Position numbers and translations under genes: made by a program. From Cyathus striatus (taxonomy: Eukaryota > Basidiomycota > Agaricomycetes > Agaricales > Nidulariaceae): a stretch of 64,000 nucleotides of DNA. The DNA is taken from NCBI GenBank assembly GCA_025738555.1, contig JAOVFP010000017.1:2604001-2668000 (forward strand), written 5' to 3'. Position 1 is the stretch's first letter; the number at the start of each line of letters is the position of its first letter. Positions 1 to 64,000 of this stretch are shown here, piece after piece. Under the pieces are notes generated by a model. It made no database searches. It worked only from the letters and a program-made list of their open reading frames with translations, and was not told where the DNA came from.

Positions 1-1220
1 GGTGGTATATTGGTATAATAGAGTGTATGCGTACCTACACAGGATACGTGACGAATCGTATTTTCCGCTTTTGTTATGCTATGCGCTATCACTATCTTTG
101 TTAATGGAACATGCAGACATGCCTTGGACTGGTCGTTGCTGGCTCTGGTGGTGTATGAAGGCTTAATTTTACCAGATGTTCACAAACACAGCCTTTCGTG
201 ATGCTCCTGGCATTTAGAATCATCGGCATGCAAGCTTTGTCGTCGCCACGATTACCCCTCGGGGGCCCCTTGCGAATTCGTGAAGCCAGCGCGCGGAAGG
301 TATGTCGCTGTTCCTGATTGGAGTTACGCAGGGTATTGATTTGCTTTACCAGTTGGCATCGTGTCTCAGGTCTCATCTTGGTGTCTCTTAGGTATACAAT
401 TCACCAATACTCTTCGCGACTGATGTGTAACTTTCACACTGCCTAATCGGGATACACCCAGGAGTCAGTGTATCGTTGGTTTGCAATCATCAGTTATCCA
501 TCGTTGCCGATGAGAAGGGGAAGGCACACTCCATCGCTCCTCCGCTGGACATACTTAGAGTGTTCAGTAGCAAGCGGAGGGCGAACAGAACATGTGGTGC
601 ATATCACGAAGCAGCGCCGGATCGGGGGTGGTAGGGTTGGAGGTACGTTCACGTGACTTTCGAATTGAAAGATGCTGATTAGATTCTAGTAGATTTGAGG
701 TGTTATATGATTACATGGCAATTAGACTGCTGCAGCTCTCCCGTAGGAAGTACAGGTAGACGCGAAAATGTCTCTTTAACGTTGATTACCTGAACGTGTC
801 GTATGCGAAAAGTGAGTGGAAGCCCCGTGGGTCTATATACTATAAGCTTGGTTGAAAAGGAGATAGGTGACGCGGAGTGTTCATAGGGATAAGCTTACAT
901 GTGCTTGGTGGAGAGTTGGGAAAGGGAAGCGGAAGTGGAAGAAGTGTATGGGAGATGAAGTTACGATGGGTAAGTTTACTTGCTATGCTTTGGGATGGAT
1001 TGCTGACTTAAGATCTTCAGGAGGGCGTATTGCATAATGTATTCATTTTCCGCTATGCTGGCGCTCTCTAAAGAACTTGCAAGCGGACAAATTGTGCTCT
1101 CCGGTTGCTAGTCACTGGAAGGAGCGTTGAGATATCTACAGTCGACGCAAATGTCTGTAATTTTCAACATGAATACAATTGTACAAAAGTTGTCCGTTTG
1201 ACTTTCAAAAAGTCTGTAAA
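1..1220. other. No gene recognised
   Basis: I see no protein family, RNA gene or clear repeat in this left-edge stretch. Short open frames exist on both strands, but none shows a known motif, and none joins to a neighbour by plausible splice sites. Confidence 0.5.
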
Positions 1221-2035
1221 CTACTTCTTGGCCTTTAAAATGAAATCATCGACACCGACTACCGAGGCAACCTCACTCTTCATGATCGCCAACACAACAT
1301 CATGTGTATGCACTGAGCATCGGGCACCATATCTTCTGCCATATGATTGTGCTTCATAATCAATCTTGTGCAGTAAATGAAGCAGATTTACACGTATCCC
1401 ATGATTTATTGGATACCTTGAACGTATGGAACCAAAGCAAAAAGCTATCCATAGCATTTTTAATCGAGTACTGTTACCTGTCCGCCACTGTTTGATTTCG
1501 TCGAGATGCTCGTCCTTGATGCACATCCATACAAGACCCATATGAATGATTCCACTTCATGATGATAGAGACGTTGTATCGCTCATTCTCGCCCTGAACA
1601 GGCCACTTCTGAGCTGTGAGGAGTTCTCGAGCCATGAAAGGTAAAGTACCCGTACGCTCGCAGCCACTGTGACCTTTACTATTACGGACATAAGCCAGGT
1701 CCCAGTCGTTGAGAATACCACGATTGTTCTCGGCATCCCACATAAGATTCCAGACACTTATGTCTCCATGCTCGATGCCATTCTTCCAAAGAGCGAAGTG
1801 ACCTTTACTAGGTCAGTACTGTAAACCACGCATACATTAAATATGAAACTCACATCGAAAGCAATCAACCCATGCTTTCTTGATATTGTTATCTTCATTC
1901 ATTCTGTCCATAGGGGTATGTGCTGTTGAAGGGAGCGGGGAACGACGAATCGTTAGTTCTCGCATTGTGCCCTCCATGCCAGGGAGCGTGCTAATCATAA
2001 TGTCCAGGATGAATTCAACCCATCCTTGGGTCTGA
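1221..2035 (-). pseudogene. FunK1-type kinase, truncated copy A
   Basis: This is the 3' half of a FunK1 kinase gene. Translation of the minus strand shows the catalytic-loop and metal-binding region: a GILNDWDLAYVRN segment near 1690-1730, which is the DWD that replaces DFG in this family, then GTLPFMARELL near 1625. The upstream piece at about 1845-2035 encodes the MDRMNEDNNIKKAWVDCF segment that lies just before the kinase core in the neighbouring copies. The N-terminal half is absent, and the frame shifts between 1474 and 1541. The fragment abuts the 3' end of copy B in the same orientation, so it looks like a decayed tandem duplicate. No function is expected. Confidence 0.75.
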
Positions 2036-2099
2036 TTTCAAATATAATTATGCAAAGATTATCTGATAATTAAACTTGACTTTCAAGAAAGTCTATAAA

Positions 2100-4396
2100 C
2101 TACTTTAACTTCAAAATGAAATCATCGACACCGTCCATCGCCGAGACAACTTCACTCTTCATGATCGCCAACACAACATCATGTATGCCCTGGTCATCAG
2201 GCACCCTGTGTTCGCGACGGAATCCCGTATCAAACCCAATCTTGGCCAGTAAATACAGCAGCAGTTGACACTTATCCCATGACTTCTTGGATAACCTCAA
2301 ACTCAGGTAACCGATTTAAAAACCCATACTTAGCATTCCTGATCTGGGTGCTATCACCTCCCGCCACTGCTTGATTTCGTCCGGAATATCATCCTTGGCG
2401 CACATCCATGTGAACACCCATATGAAGGATTCCACTTCGTGACGGTAGAGACGCTGTATCGGCTTATTGTCACCCTTCACCGGCCGTTTCTGAACTTTGA
2501 GGAGATCTCGAGCCATGAAAGGCAGAGTGCCAGTACGCTCGTGACCACGACCGATGCTTCCTCGCATGTGTGCTAGGTCCCAATCGTTGAGAACGCCACA
2601 CATGTTAGTGTCGTCCCACATAAGATTCCACACGCTAATATCGCCATGTTCAATGCCATTTTTCCAAAGAGCATAGTGGCCTAATACTAGCTTAGTACCG
2701 TAAAATACATAAACAACTTTATGAAACTCACATTCAAAGCAACCGACCCAAGCATCTATAATATTGTCTTCATTCGTCATCTTGTCCATCGGAAGGAGAC
2801 GAGGGAATAGAAGGATTCGAAGGATGCGAGAGCTGCCATCTTGCGCAGTGGGCCCAAGTCCGAATTCCCGAATCACATTGCCGGTACTAGAGGAAGGTAT
2901 CTCGCGTGATGCAATAAGATGTGGTATATTATTTATCAAAAACGATTTCTCTAGTCTCAACCGGGCCTCTGATATTATGTATGGCTCGTCCAACCGCATA
3001 TATTTCAGGCCAGTACACCTTAACGATGAGCTTCTTCCCATTTAGCGACGTCTTCGTCAAAGGATCTATCGAGTTACTGGTTGCGTCAATGACAGTGGTT
3101 GCTCGGCCTTTTAAAATAAGTCCAGGAAGATGTAGATAGTTATCTTTGCCCCTTTGAACCTCGGCTTTAAGGTCTCCGCCAAAATTAACCACCACGGGTT
3201 CCAGATCGGCACTTCGCTTTAGAAACATCGAAAGCGGCGCAAGATCAGCTTCAACACCCCAATCCTCCGTATTGAATCGCTGGAGTAGAACGAGTAATGC
3301 AACAAAGTGCGGTGTATCTCTCACGAAGTTTAGTCCATTGGTCTGAATAGCATTTTGGCGATCATACCACCATGGTACAACAAGGTCATCTAGAAATTAT
3401 ATGGTAAGGGTTCTATAGAGATAATAGAAACATGGAACACTTACCAACAACGAGAAAATTAATGGAATGCCGGCTATAAATACCCCGACAAAGCATTTCA
3501 CATGCATACATAGCATTCTGCGCATTGGGCGGGAGGTGTGGTGTATTCTGAGGAGCCGAAGTTTGTGCACTTTTCGAGTTGGTAGAAGCACTCTCTCTAA
3601 GGTCGTCTCCTGAACTAGTATTTGACCCTATTGTTGGAGTAGCAGAACTTCGTGAACGAGTTTTGACAGAGAGAAAAGCAGCTGAGGTACTGTATCTTTC
3701 CTCCACTGTTCTTTTCGATAGGAAGTCATCGGTAAGGTATTTGGTAACGCGTGGGGAGTCCGTCTTCACATAAACGGTGGATAAGTCGAGAGGAAACCCC
3801 TGCGTGCTGATGTGTTTGAGCTCCCATGTGGTGAGAACTTCAGGCCATCGAAAGGTGTAGTCATTGAGAGACTCGGGAAGAGTTTTCAGGTAATCCTTCG
3901 AAATAAAAATGAGATTGGGACTTCGTTTAGCATTCCTCTTCGTGTCAGGCTCTTGAAGCTCATACTGATGAATCATCCGCTTCTCTCCAAGCTTAACCAT
4001 CCGAGGTTGAAACCTTGAACGTTGCTTAAGTTTCGGAAATTTACTTTCCTCGTTCTCCTCCAAGTGCGCTATGTCCTGCGCCTCCAATTTCTCCAGGACA
4101 CCATTAATGAACTTTGAGAAAGAGTCGTCCCCTTCCCTTTCATATGTTCGGGGCTGGCAACTGCGTGGAATGTTTAAAATGGCCCAAATAATGAAAAAAA
4201 AGTGAATACTACACGTACTATTCCGTAAGATGTTGGTTTGCAACTTCTGGAAGTCGGAACCATTGCAGAACTTCACACAAATATCAAGAACCTCACTGAG
4301 TAAGGTATCAACGTCGGTGACGGGACTGGAAGCAGATCTCTTCAGTAAAACTTTCAGAAAGTCAATAAATTCGACTTGGATACGATGTCCTGACAT
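2100..4396 (-). pseudogene. FunK1-type kinase, copy B (nearly complete, disrupted)
   Basis: This is an almost full-length FunK1 gene. The start is taken at the ATG at 4396 (MSGHRIQVEFIDFLKVLL) because copies C and D begin the same way. An N-terminal region of about 300 residues is followed by a basic-to-acidic linker, then the kinase core with HGDISVWNLMWDD (HGD..N catalytic loop), GVLNDWDLAHM (DWD) and RTGTLPFMARDLL, and the downstream IQRLYRHEVESFIWVFTW helix. Two lesions are visible. One is a one-base frameshift just after the VYWPE segment near 3020. The other is an in-frame TAA after MLSMGF near 2316, before the C-terminal tail ending at 2100. If both are real, the gene is dead. A sequencing error could account for either one alone. 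Confidence 0.82.
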
Positions 4397-5882
4397 CTTG
4401 ATATCTTCGGTGAAGCAGTTTTTGGAGCACTTCAACTTAGTAAAGCTAGGAGCCAAAGTGAAATCCAACTTGTGGATTGACATATGGTGGAGATATGATG
4501 TTTTATACATCCAAATCTCGTCCCTAGATGATCTATTTCGCATTTTAAAGTCGCATGAGTGAAGAAGTTCTTGCGGACGCAGGTTGGAGGTTGGTATCAG
4601 AGGTGTGATGTTCGCCGTTTCCGGTTACTTCTTACCATCATCATCATCATCTGAACTTTTTGAGTCAAAGCTCATCGTCTGTCCTCATCTATCTAGCTAA
4701 GATACTCATCGTGTCTGTATCTCTTCTGCAAGGCTTTTGGATTATTACAGGATGCACTTTTCAGACAGTTAACCTTCCTCCCAACGGACTCCTTCCCCGT
4801 CGCACTCTCTGAACTCCCGGAATTCCTTACCCTCCACGCAACTATGTCCAAAGCTTTTGAAAGATACCACGAACTCCCCGAGGAGGCTTTTTCAGACAAG
4901 CGATGAAGCTCAAACACCTCTTCAAGTTCTTCTGCGCCTAGGTTGACAAGGGGCACTTTTGCTATGTATTCAAGACATACGATACGAGTCCGCCTTCCCT
5001 CTCATCAACAATGCAGCAATGGGCCTATCAGTTCACGCGATGATGCTTTACCTACATCTATGTAGACTATGATAAACAACAAGCACCCGAAGCCCGTGGC
5101 AGAGTGTCAGCAGTATACTCCTACGCTCGTGTTGACGACAAGTTATTGCAGGGCGGTGGGGACGGAGAGAGGAAGTCTAAGGAAGAGGTACGCGTATCCG
5201 ATGTCAGAAGGGAGGAGAAGAAGAAAAGTTACTCGGTATATATGCAGGGAGCTTTGAGTCTATTATCACCTCTTTCAAAGAATCGTTTCACGAGTGGCCC
5301 TTCCTACTAGCCGCAGTAGCGCGGTTGGACAGAAACCCATGAAGATGGGTCACACCGAAATGTGTTGTTTTCTCAGATATAAGTCATACATTATATAGTA
5401 GCAGAACATGAACTCAAGAAAACAGGTACTTCATAGCACTTCAAGTTCAACTTGGCTCTAATGAAGCCAGTCGAAGAACAGACCGCTGAACGGTAACCTG
5501 CGCAGAAATACTTAGGGGCTACAAGCTCTGGTGCTCTCCCATTATATCTCATCCGTAAGTTTAATCACGCCTCGATATCTCCATTTCGCGCAGCCGGCGC
5601 GCTTTGTGTCTTCAATGAGAGATACCTCTTCAGTGGTGCAACTGTGAGGCTGCTGGTTTTCCATCTTGGGTATAAGAGTACCCGTCAAATGGCGTCCGGG
5701 TACATGCGGGCTAATCTTCCACGCGTCTCCGACACATGCTACCTCATCGCCTTCCGCTGCCCCTAACCAACGACAGCCCGTCCACGACGTCAGGACTAAC
5801 AGCAGTATTATCCATGGTTTTTCATACAACGTCATAAATGAGTTGTTCATCAGGCTGCCTCTCAGCGAGTTCTTCAAGTAAT
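4397..5882. other. No confident gene; one possible minus-strand exon
   Basis: A minus-strand open frame at 4693-4956 (87 codons, MPLVNLGAEELEEVFELH) has coding-like composition, and a short acidic frame MSFDSKSSDDDDD lies near 4620-4680. I do not recognise either and cannot join them with certainty. Near 5829-5880 a short stretch resembles the sequence at 6605-6680, at the 3' edge of FunK1 copy C, so it may be a decayed duplicate. The rest shows nothing identifiable. Confidence 0.3.
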
Positions 5883-5894
5883 GTAAGCATCTAT
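5883..5894. repeat. Target-site duplication, left copy (LINE 1)
   Basis: GTAAGCATCTAT here is repeated exactly at 6402-6413, directly after the A tail of the LINE fragment. Confidence 0.85.
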
Positions 5895-6401
5895 CCTGAG
5901 ACCACCGACCATTTCCTGTTCCATTGCCCTGCTCACACAGCAGCACGGAACCGCCTCACGCTAGGGAAACTCCTAGCCTCACCCAAACGCATAGCCGCCC
6001 TCTTCACCTTCATCCGCACAACCGCACGCTTTGACCGCACACTAGGCCCCCTCCCCGAGTGGGACCCACCAGATGCATGACGCGATACACCAGTTGCCAT
6101 ATACCTGCCAGACAGAAGCCGTCCCTAAGAATGTCCAAACGATTTAGAACGTAATATACCTCCCATTTCCATATCCCGTACGTAGTATAGTCGAGGACCT
6201 CCAATGTCTGGCCCCCTCGGGACATGACCTCCCTCACCTCCGGCACACCAGCCCGAGTCTCGTAAACAGCAGTAATCCATACATACCCATTAGATAGTCT
6301 CTCCCCCCTTCACCCAAGTAGTACACACATAGTAGTCGTGATATGGTCTTCCACAACCGACTTAATAAACTAAGTTTTTTTTTTTTTTTTAAAAAAAAAA
6401 A
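5895..6401 (+). mobile_element. 5'-truncated LINE (3' end of RNase H/zinc-knuckle ORF)
   Basis: The plus strand from 5895 encodes the last 60 or so residues of a non-LTR retrotransposon polyprotein: ETTDHFLFHCPAHTAARN (a C/H zinc-knuckle-like segment) ending LPEWDPPDA-stop at 6080. About 290 bp of 3' UTR follow, ending in a T run then an A tail at 6375-6401. A 12-bp direct repeat GTAAGCATCTAT flanks the insert at 5883-5894 and 6402-6413, the expected target-site duplication. A related copy at 16670-17520 has the same zinc-knuckle signature. The element lacks endonuclease and reverse transcriptase, so it is not autonomous. Confidence 0.85.
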
Positions 6402-6413
6402 GTAAGCATCTAT
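6402..6413. repeat. Target-site duplication, right copy (LINE 1)
   Basis: Exact copy of GTAAGCATCTAT at 5883-5894. Confidence 0.85.
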
Positions 6414-6600
6414 TATTTACAACCATTTGGCGTAGCTCTGTTCAGTTTCAATCGGTTGAGGGTCACACAGGTATTACTACAAAATTACTAGCATGGATTA
6501 TGTATAAACTACAATAGGTATAAAGGCGGTAGCTATGATGGGTTTTAACCAAATGCAACTTATTTACATTATTAATATCAACAGTACCATTCATAATTTT

Positions 6601-8951
6601 CAATACAGCATCATAAATGAGTTGGTCATCAAGCTGCACGTCCTGGTGAGCTGGTTATCAAGTTGCCTCTGAGATAACTTCAATTCGAAAATGATGTTGT
6701 CGATTGTGCATGAAGTAAAAGTAGGAGAAGTTTAACAACCTTTTCGCAAACACCGCTGGGGGTTATCAAAAATTTCCATGTCGAAGAACGAACCCATGAA
6801 AGGTTGATTTTGCGGATATGACGGATAGAGCATCTCCTGCGCGCCAACGAGTGACTTCATCAGATTTTTTTGCCTTAAGGCAAAAATATGTAATGACCCA
6901 TATGAAGGACTCGACTTCATGCCGATAAAGCCGTTGCTGGAGCAGGTTTTTTAAGAGATCGCGAGCCATAAAAAGGAAGGGTCCCAGTGCGCTCTCTAGC
7001 AGGACCTTTACCTTCCTTCTCGCGGACATAAGCAAGATCCAGTCGTTAAGAATACCACATTTGTTTGTAGCATCCCACATAAGGTTCCAAATACTAATGT
7101 CGCCGTGCTCAAACCCATTCTTCCACAGAGCGCAGTGACCTAGACTCAAAGTTAGTTTTATGAATTGCGCGCTTCATAAACATAAAACTTACATGTGAAG
7201 CAGTCCACCCAAACCTTAGTAAACTCAGCTTCAACGTTAACCTTGTCCAACGGAAGGAGGCGGCGGAATAGAAGGAGTCGAAGTATCTCTCTCACCGGAA
7301 TCAGCTGATGCGAACTCAGTACCGAACTCCCGAACGATATCACCGGTATTAGAAGAAGGTATCTCGCGACGCTATGACAAGAAGGTAGATATCGAACCAA
7401 TTCGATATTTGATTTCTCCAATGATGCACGAGCATCTCGAATAATATGAGCTTCATTCGGCCGCGAATCCTCAGGCCAATAAGCCTTAACGACCAGTTTC
7501 TTCTCGTCCAAGGACTCGTTAGTGGCAGGATCTACTGATTTGCTCGTCACTGCCACAACTGTGGTTCCTCGCCCTTTCAACACTGGCCCCGGTAAGCGTA
7601 TCGCTTTTCGATCGAGTTTCACGATCTCCACTTGGACGTTGTTGTCGAAGTCGACCACTGCCGAGCTCAAATCCGCGCTACTAAAAAGGAACGCTGAAGT
7701 CGGTGCAAGATCAGGAATAATACCCCAGTCAGACGCCTCGAGTCGCTGAAGTAACACAAGAAAAGCAATGAAAAAGGGGCGTCTTTAACGAAATTGAGTC
7801 CACTGCCTTGGATGGCATTTTGGCGATCGTACCACCATGGCCAAACGACGTCATCTATGAATTCTGTAATGAGCAACTATAAACAGTTCTAGTTTAATCG
7901 CAAACTCACCAGCAATAACAAGATTAATTGAGTGTCGGCTATAGATACCTCGACAAAGCATCTCGCACGCGTACATGGCATTTTGAGCGTTGGGCGGGGG
8001 CCTTTTTACATTCTGTGCTGGGCGCACTGCTCCGAAATAAGGCTTTTTTCCGTTTTGAAGGGATATGTTCGCCTTCTGTTGGCCGCTTCTTGCAGGGTTG
8101 CTTGCATTCAGAGCCTGTTAAGCTGAGCTGACACACTTGTATCCACCGCAACGCTGGATATAGTATTCGACTCCGTCGTTGAAGTAAGAAGTAACAAACT
8201 CTGACTCTGCCGGGACGTCCTGTTCCACAGTTGTAGTGGGTTCTACCTGAAACACTTTGCTGGCACTATGCAGAGGCTCGCTTTGCTTCGGTGGGCGGCC
8301 ATCTGGAAGGAACTTTCGTGCTTCATGGGTGAGTCTTTCTTGACATAATCACCGGAATGAATTGGGAAACCTTTTGTGCACATAAGTTTGATCTCCAATG
8401 TAGTAAGAACATTGGGCCATTCAAATGTATGATTTATAGGATCGCGAATCGAGTCCTTAAGCTTTTTGGCGACAAAAGAAGTAAATCCAGGTTGTTCGCG
8501 CGTTCAACACCTCGGCTTCACTCCTCAAGATATCATACCTATGCACGATCCGATTTTGGCTCCGAACCAGTCTTGGCTCGAATTTGGAACGCTCTTTAAG
8601 CGTTTATTAAACATTCCATCTTGCGCTTCCAATTTCTCCAATACGCCGTTGACGAATGTCGCTAATGGCTCGTATCGTCCTTCTTTTTTCATCGTTTCGT
8701 GGACCTGCACAGCTGTGCAAGCGAATTAGAGAACGCCTCATAAAATGATAACGATATACGTACTATCTCTACGAGATCCCGCTGCGCAATTTCTTTATGT
8801 ATTCATCACCGTTATTTGCAAAAAGCTACACAGTTGTCAATGAGGTCGTTGAGCAAGGTGTCGACGTTCGTATCGAACTCCTAGCACATCTCTTGAAGTA
8901 AAACTTTCAAAAAGTCCATGAAAAGTCAACTTTGATCCGGCGGCTAGGCAT
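6601..8951 (-). pseudogene. FunK1-type kinase, copy C (strongly decayed)
   Basis: This third FunK1 copy is on the minus strand. The expected start is the ATG at 8951 (MPSRRIKVDF). Recognisable pieces in order are a partial N-terminal domain (about 8350-8730), the DWGIIPDLAPTSAFL to LKGRGTTVVAVTSKSVDP segment (7520-7757), the linker RILRLLLFRRLLPLDKV-like segment (7158-7300), the catalytic loop GDISIWNLMWDATN (about 7060-7110), and LFMARDLL followed by QRLYRHEVESFIWV (about 6900-6990). DWD has become DWI, the activation segment is scrambled, and the 8000-8350 and 8700-8950 parts are out of frame. Frameshifts and stops in several exons mark it as a pseudogene, older than copy B by its appearance. 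Confidence 0.78.
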
Positions 8952-10370
8952 CTCTATGTCTGTTTCAACGTAATGGAACCCCGAATATTACTCAACACTC
9001 TTAACACAAAGTGAGTCAAAAAGTTAGCATCAGAGAGTATTATAGATAATAATAGTAGAACGTACGTGGTACGACCACTTCTAGCCTGTGCTTGTTCAGA
9101 TGTACCGTGTATTGAAGGTGTAACGTTCTTAACAGGGAGGGAGGTGCCGGGGGCGGAGTCGAAGGGGCAACAGTCGGATTGTTGGGCCCTGTGGGCGCTG
9201 GGGTCTCCGGACTCAACTCCGACTCCACTGCCCAATGCGGCAGGTGTCTGGGGCATGTGACCGTGGTGGTAGTGGTGGTGTTCGGCCGCTACATTTCCCT
9301 TCGACCACGCTTAGGTGTTTCTGGATCTTTGCTGACGATTGCTAGCCAAAACCCGAGGGGGTGAGGGACCCGGCATTGTTAGGAGCAGTGTAGAGGTGCC
9401 TCTGGGAGGCGTAACTGGAGGCATGCTAATGGATTGTTGTAGTAAGTAGTAACTAATGAATAATGAATTGAGGAACGTTGGAAGTTGAAAAGGGAGGGAA
9501 TAAATCGAAATTACGAAAGAGAAGCTTTTATACACATTCCATGTCCTGTGTGTCCTTTTACTACTCCATTCTATCAGTGCGGTCGAAGTAGCAACAACCC
9601 AAGGGGAGGCACATGTATGCTATTCCACATCACGCCCACAATGATCAAAAAATATAACAGCACAATGGAAGATGATTGTTTCTATCAATTGAACGCGCCG
9701 CAAACATCAGGCTGCACCATGGAACATCACTTGCGAAATGACTCACCCTGGTTCTGGATGCTCACGCCCTAATGCCCACAACTGACGCGTGAGATCATGG
9801 ATCAGTGGGCTGAAGTCATTCTTAGAGAGTGTCTAGGTTGCGCATGATCATTATGTCTTTAGAACTAAAACACCTAAATTGAACAGATACATATGTTCAA
9901 GCTAGTCAAAATTTCCCTAGTACCAGAAGGCAAGCACAGAGGATAAATGAATCTGTGGCGACGCAAAAAGTAGCATTCGGATGATAGAAGCATCAAAACA
10001 TTGTATTTGGTGATTAGGACAACAGGCAAAAAAGGAAGACTCGAACCCAGAGAAGAAGTCCCGATAACACAAGTACACGAGGCGGGGGTCCAGCTACAAG
10101 GCTGTATCGATCAACAATGTGATAATATGTTATACAAGTAAACGCTTCCCACATGACATTTACTCCTGAGAGAGGGAGGATTCATTTATGTCGACGTCCA
10201 CAGAAGTGAAGGTATGACATCAGCATTACGGTACTTAACCGAGCAGAGGAAGCGATCGAGAGTTAATGATTAGTACTAGGCATCAAGAAAATATCTGAAG
10301 GCACGATGGTAAGAGAGAACATCGTTGTAGCTAGATATGTTCAGTCGGAGGAAGCTTCTGAAGGCAGTGT
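8952..10370. other. No confident gene; proline-rich coding-like remnant on minus strand
   Basis: At 9040-9430 the minus strand carries proline- and serine-rich frames (for example MPPVTPPRGTSTLLLTMPG and a PTGPNNPTVAPSTPPP stretch). They switch frame several times and look like a decayed low-complexity exon. I do not recognise a family. From 9540 to 10370 I see nothing identifiable. Confidence 0.3.
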
Positions 10371-10690
10371 AACAGCGATATCAACATTAGCAAGGAAAGA
10401 TACAAGGCCGGAATATTAGCTGACGTGCACCTCTCAAAGGTTATTCCCGCCAGAAGAAATCGCAGTCCTTGTTGACTTGTTTTAGCTAGAGAGACAGCCC
10501 AAAGTTTGCTATGAAACGAGTCAGCCGAGAACAGCGATATCGACATTAGCAAGGAAGATACAAGGCCGGAATGATGATAGCTGACGTGCACCTCAAGGTT
10601 ATCTGCCGAAGAAATCATAGTCCTTATTGACTTGTTTATTAGCTATAGAACGGCCCCAAGGAAGTTTGCTATGAAACGAGTCAGCCCGAA
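10371..10690. repeat. Two tandem copies of a ~160-bp unit
   Basis: The segment AACAGCGATATCAACATTAG... at about 10371-10531 is repeated, with small indels and substitutions, at about 10532-10690. Both units end with GCTATGAAACGAGTCAGCC, which matches the dynamin gene near 40313. The duplication therefore involves dynamin-derived sequence. Confidence 0.75.
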
Positions 10691-11455
10691 AACAAAGTAT
10701 GAAAGATCAATGTCACAATGTTAACGATCGAGCCTTCGTATAGTCCTAATAGCATGAGCGAATGAACAACCAGGTTAGGGTTAGAACGGCTTACCAGAAT
10801 GATCGCAGAACAAAAGATCAACAATGATCAGGCCCGCTAATCTGCAACGAAACATGGGCTCAGGTGAGAGGCGTCGTCATGTACACCTTTACTCTCGAGA
10901 TAATCCTTCGTCGTAGGTATTCGAATTCAAACGCTGGGTCTAGCACCGCAGATACGATCCTCGATCTCCGTCTTGTCATAGGTAGTCGGCCATGCGGGCC
11001 TAGGGCTTGTCGAGACTACGCACTAAGTACCAACGATTATCGGAGTGCGCGAGACACCATTCGATGGGGACAGCTAACTTAAAGGCACCGTCAGGACCGA
11101 GTACCATGTACCATGGCTGCTCTGGGAAGCTAAATCCCGAAGAAGTAGACTCCAGCATGAACGATGACTTTCAGCACTCTGGGAATCAATGACTCACGAC
11201 CTGTAGAGAATCGATATCTACGTACACGTTGACATTTACATTGTCAACGAAGGGAATATATAGTACAATATTGGAGACATCGTACCTGTAGTAGCTATAC
11301 GCCCTCGTCCTGGGGGTTCGACCAAGCCCATGGCCCATCCTGCTGCTAGCAGGATCGACATCGGCGGCGCTAGGTGTATAGGAACCTGAGGTATACCACA
11401 AGGAAAAGGAACCCAAATACGTCCTTCAACCAGCTCGACGCACGGCTTCCACAAC
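10660..11455 (-). pseudogene. Partial dynamin-like GTPase copy 1
   Basis: This stretch aligns by eye with the intact dynamin gene at 40310-41395. Shared blocks include AGCATGAGCGAATGAACAAC (intact gene 40500), CAGGCCCGCTAATCTGCA (40580), CTCGAGATAATCCTTCG, and the promoter-proximal GTTTTTACAAA. About 135 bp matching 40340-40475 are missing, and the reading frame is broken throughout. Only the GTPase-domain end of the gene and its upstream region are present. It is a decayed segmental duplicate, in the same orientation as the parent. Confidence 0.82.
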
Positions 11456-11589
11456 AAGGTTTTTACAAATTTTACAAACGCCCAAAAGAGTCAAGACAGC
11501 GAGGAGACTCTCATCACTTGAAGAGCCTGTTAAAGTCAGATATCCAAAATCTCATAACCCTGTAGCTTGAGACGCGATTGCGCTCTGAG

Positions 11590-11700
11590 GGATGGATGGT
11601 GCTGGTTTCTTGAATCACTTTAGGGCGATAATGCTTCCTCATTGCTCAAACATAATCGCGCGTTCATGGTGCTCCTCGACATTGGAGGTTCGTCGCATAA
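11590..11700. other. Paralogous empty site 1 of the 10.7-kb element
   Basis: The sequence GAATCACTTTAGGGCGATAA followed by TGCTTCCTCATTGCTCAAAC corresponds to the two flanks of the element at 41520-41538 and 52284-52330 joined together, with only small differences. No insertion is present here. Confidence 0.7.
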
Positions 11701-11789
11701 TGCACTACCAAAATGGAAGTGAGAATAAGTCCAATGTTCAAGCAACGCCTAAGTTCCCGATAAGAAGTAAACATACACACCTTTAACTG

Positions 11790-12095
11790 TATCACTCCAG
11801 CCCCTCGTTTCCATCTAGCCTCGCAAGCTCATTAAGCCTCTGCGCCTGGAGGTTTGACGAGCATTTTGAATGCATTTTTAGTCGAAGGATGAAGTCTTTG
11901 TTTGAGGGTATACTGTATTCAAATTTCATCCCGTAATCCGAGGAAGCGACCACCAGTCCCTAAATACGGTTTGTCAAGCCACTCAAAGTTAGACGACATA
12001 ATATTGTTGTACTGGTCCTCCGTAGAGCACCATAGCAAACCGTGCCCCGCGGAATCTGAGACCTTGTCCTCAATGCAGCGATAGTAGTCTCGTGT
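11790..12095 (-). pseudogene. Partial GGPP synthase copy 1
   Basis: Two blocks match the intact GGPP synthase gene. The first, at about 11795-11890 (CCCCTCGTTTCCATCTAGCC onward), corresponds to its last exon at 56690-56760. The second, at about 11935-12090 (GAAGCGACCACCAGTCCCTA onward), corresponds to 57250-57420. Intermediate exons, including the second aspartate motif region, are deleted. It lies directly after dynamin copy 1 in the same order and orientation as the parents. It is not functional. Confidence 0.8.
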
Positions 12096-12329
12096 CAAGG
12101 TTCGTCGACGACTAGTTGGGCGGGACGGGTGCGTATTACGAGTGCGATCAGGGTTCTATTTACATATGTCTGCGTATACTACTATGCCCTGACTAATCCT
12201 ATTAGTTCCACATGTGTCCGTGTATACTACTTACTGTGTGATAATCCTATTGATCATGTGAAACGGAGGGGGCAACGGTCTAACTAGCAGGAGAGGTAGA
12301 ACTTGTAGCAAGAGGCTCTAGGAGGAATA

Positions 12330-12990
12330 TGATCAAGTGGCGCGGAAAATCTGCCTCTGGAGAGTCTGGAGAGTCTGGAAGCCTCCTTGAACTTCAAGGT
12401 GCTACGCTCGATGCCTTGCTCGCGGATTTGAGTGGTCTTGATATTGATGATCGGATCGGTGAAAGCAGCCTGCAGTTATCGTAATCGACTCCAAGGTGGT
12501 GGCGCAAGGTGTCTGGCAGGTTTCCAAGGCGGACGATGCCAATGCCAGAAGAACCGCCCGCCATTTCCACGCATTCTGAGCCAACTCGAGAGCATTGTAT
12601 GCGAAGGCGATATGGGATAACACGGAGGCACTATCACACTGAACTTTCTTGAGCAGGTCCTCGGGCTTCAGAGTGAGTGTGAGATAGTTCAACCTCCCAG
12701 TCCGCTCGCGACTTCTCGAAGAGAAATGGAGGCTCGCCTCTTGAAGGGGAATCGCAAAGAGAAAAAGGCGTCTTTTTTCAATGCGGTCCAGGACGCCTTC
12801 CGAGGTAGCGGGTAGTTCAAACCACCTCTCCGCAGTGCGTGACCCCGCGCCTTCATGAATGAGCGCCGAATATAGGGATCATCTCCGCTTCAGTTTTCCC
12901 AAGCATGAGCATCGCACCCCTAAAAGACTTGGCAAACTCTTCCGCTGATAGTCCATCATCCTGGGGTCTTCAGAGAAAGCAGGTATATTC
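12330..12990 (-). pseudogene. Unidentified coding remnant
   Basis: The minus strand contains several coding-like but frame-broken stretches: DDGLSAEEFAKSFRGAMLML (about 12900-12970), TAERWFELPATSEGVLDRIE (about 12790-12850), GNLPDTLRHHLGVDYDNCRL (about 12490-12560), and AAFTDPIINIKTTQIREQGI followed by SRGRFSAPLDHIPPRASC (about 12300-12470). They look like consecutive exons of one ordinary host protein, but I do not recognise it. A run repeating GGAGAGTCT near 12360 adds to the disruption. Confidence 0.45.
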
Positions 12991-12999
12991 ATTGTGTAC

Positions 13000-13725
13000 A
13001 GGAGTGGGGCGATATCTGCAGGTAATGGCGGGAGACGGTGGCAGGGGGGTGAGAGGTGATGAGTGATCCGGGTTTCCGGTGTCTTCAGTCTGACCCTTTG
13101 TATTAGGCGTTCTGATCTCTTCTCGATTGCGTGTTTTTTCGTGAGCGGGCCAGTGTGAAGAGGTGCGTATATGCGGTATCAAAGGCTAGCAGAACAATGG
13201 AATGAACGAAGATACGATTGCAGCGACGAGCGAAGACGAAACTGGCAGAGAACAGAAAGAGCTGAGAAAGCAAGACAAGCGAAGAAAGTGGCAAGAACTG
13301 TTTGAGCTGAGGACGCTGGCGTGTTCGTGACGAGGGGGGACGTGGACGTGGACACGTGGTCTTACGAGGACGTGTGGATGGAACTGTGCGCTCTCGTCAC
13401 CACAATGGGGCGGGCTGAACGAGTACGTGTATTACGGTGTGACTATGTGGTGGTATATTGTTGAGGGGTTCTAAGCTACATCTGTGTCACTTATATACTA
13501 CCGTGCTGACTTTGATCATGTGACCGTTCAGCAGCCTCCTTACTCCCACTAAGTCTAGACTCTCGAGCACTGAAACCCAAGACTCTGGAGTACCTGAAAG
13601 CATCGTACAGTAGCAAGAAGGAGAACAGAAGCCGTAGCTAGATTGCAGATATGTTCCTCCTTGTTGTAGATAAATCTGCCCGAAGAGCTTATTACGCGCT
13701 TGGCCTGCACACTACTGTCATTCCA
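13000..13725. other. No gene recognised
   Basis: Repetitive promoter-like DNA. The segment at about 13400-13530 resembles 12120-12265 (GGGCGG, GTATTACG, TGTGTCACT/TATACTAC and GATCATGTG blocks in similar order), so it is probably the second copy of the flank of the duplicated dynamin-GGPP synthase block. Confidence 0.4.
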
Positions 13726-13965
13726 TATTGTCAACAACGGGAAGGAATCACAGGCAATATTAGGGACACATATCCTGTACTATACGTCCTCACCCTTGGG
13801 GATTTCGACAAGCCCATCCCCACCACTGCTAATGGTGAGCCGACACCTGCGGCGCTGAGGCACAAGAACGCCTGAGGTATACCACAGGAAAGGTACTGAT
13901 AGTATCGACCAGCTCCCGACGCACAGCTTCCAAATTCTTCACAATAAAGTTTTCACAAACGCCCA
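13726..13965 (-). pseudogene. Partial dynamin-like GTPase copy 2
   Basis: This matches the first exon and upstream region of the intact dynamin gene (41050-41400). Shared features include TATTGTCAACAACGGGAAGG, the GACACATATCCTGTACTATA block, CTTGGGGATTTCGACAAGCCC (parent: GGGGGTTCGACAAGCCCACC) and the upstream AATTCTTCACAATAAAGTTT. Only the N-terminal linker portion is present, and the frame is not maintained. Confidence 0.75.
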
Positions 13966-14059
13966 AAAGACAGTGAGGGGGAGACTCTTATCACCGGAAA
14001 GAGCCTTTCAAAGTGACACGCAACCGCGCTCTGAGGGATGGTTGGCGAGGGATTCTCGA

Positions 14060-14165
14060 ATAGCGTTAGGCGATAACGCCTCCTCATTGCTCAAATGTAA
14101 ACGCGCATTCATGTAAGATATGCTGCACATACCACTTGACGTTGGAGGGTTCGTGGTTCATAGCA
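14060..14165. other. Paralogous empty site 2 of the 10.7-kb element
   Basis: CGAATAGCGTTAGGCGATAA followed by CGCCTCCTCATTGCTCAAAT and CGCGCATTCATGTAAGATAT corresponds to the joined left and right flanks of the element at 41539-52283. No insertion is present. Confidence 0.68.
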
Positions 14166-14334
14166 TATACAGCGAGTTCGCGGACGTTACCGTTATAAGC
14201 TAGCCTTTGCCGCCTTGCGGTTGCACTGTCAAAATGGAAGGAGTCCAAGATTCAAGCAACGCCGGGGAACGGGATAGGTAAATAATACACACCTTCAACT
14301 ATGTAATCGAACTTCTGGCGTATGTGCAACATGT

Positions 14335-14800
14335 CCGGGTAATCAGGCCCCTGTTTTCACCTGGCCTCGAAAGCTCATTAAGCCTCAGCATCTGAGAGGG
14401 CCTAACGAGCATTTGGTATGTTGGTCGAAGGACAAAGCCTTCGTGGTTCATGAAGTCATCCCGGATTTGGAGGTACACAGATGAGGTCTCATGAGGAAGG
14501 AAGGTAGTCAGTGCGGGGTAAGTAAGCAGGAGATTTAGCGTGGCCACGAGTGCGAGGAGTTCTGGTAGGCTAGGAAGTACTTATATGTAGTGTGCCGTTT
14601 CTGTAGACTTTGCGCGCGACTGTGCAACGGCATGGTTAGTAGGATGACGAAGAAGGAAGGGGGAATGATAATGAACTGGGTCCTCCATGACGCAACTGCG
14701 AGTGGCGTCGACGTCGTCTACCATGAAACTTGCTGCAGCTGAGAGTATCTGTTCCTGGTGCTGAGGGTTATGAAAGTGGTTCCCAAGATAGATTGCATAC
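14335..14800 (-). pseudogene. Partial GGPP synthase copy 2
   Basis: Blocks match the last exon (TTTTCACCTGGCCTCGAAAG near 14352, parent 56695), the exon with the second aspartate motif (CATCCCGGATTTGGAGGTAC near 14458, parent 57090) and the first-aspartate exon (GTCGTCTACCATGAAACTTG near 14714, parent 57715; TTATGAAAGTGGTTCCCAAGA near 14768, parent 57853). The intervening exons are lost or out of frame. It follows dynamin copy 2 in the same order as the first duplicate block. Confidence 0.8.
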
Positions 14801-14884
14801 TCCAGAACCTCGTGGGAATCTCTGAATTACGTGCGCGTATCCGGAATATCCATATCTCTCCAGCACACTCATCAGCCAGCGCCC

Positions 14885-15810
14885 ATGCCTCCCAAACCAA
14901 CCAAACCCACCCCACAGCCAAAAGGCAAACCCGCCCCAAAAAGGGATCCAAACCTCCTCGCCCAAAGCACCACTCTCCCCATCCGAGAAGCTCAAACGCC
15001 TGCTTCACGTCCCCTCTGTGCCCAAATCGACGGCGGTCACTTTACCAACGCAATCAAGACATGCGATAAGAGTCTGTCCTTCCCTCCCCACCTCCTACCC
15101 ACTCTACATACTAACACATTTAACCAGTACTAGCACTATCACCAGGAGACAAAGACGCAACCCAAACCAAACTCTTCCTCCTCCTCCAAACAGAATCCTA
15201 CATCCCCGCTCTCTCCCTCCTCCCTAACAACACCACCACCTTCCCCTTCGAAAAAAAGCATATACACACTCTACAGAACGCACCAAGAACCCGAATCCCT
15301 CGAAATCCTCTCCACTCTCCCTCCCACACGCGGAAAATCCCACCCGAAGCGCAACTGTTCTACCGCCTGGGTGACTTTGCCAGTGCATTCGACAAGTACA
15401 ATGATCTCTCGAGTCAGCGGACCCCGGATCCGAAGAACACACGGACATCTCTAACGAATTTGCATGCGGTGCAGACGCAGCTTGAGTTTATAACTAGCTC
15501 GTATACCGTGGGCTGTTGCCTCTCCGCCTACCGAGCCGCCTGTTTTACCGTCTGCGCCGCTGCCGCAGCAGGTTGTGTTGCTTGAGAAACCGAAGAAGAA
15601 GGTAAGGTTGCCGAAGGGCGTTGTGGAGGGTGTTACGCCTCTTCCGATCCTGAGAGGTGGTTGAAGAAAGAGTGAGAGAGGAGTAGTGCTGCCCATGGGA
15701 AGAGGAGGAAAGGTGGAGGTGGGGCGACGCAGGGGTCTAGTGTTGCTGAGGAGAAGCCTGTTGTGTCTGCTGTTGCTGGTGGAAAGGGGAAGGGGAGGAA
15801 GAAGAAGTAA
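14885..15810 (+). pseudogene. SRP72 (signal recognition particle subunit), internally deleted
   Basis: The N-terminus MPPKPTKPTPQPKGKPAP is followed by AQIDGGHFTNAIKTCDK, an intron-like gap, then VLALSPGDKDATQTKLFLLL and QTESYIPALSLLPNN, as in the TPR array of SRP72. In another frame come AQLFYRLGDFASAFDKYNDL (a TPR) and TSLTNLHAVQTQLEF. From about 15590 the sequence jumps to the C-terminal region: LEKPKKKVRLPKGVVEG, TPLPDPERWLKK, a stop, then GGGGATQGSSVAEEKP and GKGKGRKKK-stop. The DPERW and lysine-rich tail are typical of the RNA-binding end of SRP72. The middle of a roughly 650-residue protein is missing, and there are frameshifts and at least one stop, so it is non-functional. Confidence 0.8.
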
Positions 15811-16656
15811 TCTGGGTAAGTTGGTTCAGTTGGATTGTGTGAGGTGGTGCTGATGATTCGTGTTAGGATGTAATGTATACCGTATGTAGGTACATGAACC
15901 GAACTGCTTTTGTTATCTACCATTGTAGTCTTGAGGAACTTCCAAACCAAAACTCGTCTTTCCAAGCATCCAGGATCCAATAGACGGACAGTAACTAGGA
16001 ATACTTAACTCCACGTTAGCCGACGTAGAGTAACGCCTACATCGTTTCACTGTGACTCACGCACCTACGATCTTCTATCAATGCCGACACCCTCACTTAC
16101 CGAAAGCAACTGACATCATCTTTCTTGCCTAAAGTATCTGATATACATCTTTAACAGCCCACATTTCCATTTGTATCTCACCCGCAGCGATTACAGTTGT
16201 ACGCTGCGATGTAGATTGCCCGGGCTGAGGTGAGTACACATGAACGTTCTGCGCACCGTTATACCCTCGTTCACTAGTAAGGCTTACATGGTACGTTCCT
16301 TTCTGGTGTCGTTAGGAACGATCATTGCTGATGCTTTAATGCAGGTATGCAGAGAGATTTTGTTATCTTGACGGCCCTAGGAAGTATAACCCAACATAGC
16401 ACACGGAACTTCCTATAGACACAACACAGGGCAATGGTATCCGAAGCTGACAGTGGTTCTCGTCTAATTGCTAACTAACTCAGGTAGCTCGTCTCGGGGA
16501 ATTGTCTGGCTTACAGTGTCAGATCATAAGCATCCCGAAGTTAATAGATGATATGAGGATACCAGTATATGCTTCCACAGGCCCCAGCATGAAACTTTGA
16601 TGAAACGTACGAACAACTTTAGGTGCGCCACTACAAGGCCACCAAACTAGCAACAC
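15811..16656. other. No gene recognised
   Basis: I see no coding signal. Segments near 16130-16340 (AAGTATCTGATATACATCTT, then GATGCTTTAATGCAGGTATG) loosely resemble 17725-17825, so the two regions flanking the second LINE may be related repeats. Confidence 0.4.
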
Positions 16657-16669
16657 ACTACGCTGATAC
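16657..16669. repeat. Target-site duplication, left copy (LINE 2)
   Basis: ACTACGCTGATAC here is repeated exactly at 17521-17533. Confidence 0.85.
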
Positions 16670-17520
16670 ACCTTTCTCCTCCGCTGGGTTCCCGGCCACC
16701 AAGGGATACCAGGCAACGAACATGCAGACATCGAAGCAAAAGGGGCCATTACCCATGGCTCCAGCCCACACCACCTCCTACCCCGGAGTCTACATGCGGC
16801 CCTCCCTATGAACAAAGCAGCGCTGCGCGCAACCCACCGCACGAAACTCTTATCGCACCTCGAAACTATATGGCGCAAGTCACCCCGCTTCAGCAGGACG
16901 AACCGCATCATCCCCTCCGACGCCTATCCAAATTCCGGAACGTCTTATTCTCGTTGCTGAGGAAGCTCTACGTTGTTGAGCTACCTGATCACGAACCATA
17001 ACCCCCTGCACCATCACCTCCACCGTATCGGAAAGTCACCCTCACCTCCCCATGTGCCGCCGCTGCCACCAGCACACCGAAATGTCAGAACACTTCTTAT
17101 TCCAGTGCCCTGCCCACATTATAGCATGGAACTAACTTGCCCGCGCCTGTTCCTTAGCATGTAACCGCCTCACTTCTGGGCAAGCTCCTCACCACGCTCA
17201 AATGAGTCGTCACCCTATGCACATATGTCCGTAAGTACCACCGCGCGTTTCCATCGAACTCTGGGACCCATCCCTGAATGGGAACCCCCAGATGAATAGT
17301 CACATCACCAGTTTCCCGCATACCACCAGACAGTAGCCCCAGAAGACCCCCGAAGTGATCCATAGCACGTTCCCTCTTTTTCCTCAGCCCGTAGCACAGA
17401 CGAGTTCAGGGCACGGAGTCTTCACCCCCGGTCACTCGACCCGGAGTTCTAATACATGTAGTCCCTTCACGATAGTATATATAGAGTAGTTTAGTAGTAC
17501 AGACCAGTCGTGACAAAAAA
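16670..17520 (+). mobile_element. 5'-truncated LINE (RNase H end and zinc knuckle)
   Basis: The plus strand starts inside an RNase H domain: RWVPGHQGIPGNEHADIEAK, the conserved GHxGIxGNExAD block near its C-terminus. It continues through ALPMNKAALRATHRTKLLSH and, after frame changes, CRRCHQHTEMSEHFLFQCPA, the same zinc knuckle as the LINE copy at 5895. A 3' UTR of about 200 bp ends in a short A run at 17515-17520. The 13-bp duplication at 16657-16669 and 17521-17533 marks target-primed insertion. Several frameshifts are present, so it is a dead, truncated copy. Confidence 0.85.
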
Positions 17521-17533
17521 ACTACGCTGATAC
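17521..17533. repeat. Target-site duplication, right copy (LINE 2)
   Basis: Exact copy of ACTACGCTGATAC at 16657-16669. Confidence 0.85.
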
Positions 17534-18674
17534 CATACAACCCTCATCCCATCCCTACCACGACCGGAAATGCAACAACATAACTCTCCCAAGCTTATAT
17601 TTCACACATCACACTACGACAAGAACCATACTCAGACCTATAAGCCCACTCCACTCACTCCCTTCGCATACCATTCACAGCCATCAACAGAAATCAACTG
17701 GGAAAGCTACACCCGCAACACAGCTCCGCCTATAGTATCTGAAATACGTCTTTTATCTGCCCATAGTACGGCACTCCACTTTCCGCGGAAGGACGATGCT
17801 GATGCTTTGGGGCAGGTACACTTACTACACAACTACTGTTTTTTTTCACTCGCGCCACTCAAAATAAACCTTCATATTGCGTGACGTTATGCGTTATCGT
17901 GACATTATTATATTTAGTCGTCCCAGCCAAATAGAGTCTGGCGACCAGCGCGCGCGCACATCTGCGCACATTCAGAAATTCAGAATCATGATTGTCAACA
18001 CTCTCCGTGCGGCGAACGGCACCTGTCCCTCATGCAAGCATTGCGAGGGACCCTTGCTTTCGTGCTGCCATGAAACTCACACTTCAACTAAGTACTCCGT
18101 CAGCAAACATACTTGGGCCAAAGCCAACGCGACCTATCCTTTTCAAACGTGGCTCCGCCTTTACATATGCAGGAGCAGACCATACACTTACTTACCAGGC
18201 AGGTTCCTGAATCATTTGATGCTGTTCTTTAGCTTCTCATTGGTGATTTATATTTGAAAAGGTCAGTTTGTTTGGAGTTCTATAGTTGCCATCTAGTCTC
18301 GCATTTGCGACGAATTGAGCTCTGCTTTCATGCAATAGTAGACTCAGCAAAAGTTCCAAAACACATAAATAGGTAGATTGCGTACACTCTGAACGCATGC
18401 AATATTCTAAATGTCTCGCCATCTTCAAGTTTTCATTGACGAGCACACCGTATACCTGGATATAAGTATGACTTACTATTTTTACAAAACACGATATTTT
18501 ATCAACAGATAATGTCTCCAGAAATTGTAAGTATGTGTTTTCACAATATTTCATATGGTAGCGGGCCTTGCCGCTAGTCGGCATTATTAATGATTTATTG
18601 TGCATGGTGTTATACTTACTGTAACAATTTGCAACATGAGTAATATTCAGAAGCTTCGGATACATACTGACAAG
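17534..18674. other. No confident gene
   Basis: Open frames at 17570-17884 and 17877-18257 on the plus strand have no recognisable motif. One has cysteine pairs (NGTCPSCKHCEGP), but I cannot support a gene. The minus strand at 18237-18665 is AT-rich and lies just downstream of the FunK1 copy D stop codon, so it may be its 3' region. Confidence 0.35.
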
Positions 18675-21023
18675 CTACTTAGAGTCCACAACCAACTTCA
18701 GCGAACCGACTTGCTCCCGCGTCGCAAGTTCACCTGACATGATCTTCAGCACAATATCGAAAATCAGTGCGGCATCTGGCTCTGCATGATTAAATCGTAG
18801 CTTGGTATGATCAGTGTTCAAAAGTAGTAGAAGCAGTAGTTCACACTTTTCCCAGGCATCAGGGAAAGTGGGATGGAAATCTCGCGTGTATATTTCAAAC
18901 AGGATGCCACACTTGTAACCGCTTATCTGTGAAGCACTACCTGTTTTCCACCACTGGATCTCGTCAGGCCCGAGATCATCCTTGATGCATATCCACGTAA
19001 ACACCCATATGAAGGATTCTGCTTCATGACGGTAGAGACGCTGTACCGGTTCCTGACGAATACTACCATGACGGGTAGAGCAGCTAAAAAGGATATCACG
19101 AGCCATGAAAGCCAGTGGTTCCAGTGAGTTCTCTACCATCGGTCATCTTCCTTTGACCGCTTTTAAGAAGAATACCACCTTGTACATGAGCAAGGTCCCA
19201 GTCGTTGAGGATACCACAATTATTTTTTTCGTCCCACATGAGATTCCAAGCACTGATATCACCATGTTCAACACCCTTATTCCAAAGAGCATAATGACCT
19301 AATAATTAGTAAGTAGTGAGACCAGCAAGTATATTATAACAAGACATTCATTTTAAGCAATCAACCCAGGCCTTCATAAACTCGTTTTCACCAAGTTGGT
19401 CCAAACGAAGGAGACGCGGAAAAAGAAGAAATCGAAGAACACGAGGCTCAGGATCTTTCGGAGCAGGAGGAACATCAAGGCCATCCTTCCCAAGAGTGAG
19501 ATCAGTGTCAGAGGAAGTTATGTCGCGCCACGCGATGACATGTGGAAGATTCTTGATAAATTCCTTGTCCGGAGAATTGATTAGTTTCGCGTAGGCATCT
19601 TCAATGATGTCTGCCTCATTCAGTCGTGACTTCTCTGGCCAAGATGCCTTAAGAACTAATTTTTTATCCTTTAATAATTTGTTGGTATGAGGGTCCATCG
19701 AATCGCTTGTTGCTTCGACAATCCAAGTGCCTCTTCCCTTTACCGATTGGCCAGGACCACGAAGTCGATCACCGGTGCTAATCAATATATCACCGAATTT
19801 TATATCTATTGATTTAGAATCTGAATCTGAATGTGTCGCCGTGAACATCGATGTCGGCGCAAGGTCAGGCTGTACTCCCACTCGGCCATACCGAATCGCT
19901 GAAATGCGACCAATAATGCAACAAAATAGGGCATATCTTTAATGAAGTTGAGTCCTGTAGATTGAATCATGTTTTGACGATCAAACCATGTCAGCCAAAG
20001 GACATCATCTGCGACTTATATGTTAGAGATCATCGAAATTACCAACAGAATGTGGAACTCACCGACAACAATAGGGTTGATAGAATGCAGACCGTATATG
20101 CCTCGGCAGAACATTTCAGATGCATACGTACGAATTTGAGCATTGGGATCCCAATCTCTACGATTCCGCATCTTCATATAGAGTATCTCATCATCATCAT
20201 CCTCGGACTCGTCGTCGTCTTCCCAATATACCTCGGAGCAACTCATACAAGAGCTTAAGCTCGAACTTCCAGTGGCGCAAGAGTTCGACCTTCGTTCACT
20301 TGGCTGCCTTGAAGTTGCATCCTTCGATGTGGAAGTGCCCACAACCATGAATGCACGTGTACCTTTTATGCATCTTTGAACCTCTTATAATATCTGGGCC
20401 TTCGGGAAGGCAATGGTACTGCGTGAGGAAATCCTCGGTAAAAGAGTCTGGGGGGCCTGGAAATCCTTGATGGCTAGCGAGTCTGAGCTCCCAGGGAATA
20501 AGAATGTCGGACCATTCGAACATGTACTGTTCAGGGTTGGGTAACTTGTCCAGGAGCTCTTTTGTGACAAATATCAATTCAGGACTACGGTTGGAAGAAC
20601 CATTGTAAGATACGGTGTTGAACAGATGTAGGGCCTGTTTGGGGGTAAGTTGAAGCATCCTGGGACGTAGGTTGGAGTGTTTTGTAAGCCCAGGAAATTT
20701 ATCTTCATCCGCCTCCAGTTTCTCTAGCAGTTGATTAATAAAATTGACAAACGACTTGTATCCATCTATTTCTTTTGTTCGTTGCATACAGCTGAAATGG
20801 AATGAACGTGCGCTTAATGACGCTGGCATAACGGCACCACTTACTATTCACTAAGGTTTTCCGCTATGAATTGCTTAACATCGGGTTTATTGCAGAGCGC
20901 TCTACAAGTCTCTACGACTTCCGCGAGAAAGTTGTCATTGACGACAGCAGATTTCTTGAATAAGAACTTCAGAAAATCCAGAAATTGAACTTGAATAAGA
21001 TCTTCGTTGGGGTTATCGTCCAT
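18675..21023 (-). CDS. FunK1-type protein kinase, copy D (best preserved)
   Basis: FunK1 kinases are an expanded serine/threonine-kinase-like family of mushroom-forming fungi with poorly known roles. The start ATG at 21023 (MDDNPNEDLIQVQFLDFLKF) matches the start of copy B. Exons follow: an N-terminal helical domain, a serine- and acid-rich linker (DDDESEDDDDE near 20195), DWDPNAQIRTYASEMFCRGI, then WGVQPDLAPTSMF to WPEKSRLNEADII. The kinase core has VEHGDISAWNLMWDE (HGD..N) and GILNDWDLAHV (DWD), AFMARDIL and VQRLYRHEAESFIWVFTW, ending VDSK-stop at 18675. The frame across the activation segment (19095-19190) holds only if a 46-nt GT-AG intron is removed. Otherwise there is a one-base frameshift. 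The remaining exons read through cleanly. It is probably functional, but the activation segment lacks the TGTLPF motif of copies A and B (it reads NSLEPLAF). Confidence 0.8.
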
Positions 21024-21815
21024 ATTTAAAGTACTGTATGAATTTTCCGTTCTTCGGGGGATGGAGTAGCGTATGCCGTAAAATACACTTTCAAGTTCCA
21101 AGGAGTCAAAGTTACTTGGAGTTTGCAGTAAGTGAATAACCAAACGTCGGAGGGAGATACGATTTGGGAGGCAGCTAGTCAATGCTACGTGCAATAAACG
21201 CGATGCAGTGTGCACACAGGCGGGGTTTTGATGTCATGAAAGTAACAAATGAAAGTGAACAACCCACAATTACTAAGTAAGCGCGGAGACCCTGACGCGA
21301 CCGTGACATGAAGTCATATTATTATTAAGTATCCTTGGGTCCGTGCTATCAACTCGGACTGTCGATCTTTCGGCAACATACTAAATATAGCTACATAGGA
21401 TTCACCTGAGGCGACTAACAACCACTTCGCACAATCAGAAACAACCATCTCTTACCGTTTTCTGAGGTGCATTTCCATAGTTTCAGTAGAACAGACTCAT
21501 AGTATTCCAATTATTACCTGCTTCTCCATTGTGGTCACCAGTATAGCTGGCCATTGAAATTGGATCGATAACAACCGAATATTTTTTAAAGCAGAGTCTG
21601 TAGACGAACAGGAGCATGAAGAACGGCACGCATCGCATAGCTACGGAGGGTATATAAACGAATGTGATGAGCATCAACGGTAATTCTTAGGTGAACGATA
21701 TCTACAAAAACGATAAGACAAATATCTACGAAGAATGAAAAATTAAATGATTCACCTGTTTTCAAACGCTAAAACAGTCAATCACTTGTGAATCTACCGA
21801 CTACGTTTTGACGCT
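21024..21815. other. No gene recognised
   Basis: This is probably the promoter region of FunK1 copy D on the right-hand side, followed by AT-rich DNA. A minus-strand open frame at 21483-21677 has no family signature. Confidence 0.4.
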
Positions 21816-22168
21816 CTAAAGTAGAGATGGCATTTTCAGACCATTGTCGGCGGTGCTGCCTGCCTTGCTTGCTGCAGTGTTGCCCAGACCCGATGCACCA
21901 TTGGACACTATAGAATCCAAGGGCCCAGCGGTGCCTTCAGATGGCCTGACGGCGTCGTGCTATCAGACCCAGAACCCGAGCCCGATACTGAGTTCCACAT
22001 CGCGCAGGAACCGTTATCCTTCTGGCCAGGGGTACAGTATTTTTGAGCAATGTCCCCCATTATATCGCCCGGTCCCGATCCTCCAAGCTGTGGTGCGGGG
22101 ACAGGAGCGGCATTGACGGCAATAAGGGTGAGGAAAAGGACGGCAAGAGATTGGAAAGTAGTCTTCAT
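21816..22168 (-). pseudogene. Small secreted protein, frame broken
   Basis: From the ATG at 22168 the minus strand encodes MKTTFQSLAVLFLTLIAVNA, a clear signal peptide, then APVPAPQLGGSGPGDIMGDI, a short region with two cysteines (KYCTPGQKDNGSCAMW), and a serine-glycine repeat. This frame ends at 21908 (86 aa). A second frame, offset by one base, continues with coding character from about 21955: AVRPSEGTAGPLDSIVSNGA, then SGLGNTAASKAGSTADNGLK, ending at 21816. Together they look like one secreted protein of about 115 residues with a one-base indel in the serine-glycine repeat. No intron of usable size joins them. If the indel is a sequencing error, the gene is intact. Function is unknown; it resembles small secreted proteins of fungi. 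Confidence 0.6.
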
Positions 22169-25100
22169 TGTAGGAAGTGAGGGCGAGGGGGGATAAAAAG
22201 AGTGACTTGAGTTTGCAGTGAAGTACGGGAGAACTTGTAACGGGGTTGGAGAATTATTCATGTTGTTGATGGGGTGCACACTTATATACACTGAACAAGA
22301 TAGTTCGGCACCACGTCAAATTAAAAATCATATTTACAAGTTACCCGAATAACGTGAACGTCTTGTCAAACATACTGAAGGTTTGCCCAGGGTTTTGGTT
22401 GGGTAGTAACCGGAAGTGGACTGTGGAGGTTGAGCGGAGGGATACTGTAGACGTTGAACTTAACGTTGAACGTTGAACATTCCAACAGGTCTCCACTATC
22501 ACATTGCAGCAACGACATACGCCTCGTTATCGCACTTTTCGAGGAAACATGCGTGTTAGTCTATATAGGCTGGACAGCGGTCATAGTGGATGTAGAAGTC
22601 GTTGAGGTGTTCGGCAGTAGTGAGTGGAGTCGGCAAGAAGTCGATGGTGAAACTTGGGCGCGGGAACTGTTAAATTAGTAAGCACCAGGTCTTCGACGCA
22701 CCGTGAGCACAAACAAGCGAGCTCAGCGCTCATCCTTTCCAAATCCTTTTACCGTCTCGTCATTTGGCGTCAGTACTTATTCTTACAATGTTGCATGTAT
22801 CTGTGACCTTCTCCGACGCACTGGAGTTCATAAATACTCCTTACACTCGCGATCTTTTACCTATTTAATCTATGACCCTTCTGTACGATTGTCCGATCTT
22901 CAGCCTCACCCTTTCACAAGGCGCAGTGCTTAATAACAGACCGAAGAGAAGTTTTATTTCAAGCATAACACCATTTTAAGCCCATTTGAATAACTGAAGG
23001 GGAAGAGGAGTATGTCATGCGAAGTGGACGGCGTGGGGGAGTAGTGGGGGTGTGAGGTTGTTGATGAGGGGCCCGTTCTGATACAAAGATCAAAGGGAGG
23101 AGTCGGTGGTATGTTGTTCTATTAGACATGGAGGAGATGACTATTCATACCAGATTTTATGTGCTGTCCATATGCAAGAGAGTACGTGCGGATACTAGTC
23201 AAATTCACGACTACCTACATCTTGCAGTAGCACTGAATCCCGCCGTCTCGAAAGGGTATGAAGTGGCTGGAACATAAAAAGGCACGCTCTACCTAATCTA
23301 GTAGCGGTATTAGGGGCTTACTGACATAGAACCAGTATTATCGTGTTCATTTCCGATATCGCAAGAGAAAATTGGTCTGCAGGCGACCACATCCACTTTT
23401 CAAGCATTTCTCGGTGCATTTGAAGGTCGTCTCATGAAATCGTTATACGTTCATTCTCACTCTTTAAGCCTCCAAGAAATGAAAACACCTGTAAAGTTTA
23501 TTCCAAATACCTCCAGAAGTCGTGTCTTCAAGCGATAGCAAAAGGTCAGTCCCGTCGGTACCATATAAAGCATTGCACAATATTCGACTTGCAATTACAA
23601 TATGTTTTAGCCATAAAGTAGGTGTGATCTGATGCCACGCAGGTACATCACTAAATTTATGAAGGTCTGATATAGCCGTACGTTTCTCACGTGTTTGATG
23701 GAAGATGATTAACGGCTTACAAGCAGTTGTACCGGGTTATAATGGCACTGACATAGTAAATGGAAATCATAATCTCACTAATATATTTTACTCTACGTAT
23801 TAGCTGTTGTAGGAGGTAAGTAAAGTTAAATACAATGTACACTGTGTTATCTTGTAATCATCATATCGTGTTGAAATCATAATCCCACCAGCATATTTTA
23901 CTCTACATATCAGCAGTTATAAGAGGTAAGTAAAGTCAAATACAATGTGCGCTGTGTTATCTTGTAATCATCATATCGTGCCCAACCCATGAGTTCCATA
24001 AGTATATGCTAGAGACAACCGTTTATCACAATGCATTTACAATGCACAGCTTGCAAGCAAGTTTTTAAAAAGGAAAATTTATTCCATGTTCAATCAATTT
24101 TACTCAGCTGTGGAACTAAGTCAGATAGGTGATAACATACAGGGCGATACACGCCAAATGGTAGGTATATTATTATAAGGAGGGGCAAGCAAGGGGCAAA
24201 TACCAGGCCTGGTCCTTGGAATAAGCATGCGTTGATGGGAAATGCCAACTCTGGCAGGGAAACTAAACAGGCGCGAATGCAGTCTTGTCGACTTGGCCCA
24301 AATTCCTTTCGATGCGGGCCACTGGTTCGTCCTCATTGACTGAAGTCACTTGTCACGCTCAATCCTACATAATTCACTTGAGGCTCGATACTGTCCACTG
24401 AATTGCAGCTAGCCAATCTGTTGGAATATGGCATCTATTCAAATGTCATTTTATGATCAGCTGCCTACATTGTTTATGTCAATCAGGTGCCACATATCAT
24501 ACCATACTTATTTTGTACTAGTGTACTAGTGATGTTCCGTAGCTCGTTGTATGTATTTAAGTAGCCTACTTTGTATTGTAGATACTTGTCAATTTTCCCC
24601 TGTCTATCCCTCCCCTGCGTGCTCCGAGGTCAAATATAATGATGTCGTCGCCGATGGACCTCGCTTCTTCAATGTCCATGTTCAACAGGTAAGTTTCCAC
24701 TCGTGTTTTTTTTTTTAGAATGCTGATCCTCATAAATTCTAGTGCTCTTTTACCTAGGATAAATGGTGAGTAAATTATCATTCTAATATAACTTTACTAA
24801 TTTTCACTAGGCTAGGAGTGCCAAAGCTCGCCATTTTGGTATCCCATGTTGTGAATGTAGTAGTAAGGGTGATGCATCTCTTATTGTTTTCGCATTTACT
24901 TACTTTTATCATGAAGATTCAGAAGGTGCGGACTTGGCTGCTTATACTTGAAGTTTAGTAGTACAATGCATGTTGATGTATATAGAATCATGAATGTATA
25001 TTATTTAATCTAATCTAATGTTTTGTGATGCTCTCTGCTTGAAATGAAAGCATATGTACATTATCAACTTATATGAGGGTTATGCTTGTTCTCTCGCAGA

Positions 25101-25850
25101 TGAACAAGAACTTATAAATGCATTATAATCTCATTACTCCTGCATATTGTTGGCGTAATCTTATAGCCCCCTTATGATTATCTCCAACCCGTACAAAGAT
25201 GCATGAGTTACTGTGCGAATTACGAAATTTAGTGCTGCTGTACATTGCAGTATCCCGCAGTATCATATGGCTGTAAGGTTATGTCAGCTCATACCACTTA
25301 TGGTGAGTTATAATGCATTATAACAGTACACGAGATTCTCCCAAATTTAGTGATGTATTGCCACGGTATGATCAAGCGGTCTTGTGTATCTTGGTATATC
25401 TAGATTGCATCACGTGACATCCCGACGCGTCAGTTCGCTGCAACTCGCAAACCTCAATGCGCATTTACAAGCGCCAAGTTGCTAGCATGTAAACCCAAGC
25501 AAACCACTGGCGCCTGTCCACTGTTAATCTTGCACACATTAAATTAAAATATTAATGATTATGTATTATAAGTATATTATTTGCACAATAACATATAAAC
25601 TTTGAGGCCAAGCCCGAAAGAATGAGTAGAAAATAAGTCTACCGGCCTTCTGTATCTCTTTATATCTAGATTCTAGATTGCCTATGTCGCTGTTAAGTCG
25701 CCGTCTGACCAAAATTTACTCCGCTGTTTTTTGCGGGAATTTTTAACACATGCATCACGCTTGCATCCTGGTATACTTCAAGCAATTTGAGTGATGTGTG
25801 ACTATTGAATTCGACACGAGTGTTTCATTAACCAAATTACTGTACTATCA
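22169..25850. other. Gene-poor AT-rich region
   Basis: I find no recognisable coding gene in this stretch. Open frames at 22454-22933, 24121-24336 and 24566-24781 carry no known motif. The region holds a 110-bp tandem duplication (listed separately) and otherwise looks like decayed intergenic or transposon-derived sequence. Confidence 0.45.
23763..23982. repeat. Tandem duplication, two 110-bp units
   Basis: Unit 1 (23763-23872) and unit 2 (23873-23982) both run from GAAATCATAATC to CATCATATCGTG. They share GGTAAGTAAAGT and GTGTTATCTTGTAATCATCA, with about ten substitutions between them. Confidence 0.85.
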
Positions 25851-26863
25851 CAGGAACTCGGTCACATTAGCGTAAATTCAAAATTTCCAACTTTTAAAGA
25901 CTGTGAATTAGAATAAAATACATGTACTACATAGAAGACCTTGTATAGAACCATTTCCAACTTTAATCGCATTTTTTGAAGCATTCTATGAGATGTTACG
26001 AATATTTTTGTCGCGAGACCTCAGAAAGTGGAAAAACCGGGAACTCGGCCACCCCTTATTAATAATATCAGGGCTTGTCTAGTAGCCGAACTAAGCTTAC
26101 CGGACTTACTCGGACTTAACAACTAAATATCATCTTCGTTCCATGAATAACAATGATTTCGATGTTTGAAGCCACGAATTTGCACATTATACTTCAGAAA
26201 CGGCTGTAAAATATTAACCAATATTTATTCTACTTATAATGATTAACTACAGTGCTTGATCCGGCCTGAGGCATCCAATATTTGATATGTTAGGATGAAA
26301 AAATGAAAAGTAGAGGTTCTGGATAGATCTACAGTTTCTAAACAAAATAAAATAGCTAAAATTACGTTAAAACTTGAATAATAATGCAATTATTGTATAT
26401 ATTCTGCCTTACAATTTTTGTATCATATTCCTACCATTTATGAAAGATACAAACAGTTCAATGTACACCTTGAAACTGCTTCTTTGTACCACTCTGATGT
26501 GTAGATTGGTGAAATAGTATAGAAACGAGTGAAAATGAGATTTATGAAGTAGTCCAAATCAATACAGAGGGCTTTAAAATAGATATATAGCATGATTGTA
26601 TGCTTTGGATGCGCTGCATACGGCTGCAGCATTATTTTCCTTCTAGAGTGTGGGAATCTGCATCTTAGATTTAGCCATTTTTAGTTGTAGCGGTCAACTA
26701 AGTTCTGAATTTCTCGATGTACAAGAGAGTAGCAATCTAAATACTTATACACTATATAGATATTATAGTAATGTACTGTACTGTATCAAAAATTTGCACA
26801 AATGGCTGATGTGGAAGCTGGAGGATGAGCTGTGACCGGGTTCCAGGTGTGACCGAGTTCCTG
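25851..26863. mobile_element. Short inverted-repeat element (MITE-like)
   Basis: The left end CAGGAACTCGGTCACA (25851-25866) is the exact reverse complement of TGTGACCGAGTTCCTG at the right end (26848-26863). Between them lie about 980 bp of AT-rich DNA without a recognisable gene. A further related motif (GGGAACTCGGCCACC near 26040) sits inside. I could not find a convincing target duplication, so the ends may be slightly off. Confidence 0.5.
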
Positions 26864-27178
26864 ATAGCCGACAGTATTTATTTAGTCACAACAATGAGCT
26901 TCACCCCTTTCAGAGCCTCTTTAAAGGGAGGGTCGATTGAATTTCTACATCAAAAACGCATATATGATACTTATTTCTTGTTCCTTCAGTACATGTCGAT
27001 TCAGAACGTGTCGTTGCTATTCTAAATTATTTTTCTTGGTGCAAGCATTGATGTTCTCGTCGAATTCGGCTGTGAAGCATTTCATAGCAATGGTCTCACT
27101 GCTTTCACCTTGCGTAGGTAAATATATATCTGATGGTTAATGACGTAGATTTCAACTTTGAGATGGAGAAGGATTCAA

Positions 27179-27185
27179 TTGCTAG
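27179..27185. repeat. Target-site duplication, left copy (1007-bp element)
   Basis: TTGCTAG here matches 28193-28199 exactly. Confidence 0.7.
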
Positions 27186-28192
27186 TGGGGATGCCCAATC
27201 CCCAGTTATGTGCCGTGGCGTGACATTATGTCACATTGTGTGACACCTTCTGAAACTTGAAGCCTGGCACCTTTATCAACTTTCCTCTTTCCACAGCATA
27301 TATATCACCATAAAACTGTATATAGTACATTTATATATGTTCATTTAATGTATATATGAGCTTGTTTTAAATATATGCATGATTTTGAGATTTTAAATAG
27401 CAAAACTTGAAAAATTCCTGCTATTTTGGCAGGGAAAACTCGCTTTGAATAGATGTCCTCAACGACTTCACAGATCGACATGGATTATAGAGCAAAGTTG
27501 CACTATACATCGAGAAAATACTGCTCTGAACCCAGATTTTTTATTCTCTGTCGTTAAGGCAAAAACGACCTGAAAAATCACGACTTCTACATATTATGCT
27601 TCGAAATTAACAATTCTGCGTTCGGAGTGTTATTGCCTTCGTCGATTAGTGCAAAATTGCTCTATATATCATATAAATCGGTGCATCCGTTGTTGAGTTC
27701 TATTCAAAACAAGCTGTTCTACTATATTATTAGTAATATTAGATCTACTAACATTTATCTCGCCAATGCAACTTATTTTTTTGCCCTGATCATGAAATAC
27801 ATGCTATACACACTAATTCAGTTCAATTTTATATGTTTGTGTTGTTAAAATCCATTGCTAGGATTGTCTTTGGAGAAGATACTTTCTGACCCAATATCTT
27901 ATCTCAGAGTAAATATAAGCAAATAAATGCTTCTCACATGTGCACTTGTGCGTTGAGGCATCTGAATGGGTGGTCTAAGTAGTCTCACAGTGCAATTTCT
28001 AAATTTTTGCTATATATTTATGCTTATATTAAATTAAACATGTTTTACTGTCATATGAGATCAAAGTATTGATAATTTGAATGTGGAGGATGGAAATGTG
28101 ATGTGAGAAAGGCCGGCTTCAAGTTTTGTGACAGATGTGTGACGATGTGTGACACAATAGGCCGCGTGACATATAGGAATTGGGCATCCCCA
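27186..28192. mobile_element. 1007-bp non-autonomous TIR element
   Basis: The left end TGGGGATGCCCAAT is the perfect reverse complement of the right end ATTGGGCATCCCCA. Beyond this 14-bp core the inverted similarity continues for about 110 bp with mismatches and small gaps, sharing GTGTGACA and AACTTGAAGCC motifs. A 7-bp direct repeat TTGCTAG flanks it. The interior is AT-rich and has no transposase-like frame, so it should depend on a partner element. I do not assign a superfamily. Confidence 0.78.
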
Positions 28193-28199
28193 TTGCTAG
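28193..28199. repeat. Target-site duplication, right copy (1007-bp element)
   Basis: TTGCTAG, as at 27179-27185. Confidence 0.7.
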
Positions 28200-28364
28200 A
28201 TACTGCCGGTTCAAAGATGGTGAATTGTTAAGTTGTTTAATTGTATAGTGTTAGTAGTGCGCCCTAGAAATATGGAGTTCGGAGATTCTCAAAACAATCC
28301 CCTCACCCAAACTGTATTGAATGATAAGGTAAGTGTAAGTGTAAAACTTTTATCTGTCAAAGTG

Positions 28365-29689
28365 CTACAAGTTAATGATAATGTCGATTAATCCTTTCTT
28401 GCATGTTTTAGGCAGAAAGCTCCAAATCAAGTTCTCCAACTTGTCTTTCGATATTTCTGGTTTATGGTATAAATCAGTTTCAAAGCTAAAACAGACCTTT
28501 TCCAACCGGGCGAATCTGAACTCAGTAAACAGAGTGTCCAAGCACTCCCATTCAGATAAATATTCTTTGTGAAATTCCCATTCTTTCAGCCAGTTGGATT
28601 TATTAATGAAATCCATATCAGGGCCTCCTGCCAGCCTGCGTAGATCAATAACTGCCATCTGAATTTTGTGAATTTCATTTTCCATAGGTATCGCAGAAAG
28701 TATTTGGATGGCTTCTCCAAACAACAAGGGTTCACGTTCATTAAAGTAGAAGGTGAACTTCAGGTTTCACAGGTGAGGAAGGTTATTTATGAGCTCTGAA
28801 AGGACCATGACATCTGACAGAAATTAAATTTATAAATTATGAGTACACACATTTTAGGGTGATTTAAAGGCGACTCACTGTCCAGCATATATATATCGAG
28901 AAATTCAACATCTGTCAAGCTATCTTTATGAATTCTGATCACAGTCCCAGCCATTTCGAAGTCACCATAGTCGCCCCAGGGGCCATAATCACTATCAAAT
29001 TCCGAGACCACTAGCTTCTCCAATTTGCACTCTGGAGATGATATGGCGTCAATAAGAGGCTGCGAGTTGTTCTTGTACAAATTTGAAAATGTCAAACATT
29101 TCAGGCCCCCACGGCTATCATTGTTTGGAGGAGGCTCATACACCAACTCATCGCTTTCTGCCTCCCGGACAAATGTACTGCATACAATATGCACAGTCAG
29201 TATAGCTGTGATACATTTACCAATGACATGCGGAAGATTATATATTCTTTGAGATATAAGCTTTCAATGCGAGGCAAAGAAAGCATAATGAAAAGAGCTT
29301 GTCTGCAAGACTTGTTAAATTTAGCCAATTGCATCTACTGCAGAAGCTAAGTTCAAATGTCGTTATGTTTTGGAGCATGCCGAGAACGTTAGGAAAAGTG
29401 TTCTCGTCCAAAAACAGTGGTTCCTCCACAGTAGTCTCGACTGAATATGGATAATTTACTTAACGTGAAGTGCTAGACTTGGGGACGCAGTTATAGCGCT
29501 ATAAAAGCGCAGAAGCATTAACGATGCATGTTCAATGGGTAGTGAAACCGAGCGGAAAATGTAATGCTGAGATTCTTTGGTGAAAGCTTTACAAGTTAAG
29601 GAGCATGCTTTAAGAGCTGAAAAGCGGGCATCGTCGACGAGAGCAACATCATCTACGATTAAGTGTGCGATTTCGAGTGGGACTCGCAT
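28365..29689 (-). pseudogene. F-box/LRR-like protein, disrupted
   Basis: The minus-strand start at 29689 gives MRVPLEIAHLIVDDVALVDD, then ALKACSLTCKAFTKESQHYI and FRSVSLPIEHASL. This is the F-box layout of basidiomycete F-box proteins (L-P-x-E-I, then CSLTCKAF), which act as substrate adaptors of SCF ubiquitin ligases. Downstream are leucine-rich pieces: NVLGMLQNITTFELSFCS, LPRIESLYLKE (another frame), CKLEKLVVSEFDS, and the C-terminal SEWECLDTLFTEFRFARLEK, ending at 28365. Removing an intron at about 28812-28875 joins LDIYMLD to NVMVLSELINNLPHL. The next codon is TGA, followed by an otherwise clean frame NLKFTFYFNEREPLLFGEAI. With the frame change near 29300, it is probably a pseudogene. Confidence 0.7.
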
Positions 29690-31337
29690 TCAAGTTTGCT
29701 AGCTCGTCTAATCAAGGTAAGTAACAGTTATTGTATACGTAAGGTTAACACATAGCCTTAGTTCGTGTACTCACCTTTGGATAGTATGAGATTTATATGA
29801 GATGTTGTTTGACTTTGAGTTATCGGCATTGAACGCTTTGGTCTTCAAGTGACGGTGCTGGTCGTGTGCTTCATCGATTCATCGATCATCGATTCGAGAT
29901 GCGTGACATGATAAACTTGTGATAAACAATGATTAAATCAATGCAGTGTGTTGCGCCATGCTGAGAAGTTTACAACTTAAACTACTACATAGACGTTGTG
30001 ATCGCTGACTTCTCGAACCTCGTGCCTCAAGGCCTCAGCATTCAACGTTGCATAGGAAATCCATACGGCCAACATATAATACCCCATATTAACCCTCAAA
30101 TCAATGTTAAGCCACAGGCTGCTGGACCCACTGGGCGTCAAGGCCGCCTTATCAAGCTCGCAGTTTAGTCAGCTGCTACTCTCTGCAGCCTGCCATATGA
30201 TGGGTTCTTTAAGCAATGTAAAATCTACTATTAGGCCTCATTGCCAGTTGGTACTGATGACTCTTAGGAAGTATTGGTGTAGTTCTCTACTGTATAACCT
30301 AAATAAGTATATTGAACATAGAAGGTATATCAGAAAAAAACCGACCTAACACCTACAGCTCTGTAGCCTTAGCAAAGGACAATGCTATAATGTCCTTGTA
30401 TGCCTGAATTACACCTTCCATCACTTGCGTCACACCACGTATTGTTGATGGAAACTCCGTATGTGCACAGAGAGAAGGGGATCAGGAATCTGTGAATCAG
30501 AAATCAACATGACTGAAAATGCTGCAAGTTGTACGTTCAAAAGTTGAATTACGTATGGATAATCCCTGTAAGTGTAAACCTAACAAAGACAAAAGTAGCT
30601 GCCAGAAGAACCATCAGGTGAACACTTGCTCCAGAATCAGAGATTCGCGTTGCTGAAAACTATAATTGTACCTTCGAAAGTTGAGAAGCATAAGCACAAG
30701 CACAATTTCCATTGGGGAGAACGTCGCCAGATATTTTCTAATAGATGTGGCGTCAAACATAAAATCACATATCAAACCTAATAGTAGTAGATTTCTGGAT
30801 TGTAGTGATATTTGGTCAGACAATGCAGCAGCAGAAGTAGTACAATGGGTACAACGGCAATATCAATGTCGGCTAGAAATGAAAGTACTAAAAGATTGTC
30901 CATCGAAAAAGACAGTGAGACGGTAAATCAAAATTTGATTCTGCCAAAGATGGTGCTTGCACGTTCAAAAGTTGAACCGCGTCAGAGTTAAGTCAGAGTA
31001 CAAGCCCTGTGAGCGCAAGTAAACCCCTGTAAGGCTTTCACATAGTGAGAAACATCACATCGCAAGAGATTCCCTGTCTATTTGGTGCATATTAGCTGCC
31101 AGATCCATAGTTTAGAGCAGAGAGTACAAAGGTTTTTCACTAAACTTCAAGTTGTAGCTGCTTGGATGTCCATGAAAGCAGTGTTGGAGAGGTCAGTCAA
31201 TGGGGGTCAATGCAGTCTGATTATGTTATACACCATCCAACCTATAGACGGGTCGGTCAAACATATTGACGGGGTCTCTACTGGTCTATAATCAAAATCG
31301 TTCCCACCCCTTTCATGACCCAGGAATTAGAGCGCTG
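29690..31337. other. No gene recognised
   Basis: AT-rich DNA. The phrase CGTTCAAAAGTTGAA recurs near 30535 and 30963, and a relative occurs near 30672, which suggests degenerate repeats. No coding family is seen. Confidence 0.4.
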
Positions 31338-31346
31338 AGAGACGCC
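31338..31346. repeat. Target-site duplication, left copy (MULE-like element)
   Basis: AGAGACGCC here is matched by AGAGACACC at 35098-35106, with one mismatch over 9 bp. Confidence 0.72.
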
Positions 31347-31598
31347 CAGGCTCCTAAAACCATCCACTCGACTCGCATTGAGGGGGCCCCATCCTATTAG
31401 CGTAAGACATAATATGTAATAGACAAATACAACCAAATAAAACTCTCCCTCCTCAACGCGAGTGAGCGGCTGGCATATTGTCTCCTCACGTGGTGTAGTC
31501 ACTTTTGATTGTGACCATAAAATACCTCGCAAGCCCTATAGTAGGGGTAAATATATTGACTCAGCTAAACATTTTTTTTTGAATTATGTAAGAATGTA

Positions 31599-32312
31599 TT
31601 ACTGGATCATTTCGACCGATTGTTTGCTGACATTTTGTGTGACCGAAATTTTCAGTTCATTGTTCTGTTCGTGGCCTATTTTAGTGCGTGACATCATTCA
31701 AATTTGTTCGCACTTTAAGAGCGAACTATGGGACTTGTAAAAAACAAAACCAAGTAAGTATTTCTACAATTGACAAACAATAAGTACCAATACCAATACT
31801 GTAACAATGAGTAGTATTTATTTAGTAATAGTAGAGAATACATGCAAAAAACACTTTGTTTATAGAATTTGAGGTAAGTACAGTATGTCATTTTTATCCA
31901 ATCAACACGAGATATAACATCGAAAGTTAGATTAAAGACAGCGGTATTGGACCACATCGAAAACTCCACTGGCTGTGACTCATTTTTTGGACTTCAATTC
32001 GCAACAGATGCAGAAAGCACACTTGTTGAAATGGCTGATACATTACTAACTGACACAACTCCAGAACTTGGGTAGGGGAGAGGAAATTTTTAAAACACTG
32101 TGTATTTTACAGAAGCTTGGGAGGAACATTAGAAATCCAGTACATACAGTTAATAATGGAAAAACCGATTTTTTGTGTCTAATTTTGGCCTTTTTTGTTT
32201 CACTGAACCTTTGTTTGGTGCTCCTCGGGATGCATGACATTTTGTCAAAATTGTTCTGTTTCTAGACGTCGTGTGACGCGTGACTGAACAATCAGTTGAA
32301 ATGATCCAGTAA
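31599..32312. mobile_element. Nested inverted-repeat element, 714 bp
   Basis: The left end TTACTGGATCATTTCGACCG and the reverse complement of the right end (TTACTGGATCATTTCAACTG) match at 27 of the first 33 bases. No clear target duplication and no coding frame are visible. It sits inside the MULE-like element. Confidence 0.55.
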
Positions 32313-33075
32313 CATAGAATAGGAGTGCTGCTAGTGACAAACACTCTGAGTCTGAGCATGAATAAGTACATAATATATATGTCTTCAACATAAGTATTGT
32401 CTAAACATAATCTATCTTACTGTTGCTGAGTTTCTGCTGAGCCTGTTACATAATACATACCAAGAATCCTATCCTCTGACCTCACAGAAAGCAGGCCATC
32501 AGGAAAATCTCCACTGGCTAAATTAGTAAAGTTAGCCAGGTTTAGAGATAATTAGTGTATCTAAGTTAAAGGTAGTCAGATTTAGAGATTATTAGTGTAT
32601 TTAAGTTAATATAAGGTATGATGTATCTAATATGTACAAAATATGTACTAGATTTAGCTAATTTGAGCTAATGTGAAAATATTAAGATAATAAAGTATTG
32701 TGTTAGGACAGAATAAGTGTTTCTAAGTAAAGGGAATACTAATACATCCCTAAAATGTATTATGTTCAACTTAATTTGACCACCATTAGTGTTATGTGTA
32801 AATCACTTTGAGTTTCATCAAGTACATGGTTTTTATGGAAACTATTATCTATACTACTTCTAAGTAGGTTGTCAGTAGGTTGTAGTACTTAGTAGTTGTT
32901 AGTTAAACTCTGTAATTTACGTACATAATTTATGGAGGAGAGATATAAAGAGTGAGTACTTAATGCCAATTGAACTTGTCAATGTGTCAACGCATCACCC
33001 GGGGAGTGATGAGTTGACACTGAACAGGATTTCGTTTATGTCATTTCAAACTCCGTTCGCACTGGTCTAATCCGG

Positions 33076-33796
33076 TCATGTGACATGTTGGATTTGCCAC
33101 GTTGTCATCAACATGTAAACGTGTCGGCATAGCTCTTCAGAGCCTGAATTCAACTTGAACCAAATCTTACTGCTTGCCAATTCTTGCCTCCCTCCCTCTG
33201 CTGTCCTCTTGCCCCTCCCACCTATCTGCTCCTTTGCTCCTCTTCCTTCTTCCCCTTTATGACATATACAAGCTTGTCTTCGCCTCTTGCTCATGTTGAC
33301 GTCGATTTTCATCCTCAAAGCCTGCTCTTCTGCCTCTGTCACTGTGGCTGACTCTACCTCTGCCCGTACTCCACCTCTGCCCATACTCCACCTCTGCCCA
33401 TACTCCACCTCTGCCCATACTCCACCTCTGCCCATACTCCACCTCTGCCCATACTCCACCTCTGCCCACAGGACCACATCTGGAACCATGTCGGGGGATT
33501 TCAGTGTACGTTTACTCGAACTCTGCCCGCCCTTTCTGAAATGGAATCTGCCCAGATGTGTTTTGGCTGCTTTCTGCCAGCACCCCCTTTAACGTGCTCA
33601 TTCCCTCAGACCACATCCTACTCCTCACCTTTTGCCTTGAATTTTTTTGCCCGCTATCTGATACATACGCTCCTCTTTGCTCACCACCGTTTGCTTTCAT
33701 TAGACTGTGTTCAAAAACTTCTGCGTTCTCAGCTTTCTTTTGAAGTTCACCATATGTTTCTGGTTGTTTTGTATGTAAGTACCTCCTCTTTTTCAT
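33076..33796 (-). other. Coding-like region of unknown origin inside the MULE
   Basis: Two minus-strand open frames (33512-33796 and 33076-33489) have protein-like composition. The first contains KQPETYGELQKKAENAEVFE, loosely like the end of a retrotransposon Gag domain. The second is dominated by a repeated EVEYGQRWSMGRGGVWA motif encoded by the minisatellite, followed by a basic stretch. I cannot assign a family, and the Gag resemblance is only an impression. Confidence 0.3.
33362..33468. repeat. 17-bp minisatellite, about 6 copies
   Basis: The unit GCCCATACTCCACCTCT repeats about 6.3 times almost perfectly; the first unit has CGTACT. Because 17 is not a multiple of three, the repeat cycles through all reading frames. 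Confidence 0.9.
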
Positions 33797-35097
33797 TTCC
33801 TTGGTTCACAAATAACAACTAGCACTCATCATGTTTATAGACTTGTGATTTGGTGTACCGGGTGTATAAGGTATGTTATATGTTTTATGATTGAGAGTGC
33901 ACATGTTAGGGTACATGTTATGTTGGTTATTGAAGGGGTGCTTTGTATATGTCTTAGTTATGTTAGTCAGTACATAGTTCATGTATCTAGTAGTGCATTC
34001 AATGTTAATGATTTCTATTGTTTATTTATGAAACATGTCAGATAACCAATTAATTCAGTGCTAAAACATTCTTTAATAATGCTTATTCTTGAAAATATGT
34101 TGAAATATGGTGGAAAAAGTTGAAATTAGGTAAAATTAGGTGAATCAAAGTAAAAATAAGGAGGGGGCCAATCCTAATTTGCCTAAAACAACTTATAGAC
34201 CTTAATTTTGCTTAATTTTGCTTTAATTGCCTTTAAATTGTTATTTGTTGCTTATATATGCTTTACTACAGTTATTTCTCCTAATCATGTATGTTAGGTA
34301 TTTCCTGATGGCAGTGGACATGAACATGAACAATCTTGCAAATTTAATGAAAACAATATTTACAGTACATGACATTCTGTATAAGCATCCTTGGAGCACC
34401 CCACCACAGTCCAGAGTAAGCAAACAATGAGGTAATGGAATGGATGTGCAATAAAATGTCAATAAGTATATGTATTCACAAGAAATCATTGCATTGACAA
34501 ATCAAAATGCCGGCTTTCATCCCGGCACCAAAAATACAACGCAAAAGAGAGCCATGTACTTCACTTCAGTTTTCAGATACTACTCGAAAGATGAAGAAAT
34601 TTGCTGCACTGTGGCCTTTATTTGCATCCCAACATGCGCACTTATGATTTGGATTTTAGCTCTACAAGCATGCTTTAGTAATCAAGTAAAGTAAGTACCT
34701 CCTGTCGCCCCATTTTGTTACTTCTGCTTGTCGGTTCAGCTCTGCTTTCCTGTTGTCATTTTGTTACTGTTTCGTTATTTTGCTTGGTCCCTGTGTTATA
34801 TTACTGAAATGTTACTCTCTTTCTTGTCTCTTTCGCTGTGTTACACTATGTTACTCAAAATGATGTAATTGCTATATTGGGCCACTGCAATGATAGTATT
34901 CTCAAATAATACCTTGAATCAAACCTTAATGGTGCGAATACTTAAGCCCTAAGGTAGGGCTTGCGAGGTGCCAGCCACTCACTCGCATTGAGGAGGGAGA
35001 GTTTTATTTGGTTGTACTTGTCTATTACATATTATGTCTTACGCTAATAGGATGGGGCCCCCTCAATGCGAGTCGAGTGGATGGTTTTAGGAGCCTG

Positions 35098-35106
35098 AGA
35101 GACACC
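35098..35106. repeat. Target-site duplication, right copy (MULE-like element)
   Basis: AGAGACACC, pairing with 31338-31346. Confidence 0.72.
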
Positions 35107-37531
35107 ACAATTAATGCTTGGGTTTGGTGCTTAGTAATATCGTCTGACATTTTCCATTGACCATCAGTGGTTGACCAGTTGACTGTCAATCACTGACTTA
35201 GACCCTTTTGACTGACGGGGTCTGACCTGGTCATTGACAATGCTGCATGAAAGGTTTAGAGCACAAAGTTGAAGCGTCGGAATGGCAGCGGCATGGCGCA
35301 GCTGTGCTTTCTAAGTATCTGAGATTTAAATAAAGAAATAGGGCCGGCAAGCGGCAGGGCCCACTACCTCCTCATTTAACAGATATTTACCATTAAAAAA
35401 ACAATTCATTATAGACAAAATTGTATTAAATGAGAACAATGACATTAAAAATTGTAGTGATAGATGTCATGAATTTGAAGTTCATAAGTCTGAGATGGAA
35501 ATAGATGATAAATGTCATAGTTAAAAGTATGGAAACAAACAAACTTACTCTGAACCAAGTATATTTATCTAGCCATTGAATTAATGTAGCAGAAATAAAG
35601 ACTGTAGTACCAGAAGAGAGATTTGAATATGTTTCCTTTAAAAATTTGAAGTGAATAACTGATTGTGATCGATGATTGTCATAAGATGTCGTCGAGAAAA
35701 CATATGTTCACTTGCATCCTCCAACGTTGACTCTGTACCCCCATTTCATGCTCCTGAGCTCATCAACATGGCATCAGGAAGCCATATATGTATAAGTCCA
35801 ACAGTGTCCAGCCAACAATGTCAACTTCATCATGTCAACATCCACCACTTCTTGTTATAGTTCTTGTGTTGTCGTTCTTGTAGTTTTTGGTGTATCTTGT
35901 TACTAAATATACATCTGTGAGTGGAGAATTGTAGAGCTTGAAGTGCAACAAAAGAATCATATGTTATTAGGCAACAGCTCTCAATATAAGTTGCACCCTG
36001 ACTCGTATTGTTGTTTAAGGGACAGAATTGTTTATTAGTCAGTAAGTTTTGTGTAAACTACTAGTCTAGTATAAAAAAGAGTCATGGACCATAGTAGAAT
36101 TCTTTAGGATGGTGCGTGTTTTGTGTCATTGGTTTACTCGAACATACTGAAACAACATGCATGAACCTATGTCAATAATGAAATCCCTTCTGTATATCAT
36201 CACAATTTCTTATCTTCCTTCTCGCCTACCAATACCAGTGTTTGAGAATAGTGCATGCTCATAGCTATCGTGAGTGCGAGGATGGCTGATTTGGGGATGA
36301 TAGAGGGGCTGGTGATGGCAGAGGCTGATGTATAGTTTGACATGTCATCGAGCAGAAGACCACAAGGACCCTATTTCGTCATTATACAATGGACACTGAG
36401 AGACTTGTCAAGTAGTAGTCGTCAAAAGCGAGTTGTTGGACATGCACTCTGGGGTCATGGGGGCAAGTTCTAGCAGACAAGGGCTTGCATACGACATGAT
36501 CTCCTAGAACATTCAGTGGTGTGCACCAATCAGAGGCAGAGGTGGAGGTGGAGGTGTGGATCTCGTGAAAGGGATGGCATGTTGAAATGGTGACAGTCGT
36601 GGGCACGAGACCAAGCTGAGTTGGTAGTGGTGGCCGAGACCACTGCCATGCTGGGAACATATCACGAAGTTCAACCATTATGTGAGCACTGAAGGCCATG
36701 ATGAGCAATACGCTGGCAGCAAGAGTGAAGATCACAAAATGCTCCAACAAGAATTTAATTCGAGCCTAATAATTATCTTTGAGAATACCTACCAGCTCAT
36801 GGATATACTGAATAAACTTGATTCAGGGGAATGCATTCCAGGCCTCGTGGGCTCCACTGCAAAAAAACTGGCTGAATAAGAAGTGACTTCAAGCCTGTGG
36901 AAGTTGTGGTGGTAGTGCCGAAATGGCCACTATGTCAATCCTCCACTGGGATGAATGGATCTGTAGGTGCGATCTCTTCGATGTGGGTCACATTCTCCAC
37001 TCACATTTCCATTTGCCAGTGGATAGGAAGAAATTAATGGTAATAAAGGAGAAAGAAAGGGGGCTACTGCGTGGAGAGCACATGTGTGTCGGCACTATGT
37101 GCTATTCAAAGGTTCATACAGGGAGGACCAGGTGAATGAGTGTAGAAATTACAGAGAGGCAGGAAGATGTGAAAGACAAAGAAAATGGTGTAACTTTAAT
37201 GAACAGGGAAAGAATGAACAAGCGGGAAAGTTTGAGGTGAAAATAAAAACGAGAGGGATGATGATAGGGGGGCAAAAGGATCTGAGAGGAGTGAAATTCG
37301 TCAGCAGTCACAGGATTGTCACAGGGCTCCAGCCAATCAGGTTGAGATCCCGTTCGCGAACCTGTAAATCGCCTTATAGGGAAATCAGACGTCCCTATAA
37401 CCCAACTACCTTAAAAGGTAGTGGGAATATGCGGAATTATCCGAAACCTTAACCGCGAACATCTCGCATATCAACGTAACTTGGGCGAACTTGATACTCA
37501 CTTCAAGACCTTCGCCCGTCCAGCAATCACC
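35107..37531. other. Intergenic region; one possible membrane-protein frame
   Basis: Mostly AT-rich DNA without a recognisable gene. A minus-strand frame at 36382-36750 (122 codons) begins MLEHFVIFTLAASVLLIMAF, a plausible membrane anchor, and continues with many serines and histidines. I do not recognise it, and the assignment is weak. The last 200 bp (about 37330-37530) are the promoter of the eL22 gene. They include the block CCTATAACCCAACTACCTTA near 37393, and a pyrimidine- and CAAC-rich leader just before the ATG. Confidence 0.35.
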
Positions 37532-38130
37532 ATGGTCAGTTCTCCCGGGTTCCGCTTTGCTGAGTTACCTTCTCAGTAGGCTTATACCGGTTTTCCTTTC
37601 AGCCCAAAGCCGCTGCCTCCAAAGGACCTGCTGTCAAGCACAAATTCATCATTGACTACTCGAAGCCCGCTTCGGACGGTGTTTTCGATGGTGCTGACTT
37701 TGAGAAGTACCTCCATGACCGTATTAAGGTCGAGGGCAAGGCTGGTCAGCTCGGCGAGGCTGTGAAGATTGCCCGTGATAGTACGTCTTACTTTTGTGTT
37801 GTCGGTTTACATTTTTCTGACGAAGATTCTTGAAGACACCAACAAGATCACGGTCTCTTCCAACATCCCCTTCTCGAAAAGGTATCTTAAGTACCTCACC
37901 AAGAAGTTCTTAAAGAAGAACAGCCTCCGCGATTGGATTCGGTTGGTCACTTCTCAGTGTTTTCTTCAGGACACATATTTATCTTTTTGCAGCGTTGTTG
38001 CCTCTTCTAAGGATATCTACCAGCTCCGTTTCTACAACATTGCGTGCGTACAATTTAATAGCTCGTACTTTTAAAGTCTCTAACGTTATCCTACAGTGGT
38101 GCTGGTGAGGAAGAGGAAGAGGAAGAGTAA
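37532..38130 (+). CDS. RPL22: 60S ribosomal protein L22 (eL22)
   Basis: Five exons (37532-37534, 37603-37780, 37836-37941, 37993-38043, 38097-38130) join in frame to a 123-residue protein. It begins [20 protein letters not shown] and continues with [40 protein letters not shown] and [20 protein letters not shown], ending in a run of glutamates. This is the full length and order of eL22, a protein of the large ribosomal subunit. The first exon holds only the start codon, a common layout in fungal ribosomal protein genes. It faces away from the minus-strand dynamin gene's upstream side, and their 3' ends converge with about 400 bp between them. The gene is intact. Confidence 0.97.
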
Positions 38131-38539
38131 AGGATTCTTAGCTCAGAGTATGCTGTCGCAACCACTCCAGTTAATGATGATCTTGCTCGAACCTAATGTT
38201 GCATGTTACGTGCTCATAGATTTGTGAACTGGGTAGAGTGTATGGCACATCGGTTATGGTTGTTACATGAGGCCAGCTTTAGGCTGTGTTCTCATTCCAT
38301 ATATCAGGACAACATAACGTATGTTTTGGTTGTTGCAGGATAAATTCATATGAGCTTGTTCGTATGCCGTCGTTTATGGGCACTATCGTCGACTCACTAT
38401 TCGAAATCTTCATACATGCTGAGAAAAGAAACAGCTAGAAATCGCTGGCATGCTTTTATGTTGACTTTGAGGCTCAAGATAATATACAATTGCTATTTGA
38501 CAAGTACTAAACCAACTATACACGCATATAACATAACAA

Positions 38540-41299
38540 CTAAAGTCCAACTCGTAACAGCTGCTCGCTGGCGACGTTGAGCCTCTGGAGTTTCTTAGAC
38601 AGCTCTTCGCGACGGTGTGCAACCTGTGGACTCTCTTGTACCAGCTCCTGGCAGATACGAGCAGCATCCACCCCATTAAGTCCAAGGCCACTGTACAGCT
38701 CTTTCAGTGCTCCGCGCTCGACACCACGGATGAGCTCATAGTCAATCGCCAACGGGATGTTATCCACAAACCGCTTGTACGAAACTGCAAAAGACAGTCC
38801 ATGAGCAGATGAATTGGTAACCGAAACGATTACAATGCACCTTGAAAATACGAGCGCACATTCGCCATGATTTCCAATGCGGGCTCCATCTCGTCACCAG
38901 ATAACAGTTTCGCAAAATCCTTCTCCTCGACACGAGAAAACCCCAGAGCTGCGAGCCCACTCAGTACCGAATTGACATGACTTTGGCTGTCGTGACTGTC
39001 GTCAGGTAGATGCTTACCTTTCCTCGCGTCCTTGTAGTGCGCTAGGAACTTGTCCTTGTAGTCTTGCAGGTAGTGCGTATTCAGCGAGAAAGGGCTCCCT
39101 TCCACCTCCAACAGCCACTTAATCTTCTCCTGGGTACGCTGAAGACATTTCTTGAGATGGCCATGGAGGATGAGACTGCAATGTCAACTTAGTGTGAATC
39201 AAGAATAATTTCTAATAAAATGACGTACTGGATCCGATTTTCCAAGTTTCCTTGGCCAAAGTCAGCGAAGTGTTCCGTTACGAGCTCGCGGATGTAGTCC
39301 ACTAAGGTACCATGGATCTTGTTACAAAGCAAGATCGTAGGAGCTTCCCAGTTCTTAAGGAACTCTTCAATGTACTTCCGTTGTACAATGAACGGGTAGT
39401 GACCAGGCAGCTCGCGAGTACGTGCCCTAAATGTAAACATGATGAGCAAACATATGCACAACTACTATAAGTATAACTTACTTCTTGGCTCTTTCCAGGA
39501 CTTCATCGATGTATATCGCATGCGCACCGGTGTCGTCAAACTTACCATCGTCAGTGGATAGGAAAGAAGGGACGTCCAACGAAGCTTTATACGCCCTTTC
39601 CTTCTCGAACGGAACGAAAGCAGGTGCCGTCGCGCGGATTTGTCCACGGAAATGCTCTTGGAATGGCTGAATCGCCTGTAACAGTCCGTCATCATCCGGA
39701 ACACCATCGACGTGCTGACGAAGATCGGCCGCGAAGGAATATAGCAATGTCGCGATCTCGCTCAATGGATCCTTAGACGGCTCGTGAGGGAGCAGACTTA
39801 TATCCTGGGTGGTTTTCAAAATCATTTTCTGTAGCTCGTCTTGTATCCCTGGAAGTCTGTGCGTGCAGCATGAGTTGCCAGAACAAATACAGGGAGCTAT
39901 CTCACCGCTTCGAGATCAAATCAGACAAGATTGAACTGAGACGTTCAAGAAGATTGAACGTGCGGAGGTACTTTTGGTAGACCGAATCAAGCTCAGACCA
40001 GGGCGGGGTCATCGAAAAGAATCTATTTTCACTGGATCGAGCTTCCTCCCAGGACATACCAGTCTTAAGCTCACTAGAGCTCGGTTGCTTTACACAGTAC
40101 CAGTTATTGAGGAGTGGCTCCCTCTCATTACGAATGTACGCAAGCCACGATTGTTCTTCTCCTTGAGGGATGCGATCCGGCTTCGTGAGGACACCTAGAC
40201 AACATTGAGTGTTACATCTAAAACTGTGCATGTTGTACACCTACCGATGGTCCTTTTGCCTTCGGGGTCGTGGAGTCTAGCGAGATTGAAGGCGCCCTGA
40301 TTTTCAAAGTCGGCTACGAAACGAGTTAGTCTAGAACAAAGTACGAAAGGTCAAGCTTACTCACTCTCACAGGTGACCGTCAATAGAATAATGCAACTGG
40401 GCTTCTTAATGTACGATGTAACAAGGTTCTCCACAAGAGCGATATCGCTCGTGCTCCCACCACGGCTAACGCTGGCAATCAAGCCTTCGGATAGTAGTAG
40501 CATGAGTGAATGAACAACAAGTTAGGTTAGCACGGCTTACCAGGAAGATCGCAGAATGAAAGATCGGCAACATCAGGCCCGCTGATCTGCAGCGAAACGC
40601 AGTTGGTGGAAAAGCTCAGCTGAGAGGCTTCGCCTTCTACATCTTCACTCTCGAGATAATGCTTCGCGGGGGTGTTCGGGTTCAAAATTGCACGCTGAGC
40701 ACGGCGAATACGATCCTCGACCTCCTTCTTGTCATAGATGGTCGGTCCGAAAAGCTCATTACGCGCCTGTCCTAGGACTTGTCCGCCCGCGTCTGTGGTG
40801 AAGCGGAGAGAGACTACGCACTTCCAACGATCTTCAGAGCGCGAGAGACGGCATTCGGTCGGACAGCTGTGTGAAGAGTGTCGGTAACGGTTATTATCTT
40901 AAGAATCAATATATACCGAGTGCATGTACCGGCTGCTCTTGGAAGCGTAATCCCAGAAATAGACTCGATGAGTGACGATTTTCCAGCACTCTGGGACCCA
41001 ATGACCGCGATCTGTGGCAAATCTATATCTACCTGCACGCTATCATCCACGTTGTCAACAATAGGAAGAAATGCAGGAAATACTGAAGACACGTACCCTG
41101 TGCTATGCAATTTATTGACAAGGTCCAGCATACGCCTTCGTCCCTGAGAGAGCTGGGGGTTCGACAAGCCCACCCCATCACTGCTAGCAGGAGCGACATC
41201 GGCGGCACCAGGTACCGAAGCCTGAGGCATACTAGAGCTGCTAGACGAAAAAGACACTTCGGATTCACTTGCAGTTTCAAGCTGGTCGGATGCGGACAT
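38540..41299 (-). CDS. Dynamin-like (Mx/Vps1-type) large GTPase
   Basis: From the ATG at 41299 the protein starts MSASDQLETASESEVSFSSS. After a serine-rich leader it shows the dynamin GTPase domain: AVIGSQSAGKSSLIESISG (P-loop), AGTCTRCPTEC (switch I), FCDLPG (G3) and GVLTKPDRIPQ (G4). The middle/stalk region includes FNLLERLSSILSDLISKR, HYPFIVQRKYIEEFLKNW and HGTLVDYIRELVTEHF. The C-terminal GTPase effector domain holds VSYKRFVDNIPLAIDYELIR and ends LLRVGL-stop at 38540. About eight introns interrupt it, and exon junctions keep the frame. No PH or transmembrane segment is seen, so it is closer to Mx/Vps1-like membrane-remodelling GTPases than to classical dynamin. Partial copies lie at 10.7-11.5 and 13.7-14.0 kb. 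A transposon now sits 240 bp upstream of the start, so its promoter may have been cut. Confidence 0.92.
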
Positions 41300-41532
41300 C
41301 AGAATAAGTAAGAAAAGAGGGCGGAGGAAGCCAAGCTGCAAGGAAAGGTATAAGTATGTCAACCTGCCCCGCACGACTTCCGAATTCTTCACAATAAGGT
41401 TTTTACAAAACGCCCAGAAGACGGCGAGGGAGCTCTTATCGTTTGAAGAGTCAGATATCCAGAAGCTCTTAACCTTGTGGTTTGAGATGCGATCCGCGTT
41501 CTGAGGAATGATGCCGCCTGAAGCGCTTTAGC

Positions 41533-41538
41533 AATAGC
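41533..41538. repeat. Target-site duplication, left copy (10.7-kb element)
   Basis: AATAGC directly before the left TIR; identical to 52284-52289. Confidence 0.88.
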
Positions 41539-41564
41539 TACGGTAGCCGAGAAGGAGCAGGTCT
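41539..41564 (+). repeat. Left terminal inverted repeat
   Basis: 26 bp starting TACGGTAGCC and ending GCAGGTCT; the perfect reverse complement of 52258-52283. Similarity does not extend inward. Confidence 0.92.
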
Positions 41565-42525
41565 ATCTTCTCACAAGTATAGTAGCTCAGCCTCCGCATT
41601 TGGCACTTTAACATCAAAACGTGGTGAGTTTTAGGGGTCCTGGAACCCTGTCCTTCACCGATGCACAAACAGACTACTCTTATTGGTAAAAATAAGTATT
41701 ACTTAGTTACATCTATAAGCAAATGGTTAGGGTTTCCTCAGAAGAAATGTGGATGTGACTGTGATTCTTATGTAATTAACTTACTTGGCAAGGTCTTTCG
41801 TCCACGATTGAATTTGAGGGCCATTATGCGTGATGTGTCATGTTGTTTTCCGTCGGCCTAAGCGCTCAGCGGTTCAACTTAGCCGGCGTCTGCGAGTGTT
41901 TGTGCCGACGCGCGTCAACTGCATTTCCATTGACGTGTCTCCGTTCCAGCCATATGAATCTCACTTCCTCTATCTTCCTGGTCTCGGTATGGCACGTCGA
42001 TCTACACTTACTGCTATGGGTCACTGAAACACATCGTGGTCAGCCCCGACGGACTAGTGGAGTTTGTTGTGCCGCCTTCACTGGGCCCCCTCACCTCACT
42101 TCTATGAGCTCGTTTACTCTGCTTGTCTTAATGTTTGGGAATCTTCGTGATAGATGGGTTGTATCAAGTTGTATTTTGCATGGGTACTCTTTAACCGGGA
42201 AATATACACTCAACACTCTATGTATGTGACTAGTGTTTGTTGTAAGTGAGTGTTCATTAAAGATTACAATGCTACTGTTTTACAACTACTCTACAATATA
42301 ACAGCGGTGGCAGGTGCTATTTGTGCTGTTTGGTTTCCCCTTCTTTATTGGGGTGTTGTTGAACCCGTTCCACCACTCGCTTCATCTCCTCCTGACTTCA
42401 GTTGTCTTCGCAAGGGGAATATGCTTGAGTACGCTACAGTTTTACTTGGTTATGAAGCTCATTGGCAATTCATCGTGTGTCTCATTACTCCTGCTGTATA
42501 CCTCTCTCTCGGTTACCACTAACAG
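41565..42525. other. Element left subterminal region
   Basis: I see no gene here. Plus-strand frames at 41840-42229 and 42250-42522 have no recognisable motif. The end at 42525 is a splice-acceptor-like AACAG in front of the BAR/PH exon. Confidence 0.4.
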
Positions 42526-43677
42526 GTATTGAAATCTGCCAAGCGCGCTCTTGACAACTCCCGCATTTCACTTCCTTTCTTTTTCTGTTCTCTTTACTTT
42601 TTCCTCCTTATCACGTTGTTCCTCTTTGAGCAGTACTAATGAGCCATTTGCAGAACATCCAAAACGACACCGGCAAACTCGCAGCAAACGTCGCCAAAGA
42701 ATGCAAACCCTCCACATGGCTCATCGGCGAGCTCGCAAACGACATTTCCTCATTCAAGAACATGCCCATGAATGTCACCAGCCGCATGGACCCGTAAGTA
42801 CCCCCCTCATCCCCTCCGCTACCTTTACTGAACGGTACACTAGATACGTCGCGAGCCTCCACGTCGCACACCAGCTGCAGAAACAAGTCCTCGAAGAAAA
42901 TCTCCTTCAAAAATCCATAATCATGATGCAGCAGAACTTGGCCGACTTCGAAGAGGGCATTGTGCGCTCTATCCAATCTGCATGGGTGTCCTTTAACGAG
43001 TGGCAGTCGCGTGCTGCTACGTCCTCGCAGGATGCCTTCCGTACGTTAGGAAACCAGATGGCTGCTTTGCAGCCTGATAAAGAGTGGATGTCGTTCGCTG
43101 CGAGGAGTGATCATCTTTTGGACCCCGAGGCAATCTTGTACCCGCTCAAGGACGATCCGAGTGTTATTCCTGTGCATACGGGTTATCTGGAGCGCAAACA
43201 ATGCTTTACGAGGACGTATAAGGAAGGATACTTCATCCTTACCCCCGCTGGCTTTTTACACTCGTTCGCGAACTCTGATCTAGCTAAAAGTTCGACACCG
43301 ACCTTCTCCATCTTCTTGCCGTTGTGCACCCTCGGCCCGCCATCTACTCCCTCTTCCAAGTCGAACAAGTTCCATATAGAAGGGAAGAAGGATAGGCTGG
43401 GTACGACGAAGGGCGGAACGAGTCTTAAGAGCATATTCTCCAGCGACTCGCAGCGTGCGTGTGTTATGTATCGCTCACGCTGATGGAAGAGTTCAGTACA
43501 CCATGTGGGAGGTCGAAGCACGGCTTAACAACTCTTTCACTTTGCATTGCTTGTCGAGACTCGGTGTTCATATTCTTTCTTTCTCTCTCTTCGGTGTATA
43601 CCACTGACTCCCTTTTTCGATATAGAGAAAAGAAGTGCAAGGGCGGTAAATCAAAGAAGACCTTGATGGTAATGTGA
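42526..43677 (+). pseudogene. SLM1-type BAR-PH protein fragment captured in the element
   Basis: Plus-strand exons encode VLKSAKRALDN (42526 on), then NIQNDTGKLAANVAKECKPS followed by TWLIGELANDISSF (from 42654). After a GT-AG intron at about 42794-42843 come YVASLHVAHQLQKQVLEEN, QSAWVSFNEWQSR and EAILYPLKDDPSVIPVHTGY, then LERKQCFTRTYKEGYFILTP. This is the order of a fungal SLM1-like protein: an F-BAR-like helical domain followed by the start of a PH domain (VHTGYLERK). Such proteins bind phosphoinositides at the plasma membrane. The N-terminal exons and most of the PH domain and C-terminus are absent. Host introns are retained, so the piece was captured from genomic DNA rather than through an mRNA. 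Confidence 0.75.
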
Positions 43678-44129
43678 ATCCAGTGAGTGGTGTCTTGTTT
43701 CTCGTTCTTGCATGCTCATGTGTGCTAAATTTTATAGTTAGGGACTGTTCTATATCAAAGAGGAATCTATTACATACCTACACGGTACTGATACCTTTGT
43801 ACTACTAATATGAACGATATACTTATGTATTTCACCATTTTACATCATCAAATTTGTTTGCTAAAAGGTGTGACATAGGGAAACGGGATACTCCTAAGCT
43901 AGTGGTGGTATGATTCGCTGTTAGGCTAGTCTCAGTACTGGATTATGGACGCTAGGGACACTATCAATGTCAATTCAAAGGAGGTTCATTGTTCGTCATA
44001 ACTGATTAGTAAGAACTACTACCATCAAGCAAGGTTTCAGCCTTTATGTGTTCGGTAACCCGTAATGATAGAATCAATGTTGAAATAATACATTCTGAAT
44101 TCTGATGAAACAACGGTTTACAGTAACAG
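43678..44129. other. No gene recognised
   Basis: AT-rich spacer inside the element between the BAR/PH fragment and the convergent RNase H1 N-terminal-domain gene. Confidence 0.5.
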
Positions 44130-44745
44130 TTAAGCCAGGACTTCTGTAGAGCCTTCTTCTATAGCCTTTTTCATCCGGGAATGTCCTTCTTCAATGCTCC
44201 CAACCCGTCGCCATACTGCCCCAGAAACACCATTTACAAGACCTGAGGCTGTCTCCCTGTGAAATTTAAGGTAAGAAATACGATAGCAAGTATTTGTACT
44301 TACCAGCTATCGAATATACCAATTTTTCGACCACGAGTGATAATGTAATAGCGTGATTTATTCTGTCCAGAGGTGCAATTGTTCAATGGCACATGGTAAA
44401 AGCACGGTTTACCATTGGCATCAGTAGCAAAGGCCATAGGATTCCCAGACCTGGAAATTGGTGGTGTTTCGACAGCAGCAGTGTCAGAAGAGGGGAGAGA
44501 GCGTGTAGGAATGGTATCTGTGGTGGTGGCGATTCCGGTAGAAGCTGAAACGAGTGCTTCACCAATCACTTTCAAGTCAGAGCGTGCAATACCCATGTTT
44601 TTGAAGATCGTGGTTAGTTCTACAAATCATTCGTCATTCAACATTAAATAATAAATTCTGGAATACATCACTTACCATTAATCTCAACGCTATTGCTAGT
44701 GCTCTTGATAGTGTCAGAGGTTTTGGTAGAATGATCTTGAGTCAT
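44130..44745 (-). CDS. RNase H1 N-terminal (hybrid-binding) domain protein
   Basis: Three minus-strand exons (44745-44676, 44619-44304, 44256-44130) join in frame to 170 residues. The N-terminus MTQDHSTKTSDTIKSTSNSV and a threonine/serine-rich middle precede KSRYYIITRGRKIGIFDSWE then TASGLVNGVSGAVWRRVGS. That is the YxxxxGRxxGIxxSW...V.G..GA..... signature of the RNase H1 N-terminal domain, which binds RNA:DNA hybrids or double-stranded RNA. No catalytic RNase H domain follows; the protein ends EEGSTEVLA-stop. Stand-alone proteins of this kind occur in mushroom genomes. Its location inside the transposon makes a role in element nucleic-acid handling possible, but this is inference. The reading frame is intact. 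Confidence 0.82.
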
Positions 44746-45986
44746 TTTTACTAGAGACCGGGTGCAAGTAGAGGCGATGGAAGAGACAAGGAAATTGGAA
44801 GAAAATCAGTCGCTTTTAAGATATCAATGTAAAGACACGTTGTAAAGTGGCTTTGAGAATATTGCTTCTTCAAATCAACTTCTATGTTCAACGTACATTT
44901 CTGAGAATAATATAAAGTTTAGAAATGCATAAAAGATTGGCTCTCTGACAAATTTCCGGTTGGTGTCCCAATCTAGAATAAGCTGTCATGAAGTAATATC
45001 CTTGATTAGAGTGCTGCGTTTCATACCACTGTGTCCGACTCTCAAGTTCAACCATAGCACCACTTTCCCCTTTATCTGGTATAAAAAAAATTGAGAGGAT
45101 TCTAACAAGATTCAAGATATCTCCAAGCTATGTCAAGACAAGATCAATGGGGCAACTTCAAGATTTCTTCACTGATGCATGTTGAACATGATGCAACAAA
45201 TGCGGCCACCAGCTTGCTGCCCAGTCTGGCATTCCTCACTTTGACCTTACACTTTGTTTGTATTTGTGGCTACTTATTCCTTTCCCATTTCCTTGTTCTC
45301 AGCAGTCCCCGGTCTCTCCTCGTTGCTCAGCCTCCTTGTTGAGGTTGAGTCAAATCTAGTGTCTTCTGGTAATCCCAGAAGACTCCACCGCTCTCACTAG
45401 TATTGTGCATGGATTATACTGGTTTTCTCACTGCACCCCAACAGTTCTTGTGATGTATCGCTATTATACAATGAATATACATTATAGATTCTCCTTGACC
45501 TTGGTACTTGAGAGCAACCATTTTAATTCATGTTCCTACCTTCACATCGCAGGCACCGTGCACGCCTATTAGGAAGCACAGCTGCGAATCATTTATCTTG
45601 ATTCTTGTCTCAAAGTCATCACAAAGTCATTGGGTCCTAATGTTAGTGGAGATGGACGCTCTTTTTGGTGCAAGAGTTTAATCTAGATTCTACATTTCAG
45701 CACATCTCCCGATGGATTCTCCAGCCATAGCATGAAGAAATGTATCGTTTGTGAACAAAGTTTTGCATGCTTCGGTGCTTACGTTCTCAGTGGTTCTGTG
45801 TGTTGCAAACGTGGTTCCTTGACACTTTTTGCTGCAGCTGGGGCTTGTACGAGTTACTCCCTCACACTGTTTCCTTGTTATCATGTCCTTGTATAATCGA
45901 AACCCTCGGGGTAAAAATCAATACAAAGAAGTTTGTATGTTTGAAGTAATATAATTTCAGTTGATATTCTCATTTGAAATCTTTAG
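44746..45986. other. No confident gene; region upstream of the integrase gene
   Basis: This should contain the promoter and at least one 5' exon of the integrase-like gene, because its first visible exon begins in the middle of a codon. Open frames at 45130-45342 and 45767-45949 have no family signature. Confidence 0.4.
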
Positions 45987-47482
45987 TGCCAGCATCGGAT
46001 CCCATTCTTCGTGATGCCCTCATGAAGTACCACCGTGAACTTGTCACCAAACCTGAAGATATATCTGAGAGGTTGAGAGCAGAGTATGACATAGAGATGA
46101 AGTTCGTGCTATTTGCTGAAGTTGTCAAAAGTCACGACTCACCCACTAATTGTGATCTAGTCCCCATACTATTAAACGAAGACGCAAAGAGTTAGGATTA
46201 CATGGAAGTCGTACAACTATGAAACATTTAGGTGATATTGAGGCCCAGCAACTTGTTCTAGATTTGGTTGATGCAGATCTCGCTGGTCAACAAGGTCCTC
46301 GTACAATTCGCCATAAGCTAGCAATGGAACAGGGAATTCATCTACCTCGAGACTATGTCACACAAAAAATGCACATTCATGCTCCTGAAGGATTTGAACA
46401 TCGTGATCCAGGTGCAAAGAAAATCCAGAGAACACCAAAAGTTCCAGTTGGATGTAATGAACGGTGGGCAGCTGATGGACATGACAAACTCTACCGCATT
46501 GGTTTTCCCATCTGGGCTATAGTCGATGATGCCACTGGCAAATTCATTGATGCTTGGGTTGTTCCCAGCAATCGACTTGGTAGTACCATTGCCTACCTAT
46601 TTCTCTGTGCTGTAGAGAAAGCAGAAGGTGCGTTGAGATGTTTGAAGTATTTTGTATTTCCAACTGGTAATTTGATTGTGTTTTTGGGTTTTTCTTACTA
46701 GGTCTGCCTCTTCAAGTCAGTACTGATTGCGGTTCTGAGACTACCAAGCTGCATGGGCTTGCGGTGGCTCTTCGGTGTGTGGCATTAATTGCACTGATAT
46801 TCTAATCTTAAAGTTCTGAAACCTCTCTGTTGCTTTTAGTCAAACAGCACACCCGGATTACGAGCACGAAGCATTCCCTGCCCATGTATATCTTAGAAGT
46901 GTCCACAACATTTCCATTGAAAGATCTTGGCTTCGTTTAAAGCTCAAATTTGGGGATACTGCTGTACAAGCATTCCAAATGGGTGAAGAAACTGGAATGT
47001 ATAACCCGCACAATCCTAATCAGTAGTGAGTATACTTTTTCTCTGTTTCACCTTATGGTTTTTCTGATTTATATAAGTGAATTATGTCGTTGGCTCTGGT
47101 CCAAACTACTTCGAAAAGAACTGAAAAGATACATCAATATTCACGATGCCTATAGAATGCGTAAAAATAAAGAGAAAGCTGGACCATCTGGAATGTCACG
47201 CAATCATGCATACAGTGTTCCAGAGTCATGGGGGGGTCGCAACTGCATTCTTCCAGTGGATCTGAATGTTGTGCGTGAAGTCAAACAAGCTATGATCGAA
47301 TCAGAAGATGGACCTCTGCTTGAGTTTGTGTCAAGTGAATATGCGGAGAAAGCCCAGGAGGCATATGATAGCTTACATATTCAAAATCTGAACTTCGGTA
47401 ACGTTTGGCATATTTTTGGATCACTACTACAAATTCTCTACTAGCCCCTGCTACTTACTTACCTTTGAAAGATATTCAGTAA
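45987..47482 (+). CDS. Integrase-like DDE protein, candidate transposase
   Basis: Six exons (45987-46101, 46161-46627, 46702-46774, 46840-47025, 47078-47397, 47445-47482) give 399 residues in one frame. The first codon is split (xTG), so a short upstream exon is missing from my model. The N-terminus has a winged/HTH-like segment (EMNPHTIKRRRKELGLHGSR). The rve-like catalytic core follows: WAADGHDKL (first Asp), STDCGSET (second Asp, 58 residues between) and NISIERSWLR (Glu, 42 between). The tail continues with ELCRWLWSKLLRKELKRYIN and NHAYSVPESWGGRN, ending LPLKDIQ. The fold is that of retroviral/IS3-like integrases, and this type is common as 'integrase core domain' proteins in mushroom genomes. 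Inside a TIR/TSD-bounded element it is the likely mobilising enzyme. The catalytic triad is intact. Confidence 0.88.
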
Positions 47483-47662
47483 TATCGTACCATAGCTGAA
47501 GTAAAGCAGAATAAAGTTAAGCTCTTATCAGCATTCGCAGAACTTGCATTTTAATATCACTGAAACATTTGTTCCGAATGAAAACCGCTCACACATGCAA
47601 CGTGCTTCAGATCCCAGCAACCACCAGTCTACTAGTGCTATATATACAGTTGATATGCTAGC

Positions 47663-50303
47663 ATGTGTTCAAATTTGCGTGCAAGACCTATCCCTCTACA
47701 TATGACTATCTGTACAGATTGTTCTAATTCCTTTCCACGACTTCCTGACTCGAAGTGTAACAAATGTTTACAGAAATTTCCTGGAAAGTCAGAGCCCGAG
47801 CTTCGGCAACTGTCTGTAAGTTACTAAATTTCAACATCCTGAATAACGAATTGATGAGTCAACTATTTTTCTTTAGGAAAGACCACAGTGCGCAGCCTGT
47901 GGCATAATGACCAGTCGCATTCGTGGTGGTCTTTGTGCTGAATGCATAACTCACTACAGTGAGTATACGACCTACATTGATATTTCCCCATATTAACGTG
48001 ACATTTACTATTTAGAAACACAAGAATTAGTTCCAAAAGTGCTGTATGAAAGATTTCCTTCCCTACATCAGATTCTTCAAGCCACTACTAATAGTGATGC
48101 CGACTTGGAGTTTGCCCAGCATGAATTTGAATTTGATGCAAGTCGCAGTGGTAGCATTTCAACAACTTCCGATCCCAATCAGATTGCAGCCTCTGTTTTT
48201 CAAATAGCTGCAACAGCTCAGTCCAATGCTTCACAACATCGCTTTGGACAGAAAGTACGCACTGTTTCGAAGGGTGGAAATTTGGGAAGAGTAAACCATG
48301 CAGTTGCATTCATGGATGAGCGCCACCAGAAGAAAAACGACCATACGGCTCAACAGTTGGTAGCATTAGCTGGCCTTAAAATTACTGCAACCATTTGGCA
48401 GTTAAAACTTTCGACTGGAAAGATGAATGAGGTATGTTTGTGTTAAACGATATTCATACTTACTTAACTGACCGTAAATGTATGGTTTTAGTTGGCCTAT
48501 ACTCGTATAACAAGGGTATACAATACATATGATTCTGTAAAGACTGCGCTAGACGATCTCCTATCTCGAGTGCGACAACAATTTCAGTCTCGTCACCCTC
48601 AGGCTGCGCAGTTAAACTGGTGTGAAGTCTGCATAGTTTCAATAATATAATAAACCTGATTATTTGATTCTTAGGGGTAATGTCACCGTATACTCCCATG
48701 AAAATAAAGGGAGATACTCGTCTGTAACGATCCAATGGGACAAGAAAGTTCGTGACTTGCTTAATGAATTTGTTACTCAAAGGCTTGGAAGTGCTACATC
48801 ACTGGCAGCTAACGAAATAGAGATGTGCCTTGTCTATACATTTGAAAATGTTGTATGTGTTTTCTTAGCATTTTCAACGTGTGCAACTCATTCATTCATC
48901 ACTTTGCACTCTAGTTTCATACTGAAGATGACAGTGATTATTTAACATCATCAGCTGTACGAAGTAGTGCAAGAGAAGGCTCACGCAAACGAGCTCTCAG
49001 CTCAACAACCGCCAAGGATTTCTCAGAAAATCCTCCAAACCGGTCCAAGACAGGCATGGGCTCCAAGGGGCGACCAGTACTTCGCAGTGGATACAGAATT
49101 CCAGATCACATCAGGTCTAATACACCCGGAAGCTTCATTGGGAACAAAATATTCCAGGCTCGCAATGTGGAGATGATCAGTTGCACCTTTATTTGTACAA
49201 CAGCACACTTTGATCCCTCTGGCTCTGGAGAGGTTACGATGAAGAAAGAAGAACACCTTCACTCTATTGAAGTGGCGGCTAGTAACAGCTGGATGGAAGG
49301 AGAGAAGCTCTTTGAACAAAATCAACATTTCAGAACTGGATTCGTCGGAGTTGGATCTACGAAAAGAGCTATCTATGTATGTCTGTTATTTGTCTAATTA
49401 TAATATTTCTTTATGTTCTCATTCACACAATGTAGGCTCGATATAAGAACAAGGACTATGTCGTTACACAGCCAAAGGATGAAAAAATGACACACGATGA
49501 AGTGCTTCGCACACTGAAGGAGGAGTATCATCTTCTATGTCAGTGTGATGGCTTTAAAAAATTGTTCGATGAATATTCACATGCATGTGAAGTATATACC
49601 ATACCCAGTAGGTTCATCGTCATCTTAACTTTATAGCCAGGTTAACATCAACTTGCAATGTTTGCTTAGAATTCTACTTTAACTTTAGCGGAGCCATCCT
49701 TGGAGAACTGGTGGAAACAGCCTCTGGTGGTCGCTCACTCCCACACAAATTTTTTCTTGCTACTCCACTTCTACCATGCGGAGAGGTTGATCCCCCGGTC
49801 AAGAAGTTCACAGGAAACGATGTGCTTGGACCATCAAGTGATGACCTCACCAAAGCCATACATTCTTTCGTACACTATACATTGAAGTATACGAACAACT
49901 ATTTTGCACCCTGTGATCTGCAAGGTATGGGTATCCATACAGATACATTTTATACATATAGCCTACTAATGCGAATGATTTCAGGAGCACCAGACATCCA
50001 AGGTATTATGTGTTTAATTGACCCACAAGCACACACGTAAGACAAACCATTGCTCTGTACCGTCACAGACTGACTACTTAAATTAGAGGAGAACCTGATG
50101 CACAAAAGCGGGTGTACTGGGATAGAGGCCCCAATGAAATAAACGAACTCATTGACCAACACGAAAAAGTATGCTCCGATAACTGGGTATGCAAGAAGCT
50201 AGAGCTTGCATCTGTCATCGTTGACAATGAATCTGAGGAATCTTCTCAGCGGTTGCAGGAGAGAAAGGAGAGGCACGATCTTGAATATATCTTGGAACCT
50301 TAA
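47663..50303 (+). CDS. Alpha-kinase with N-terminal zinc-ribbon-like domain
   Basis: Ten exons from the ATG at 47663 sum to 2115 nt, an uninterrupted 704-aa frame. The first 80 residues hold four cysteine pairs (CTDC, CNKC, CAAC, CAEC), like two zinc ribbons. A long linker follows, containing REGSRKRALSSTTAKDFSEN. The C-terminal third is an atypical alpha-kinase domain (MHCK/eEF2K family): AIYARYKNKDYVVTQPK, YFNFSGAILGELVETASGGR, DLTKAIHSFVHYTLKYTNNY, then the signature DLQG...QGIMCLIDPQAHT. The closing segment is YWDRGPNEINELIDQHEKVC followed by SDNWVCKKLEL, whose His and two Cys match the structural zinc site. The gene starts 180 bp after the integrase-like gene, on the same strand, inside the transposon. 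Substrate unknown. Intact and probably functional. Confidence 0.88.
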
Positions 50304-50445
50304 TCAGATTATACATTATTATACCGCCGTGTTTTTATTCTTGATTTTCTGTCGAGATGCTGCAGATTTGATATGAACGCCACACTTCAATTTTGAACAT
50401 AGTTGTTGATATATTTTGCTGAGCTCACATAGTAGAGCAGTTAAG

Positions 50446-50643
50446 GAATACAGTGGGGAGAAAGGAAACGACAAAGCAGGTAAGCTCGCTAATGAAGGCA
50501 CAACTGCCAACCCAACTGACAACACAGTCAATCTACACATCCCCCGCACCCTACGCACCTCAGGTACGAAGCTGAGCACCATGACCCAGGCCACCGCCTA
50601 CAAAGGAATACTGTGCGAGTCCATCAATAAGCCGCCCAACTAG
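50446..50643 (+). pseudogene. LINE RNase H fragment inside the element
   Basis: The plus strand encodes GEKGNDKAGKLANEGTTANP, followed by IPRTLRTSGTKLSTMTQATA. This is the GxxGNDxAxxLAxEG block at the C-terminal end of a LINE-type RNase H domain, related in layout to the copy at 16670. No reverse transcriptase or tail is recognisable, so it is a short remnant. Confidence 0.6.
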
Positions 50644-51159
50644 TGCAGCACGACCTGTAACCCCGACATTGTAAGATACACACAGGATCAAACGCAAGGA
50701 TTTGAGTGCCATGGCGAAGACATGGTCTAGAGTTGCAGCACCAGTAAGCGAGTGAGAGTTTGAACGAGAGAGGGCATGCATTACTGGTCGTGGGCTTAGA
50801 TCAAGTGTCGTGGCACCGGTGGGTGGGTGGGGGCTCGGGTGAGGGAGCGGGGGTTGCTGTGCGGGATCCTGAGGGTGGGTGGGAAAGCGATTGGTTTTCC
50901 CATTTACGAAGAACCCCTGAGGGCTGGTGTGTGTCCTTGAACTTCTTCAATTTCTTCACAGCAGGTGGTATAATACTAACCAGTCAAACGGAGATGAGAG
51001 ACAATGAGAACGAAATACACGGGACTAACTTTTGAGAGCTGATAGAGCTGCTCTGCTTGACCAGCGCGCAGAGATAATTCCAATCATAACGTTTCCAAGA
51101 GTCATCATGATCACAAGCATGATTCAAACGCCCACACAGATGATGATGGTGGGAGTGAT
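50644..51159. other. No gene recognised
   Basis: A GGGT/GGTG-rich stretch at 50815-50880 and otherwise unremarkable sequence inside the element. Confidence 0.4.
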
Positions 51160-51537
51160 GTTGAGGACCGGGTCGAACATAAAGATGATGAAAATAGTAG
51201 AAATATAGGCACTGGTGAAGGCGATGACAGTGTCACTGTCCTTCACACTATATTCTTTGAGGAGTTTGGCGTCGGCAAGGGCTTTACCCTTTAGAAGGAG
51301 GCGGTAGGCATCAGGTGGAGGAGTAGTCAGTTTCTTAGCGAGCTTGTCCTTTATAGCAGCAATGGTATCCGTTGGCTGGATTGACAGGGTGAAGGTCGCG
51401 GGGGCTTGAAGGATTTGAACACGAGCGAGATAGAAGCTGTGAAGGATGGAACATATGTTTAAGAACAATCGACATTGAGAAGCCCCTAGGCTGCGGACGT
51501 ACCTGCAGAAGACATGGATGCCTCTGGCTGTTTCCAC
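51160..51537 (-). pseudogene. Ubiquitin-like domain remnant
   Basis: The minus strand encodes QILQAPATFTLSIQPTDTIA, then AIKDKLAKKLTTPPPDAYRL and LLKGKALADAKLLKEYSVKD. This is the beta-hairpin, helix and LLxKGKxLxD turn of a ubiquitin-like domain. A plausible upstream exon (EWKQPEASMSSA near 51500-51540) precedes it, but the splice phase does not fit by one base, and the sequence after SDTV loses similarity. It is most likely a captured or decayed partial gene near the right end of the transposon. A small functional gene with an unusual intron cannot be excluded. Confidence 0.55.
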
Positions 51538-52257
51538 TCAGGAGCTGGAGGGACCGGAATCTACGCGAGTAAGAATACACATTGAATTGGGTGGCCCAAT
51601 GGTGCACGATGAAGAATAAAACCACGAGACTTGAGCCGACAAAAAACCTACATAAGATTTATTATTGAGATTGTCAAGATCCTACTACTCCCGTAAAGCA
51701 AAGCAGGGAAGCGGAGCGTACCCGAAACAGCAACAGCTGTCCACCCCATCCAACCCTCTCGCTTTGTCCTTCCTATATCCCATAGGTGCCCCCACTGGGC
51801 TTACACAGCTTCTTACGCCAGCGATCACTGAGTTATTGTAGCCACTTGTGGTATAGCTACAACACAAGGTCAAGTAAAGATATACAGTAAGAAATGTATG
51901 CACCTACCGAGAAGGAAAAACAACGATAAAGAGGGTAGAGGTAGAGGGGAAATGGACTCAGGACTGAAGGAGTTGACAGAGGAAAGAACACGAGTGCCGG
52001 CACAAATGTGCATCGGCGCTCGTGACTAGCTTAGGTGATCTTTAGCGCTACCATTCCTAATATTTCATATGGTCATTGGTATCTTTACACATGTCTGTCT
52101 ATGCTGAGCGCTCTGTCACAACTTACAAAAGACATAATAAATGTGTGTACATGTACCTGCGGACTGCAAAGGGGGGTTCATCCCTTCCTACAACATGCCC
52201 CAATATTAGCATACAAAGACCCCACTCATAACGGAACGAGAAGCCATCAAAAGCAAC
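51538..52257. other. Element right subterminal region
   Basis: I find no gene. A minus-strand frame at 51685-51903 has no recognisable motif. Confidence 0.4.
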
Positions 52258-52283
52258 AGACCTGCTCCTTCTCGGCTACCGTA
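52258..52283 (-). repeat. Right terminal inverted repeat
   Basis: 26 bp ending CTTCTCGGCTACCGTA; the perfect reverse complement of 41539-41564. Confidence 0.92.
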
Positions 52284-52289
52284 AATAGC
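52284..52289. repeat. Target-site duplication, right copy (10.7-kb element)
   Basis: AATAGC directly after the right TIR; identical to 41533-41538. Confidence 0.88.
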
Positions 52290-55200
52290 GCTTCCTCGAA
52301 CGTAAAATGCGTGTTCATATGAGACATGATGCAGTTGCATTAGTTACATATATGGTGGTAACAAAATGAAAGATGGGAGTACAGTGACACCAGAATAGAT
52401 ACCTGAACAATGAGGCTTATAGTTACTCGCAAGTTACCGGTCACTGGGACGCCAAAATCTCTGAGTGTGTTTAAAGACATTAGGTCTGCTTTACGGTAAT
52501 TTTGTTTTTACAGAAACATATATAATGGTTATATCTATGATATGCGAGAAGCATAAATAAATACCTTTAGAAGCTATCGAGAAATTCAACTATCTATAAA
52601 ATGTCTGTTATCAGCTCGTTCCCACTCAATGGGACAGTCACATCACATCTAAATTAAGGAAATGAAGTGATACGCGAAAGGTTATGTAATCGAATCCGTC
52701 GGGTGGTGGTTGCCTAGTGATGTGACAGGGTGTGTCTTATCTCCCCGTCTCTACTCTTCAGCATCGCTATTTTTTCTCTATCTAACATTTTTCATTGCTC
52801 ATTTGTATACTATGATATACTGGGAATTGCCGACTGTGTCGGCGGCAACCTTGCTTGGGAAAAGGTTGTCGCACGAACATTTTTGGTAGTTTGTCAAGTA
52901 TTAAGCTGGTTTGCTTGAGTAGTTAAGTACAGTATAGGGCTAACAATGTTGAATGGTGTTGACAAAGTGGAATGAACAAGAAAGAGTCATTGAGAGTTGT
53001 TATTTACGGAGGAGGTTTCATGAGGACTCTCCGCTGTTAGAGATGGTAATGGCAAGTTAGGAGGAATAGGTGAAAGAGAGAGATGAGAGTGAACTTCCAC
53101 TGTGGCATTGATGAAACGGCAACGGTAGTCGGCAGGATAGATATGCTTGAAGTCCATCAATGTCCTCAATAGCTGGTCCATGAGCGTCATAAGGTATCGG
53201 GACTGCGTCGTTAGCAAGTGGCCTCAATGGTAAGAGGACAGTTCAACATATTAGGGAGTAACCTATGTATTTGGAAGGAACTGTAGATTTATTTTAGTGG
53301 ATAGAAAAGTTAGAATCGGGAAGTTGAGATATAAAGATATTAGAGTAATACAAACGCTAGCGACTAAACAATTCATGTTTCAGGCTGAGTCGGGGAGCGA
53401 AGGAGGGACCGGGTAAATTGAGTCTGTCTCACTTGTACGTGGCATTGTTAAGAAGTGCAGGGCACAAAACGAACAGAATAGTTCGAGATTTTAATGATGC
53501 AATATTTATGCAAGCACACAATCCGGAACTACTGGAGGAGGAGGATGGAAAGGCTGGACAGAAGCACTAGGCTGCAACGGGAAAATGTGAAGCAGAAAAG
53601 GGACGGAGAGACACAGTGGGGTAAACTTATGGATTGAGTACTCGTGTAATGTAAGCAGACTACGCTGAGTACCCATACCCACATTATCGTACCAACGGCA
53701 ACATCCAGCCCAAAACGCAACTATCCGTGGCCCAAACGGTGTGAAACAATCAGACCACAGCAAACGACGGGACAGATAGCCACAGAGGTATCGATAAACA
53801 GACGATCCAAGCAGTCAAGTATAGCGGCCGGGAGTCTCAGAGAATAGCGCGAGCAGAGGCATTGCTTTAAAATGAAGACATAGGCTGGACACGGCCCGCG
53901 GCGTCGCGAGGACAGCAACGACAAACGCCTTCATGCAGTAATTCGGAATCGAGAAACCAGGGCCATGCACCGAATCAGTGCACCAAGGGATAGGCCGAAC
54001 AAGCTGTAACAACAAAAAGTTAAACGTTACCTGAAGGCGCGCCAAATATCAGAGAAGCAATCACAAACAACCAAGGGAACACAAGGAAGGCGCAAGAGGG
54101 CGACCTTGGGCAACCCAGAACGCTGTCGACACACTTACAGCATGAGAAAACCACTGCACGAAGTTGAACATACCACAACAGTACGCCAATGAATGTGAGC
54201 ATGGCACACCCATTCGCAGACGACGACACCGAGACGCGTTCGAAAAGGATGGCCACCGGATAGTGTGCCAAAAAACAGGAAGTGGAGTACGAAAATAAAG
54301 GGACGCAACGGTGCTCAAAGGCAGGCGGAATAAATAATCTTGGAATAAACGAACTTCAACGAAGAGTTCAAGAAGAGCTGTAGACTACTAAATAGTACCA
54401 TAGAGAACTCGACGCGGCAGTCACCGGACACAATCACATGTACGCACGTGCAGGTCAAAAAGTGAACCCAATTATGCCCCGGAGAGAAACCTTGCCAAGC
54501 AAGGTGATATATAAATGTTATACAACATATTACTGTCTTTTCCATTCTGATTTCAAGCATGGTCTTGTGTTTGGGAGGGTTACCCCCTTTGTTAGGTCCT
54601 TTGTAACTGATTTATGAACAGACTGTTGGTGTAGTAGTAAAATAATAACAGAACTATGTAGCAGTATATAAGGTCTACTAAATACAAAAAAATTGAAACA
54701 TATCAGTGAGAAATTGTTGAGTAAATGAGGTTTGTCCCATTGAGTGGTGGTGTCCCATTGACCGGTAAGCGACTGTGTATACATATGTACCTCGAGCTTG
54801 GAGAATACCACAAAGGTAAGCACATCACTAAATTTTGGACCAACTCGTGAGCGGTTATAACCCATCACGATGCACCGCAATTAACATAATCTACCATAAT
54901 CTCGTGACCGTCTCATAACCGATCTTAATTAATCTTGAGTTACCCTCAACTTGATAATTCTGGATGGTTCATCACGATTCAGCCGATAGTTACATATATG
55001 TTATAAGTTTATCTAACATTGCAATAGAATTATGTTTTATTATGTAGTTATATCGAACTTGTAACTATGGCGGATGCATAAATACCAACAATATGCAGTT
55101 TTGAACTCAACAATACTTGTTCATTAGGATTCAGGACATTAGATCAACATTAGATTTTATTTTATTGTTGAATACTACGTATACAAATATTGTAGCAATG

Positions 55201-55380
55201 TGGTAATCTATCATGTAACGACAATAGGGATAACTATGGTAGTTTAAGCAGCTAGCATAACAGTGGTTAAGATATGGAGATGATTAAAGAGATTATGCGA
55301 ACATAGAAAGGTACTTACAAGGTTTAAAAATTGGGGCTCAAGCAGGGTAGTGCTTTCAACGCAGCGGAATTCCGCCCGCT
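52290..55380. other. No confident gene
   Basis: The first 90 bp continue the dynamin upstream sequence seen in the two partial duplicates (GCTTCCTCGAACG, TGCGTGTTCAT). After that the match is lost until about 56600. A minus-strand frame at 52987-53217 (SRYLMTLMDQLLRTLMDFKH) could be a last exon of an unknown gene. Frames at 53506-54560 and 54530-54880 show no recognisable motif. Confidence 0.35.
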
Positions 55381-55704
55381 TACAGCTAGATACGAAACGA
55401 TAGAGAATCCATTTCTAAAGTCCAGTTGGAGACTTGTTTGGCTTTGGAGCTCGGCATATACAAACGGAAACCGGCATCACTGCCACAGCTAGTGGCCCGA
55501 ATTAAGTGAACTCCAAGTCTCTGCCATCCGCCCTGGTACTAGTGCCCTGCAGCTTATGTACTGTAAATCTCATTGACATTGAACATCGAATGTTGACAAA
55601 ATAGGCAGTACCAGTTTCTATTTGTACATGCCGAGCTCCAAAGCCAAACAAGTCTCCAACTGGACTTTAGAAATGGATTCTCTATCGTTTCGTATCTAGC
55701 TGTA
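55381..55704. repeat. Palindrome: 94-bp inverted arms around a 136-bp loop
   Basis: The left arm (55381-55474), TACAGCTAGATACGAAACGA onward, is almost exactly the reverse complement of the right arm (55611-55704), with only a few mismatches near the loop. The structure could fold back into a long hairpin. Confidence 0.88.
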
Positions 55705-56636
55705 TATGCTTTTAGATGTGGAGTACTCTTACAAATACTTTCGGTCATGGAGCCGTAAAGCGTTATAGGGCTCCGAGTCCGAGTGCACATGCTATCCTCG
55801 GTACATTTGGAGTCGGTGATGTCATACATAGCAAGCACGGATATGGAGACTTTCGGACCGCTAATATAAGTATTTGTGTTGCAACAAACCAGAGGCGATA
55901 ATAAATTATAGCAGGACCTTAGTCTTCAGTAGCCCTTAGATCTTAAACCTAGCATCAGTAATAGGTCTATTTAGGCAAATTATTCGACAACCTGAGCACT
56001 CTGTGCAAGTGTTTTGGACAATTATAATCCCAATCTCAGAATTTTGTGACCTCAGACGCAAACATACTCATGTACTGCTCGTAATAACATGATCATGATA
56101 CAGTGATAATAACTATAGTATGTTACGATGTATCACGATCTTAATGTAAAAGTAGTGGGAAGTAGTGAGCACGTTATATTGTTGGGAGCCAATCATGATG
56201 ACGTACGACAGTCATTATGAGCTCCTAACGTCTCGTAATCACTTCTGAGCTGGAGTAATTTGAATGTCTGATTGTAAGGCACATAATTATTGGCGAGTTT
56301 CTCACTGATTTACTGATGCACGACGGGCTTGTGTGGCTTCCAAGCAATATATGGCTGCTGCTCCCGGGCGTCCGTTAGAAGTTGGGAGAAGCACGGAAAC
56401 TGAACAGGTCCAGAGGTACGTAAGAAGGAGCCGTCCTAAAGTTGACGAGTGGGAATAACACCCAATCCCATAAATTAGCAAATTAGTATGCATACATACA
56501 ACAAATCATAGCATAGAAAGTACATTAGTTCAGTTTCAAACCACATAATCAAAACGTCCCATCCTCTTACTCCCTACAAAGTCAAAAGTCAGCCTCTGCC
56601 CAACCAGCACAAGAGTAAAAAATCACACACTTTCAA
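55705..56636. other. No gene recognised
   Basis: AT-rich DNA up to the 3' end of the GGPP synthase gene. Confidence 0.45.
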
Positions 56637-58001
56637 TTAAACGAACTTCTCCTGATCAACATGCAACATATCCATGATCTTCTCCAAGCCCTCGTTTCCA
56701 CCTAGCCTTGCAATCTCATTACGCGTCTGCGCCTCGAGGTTGGCGAGCACTTCGAAGGTGTAGTCAAAGGATTTGGTGTGGTTCTTTAGGTATGAGATGG
56801 TGTGCACTTTGAGGGTGGGGGTTCGGGGGCGTTTTTGGAGGACGTCTGTGGGGTGGAGGGGGCATTAGAGATGAATTAGAACAGAGGGAGGGAGAGATGA
56901 ACTGACTGATGATCTGGCGGTTGGAGGAGTCGGCGTGGATTCCGTGGACTATCGGGAAGGAGAATTTGCCTTCAGAGAGATCTTCTGCGAAGCCTTTGTT
57001 TGAGGAGTACTGTATATGTTGTCAGAACGATATATTGGGGGTAGAATAATGGGATACGTACCTCCGTGCTTTCCAAGTTCATCAAGTCATCCCGGATTTG
57101 GAAATACACACCGATGAGGTTCACGAGAGGAACATAGTCACTGTACAGAGTAAGCAGGAGCAGGAACACGAATGGTAAGCCGAGATACCGACATTTCAGT
57201 ATTCGTAGTCGAACACGCCATCATCAGTTTAATCCCAATCCGAAGAAGACCACCAGTCTCTAAAAACACGTTTCTTTAAGCCACCCGCAGACTAACCAAG
57301 TACTTAAAGTCATAAGACATACTATTGTTAACCATCTTGATGTACTGGTCCTCCGTGGGGCACCGTAGCGAATCTCGCCACAGAATCTCGAGACCTTGTC
57401 CTCGATGCAGCGATAGCAGCTCATCTAAGGTACATCCTTCGGATTTAGCAAGTGATGTAGAGATATCAACAGGTGATTGCGCACCTGTAACGATAGCGTC
57501 CAGATCTTTCTTGGGCGTTGTCCACTCGGCGTTGCTGCGCAGTGCGAAGAGTTCTTGATAGGCTAAAAAGTACACATAGTTTGCCGTGTTGATGGTTTGT
57601 GGGATTCCGTAGACTTTGTGCGCGACTGGATTGCAGCAGTTAATAGGATGACTGCGGAAAAGGAGAATGGAAAATACCAGGTCCTCCACGGCGCAGCTGC
57701 GAATCGTCTTCGATATCGTCTACCATGAGACTTGCTGCGTGGAGCATGTTGACTATGCGCGATATGACTTTGAGCTGCTCGGGTGGGACTTGGAGCCAGC
57801 TGTTGAATGCATCGATTAGTTTTGAGCGGATGTCTTTTCCTGGTGTTGAGGTTATGAAAGTGAATGGTTCCAAGATAGACTATAATGATAACCAAAAGTC
57901 AATTAATGGCATGCTTTAGAAAATCCTAACTCACTTGTTCATCGCCGACAGACCAGGTGTTATCACCCAAGATATCGAGGACAGAGTCGTATTTCGACAT
58001 A
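56637..58001 (-). CDS. Geranylgeranyl diphosphate synthase
   Basis: The minus-strand start at 58001 gives [20 protein letters not shown]. Exons then encode [40 protein letters not shown] (first aspartate-rich motif DDIED), [67 protein letters not shown] (second aspartate motif region), [20 protein letters not shown] and a C-terminus ending DQEKFV-stop. This is a trans-prenyltransferase of the fungal GGPPS type (Bts1 family), which condenses FPP and IPP to C20 GGPP for protein prenylation and terpenoids. The small residues in the five positions before DDIED fit a GGPP-length product. The usual 300-340 residues are accounted for over about six introns. Two degraded partial copies lie at 11.8 and 14.4 kb, next to dynamin copies. 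Confidence 0.93.
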
Positions 58002-59610
58002 CTGATGAGGAAGAGTTAATAGTAAGTTAATTGAATGGAGACAAGGATGGAAAGCGATAGATACAGTACTTATACTGACCCGGCATGGTGGCGATGGTCT
58101 TGAGATGAAGGTCAGATCAGGATGAAGATGGATGGTTGTAACTTGTGGGCGACGGTAAGGTCTGTGGATCATTGACATCAGAAACCTGCCCCTTGTGATC
58201 GCATGACTGCCTGATGCGGTTTAGACTTCGATTTCTCTTCCGTCGCTTCAAAGTCGGTTGCACTTTTTCATTGAGATATTACAAAAGACATCATAACATC
58301 TTATCTATCTATCCACCCAAGTCAGATATAATTTCTTCGTCTGTACAACTCGAATATCGTACATTCTCCATCTCTTGACCTTCGTTTGTGTCCGAGAAAA
58401 TCACCAGCTATCGTAAATGGGTCCTATAGGGACCCACGAGCCAGAAACCTGAAATTTGTCGCTTGCCTGTCGACTGCCATGTCATAAAAAGCAGACACAT
58501 TTATCAACCTTTTCGCATGAAAAGGAATGCCATCGACGCTCCTATGAAAAAAAGTGATATTTGGGGTTAATCGCCAGCCGCCATCAATCAGAAACGATGG
58601 GAGCCCTCAGTCGGAAACTCGGAGGACGCGGAAAGATTGTCCCGTGAAAAAGGTGCAGGAGAAGAGTTACGAGATATGGGCATGCAAGTAGGTCCCTCCA
58701 GGTCCTTTCTTATCCCGAGAAACGGAAGATGGAAATCGGATGGAAGTTCATGGTAAAGCCGAGCGTAAGTGTCAATCATGAAAAAAAAATTGTGTGATGT
58801 ATAAAAAATTGTGTCGAGATATAAGAGGATATAAGTGAAATAGGACGTTGAGCGAACATAAACGGATTACAGATTTTGCAGTGTGTCCGGTACAATGTGT
58901 CTGAATACGTATGATATCGCGGTCGAGTAAGTAGCTGTACGCAAACGAATCTAAATGCTGCTCCATCCATCTTCCATCTTCAAGCCGACGGTAGTTCTAG
59001 GTTACCAGGTTACCAGCACTTGGAGGAGATAGATGTTTTTATCTCCCTTAACAAGAACAAGATTAGTACGCTGGCGCCCGAACCAAGGAAGACGCACCCG
59101 AAACCGAAACCTGCCTAGGTCTCATCCGGATAAGAGTGCGATTGAGTGATTCATCTGCAATTCGTAAAAAACATGAGTAGCGAACACCAAACAGAAGGAT
59201 AGGTACATAACTTTTAGTCATCAAGTCCGTACTTCGGACTGAATACCACAGGAACCTGGGATAAAGCAAATATAGGCAAGTCAGCAATGTGTTCTTCGAA
59301 GTAAGAAAAGGTACTTACGGGCTTCGCCCTCGAAGCCCTGTAAATATAACTTCAGGATCATATGGTTATGAAAGAGCCAAAGTGCTCACCTTAGGCATGA
59401 ACGGTCTAAGTTGTTTGTCTTTGTAGGAACCTATGAAGGTGAGGGTACGAAAAAGAACCTTGAAGAGTGACGTCGTGGAGAACTTGCGAGTTTGGAGACA
59501 TGAGGACAACAAGAATACAAAGACGACACAGATGTCGCGATACAGCGTCGCAGCGCCATCGACAAGAAACAAAGCGCCGAGAGACAAAAGATATAAGAGA
59601 GAAAAAGAAA
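58002..59610. other. GGPP synthase upstream region; no gene recognised
   Basis: The first few hundred bases are the GGPP synthase promoter. The imperfect palindrome GGGTCCTATAGGGACCC lies near 58420. Open frames on the minus strand from 58588 to 59617 show no recognisable family. Confidence 0.4.
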
Positions 59611-59775
59611 AGGACACAATCGTCCAAAAGGCGTCGCAGCACCTATACTAAAGGACACACTCGTCCATAAGGCGTCGCAGCGCCAACACAAAGGACACAA
59701 TCGTCCACAAGGTGGCGCAGCACCTATACAAAGGGACACATTTTGTCCAAAAAGCGTCGCAGCGCCATACATGGA
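59611..59775. repeat. Tandem repeat, four units of about 40-45 bp
   Basis: Each unit contains AAAGGACACA, then TCGTCC (TTGTCC in the last), AAGGCGTCGCAGC and RCCATAC/ACCTATAC. Units begin near 59611, 59652, 59690 and 59732. A further GCGTCGCAGCGCC lies upstream near 59549. Confidence 0.8.
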
Positions 59776-59809
59776 ATAAGGAGAAAAAGAAAAACATGAT
59801 CCAAATTTG

Positions 59810-60475
59810 GACACATGGCCGACACCACCCTTCGGACTGGGCTTGACCATCCGGATGGATGGGGGGCTGAGCGATTTGCTCACCGATACTGGCCAGAATT
59901 AAGAAAAGAAGCAGTGTGGTCTTATACAGGAAGCCTCAGTCAGCAGTAAGAGCAAAGCAGGGCAGAGCGAGCGTGTGGCAGAGTAGAGCGGGCTTGTAGC
60001 AGTGGTAAGGAATGGGAGAGGTCGAATGGTTATATAGGGGGTTCTTGAAGTTCATGGTCCATAATTCTAGCCTTGAATGATCAATGACTATTATGGACGC
60101 ATGGCCGACACCCCCTTCGGACTTGTCTTCACCATCCGGGTGGACGGGGGCTGAGCGATAGGCTCACCGATACTGGCCAGAGGTAAGAATGAAGCAGAGC
60201 GAAGAGCGAGCCTGTAGCGGAGCAGAGTGCGAGCTTGTGGCAGTGGTAAGAAATGGGAGGGGTCAAGTGGTTATAGTGGGGGGTCTTGAAGTTCATGGCT
60301 TATAATTCAAGTCAATGACTATTATGACGCATGGCCGACACCGTCCTTCGGACTTGTCTTCACCATCCGGATGGACGGGGGGCTGAGCGCAGGCTCACCG
60401 ATACTGGCCAGAGGTAAGAATGAAGCAGAGAAGAGCGCGAGCATGTGGCACTAGTTAGGAATGGGAAGGGTCGAG
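59810..60475. repeat. Three tandem units of about 150-290 bp
   Basis: Units start at 59810, 60096 and 60326, each with GCATGGCCGACACC or CACATGGCCGACACC, then CTTCGGACT, a CACCATCCGGATGGACGGGG-like stretch and GGCTCACCGATACTGGCCAG. They end with a TGGTTATA...TCTTGAAGTTCATGG tail. The third unit is truncated. No coding frame is preserved across the units. Confidence 0.82.
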
Positions 60476-60587
60476 TGGCACCCTGGGCAGGGTGTAAGCC
60501 ATGTATCAGGAAGCGGCGGGAACGATAAGCTGAGGGCAACCTGTGGTGGTGGGAAGAGGGAAGGAAGAAGGAATGATAAAGAGTGGC

Positions 60588-60746
60588 TCACTCGCACTGT
60601 CTTTTAAGGGACCCAAAACAGTGGCGGTGCTCCGCGACGTCCACGGGATAGACGCCCACAACTTCAAACTGAAAGGCGATTAGGGATGTGGCGATGGCAA
60701 GACCCAACAGCAATGCGTAACATGTTTTTCCTAATCGTGGAAGCAT
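60588..60746 (-). CDS. Possible 52-residue small secreted or membrane protein
   Basis: From the ATG at 60746 the minus strand reads MLPRLGKTCYALLLGLAIAT, then SLIAFQFEVVGVYPVDVAEH, ending with FGSLKRQCE-stop. The first 24 residues form a good signal peptide or membrane anchor. There are three cysteines in total. It is short, and coding could continue through an intron, so this is a candidate only. No family is recognised. Confidence 0.35.
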   Translation of the reverse strand: MLPRLGKTCYALLLGLAIATSLIAFQFEVVGVYPVDVAEHRHCFGSLKRQCE

Positions 60747-61777
60747 TGGGGAGCTTCATTCCAGGCAATCAGAAGAAAATAGATTGAGGGCGCGTACTAG
60801 TATACGAATATGGGGGGATTAGAGCCGGTCATTCACGTCGCCCGATTCCACTATGGACTGTGGCTGGTGTCGTTCGGAGCTGTTCTGAGTGAGCTAGCGC
60901 TTTAAACCGCCACTTCATAGATGAAGTAGGGCAAGGAGTGCTGGAATAGGATCATCGAGCGAGCTGGTGAACTGGTACTGTAGGTACTCGTCACGAAAAA
61001 GAGGGTTTCCAAACAACTACAAAAGTTGCTTCTTCCGAGCATTCCGACAGAGAGTATCTAGGAGTTTCAGATTATCGATGAACCAAGCAATGATAGTGCG
61101 GTCAAAGATGGGTGATGCGAGATAATGCACGACCAGCAGGTCAAGAAGGACACTTGGGCCTGGAGATGGGCCCGCCTTGAACCCGCCGACCGATGATTAA
61201 AGAGATAGCCGAGGACATACGGGGCAGTTGCTGTTGGAATAATTTGCTTCTCAGGTGTTCCCATGGTTGGGTGAGTCACTTACGAGCCTCGTGTTGTGGA
61301 CCTACACAAGCATCGGATGACGGCTGCATTTGGTCGGCAGTGCGCAACTAGGGCTGGTGTGGACTACGGTACACAACACGAGCCCGATGTCGGGGCCCCA
61401 CTAGATGGAACAATGTGATGTCGACGAGTTGAAGGGTGCATTATATAATGAGCAAGACGTTTTGACAAGGCTTTGGCGTTGCTTTGGCGCCTGTTTGACG
61501 CGGAGGCAGATAACAACGTTTGCACATGTTGTCCAACGGCTTTGACCAGATTTTCGATCAGCAACGATGGACGAAAAATAGGTGCAAGGCTCTCAAGTTC
61601 AACCTCTTTGGAGGGCTCCTCATCTCCCTATTGTTTCTTCTTTTTTCGTCACGAATATCACGGAAAACACGAAAAAAATATAGGAATAACGCCAAAGCGC
61701 CGTTAAAACATTCTTTTGCTTGAAAAAGCGCGAATTTCAAACATAGTTTGTACCTTGAACAGACTCAGAGGATAACC
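60747..61777. other. Upstream region of UTP20; no gene recognised
   Basis: Open frames at 61067-61279 and 61364-61564 lack recognisable motifs. The last few hundred bases are the promoter of the Utp20 gene. Confidence 0.4.
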
Positions 61778-64000
61778 ATGGAGGATATTTACGAACAACC
61801 CGAAAAGCGTTTTAGGGTGTGTGATGGATGTATGGAATGTTGATGCTGATAATGACATATTCTTCGTAGCATCAATCTTACAACCAACAACTGAAGGAGG
61901 TTCATCTACCTTCTGCGTTCAGCCAGACTCAATATGATCAGGACATTGGCGTAAGTTCTGCTGGCTTATGTTGTCAGGAATATTGCTGAATAGTATTCCA
62001 GGACGATGATTCTCATTTTCATGATGCTCTGGACCAATGGAGGCAGCTCAACCTTGCCCCTAGTTTCATTCGCTTTGCACACAAAGTCGACCCCTTGTCG
62101 GCTACTATGCCCCTACTTCTACACAACTGGAGAGAGATCATCGAGCTATGGGTAGTAGAAATGGAAGCTTCTGATGATGAGGGTCTACGAGCTTTATTAA
62201 AGTACATCTCCAAGAATCGACTACTTTCATATTTCTGCTCACATTTTACATTACAGTCTGTTGCAAAAGATGGCCCACGATCTACGCACAACACTATCAC
62301 CCGTATACAACGACTTGCTCACACGTCTTCTGAAACTGCTACCCCGTTCAATATCCGCCCCGGCACTCACCGCTCTCCTGGAGACATTCTCAGCGCTATT
62401 CCGATACCTTTTGGTTCCCTCCATTCACTTGAACCTTCTAGAAGACACATGGAAACAGATACATGAAACGTTACCCAAGTGTCTTCCGGAGATTCAGCGG
62501 GCGATGGCAGAAGTGTGGGGTGCGATGCTGCGCAGGATGAAGTCTGCTGCGAGGGAAAAGGCAGTCACGTTGCTTGCTTCCAATGGTGAAGGAATTGAAG
62601 ACGCATCGGCTTGGGTTTTAGTTTTTGCTTGCAAGGTTCGTGGTGTTTCTCGTTTTCTTACCTTCCTTGCTTACTTCGCATATAGTCTGTCTCGCAAACA
62701 CTGCATACAGCAACGATCTCTATCATTACGCCTTTGATATCCTACCATCTGACAGCAGAACAGCCTGAAGCCACAGCGACTATTATAAGGCGTACGCTTA
62801 CGGCACTTATTCATCATGTCAAGACCGCCGACCAGTTCTCTACATTGGGTGATGCCCTTATCAAGCAATATATGAAAGCGCTAGAGGGAGTTGAGCCTGC
62901 TTCGGCTGAGAAGATGGAGGAGTTCAGGCGTATGGTGGAAGTTATCGCTGTTCCTTGTGCAGTGCGGCAAGGATCTCGTTTAACAGGCAAGTTACCCATT
63001 TTACCGTTGTACTCGTATTCTTATTCTGGAAGCAGAACCACAAATTACGACACTATACACAACACTCTCAAGCCTTCCTATCCAATCATCATTGCACCTC
63101 TCGCTACTCAAATTCACCACCGCGCTCTACACTGCGTCTGAAATGTCCCACTGGCTCGGACCCGGGCTTAAGTTCCTCCAGCGCTGCTGGGCAGAATCCC
63201 AACAAGACATCTCGTTTGTGTTAAAGCTTCATGGATGTCTCGCGGATCTCGGATGGGGGGGGTGGAGACTCATCGCGATGCCACAGGTGTTGAAAGCGAC
63301 TGTGAAGCCGGAGGTACTGGAAAAGGAGCCGAAGAAGACGTTGGCGTTCTTAGCGAGCTTGAAGAGGTCGAAGAGGATCGAGCTGAAGGATGTTGATGTA
63401 GTTTGGAGGACGAGGTTGGAGAAGTGTGCCATTGAGAGATTGAGAGATTGGAGGAAGGAAGAGAGGGATGAAGCGGTAGGTTGTTTTTGTCTCTTGGGTG
63501 AATGGGTGCTGATGAATGTCCACAGGCTACCGAGCTCAATGATATACTCACATTATCGACGTTCTTTTCGCCAGAGATCTCCGGGGTTCTCGTGAATCTT
63601 ATTGATCGGACTCTGGATGACTTGGTGGTTGTGGATGAGCAAGATTCGTTGGCCAATCCTGGATGGATTCTCGGTGTATGTATGCAGTTCCTGTCGAGGC
63701 GGGACCATTCGGAGTGGTCGAAGTTGGTCGATCTCGCTGAGTGGACACGTAAGGCTACCGCTAAATGGGCAACGTCGCACGATGTATTGGCTGGGTTGGT
63801 TGCTCTCGGAAAGGCGAGGTATGTGTGATCAAATTGGAACTACGGAATCGAAGTTTTAACAACAGTATAGTCCTGCAACAGTTCGCCCACTTTCATTCAG
63901 AGAGATCTATCCCAGTCTTCAAGCTGCTATTGTCTCGCACTCAAGATCCGTACGATTGAACGCGCTACGCCTCTTGAACTCGAAACTTGTATCGATGAAC
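61778..64000 (+). CDS. UTP20: U3 snoRNP/SSU-processome protein Utp20 (partial, runs off the window)
   Basis: From the ATG at 61778 the spliced exons give MEDIYEQPEKRFRHQSYNQQ, LKEVHLPSAFSQTQYDQDIG, DDDSHFHDALDQWRQLNLAP, SFIRFAHKVDPLSATMPLLL, HNWREIIELWVVEMEASDDE and KMAHDLRTTLSPVYNDLLTR. The KHQSYNxxLKxVHLPS and MPLLLHNWREI segments are hallmarks of Utp20 (DRIM family), a very large HEAT-repeat protein of the SSU processome needed for 18S rRNA processing in the nucleolus. Later exons (WAAMLRRMKSAAREKAVTL-like at about 62520, EQPEATATIIRRTLTALIHH at 62760, and helical segments to 63960) follow in frame through several short introns. Only the N-terminal third or less is present, and the gene continues beyond base 64000. 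It appears intact where visible. Confidence 0.93.

Follow-up and report, generated by a model that had tools for sequence, protein, structure and literature searches.

Structure of the element and its insertion site

The DNA analysed here, a stretch of 64,000 nucleotides referred to below as the window (C17:2604001-2668000 of a 107.45-Mb assembly), contains a transposon of 10,745 bp at positions 41539..52283. Its ends, genes and captured pieces are listed in Table 1. The perfect 26-bp terminal inverted repeats (TIRs) and the perfect 6-bp target-site duplication that had been described from the letters alone (hereafter the sequence-only reading) are both exact; when the window was shuffled 100 times, TIR matches numbered 0.00 on average. 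Two paralogous empty sites had also been proposed, and both align with the joined flanks across the insertion junction, with scores of 154 for 11450-11730 (best of 30 shuffles, 33) and 97 for 13939-14127 (best of 30 shuffles, 29). Since these scores far exceed those of the shuffles, the insert is bounded as it had been placed earlier. The two sites are diverged paralogues and not alleles, and therefore represent empty paralogous sites, not strain data. Assembly error was checked by means of these sites and of the other copies of the family. The insertion adjoins a gene at 40814-41527, which has two paralogous regions at 11.3-14.1 kb and which, from its G1 motif, we take to be dynamin-like.

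Table 1. Features of the transposon and of its empty sites (window positions).
Feature	Position	Strand	Evidence or remark
Target-site duplication, left copy AATAGC	41533..41538	.	
Left terminal inverted repeat, 26 bp, TACGGTAGCC...	41539..41564	+	
Captured host BAR/PH gene fragment (open stretch matched)	42842..43480	+	PF20400/PF20399
RNase H1 N-terminal-domain gene, 3 exons, 170 aa	44130..44745	-	PF01693 3.2e-7
Integrase-like DDE transposase (likely), 6 exons, 419 aa, D161 D220 E263	45883..47444	+	PF24764 1.3e-13
Double zinc-ribbon alpha-kinase-fold protein, 10 exons, 691 aa	47702..50303	+	PF02816 8.9e-12
Captured ubiquitin-like fragment	51217..51426	-	PF00240 4.9e-13; also in C1 copy
Right terminal inverted repeat, 26 bp	52258..52283	-	identical to left over 26 bp
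Target-site duplication, right copy AATAGC	52284..52289	.	
Paralogous unoccupied site 1	11450..11730	+	joined-flank alignment across junction
Paralogous unoccupied site 2	13939..14127	+	joined-flank alignment across junction

The predicted gene models of the integrase and the alpha-kinase are both open, with GT-AG introns and no stops, and the integrase model is supported by matches to homologues across its full length. The integrase-like gene is intact as claimed, with its DDE triad complete, and so is the RNase H1 N-terminal-domain gene (exons 44676-44745, 44304-44619 and 44130-44256). The kinase gene also has an open frame, although its product is modelled here as 691 aa and not the 704 aa proposed. 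The RNase H1 N-terminal-domain gene is found again in the C1 copy of the element and partly in C13, while no match to it was obtained in the C22 stretch. The captured host fragments of the sequence-only reading were recovered by Pfam as a BAR/PH piece and a ubiquitin-like piece, and both look like captures from host genes. The BAR/PH fragment has a parent-like copy at C2:66754-67407 (92% identical in protein) and occurs in the C1 and C13 loci as well. No TET/JBP domain was reported among the five element proteins scanned against Pfam.

Copies of the element in the genome

A pattern made from the TIR gave 18 matches in the genome at up to 3 mismatches, and a control pattern gave 0. The matches form 7 pairs, with single ones on C15, C1, C13 and C22; the partner of the C22 repeat was recovered with a looser pattern. 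Among eight TIR pairs, the duplication is clearly 6 bp in four, 5 bp in three (two of them ambiguous with 6) and lies in a C-run in one. The locus C1:2581202-2582593 is an internal-deletion derivative that keeps both ends and a duplication and is without window 42544-43460. The sequence at C15:2527389 is close to this derivative over 1205 bases, and no second end was found there. In six elements of 1.2-1.3 kb, similarity to the long element is confined to terminal stretches of about 109-117 and 64-71 bases.

A second long copy with the same cargo, in decayed form, is present on C1 (approximately 6817288-6829107, with the right TIR at 6817288). It is without 17 bases of the left TIR and carries two further inserts. 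With the 18 matches, the deletion derivative and this copy, the large TIR transposon family that had been predicted is supported. Over 10,131 aligned bases of the C1 and window copies, CpG sites in the window copy account for 240 transitions and CpG sites in the C1 copy for 22, and there are 226 other transitions; therefore the window copy is the less decayed of the two. The observed/expected ratio of CpG is 0.25 in the C1 long copy and 0.69 in the window copy, a loss which, we infer, is as expected from methylation decay of a silenced element. The integrase of the C1 long copy is free of internal stops, its kinase contains four together with one altered splice donor, and its RNase H1 N-terminal-domain gene shows a single stop and the loss of one base. 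Comparison with the decayed C13 copy gave dN/dS values of 0.70 and 0.86, comparisons with decayed copies being biased by CpG decay. A 1.3-kb non-autonomous relative is found at C22:1208837-1210141, where it follows the kinase of the diverged C22 copy at a distance of about 160 bp.

Integrase and alpha-kinase genes occur together

In this genome, 53 integrase matches clustered into 20 loci and 35 alpha-kinase matches represented 35 loci. An alpha-kinase match was found within 10 kb of 10 of the 20 integrase loci, against an expectation of about 0.13; when positions were randomised 20,000 times and the limit was set at 12 kb, 0.16 integrase loci on average, and never more than 3, fell near a kinase. 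As a control, loci of another sort of integrase were used (60 matches of a Pfam integrase model), and 0 of 27 had a kinase match nearby; the two sets have one locus in common, on C15. The integrase and the alpha-kinase are not a chance pair.

Three of the ten near pairs (window, C1 and C22) have both genes on the same strand, and seven have them on opposite strands. Ten integrase loci had no kinase match within 10 kb; the kinase is therefore not always present or not always detected. One of the ten, C13, has a kinase on the same strand as the integrase that was missed in the 10-kb count and detected by tblastn, and at the C18 integrase locus no match to the window kinase was found. These locus counts are lower bounds, because the genome Pfam searches are insensitive to split genes: PF24764 missed the window's own integrase (150 of 217 candidates scored), PF01693 missed the window RNase H1 N-terminal-domain gene and PF02816 missed C13. 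On the kinase side, 25 of the 35 loci had no integrase locus within 10 kb, and about a dozen or more of these look alike. Similar alpha-kinases with no nearby integrase match are located at C11:3148743, C3:525530, C14:1617206 and other places, and two examples gave no integrase match by tblastn. They possibly represent another mobile or host family.

Protein searches with the integrase returned 193 homologues at E 0.001. Among the 120 listed, many are full length and 40-60% identical, and the named ones examined we take to be from Agaricomycetes. The whole kinase gave 7993 scored candidates and none at E 0.001, the list having probably been filled by uninformative words; a search restricted to residues 430-660 found 10 homologues in other sources. 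In three of these (Tephrocybe rancida, Candolleomyces aberdarensis and Arthromyces matolae) the locus tag of the kinase is consecutive with that of the integrase, and in Gymnopilus dilepis the gene model is a fusion, in the order integrase then kinase. In Hebeloma cylindrosporum an integrase match comes from a contig of the same length as that of the kinase, and the two are not known to be adjacent; the other five kinase homologues had no integrase partner among the 120 matches listed of 193. The two genes that the sequence-only reading had paired are thus within 10 kb of each other at 10 of 20 integrase loci in the genome and, among the 10 kinase homologues, are neighbours by locus tag in three and fused in one. 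Two outcomes that would have spoken against that reading, an absence of further copies with these TIRs and of integrase and kinase together elsewhere, were therefore not observed. Co-divergence gave no signal across six integrase-kinase pairs, Hebeloma included (r -0.15, permutation p 0.58).

A second arrangement of the two genes

The element at C12:2356590-2363396 also holds an integrase and an alpha-kinase and has TACGG ends and a 6-bp duplication (TTGGAT), as the window element does. It differs from the latter in its gene orientation, with the integrase on the minus strand and the kinase on the plus strand, in its 65-bp TIRs (94%) and in its kinase, which carries the motif YYAAK. Its TIR gave 38 genome matches at up to 3 mismatches, and a control pattern gave 4. 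The opposite orientation is the arrangement described for TET+ IS3EU families (PMC12730594), whereas the order in the window family is integrase then kinase on one strand, in the window, C1, C13 and C22. At the integrase-kinase loci on C6, C19 and C9, no convincing TIR pair was found in the stretches examined, which were maybe too short. At C17:1241577-1243399, a C12-type TIR lies beside another integrase match, with no kinase match nearby.

Comparison with IS3EU transposons

The integrase has a single cysteine before D161 and so no HHCC motif before the core. An integrase fold was seen in the predicted model of a homologue (P0001); the TM-scores of the integrase model against PDB chains were low (0.16-0.53), and sequence-only PDB searches with the integrase found nothing. 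The ends of the element, TACGG..CCGTA, fit both TA..TA and TAYGG..CCRTA. For IS3EU/GingerRoot, TA..TA ends, usually a 6-bp duplication and no HHCC before the transposase core are described (PMC10045372). The window element has these features in common and differs as to the kinase, a word absent from the main text of that source. According to the same source, the duplication is 4 bp in Ginger1 and 4 or 5 bp in Ginger2. The eight TIR pairs, with 5 or 6 bp, do not fit Ginger1; compared with Ginger2, the window element has 6 bp and three of the eight pairs have 5 bp.

TET+ IS3EU families of rusts and of Tuber indicum share 6-bp duplications, TAYGG..CCRTA ends (both given for the rust families) and the combination of transposase and alpha-kinase with the window element (Kojima 2025, PMC12730594). 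In all TET+ families described there, a TET/JBP gene lies between the transposase and alpha-kinase genes, which are in opposite orientation, whereas the window element has them on one strand, and the additional intact gene that it carries encodes an RNase H1 N-terminal domain. The TIRs of the rust TET+ families are given as >30 bp, and the 26-bp window TIR falls short of this; the length is a description of those families and not a superfamily rule.

By its termini, duplication length and integrase-type transposase, the window element is best interpreted as a DNA transposon of the IS3EU type, and the integrase-like DDE protein is likely its transposase. The comparison with IS3-like elements in the sequence-only reading was apt, with the ends, the duplication and a DDE core without HHCC all in agreement. 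Its suggestion that the pairing was undescribed is not supported, because the alpha-kinase and transposase of TET+ IS3EU elements in rusts and truffle had already been reported (PMC12730594), the only description of such a pairing in the open-licence literature searched. As far as that literature was searched, the Agaricales host, the same-strand gene order and the invariant threonines at the ATP site are new.

The ATP site of the kinase-like protein

Among known alpha-kinases, the closest systems are TRPM7/ChaK, eEF2K and MHCK A. In MHCK A, the ATP-site residues are K645 and E713 (PMC9921739). At the positions matched to the Lys and Glu expected of an active alpha-kinase, the window-family protein has T471 and T549. 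Both threonines are invariant in 10 of 10 aligned proteins, and Thr is found in C22 too. T549 aligns without gaps with D or E of other kinases. T471 was placed opposite the lysine by visual comparison of the order of motifs (G-x-G-x-x-K-x-A ... YVxT within a strand before the long helix), because computed alignments failed there: when kinases of the same-strand and opposite-strand types were aligned globally by profile, the N-lobe was misplaced, and in a MAFFT alignment the other kinases were gapped at the beta-3 lysine; both were rejected. The lysine-to-threonine reading is further based on the invariance of T471 and on the motifs YYAAK, YVAK and VAVK of the other kinases. The kinase core is kept, with an overall identity of 33-39% to the window protein, and an alpha-kinase fold was seen in the predicted model of homologue P0125. 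Zinc ribbons are visible in 4 of 10 aligned rows, the remaining six gene models being without that end.

Since two ATP-contact residues are absent, the window-family protein may not be an active kinase. The earlier statement that the element disseminates an alpha-kinase holds in that such a gene travels with it; the protein itself may be inactive. We tentatively consider, at somewhat below even confidence, that in same-strand agaric IS3EU elements an ancestral alpha-kinase became a conserved pseudokinase or altered nucleotide-binding protein, with both ATP-site Lys-Glu partners changed to Thr and the catalytic-loop aspartates and zinc ribbons kept, and that these elements use it in a structural partnership with the integrase or in anti-silencing.

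Proposed role of the second gene

We regard it as probable that the element is an IS3EU-type cut-and-paste transposon moved by its integrase, with the alpha-kinase-fold protein as a long-kept second gene serving the element. The integrase-like DDE protein would excise the element after binding its TAYGG...CCRTA ends and would integrate it through a staggered cut, giving the 5-6 bp duplication. The kinase-like protein, probably an element-serving accessory, may for instance use its zinc ribbons to target the transposase or the repair or silencing machinery of the host, by acting on them or by binding them, and in the same-strand family it would do so without the canonical ATP-site lysine. Weighing against this reading are the integrase loci with no kinase match nearby, the C13 dN/dS values, the lack of a co-divergence signal, a TIR shorter than in the rust families, the low TM-scores and the 5-bp duplications.

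The alpha-kinase might instead be a passenger of no use to the element, picked up by chance in the way of its BAR/PH and ubiquitin-like fragments. Capture from the host is indeed seen in this element, the deletion derivative keeps both ends and a duplication without the kinase, as non-autonomous copies would, and half of the integrase loci have no kinase match nearby. We nevertheless consider a passenger unlikely, because the kinase accompanies the other half against none of the loci of another integrase sort, occurs in two distinct architectures, is adjacent or fused in four of ten homologues and has a conserved core at 33-39% overall identity to the window protein. That a working protein kinase helps the host, and that the element spreads as a beneficial carrier, seems very improbable. 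The window copy has kept an open frame, and the alpha-kinase family has been called highly expanded in rusts (PMC4469406), but in this family threonines occupy the places of the ATP-contact Lys and Glu, and the C1 kinase has its four internal stops, so the host has not kept that copy. It is hardly credible that two unrelated genes were trapped between TIRs and moved by another transposase. Catalysis by the integrase is predicted from sequence and homologue fold, which leaves room for such a case; however, its DDE triad is intact, the homologue has the integrase fold and the C12 element, with different TIRs, holds a relative of the same integrase.

The preferred reading, a second gene serving the transposon, bears on the counting of alpha-kinases: if many such genes belong to IS3EU elements, the rust expansion counts partly measure transposons. 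Rusts and Agaricales we take to be in two basidiomycete subphyla. The pairing is published in the former and found here in the latter, which suggests that it reflects an old role in transposition. The conserved Thr-Thr ATP site, if real, would provide a natural experiment in how the chemistry of alpha-kinases works.

Outside the element, the RNase H1 N-terminal-domain gene has a relative (58% aa) at C3:4812240-4812842 and at C5:2602073-2602675, with the same match pattern at both.
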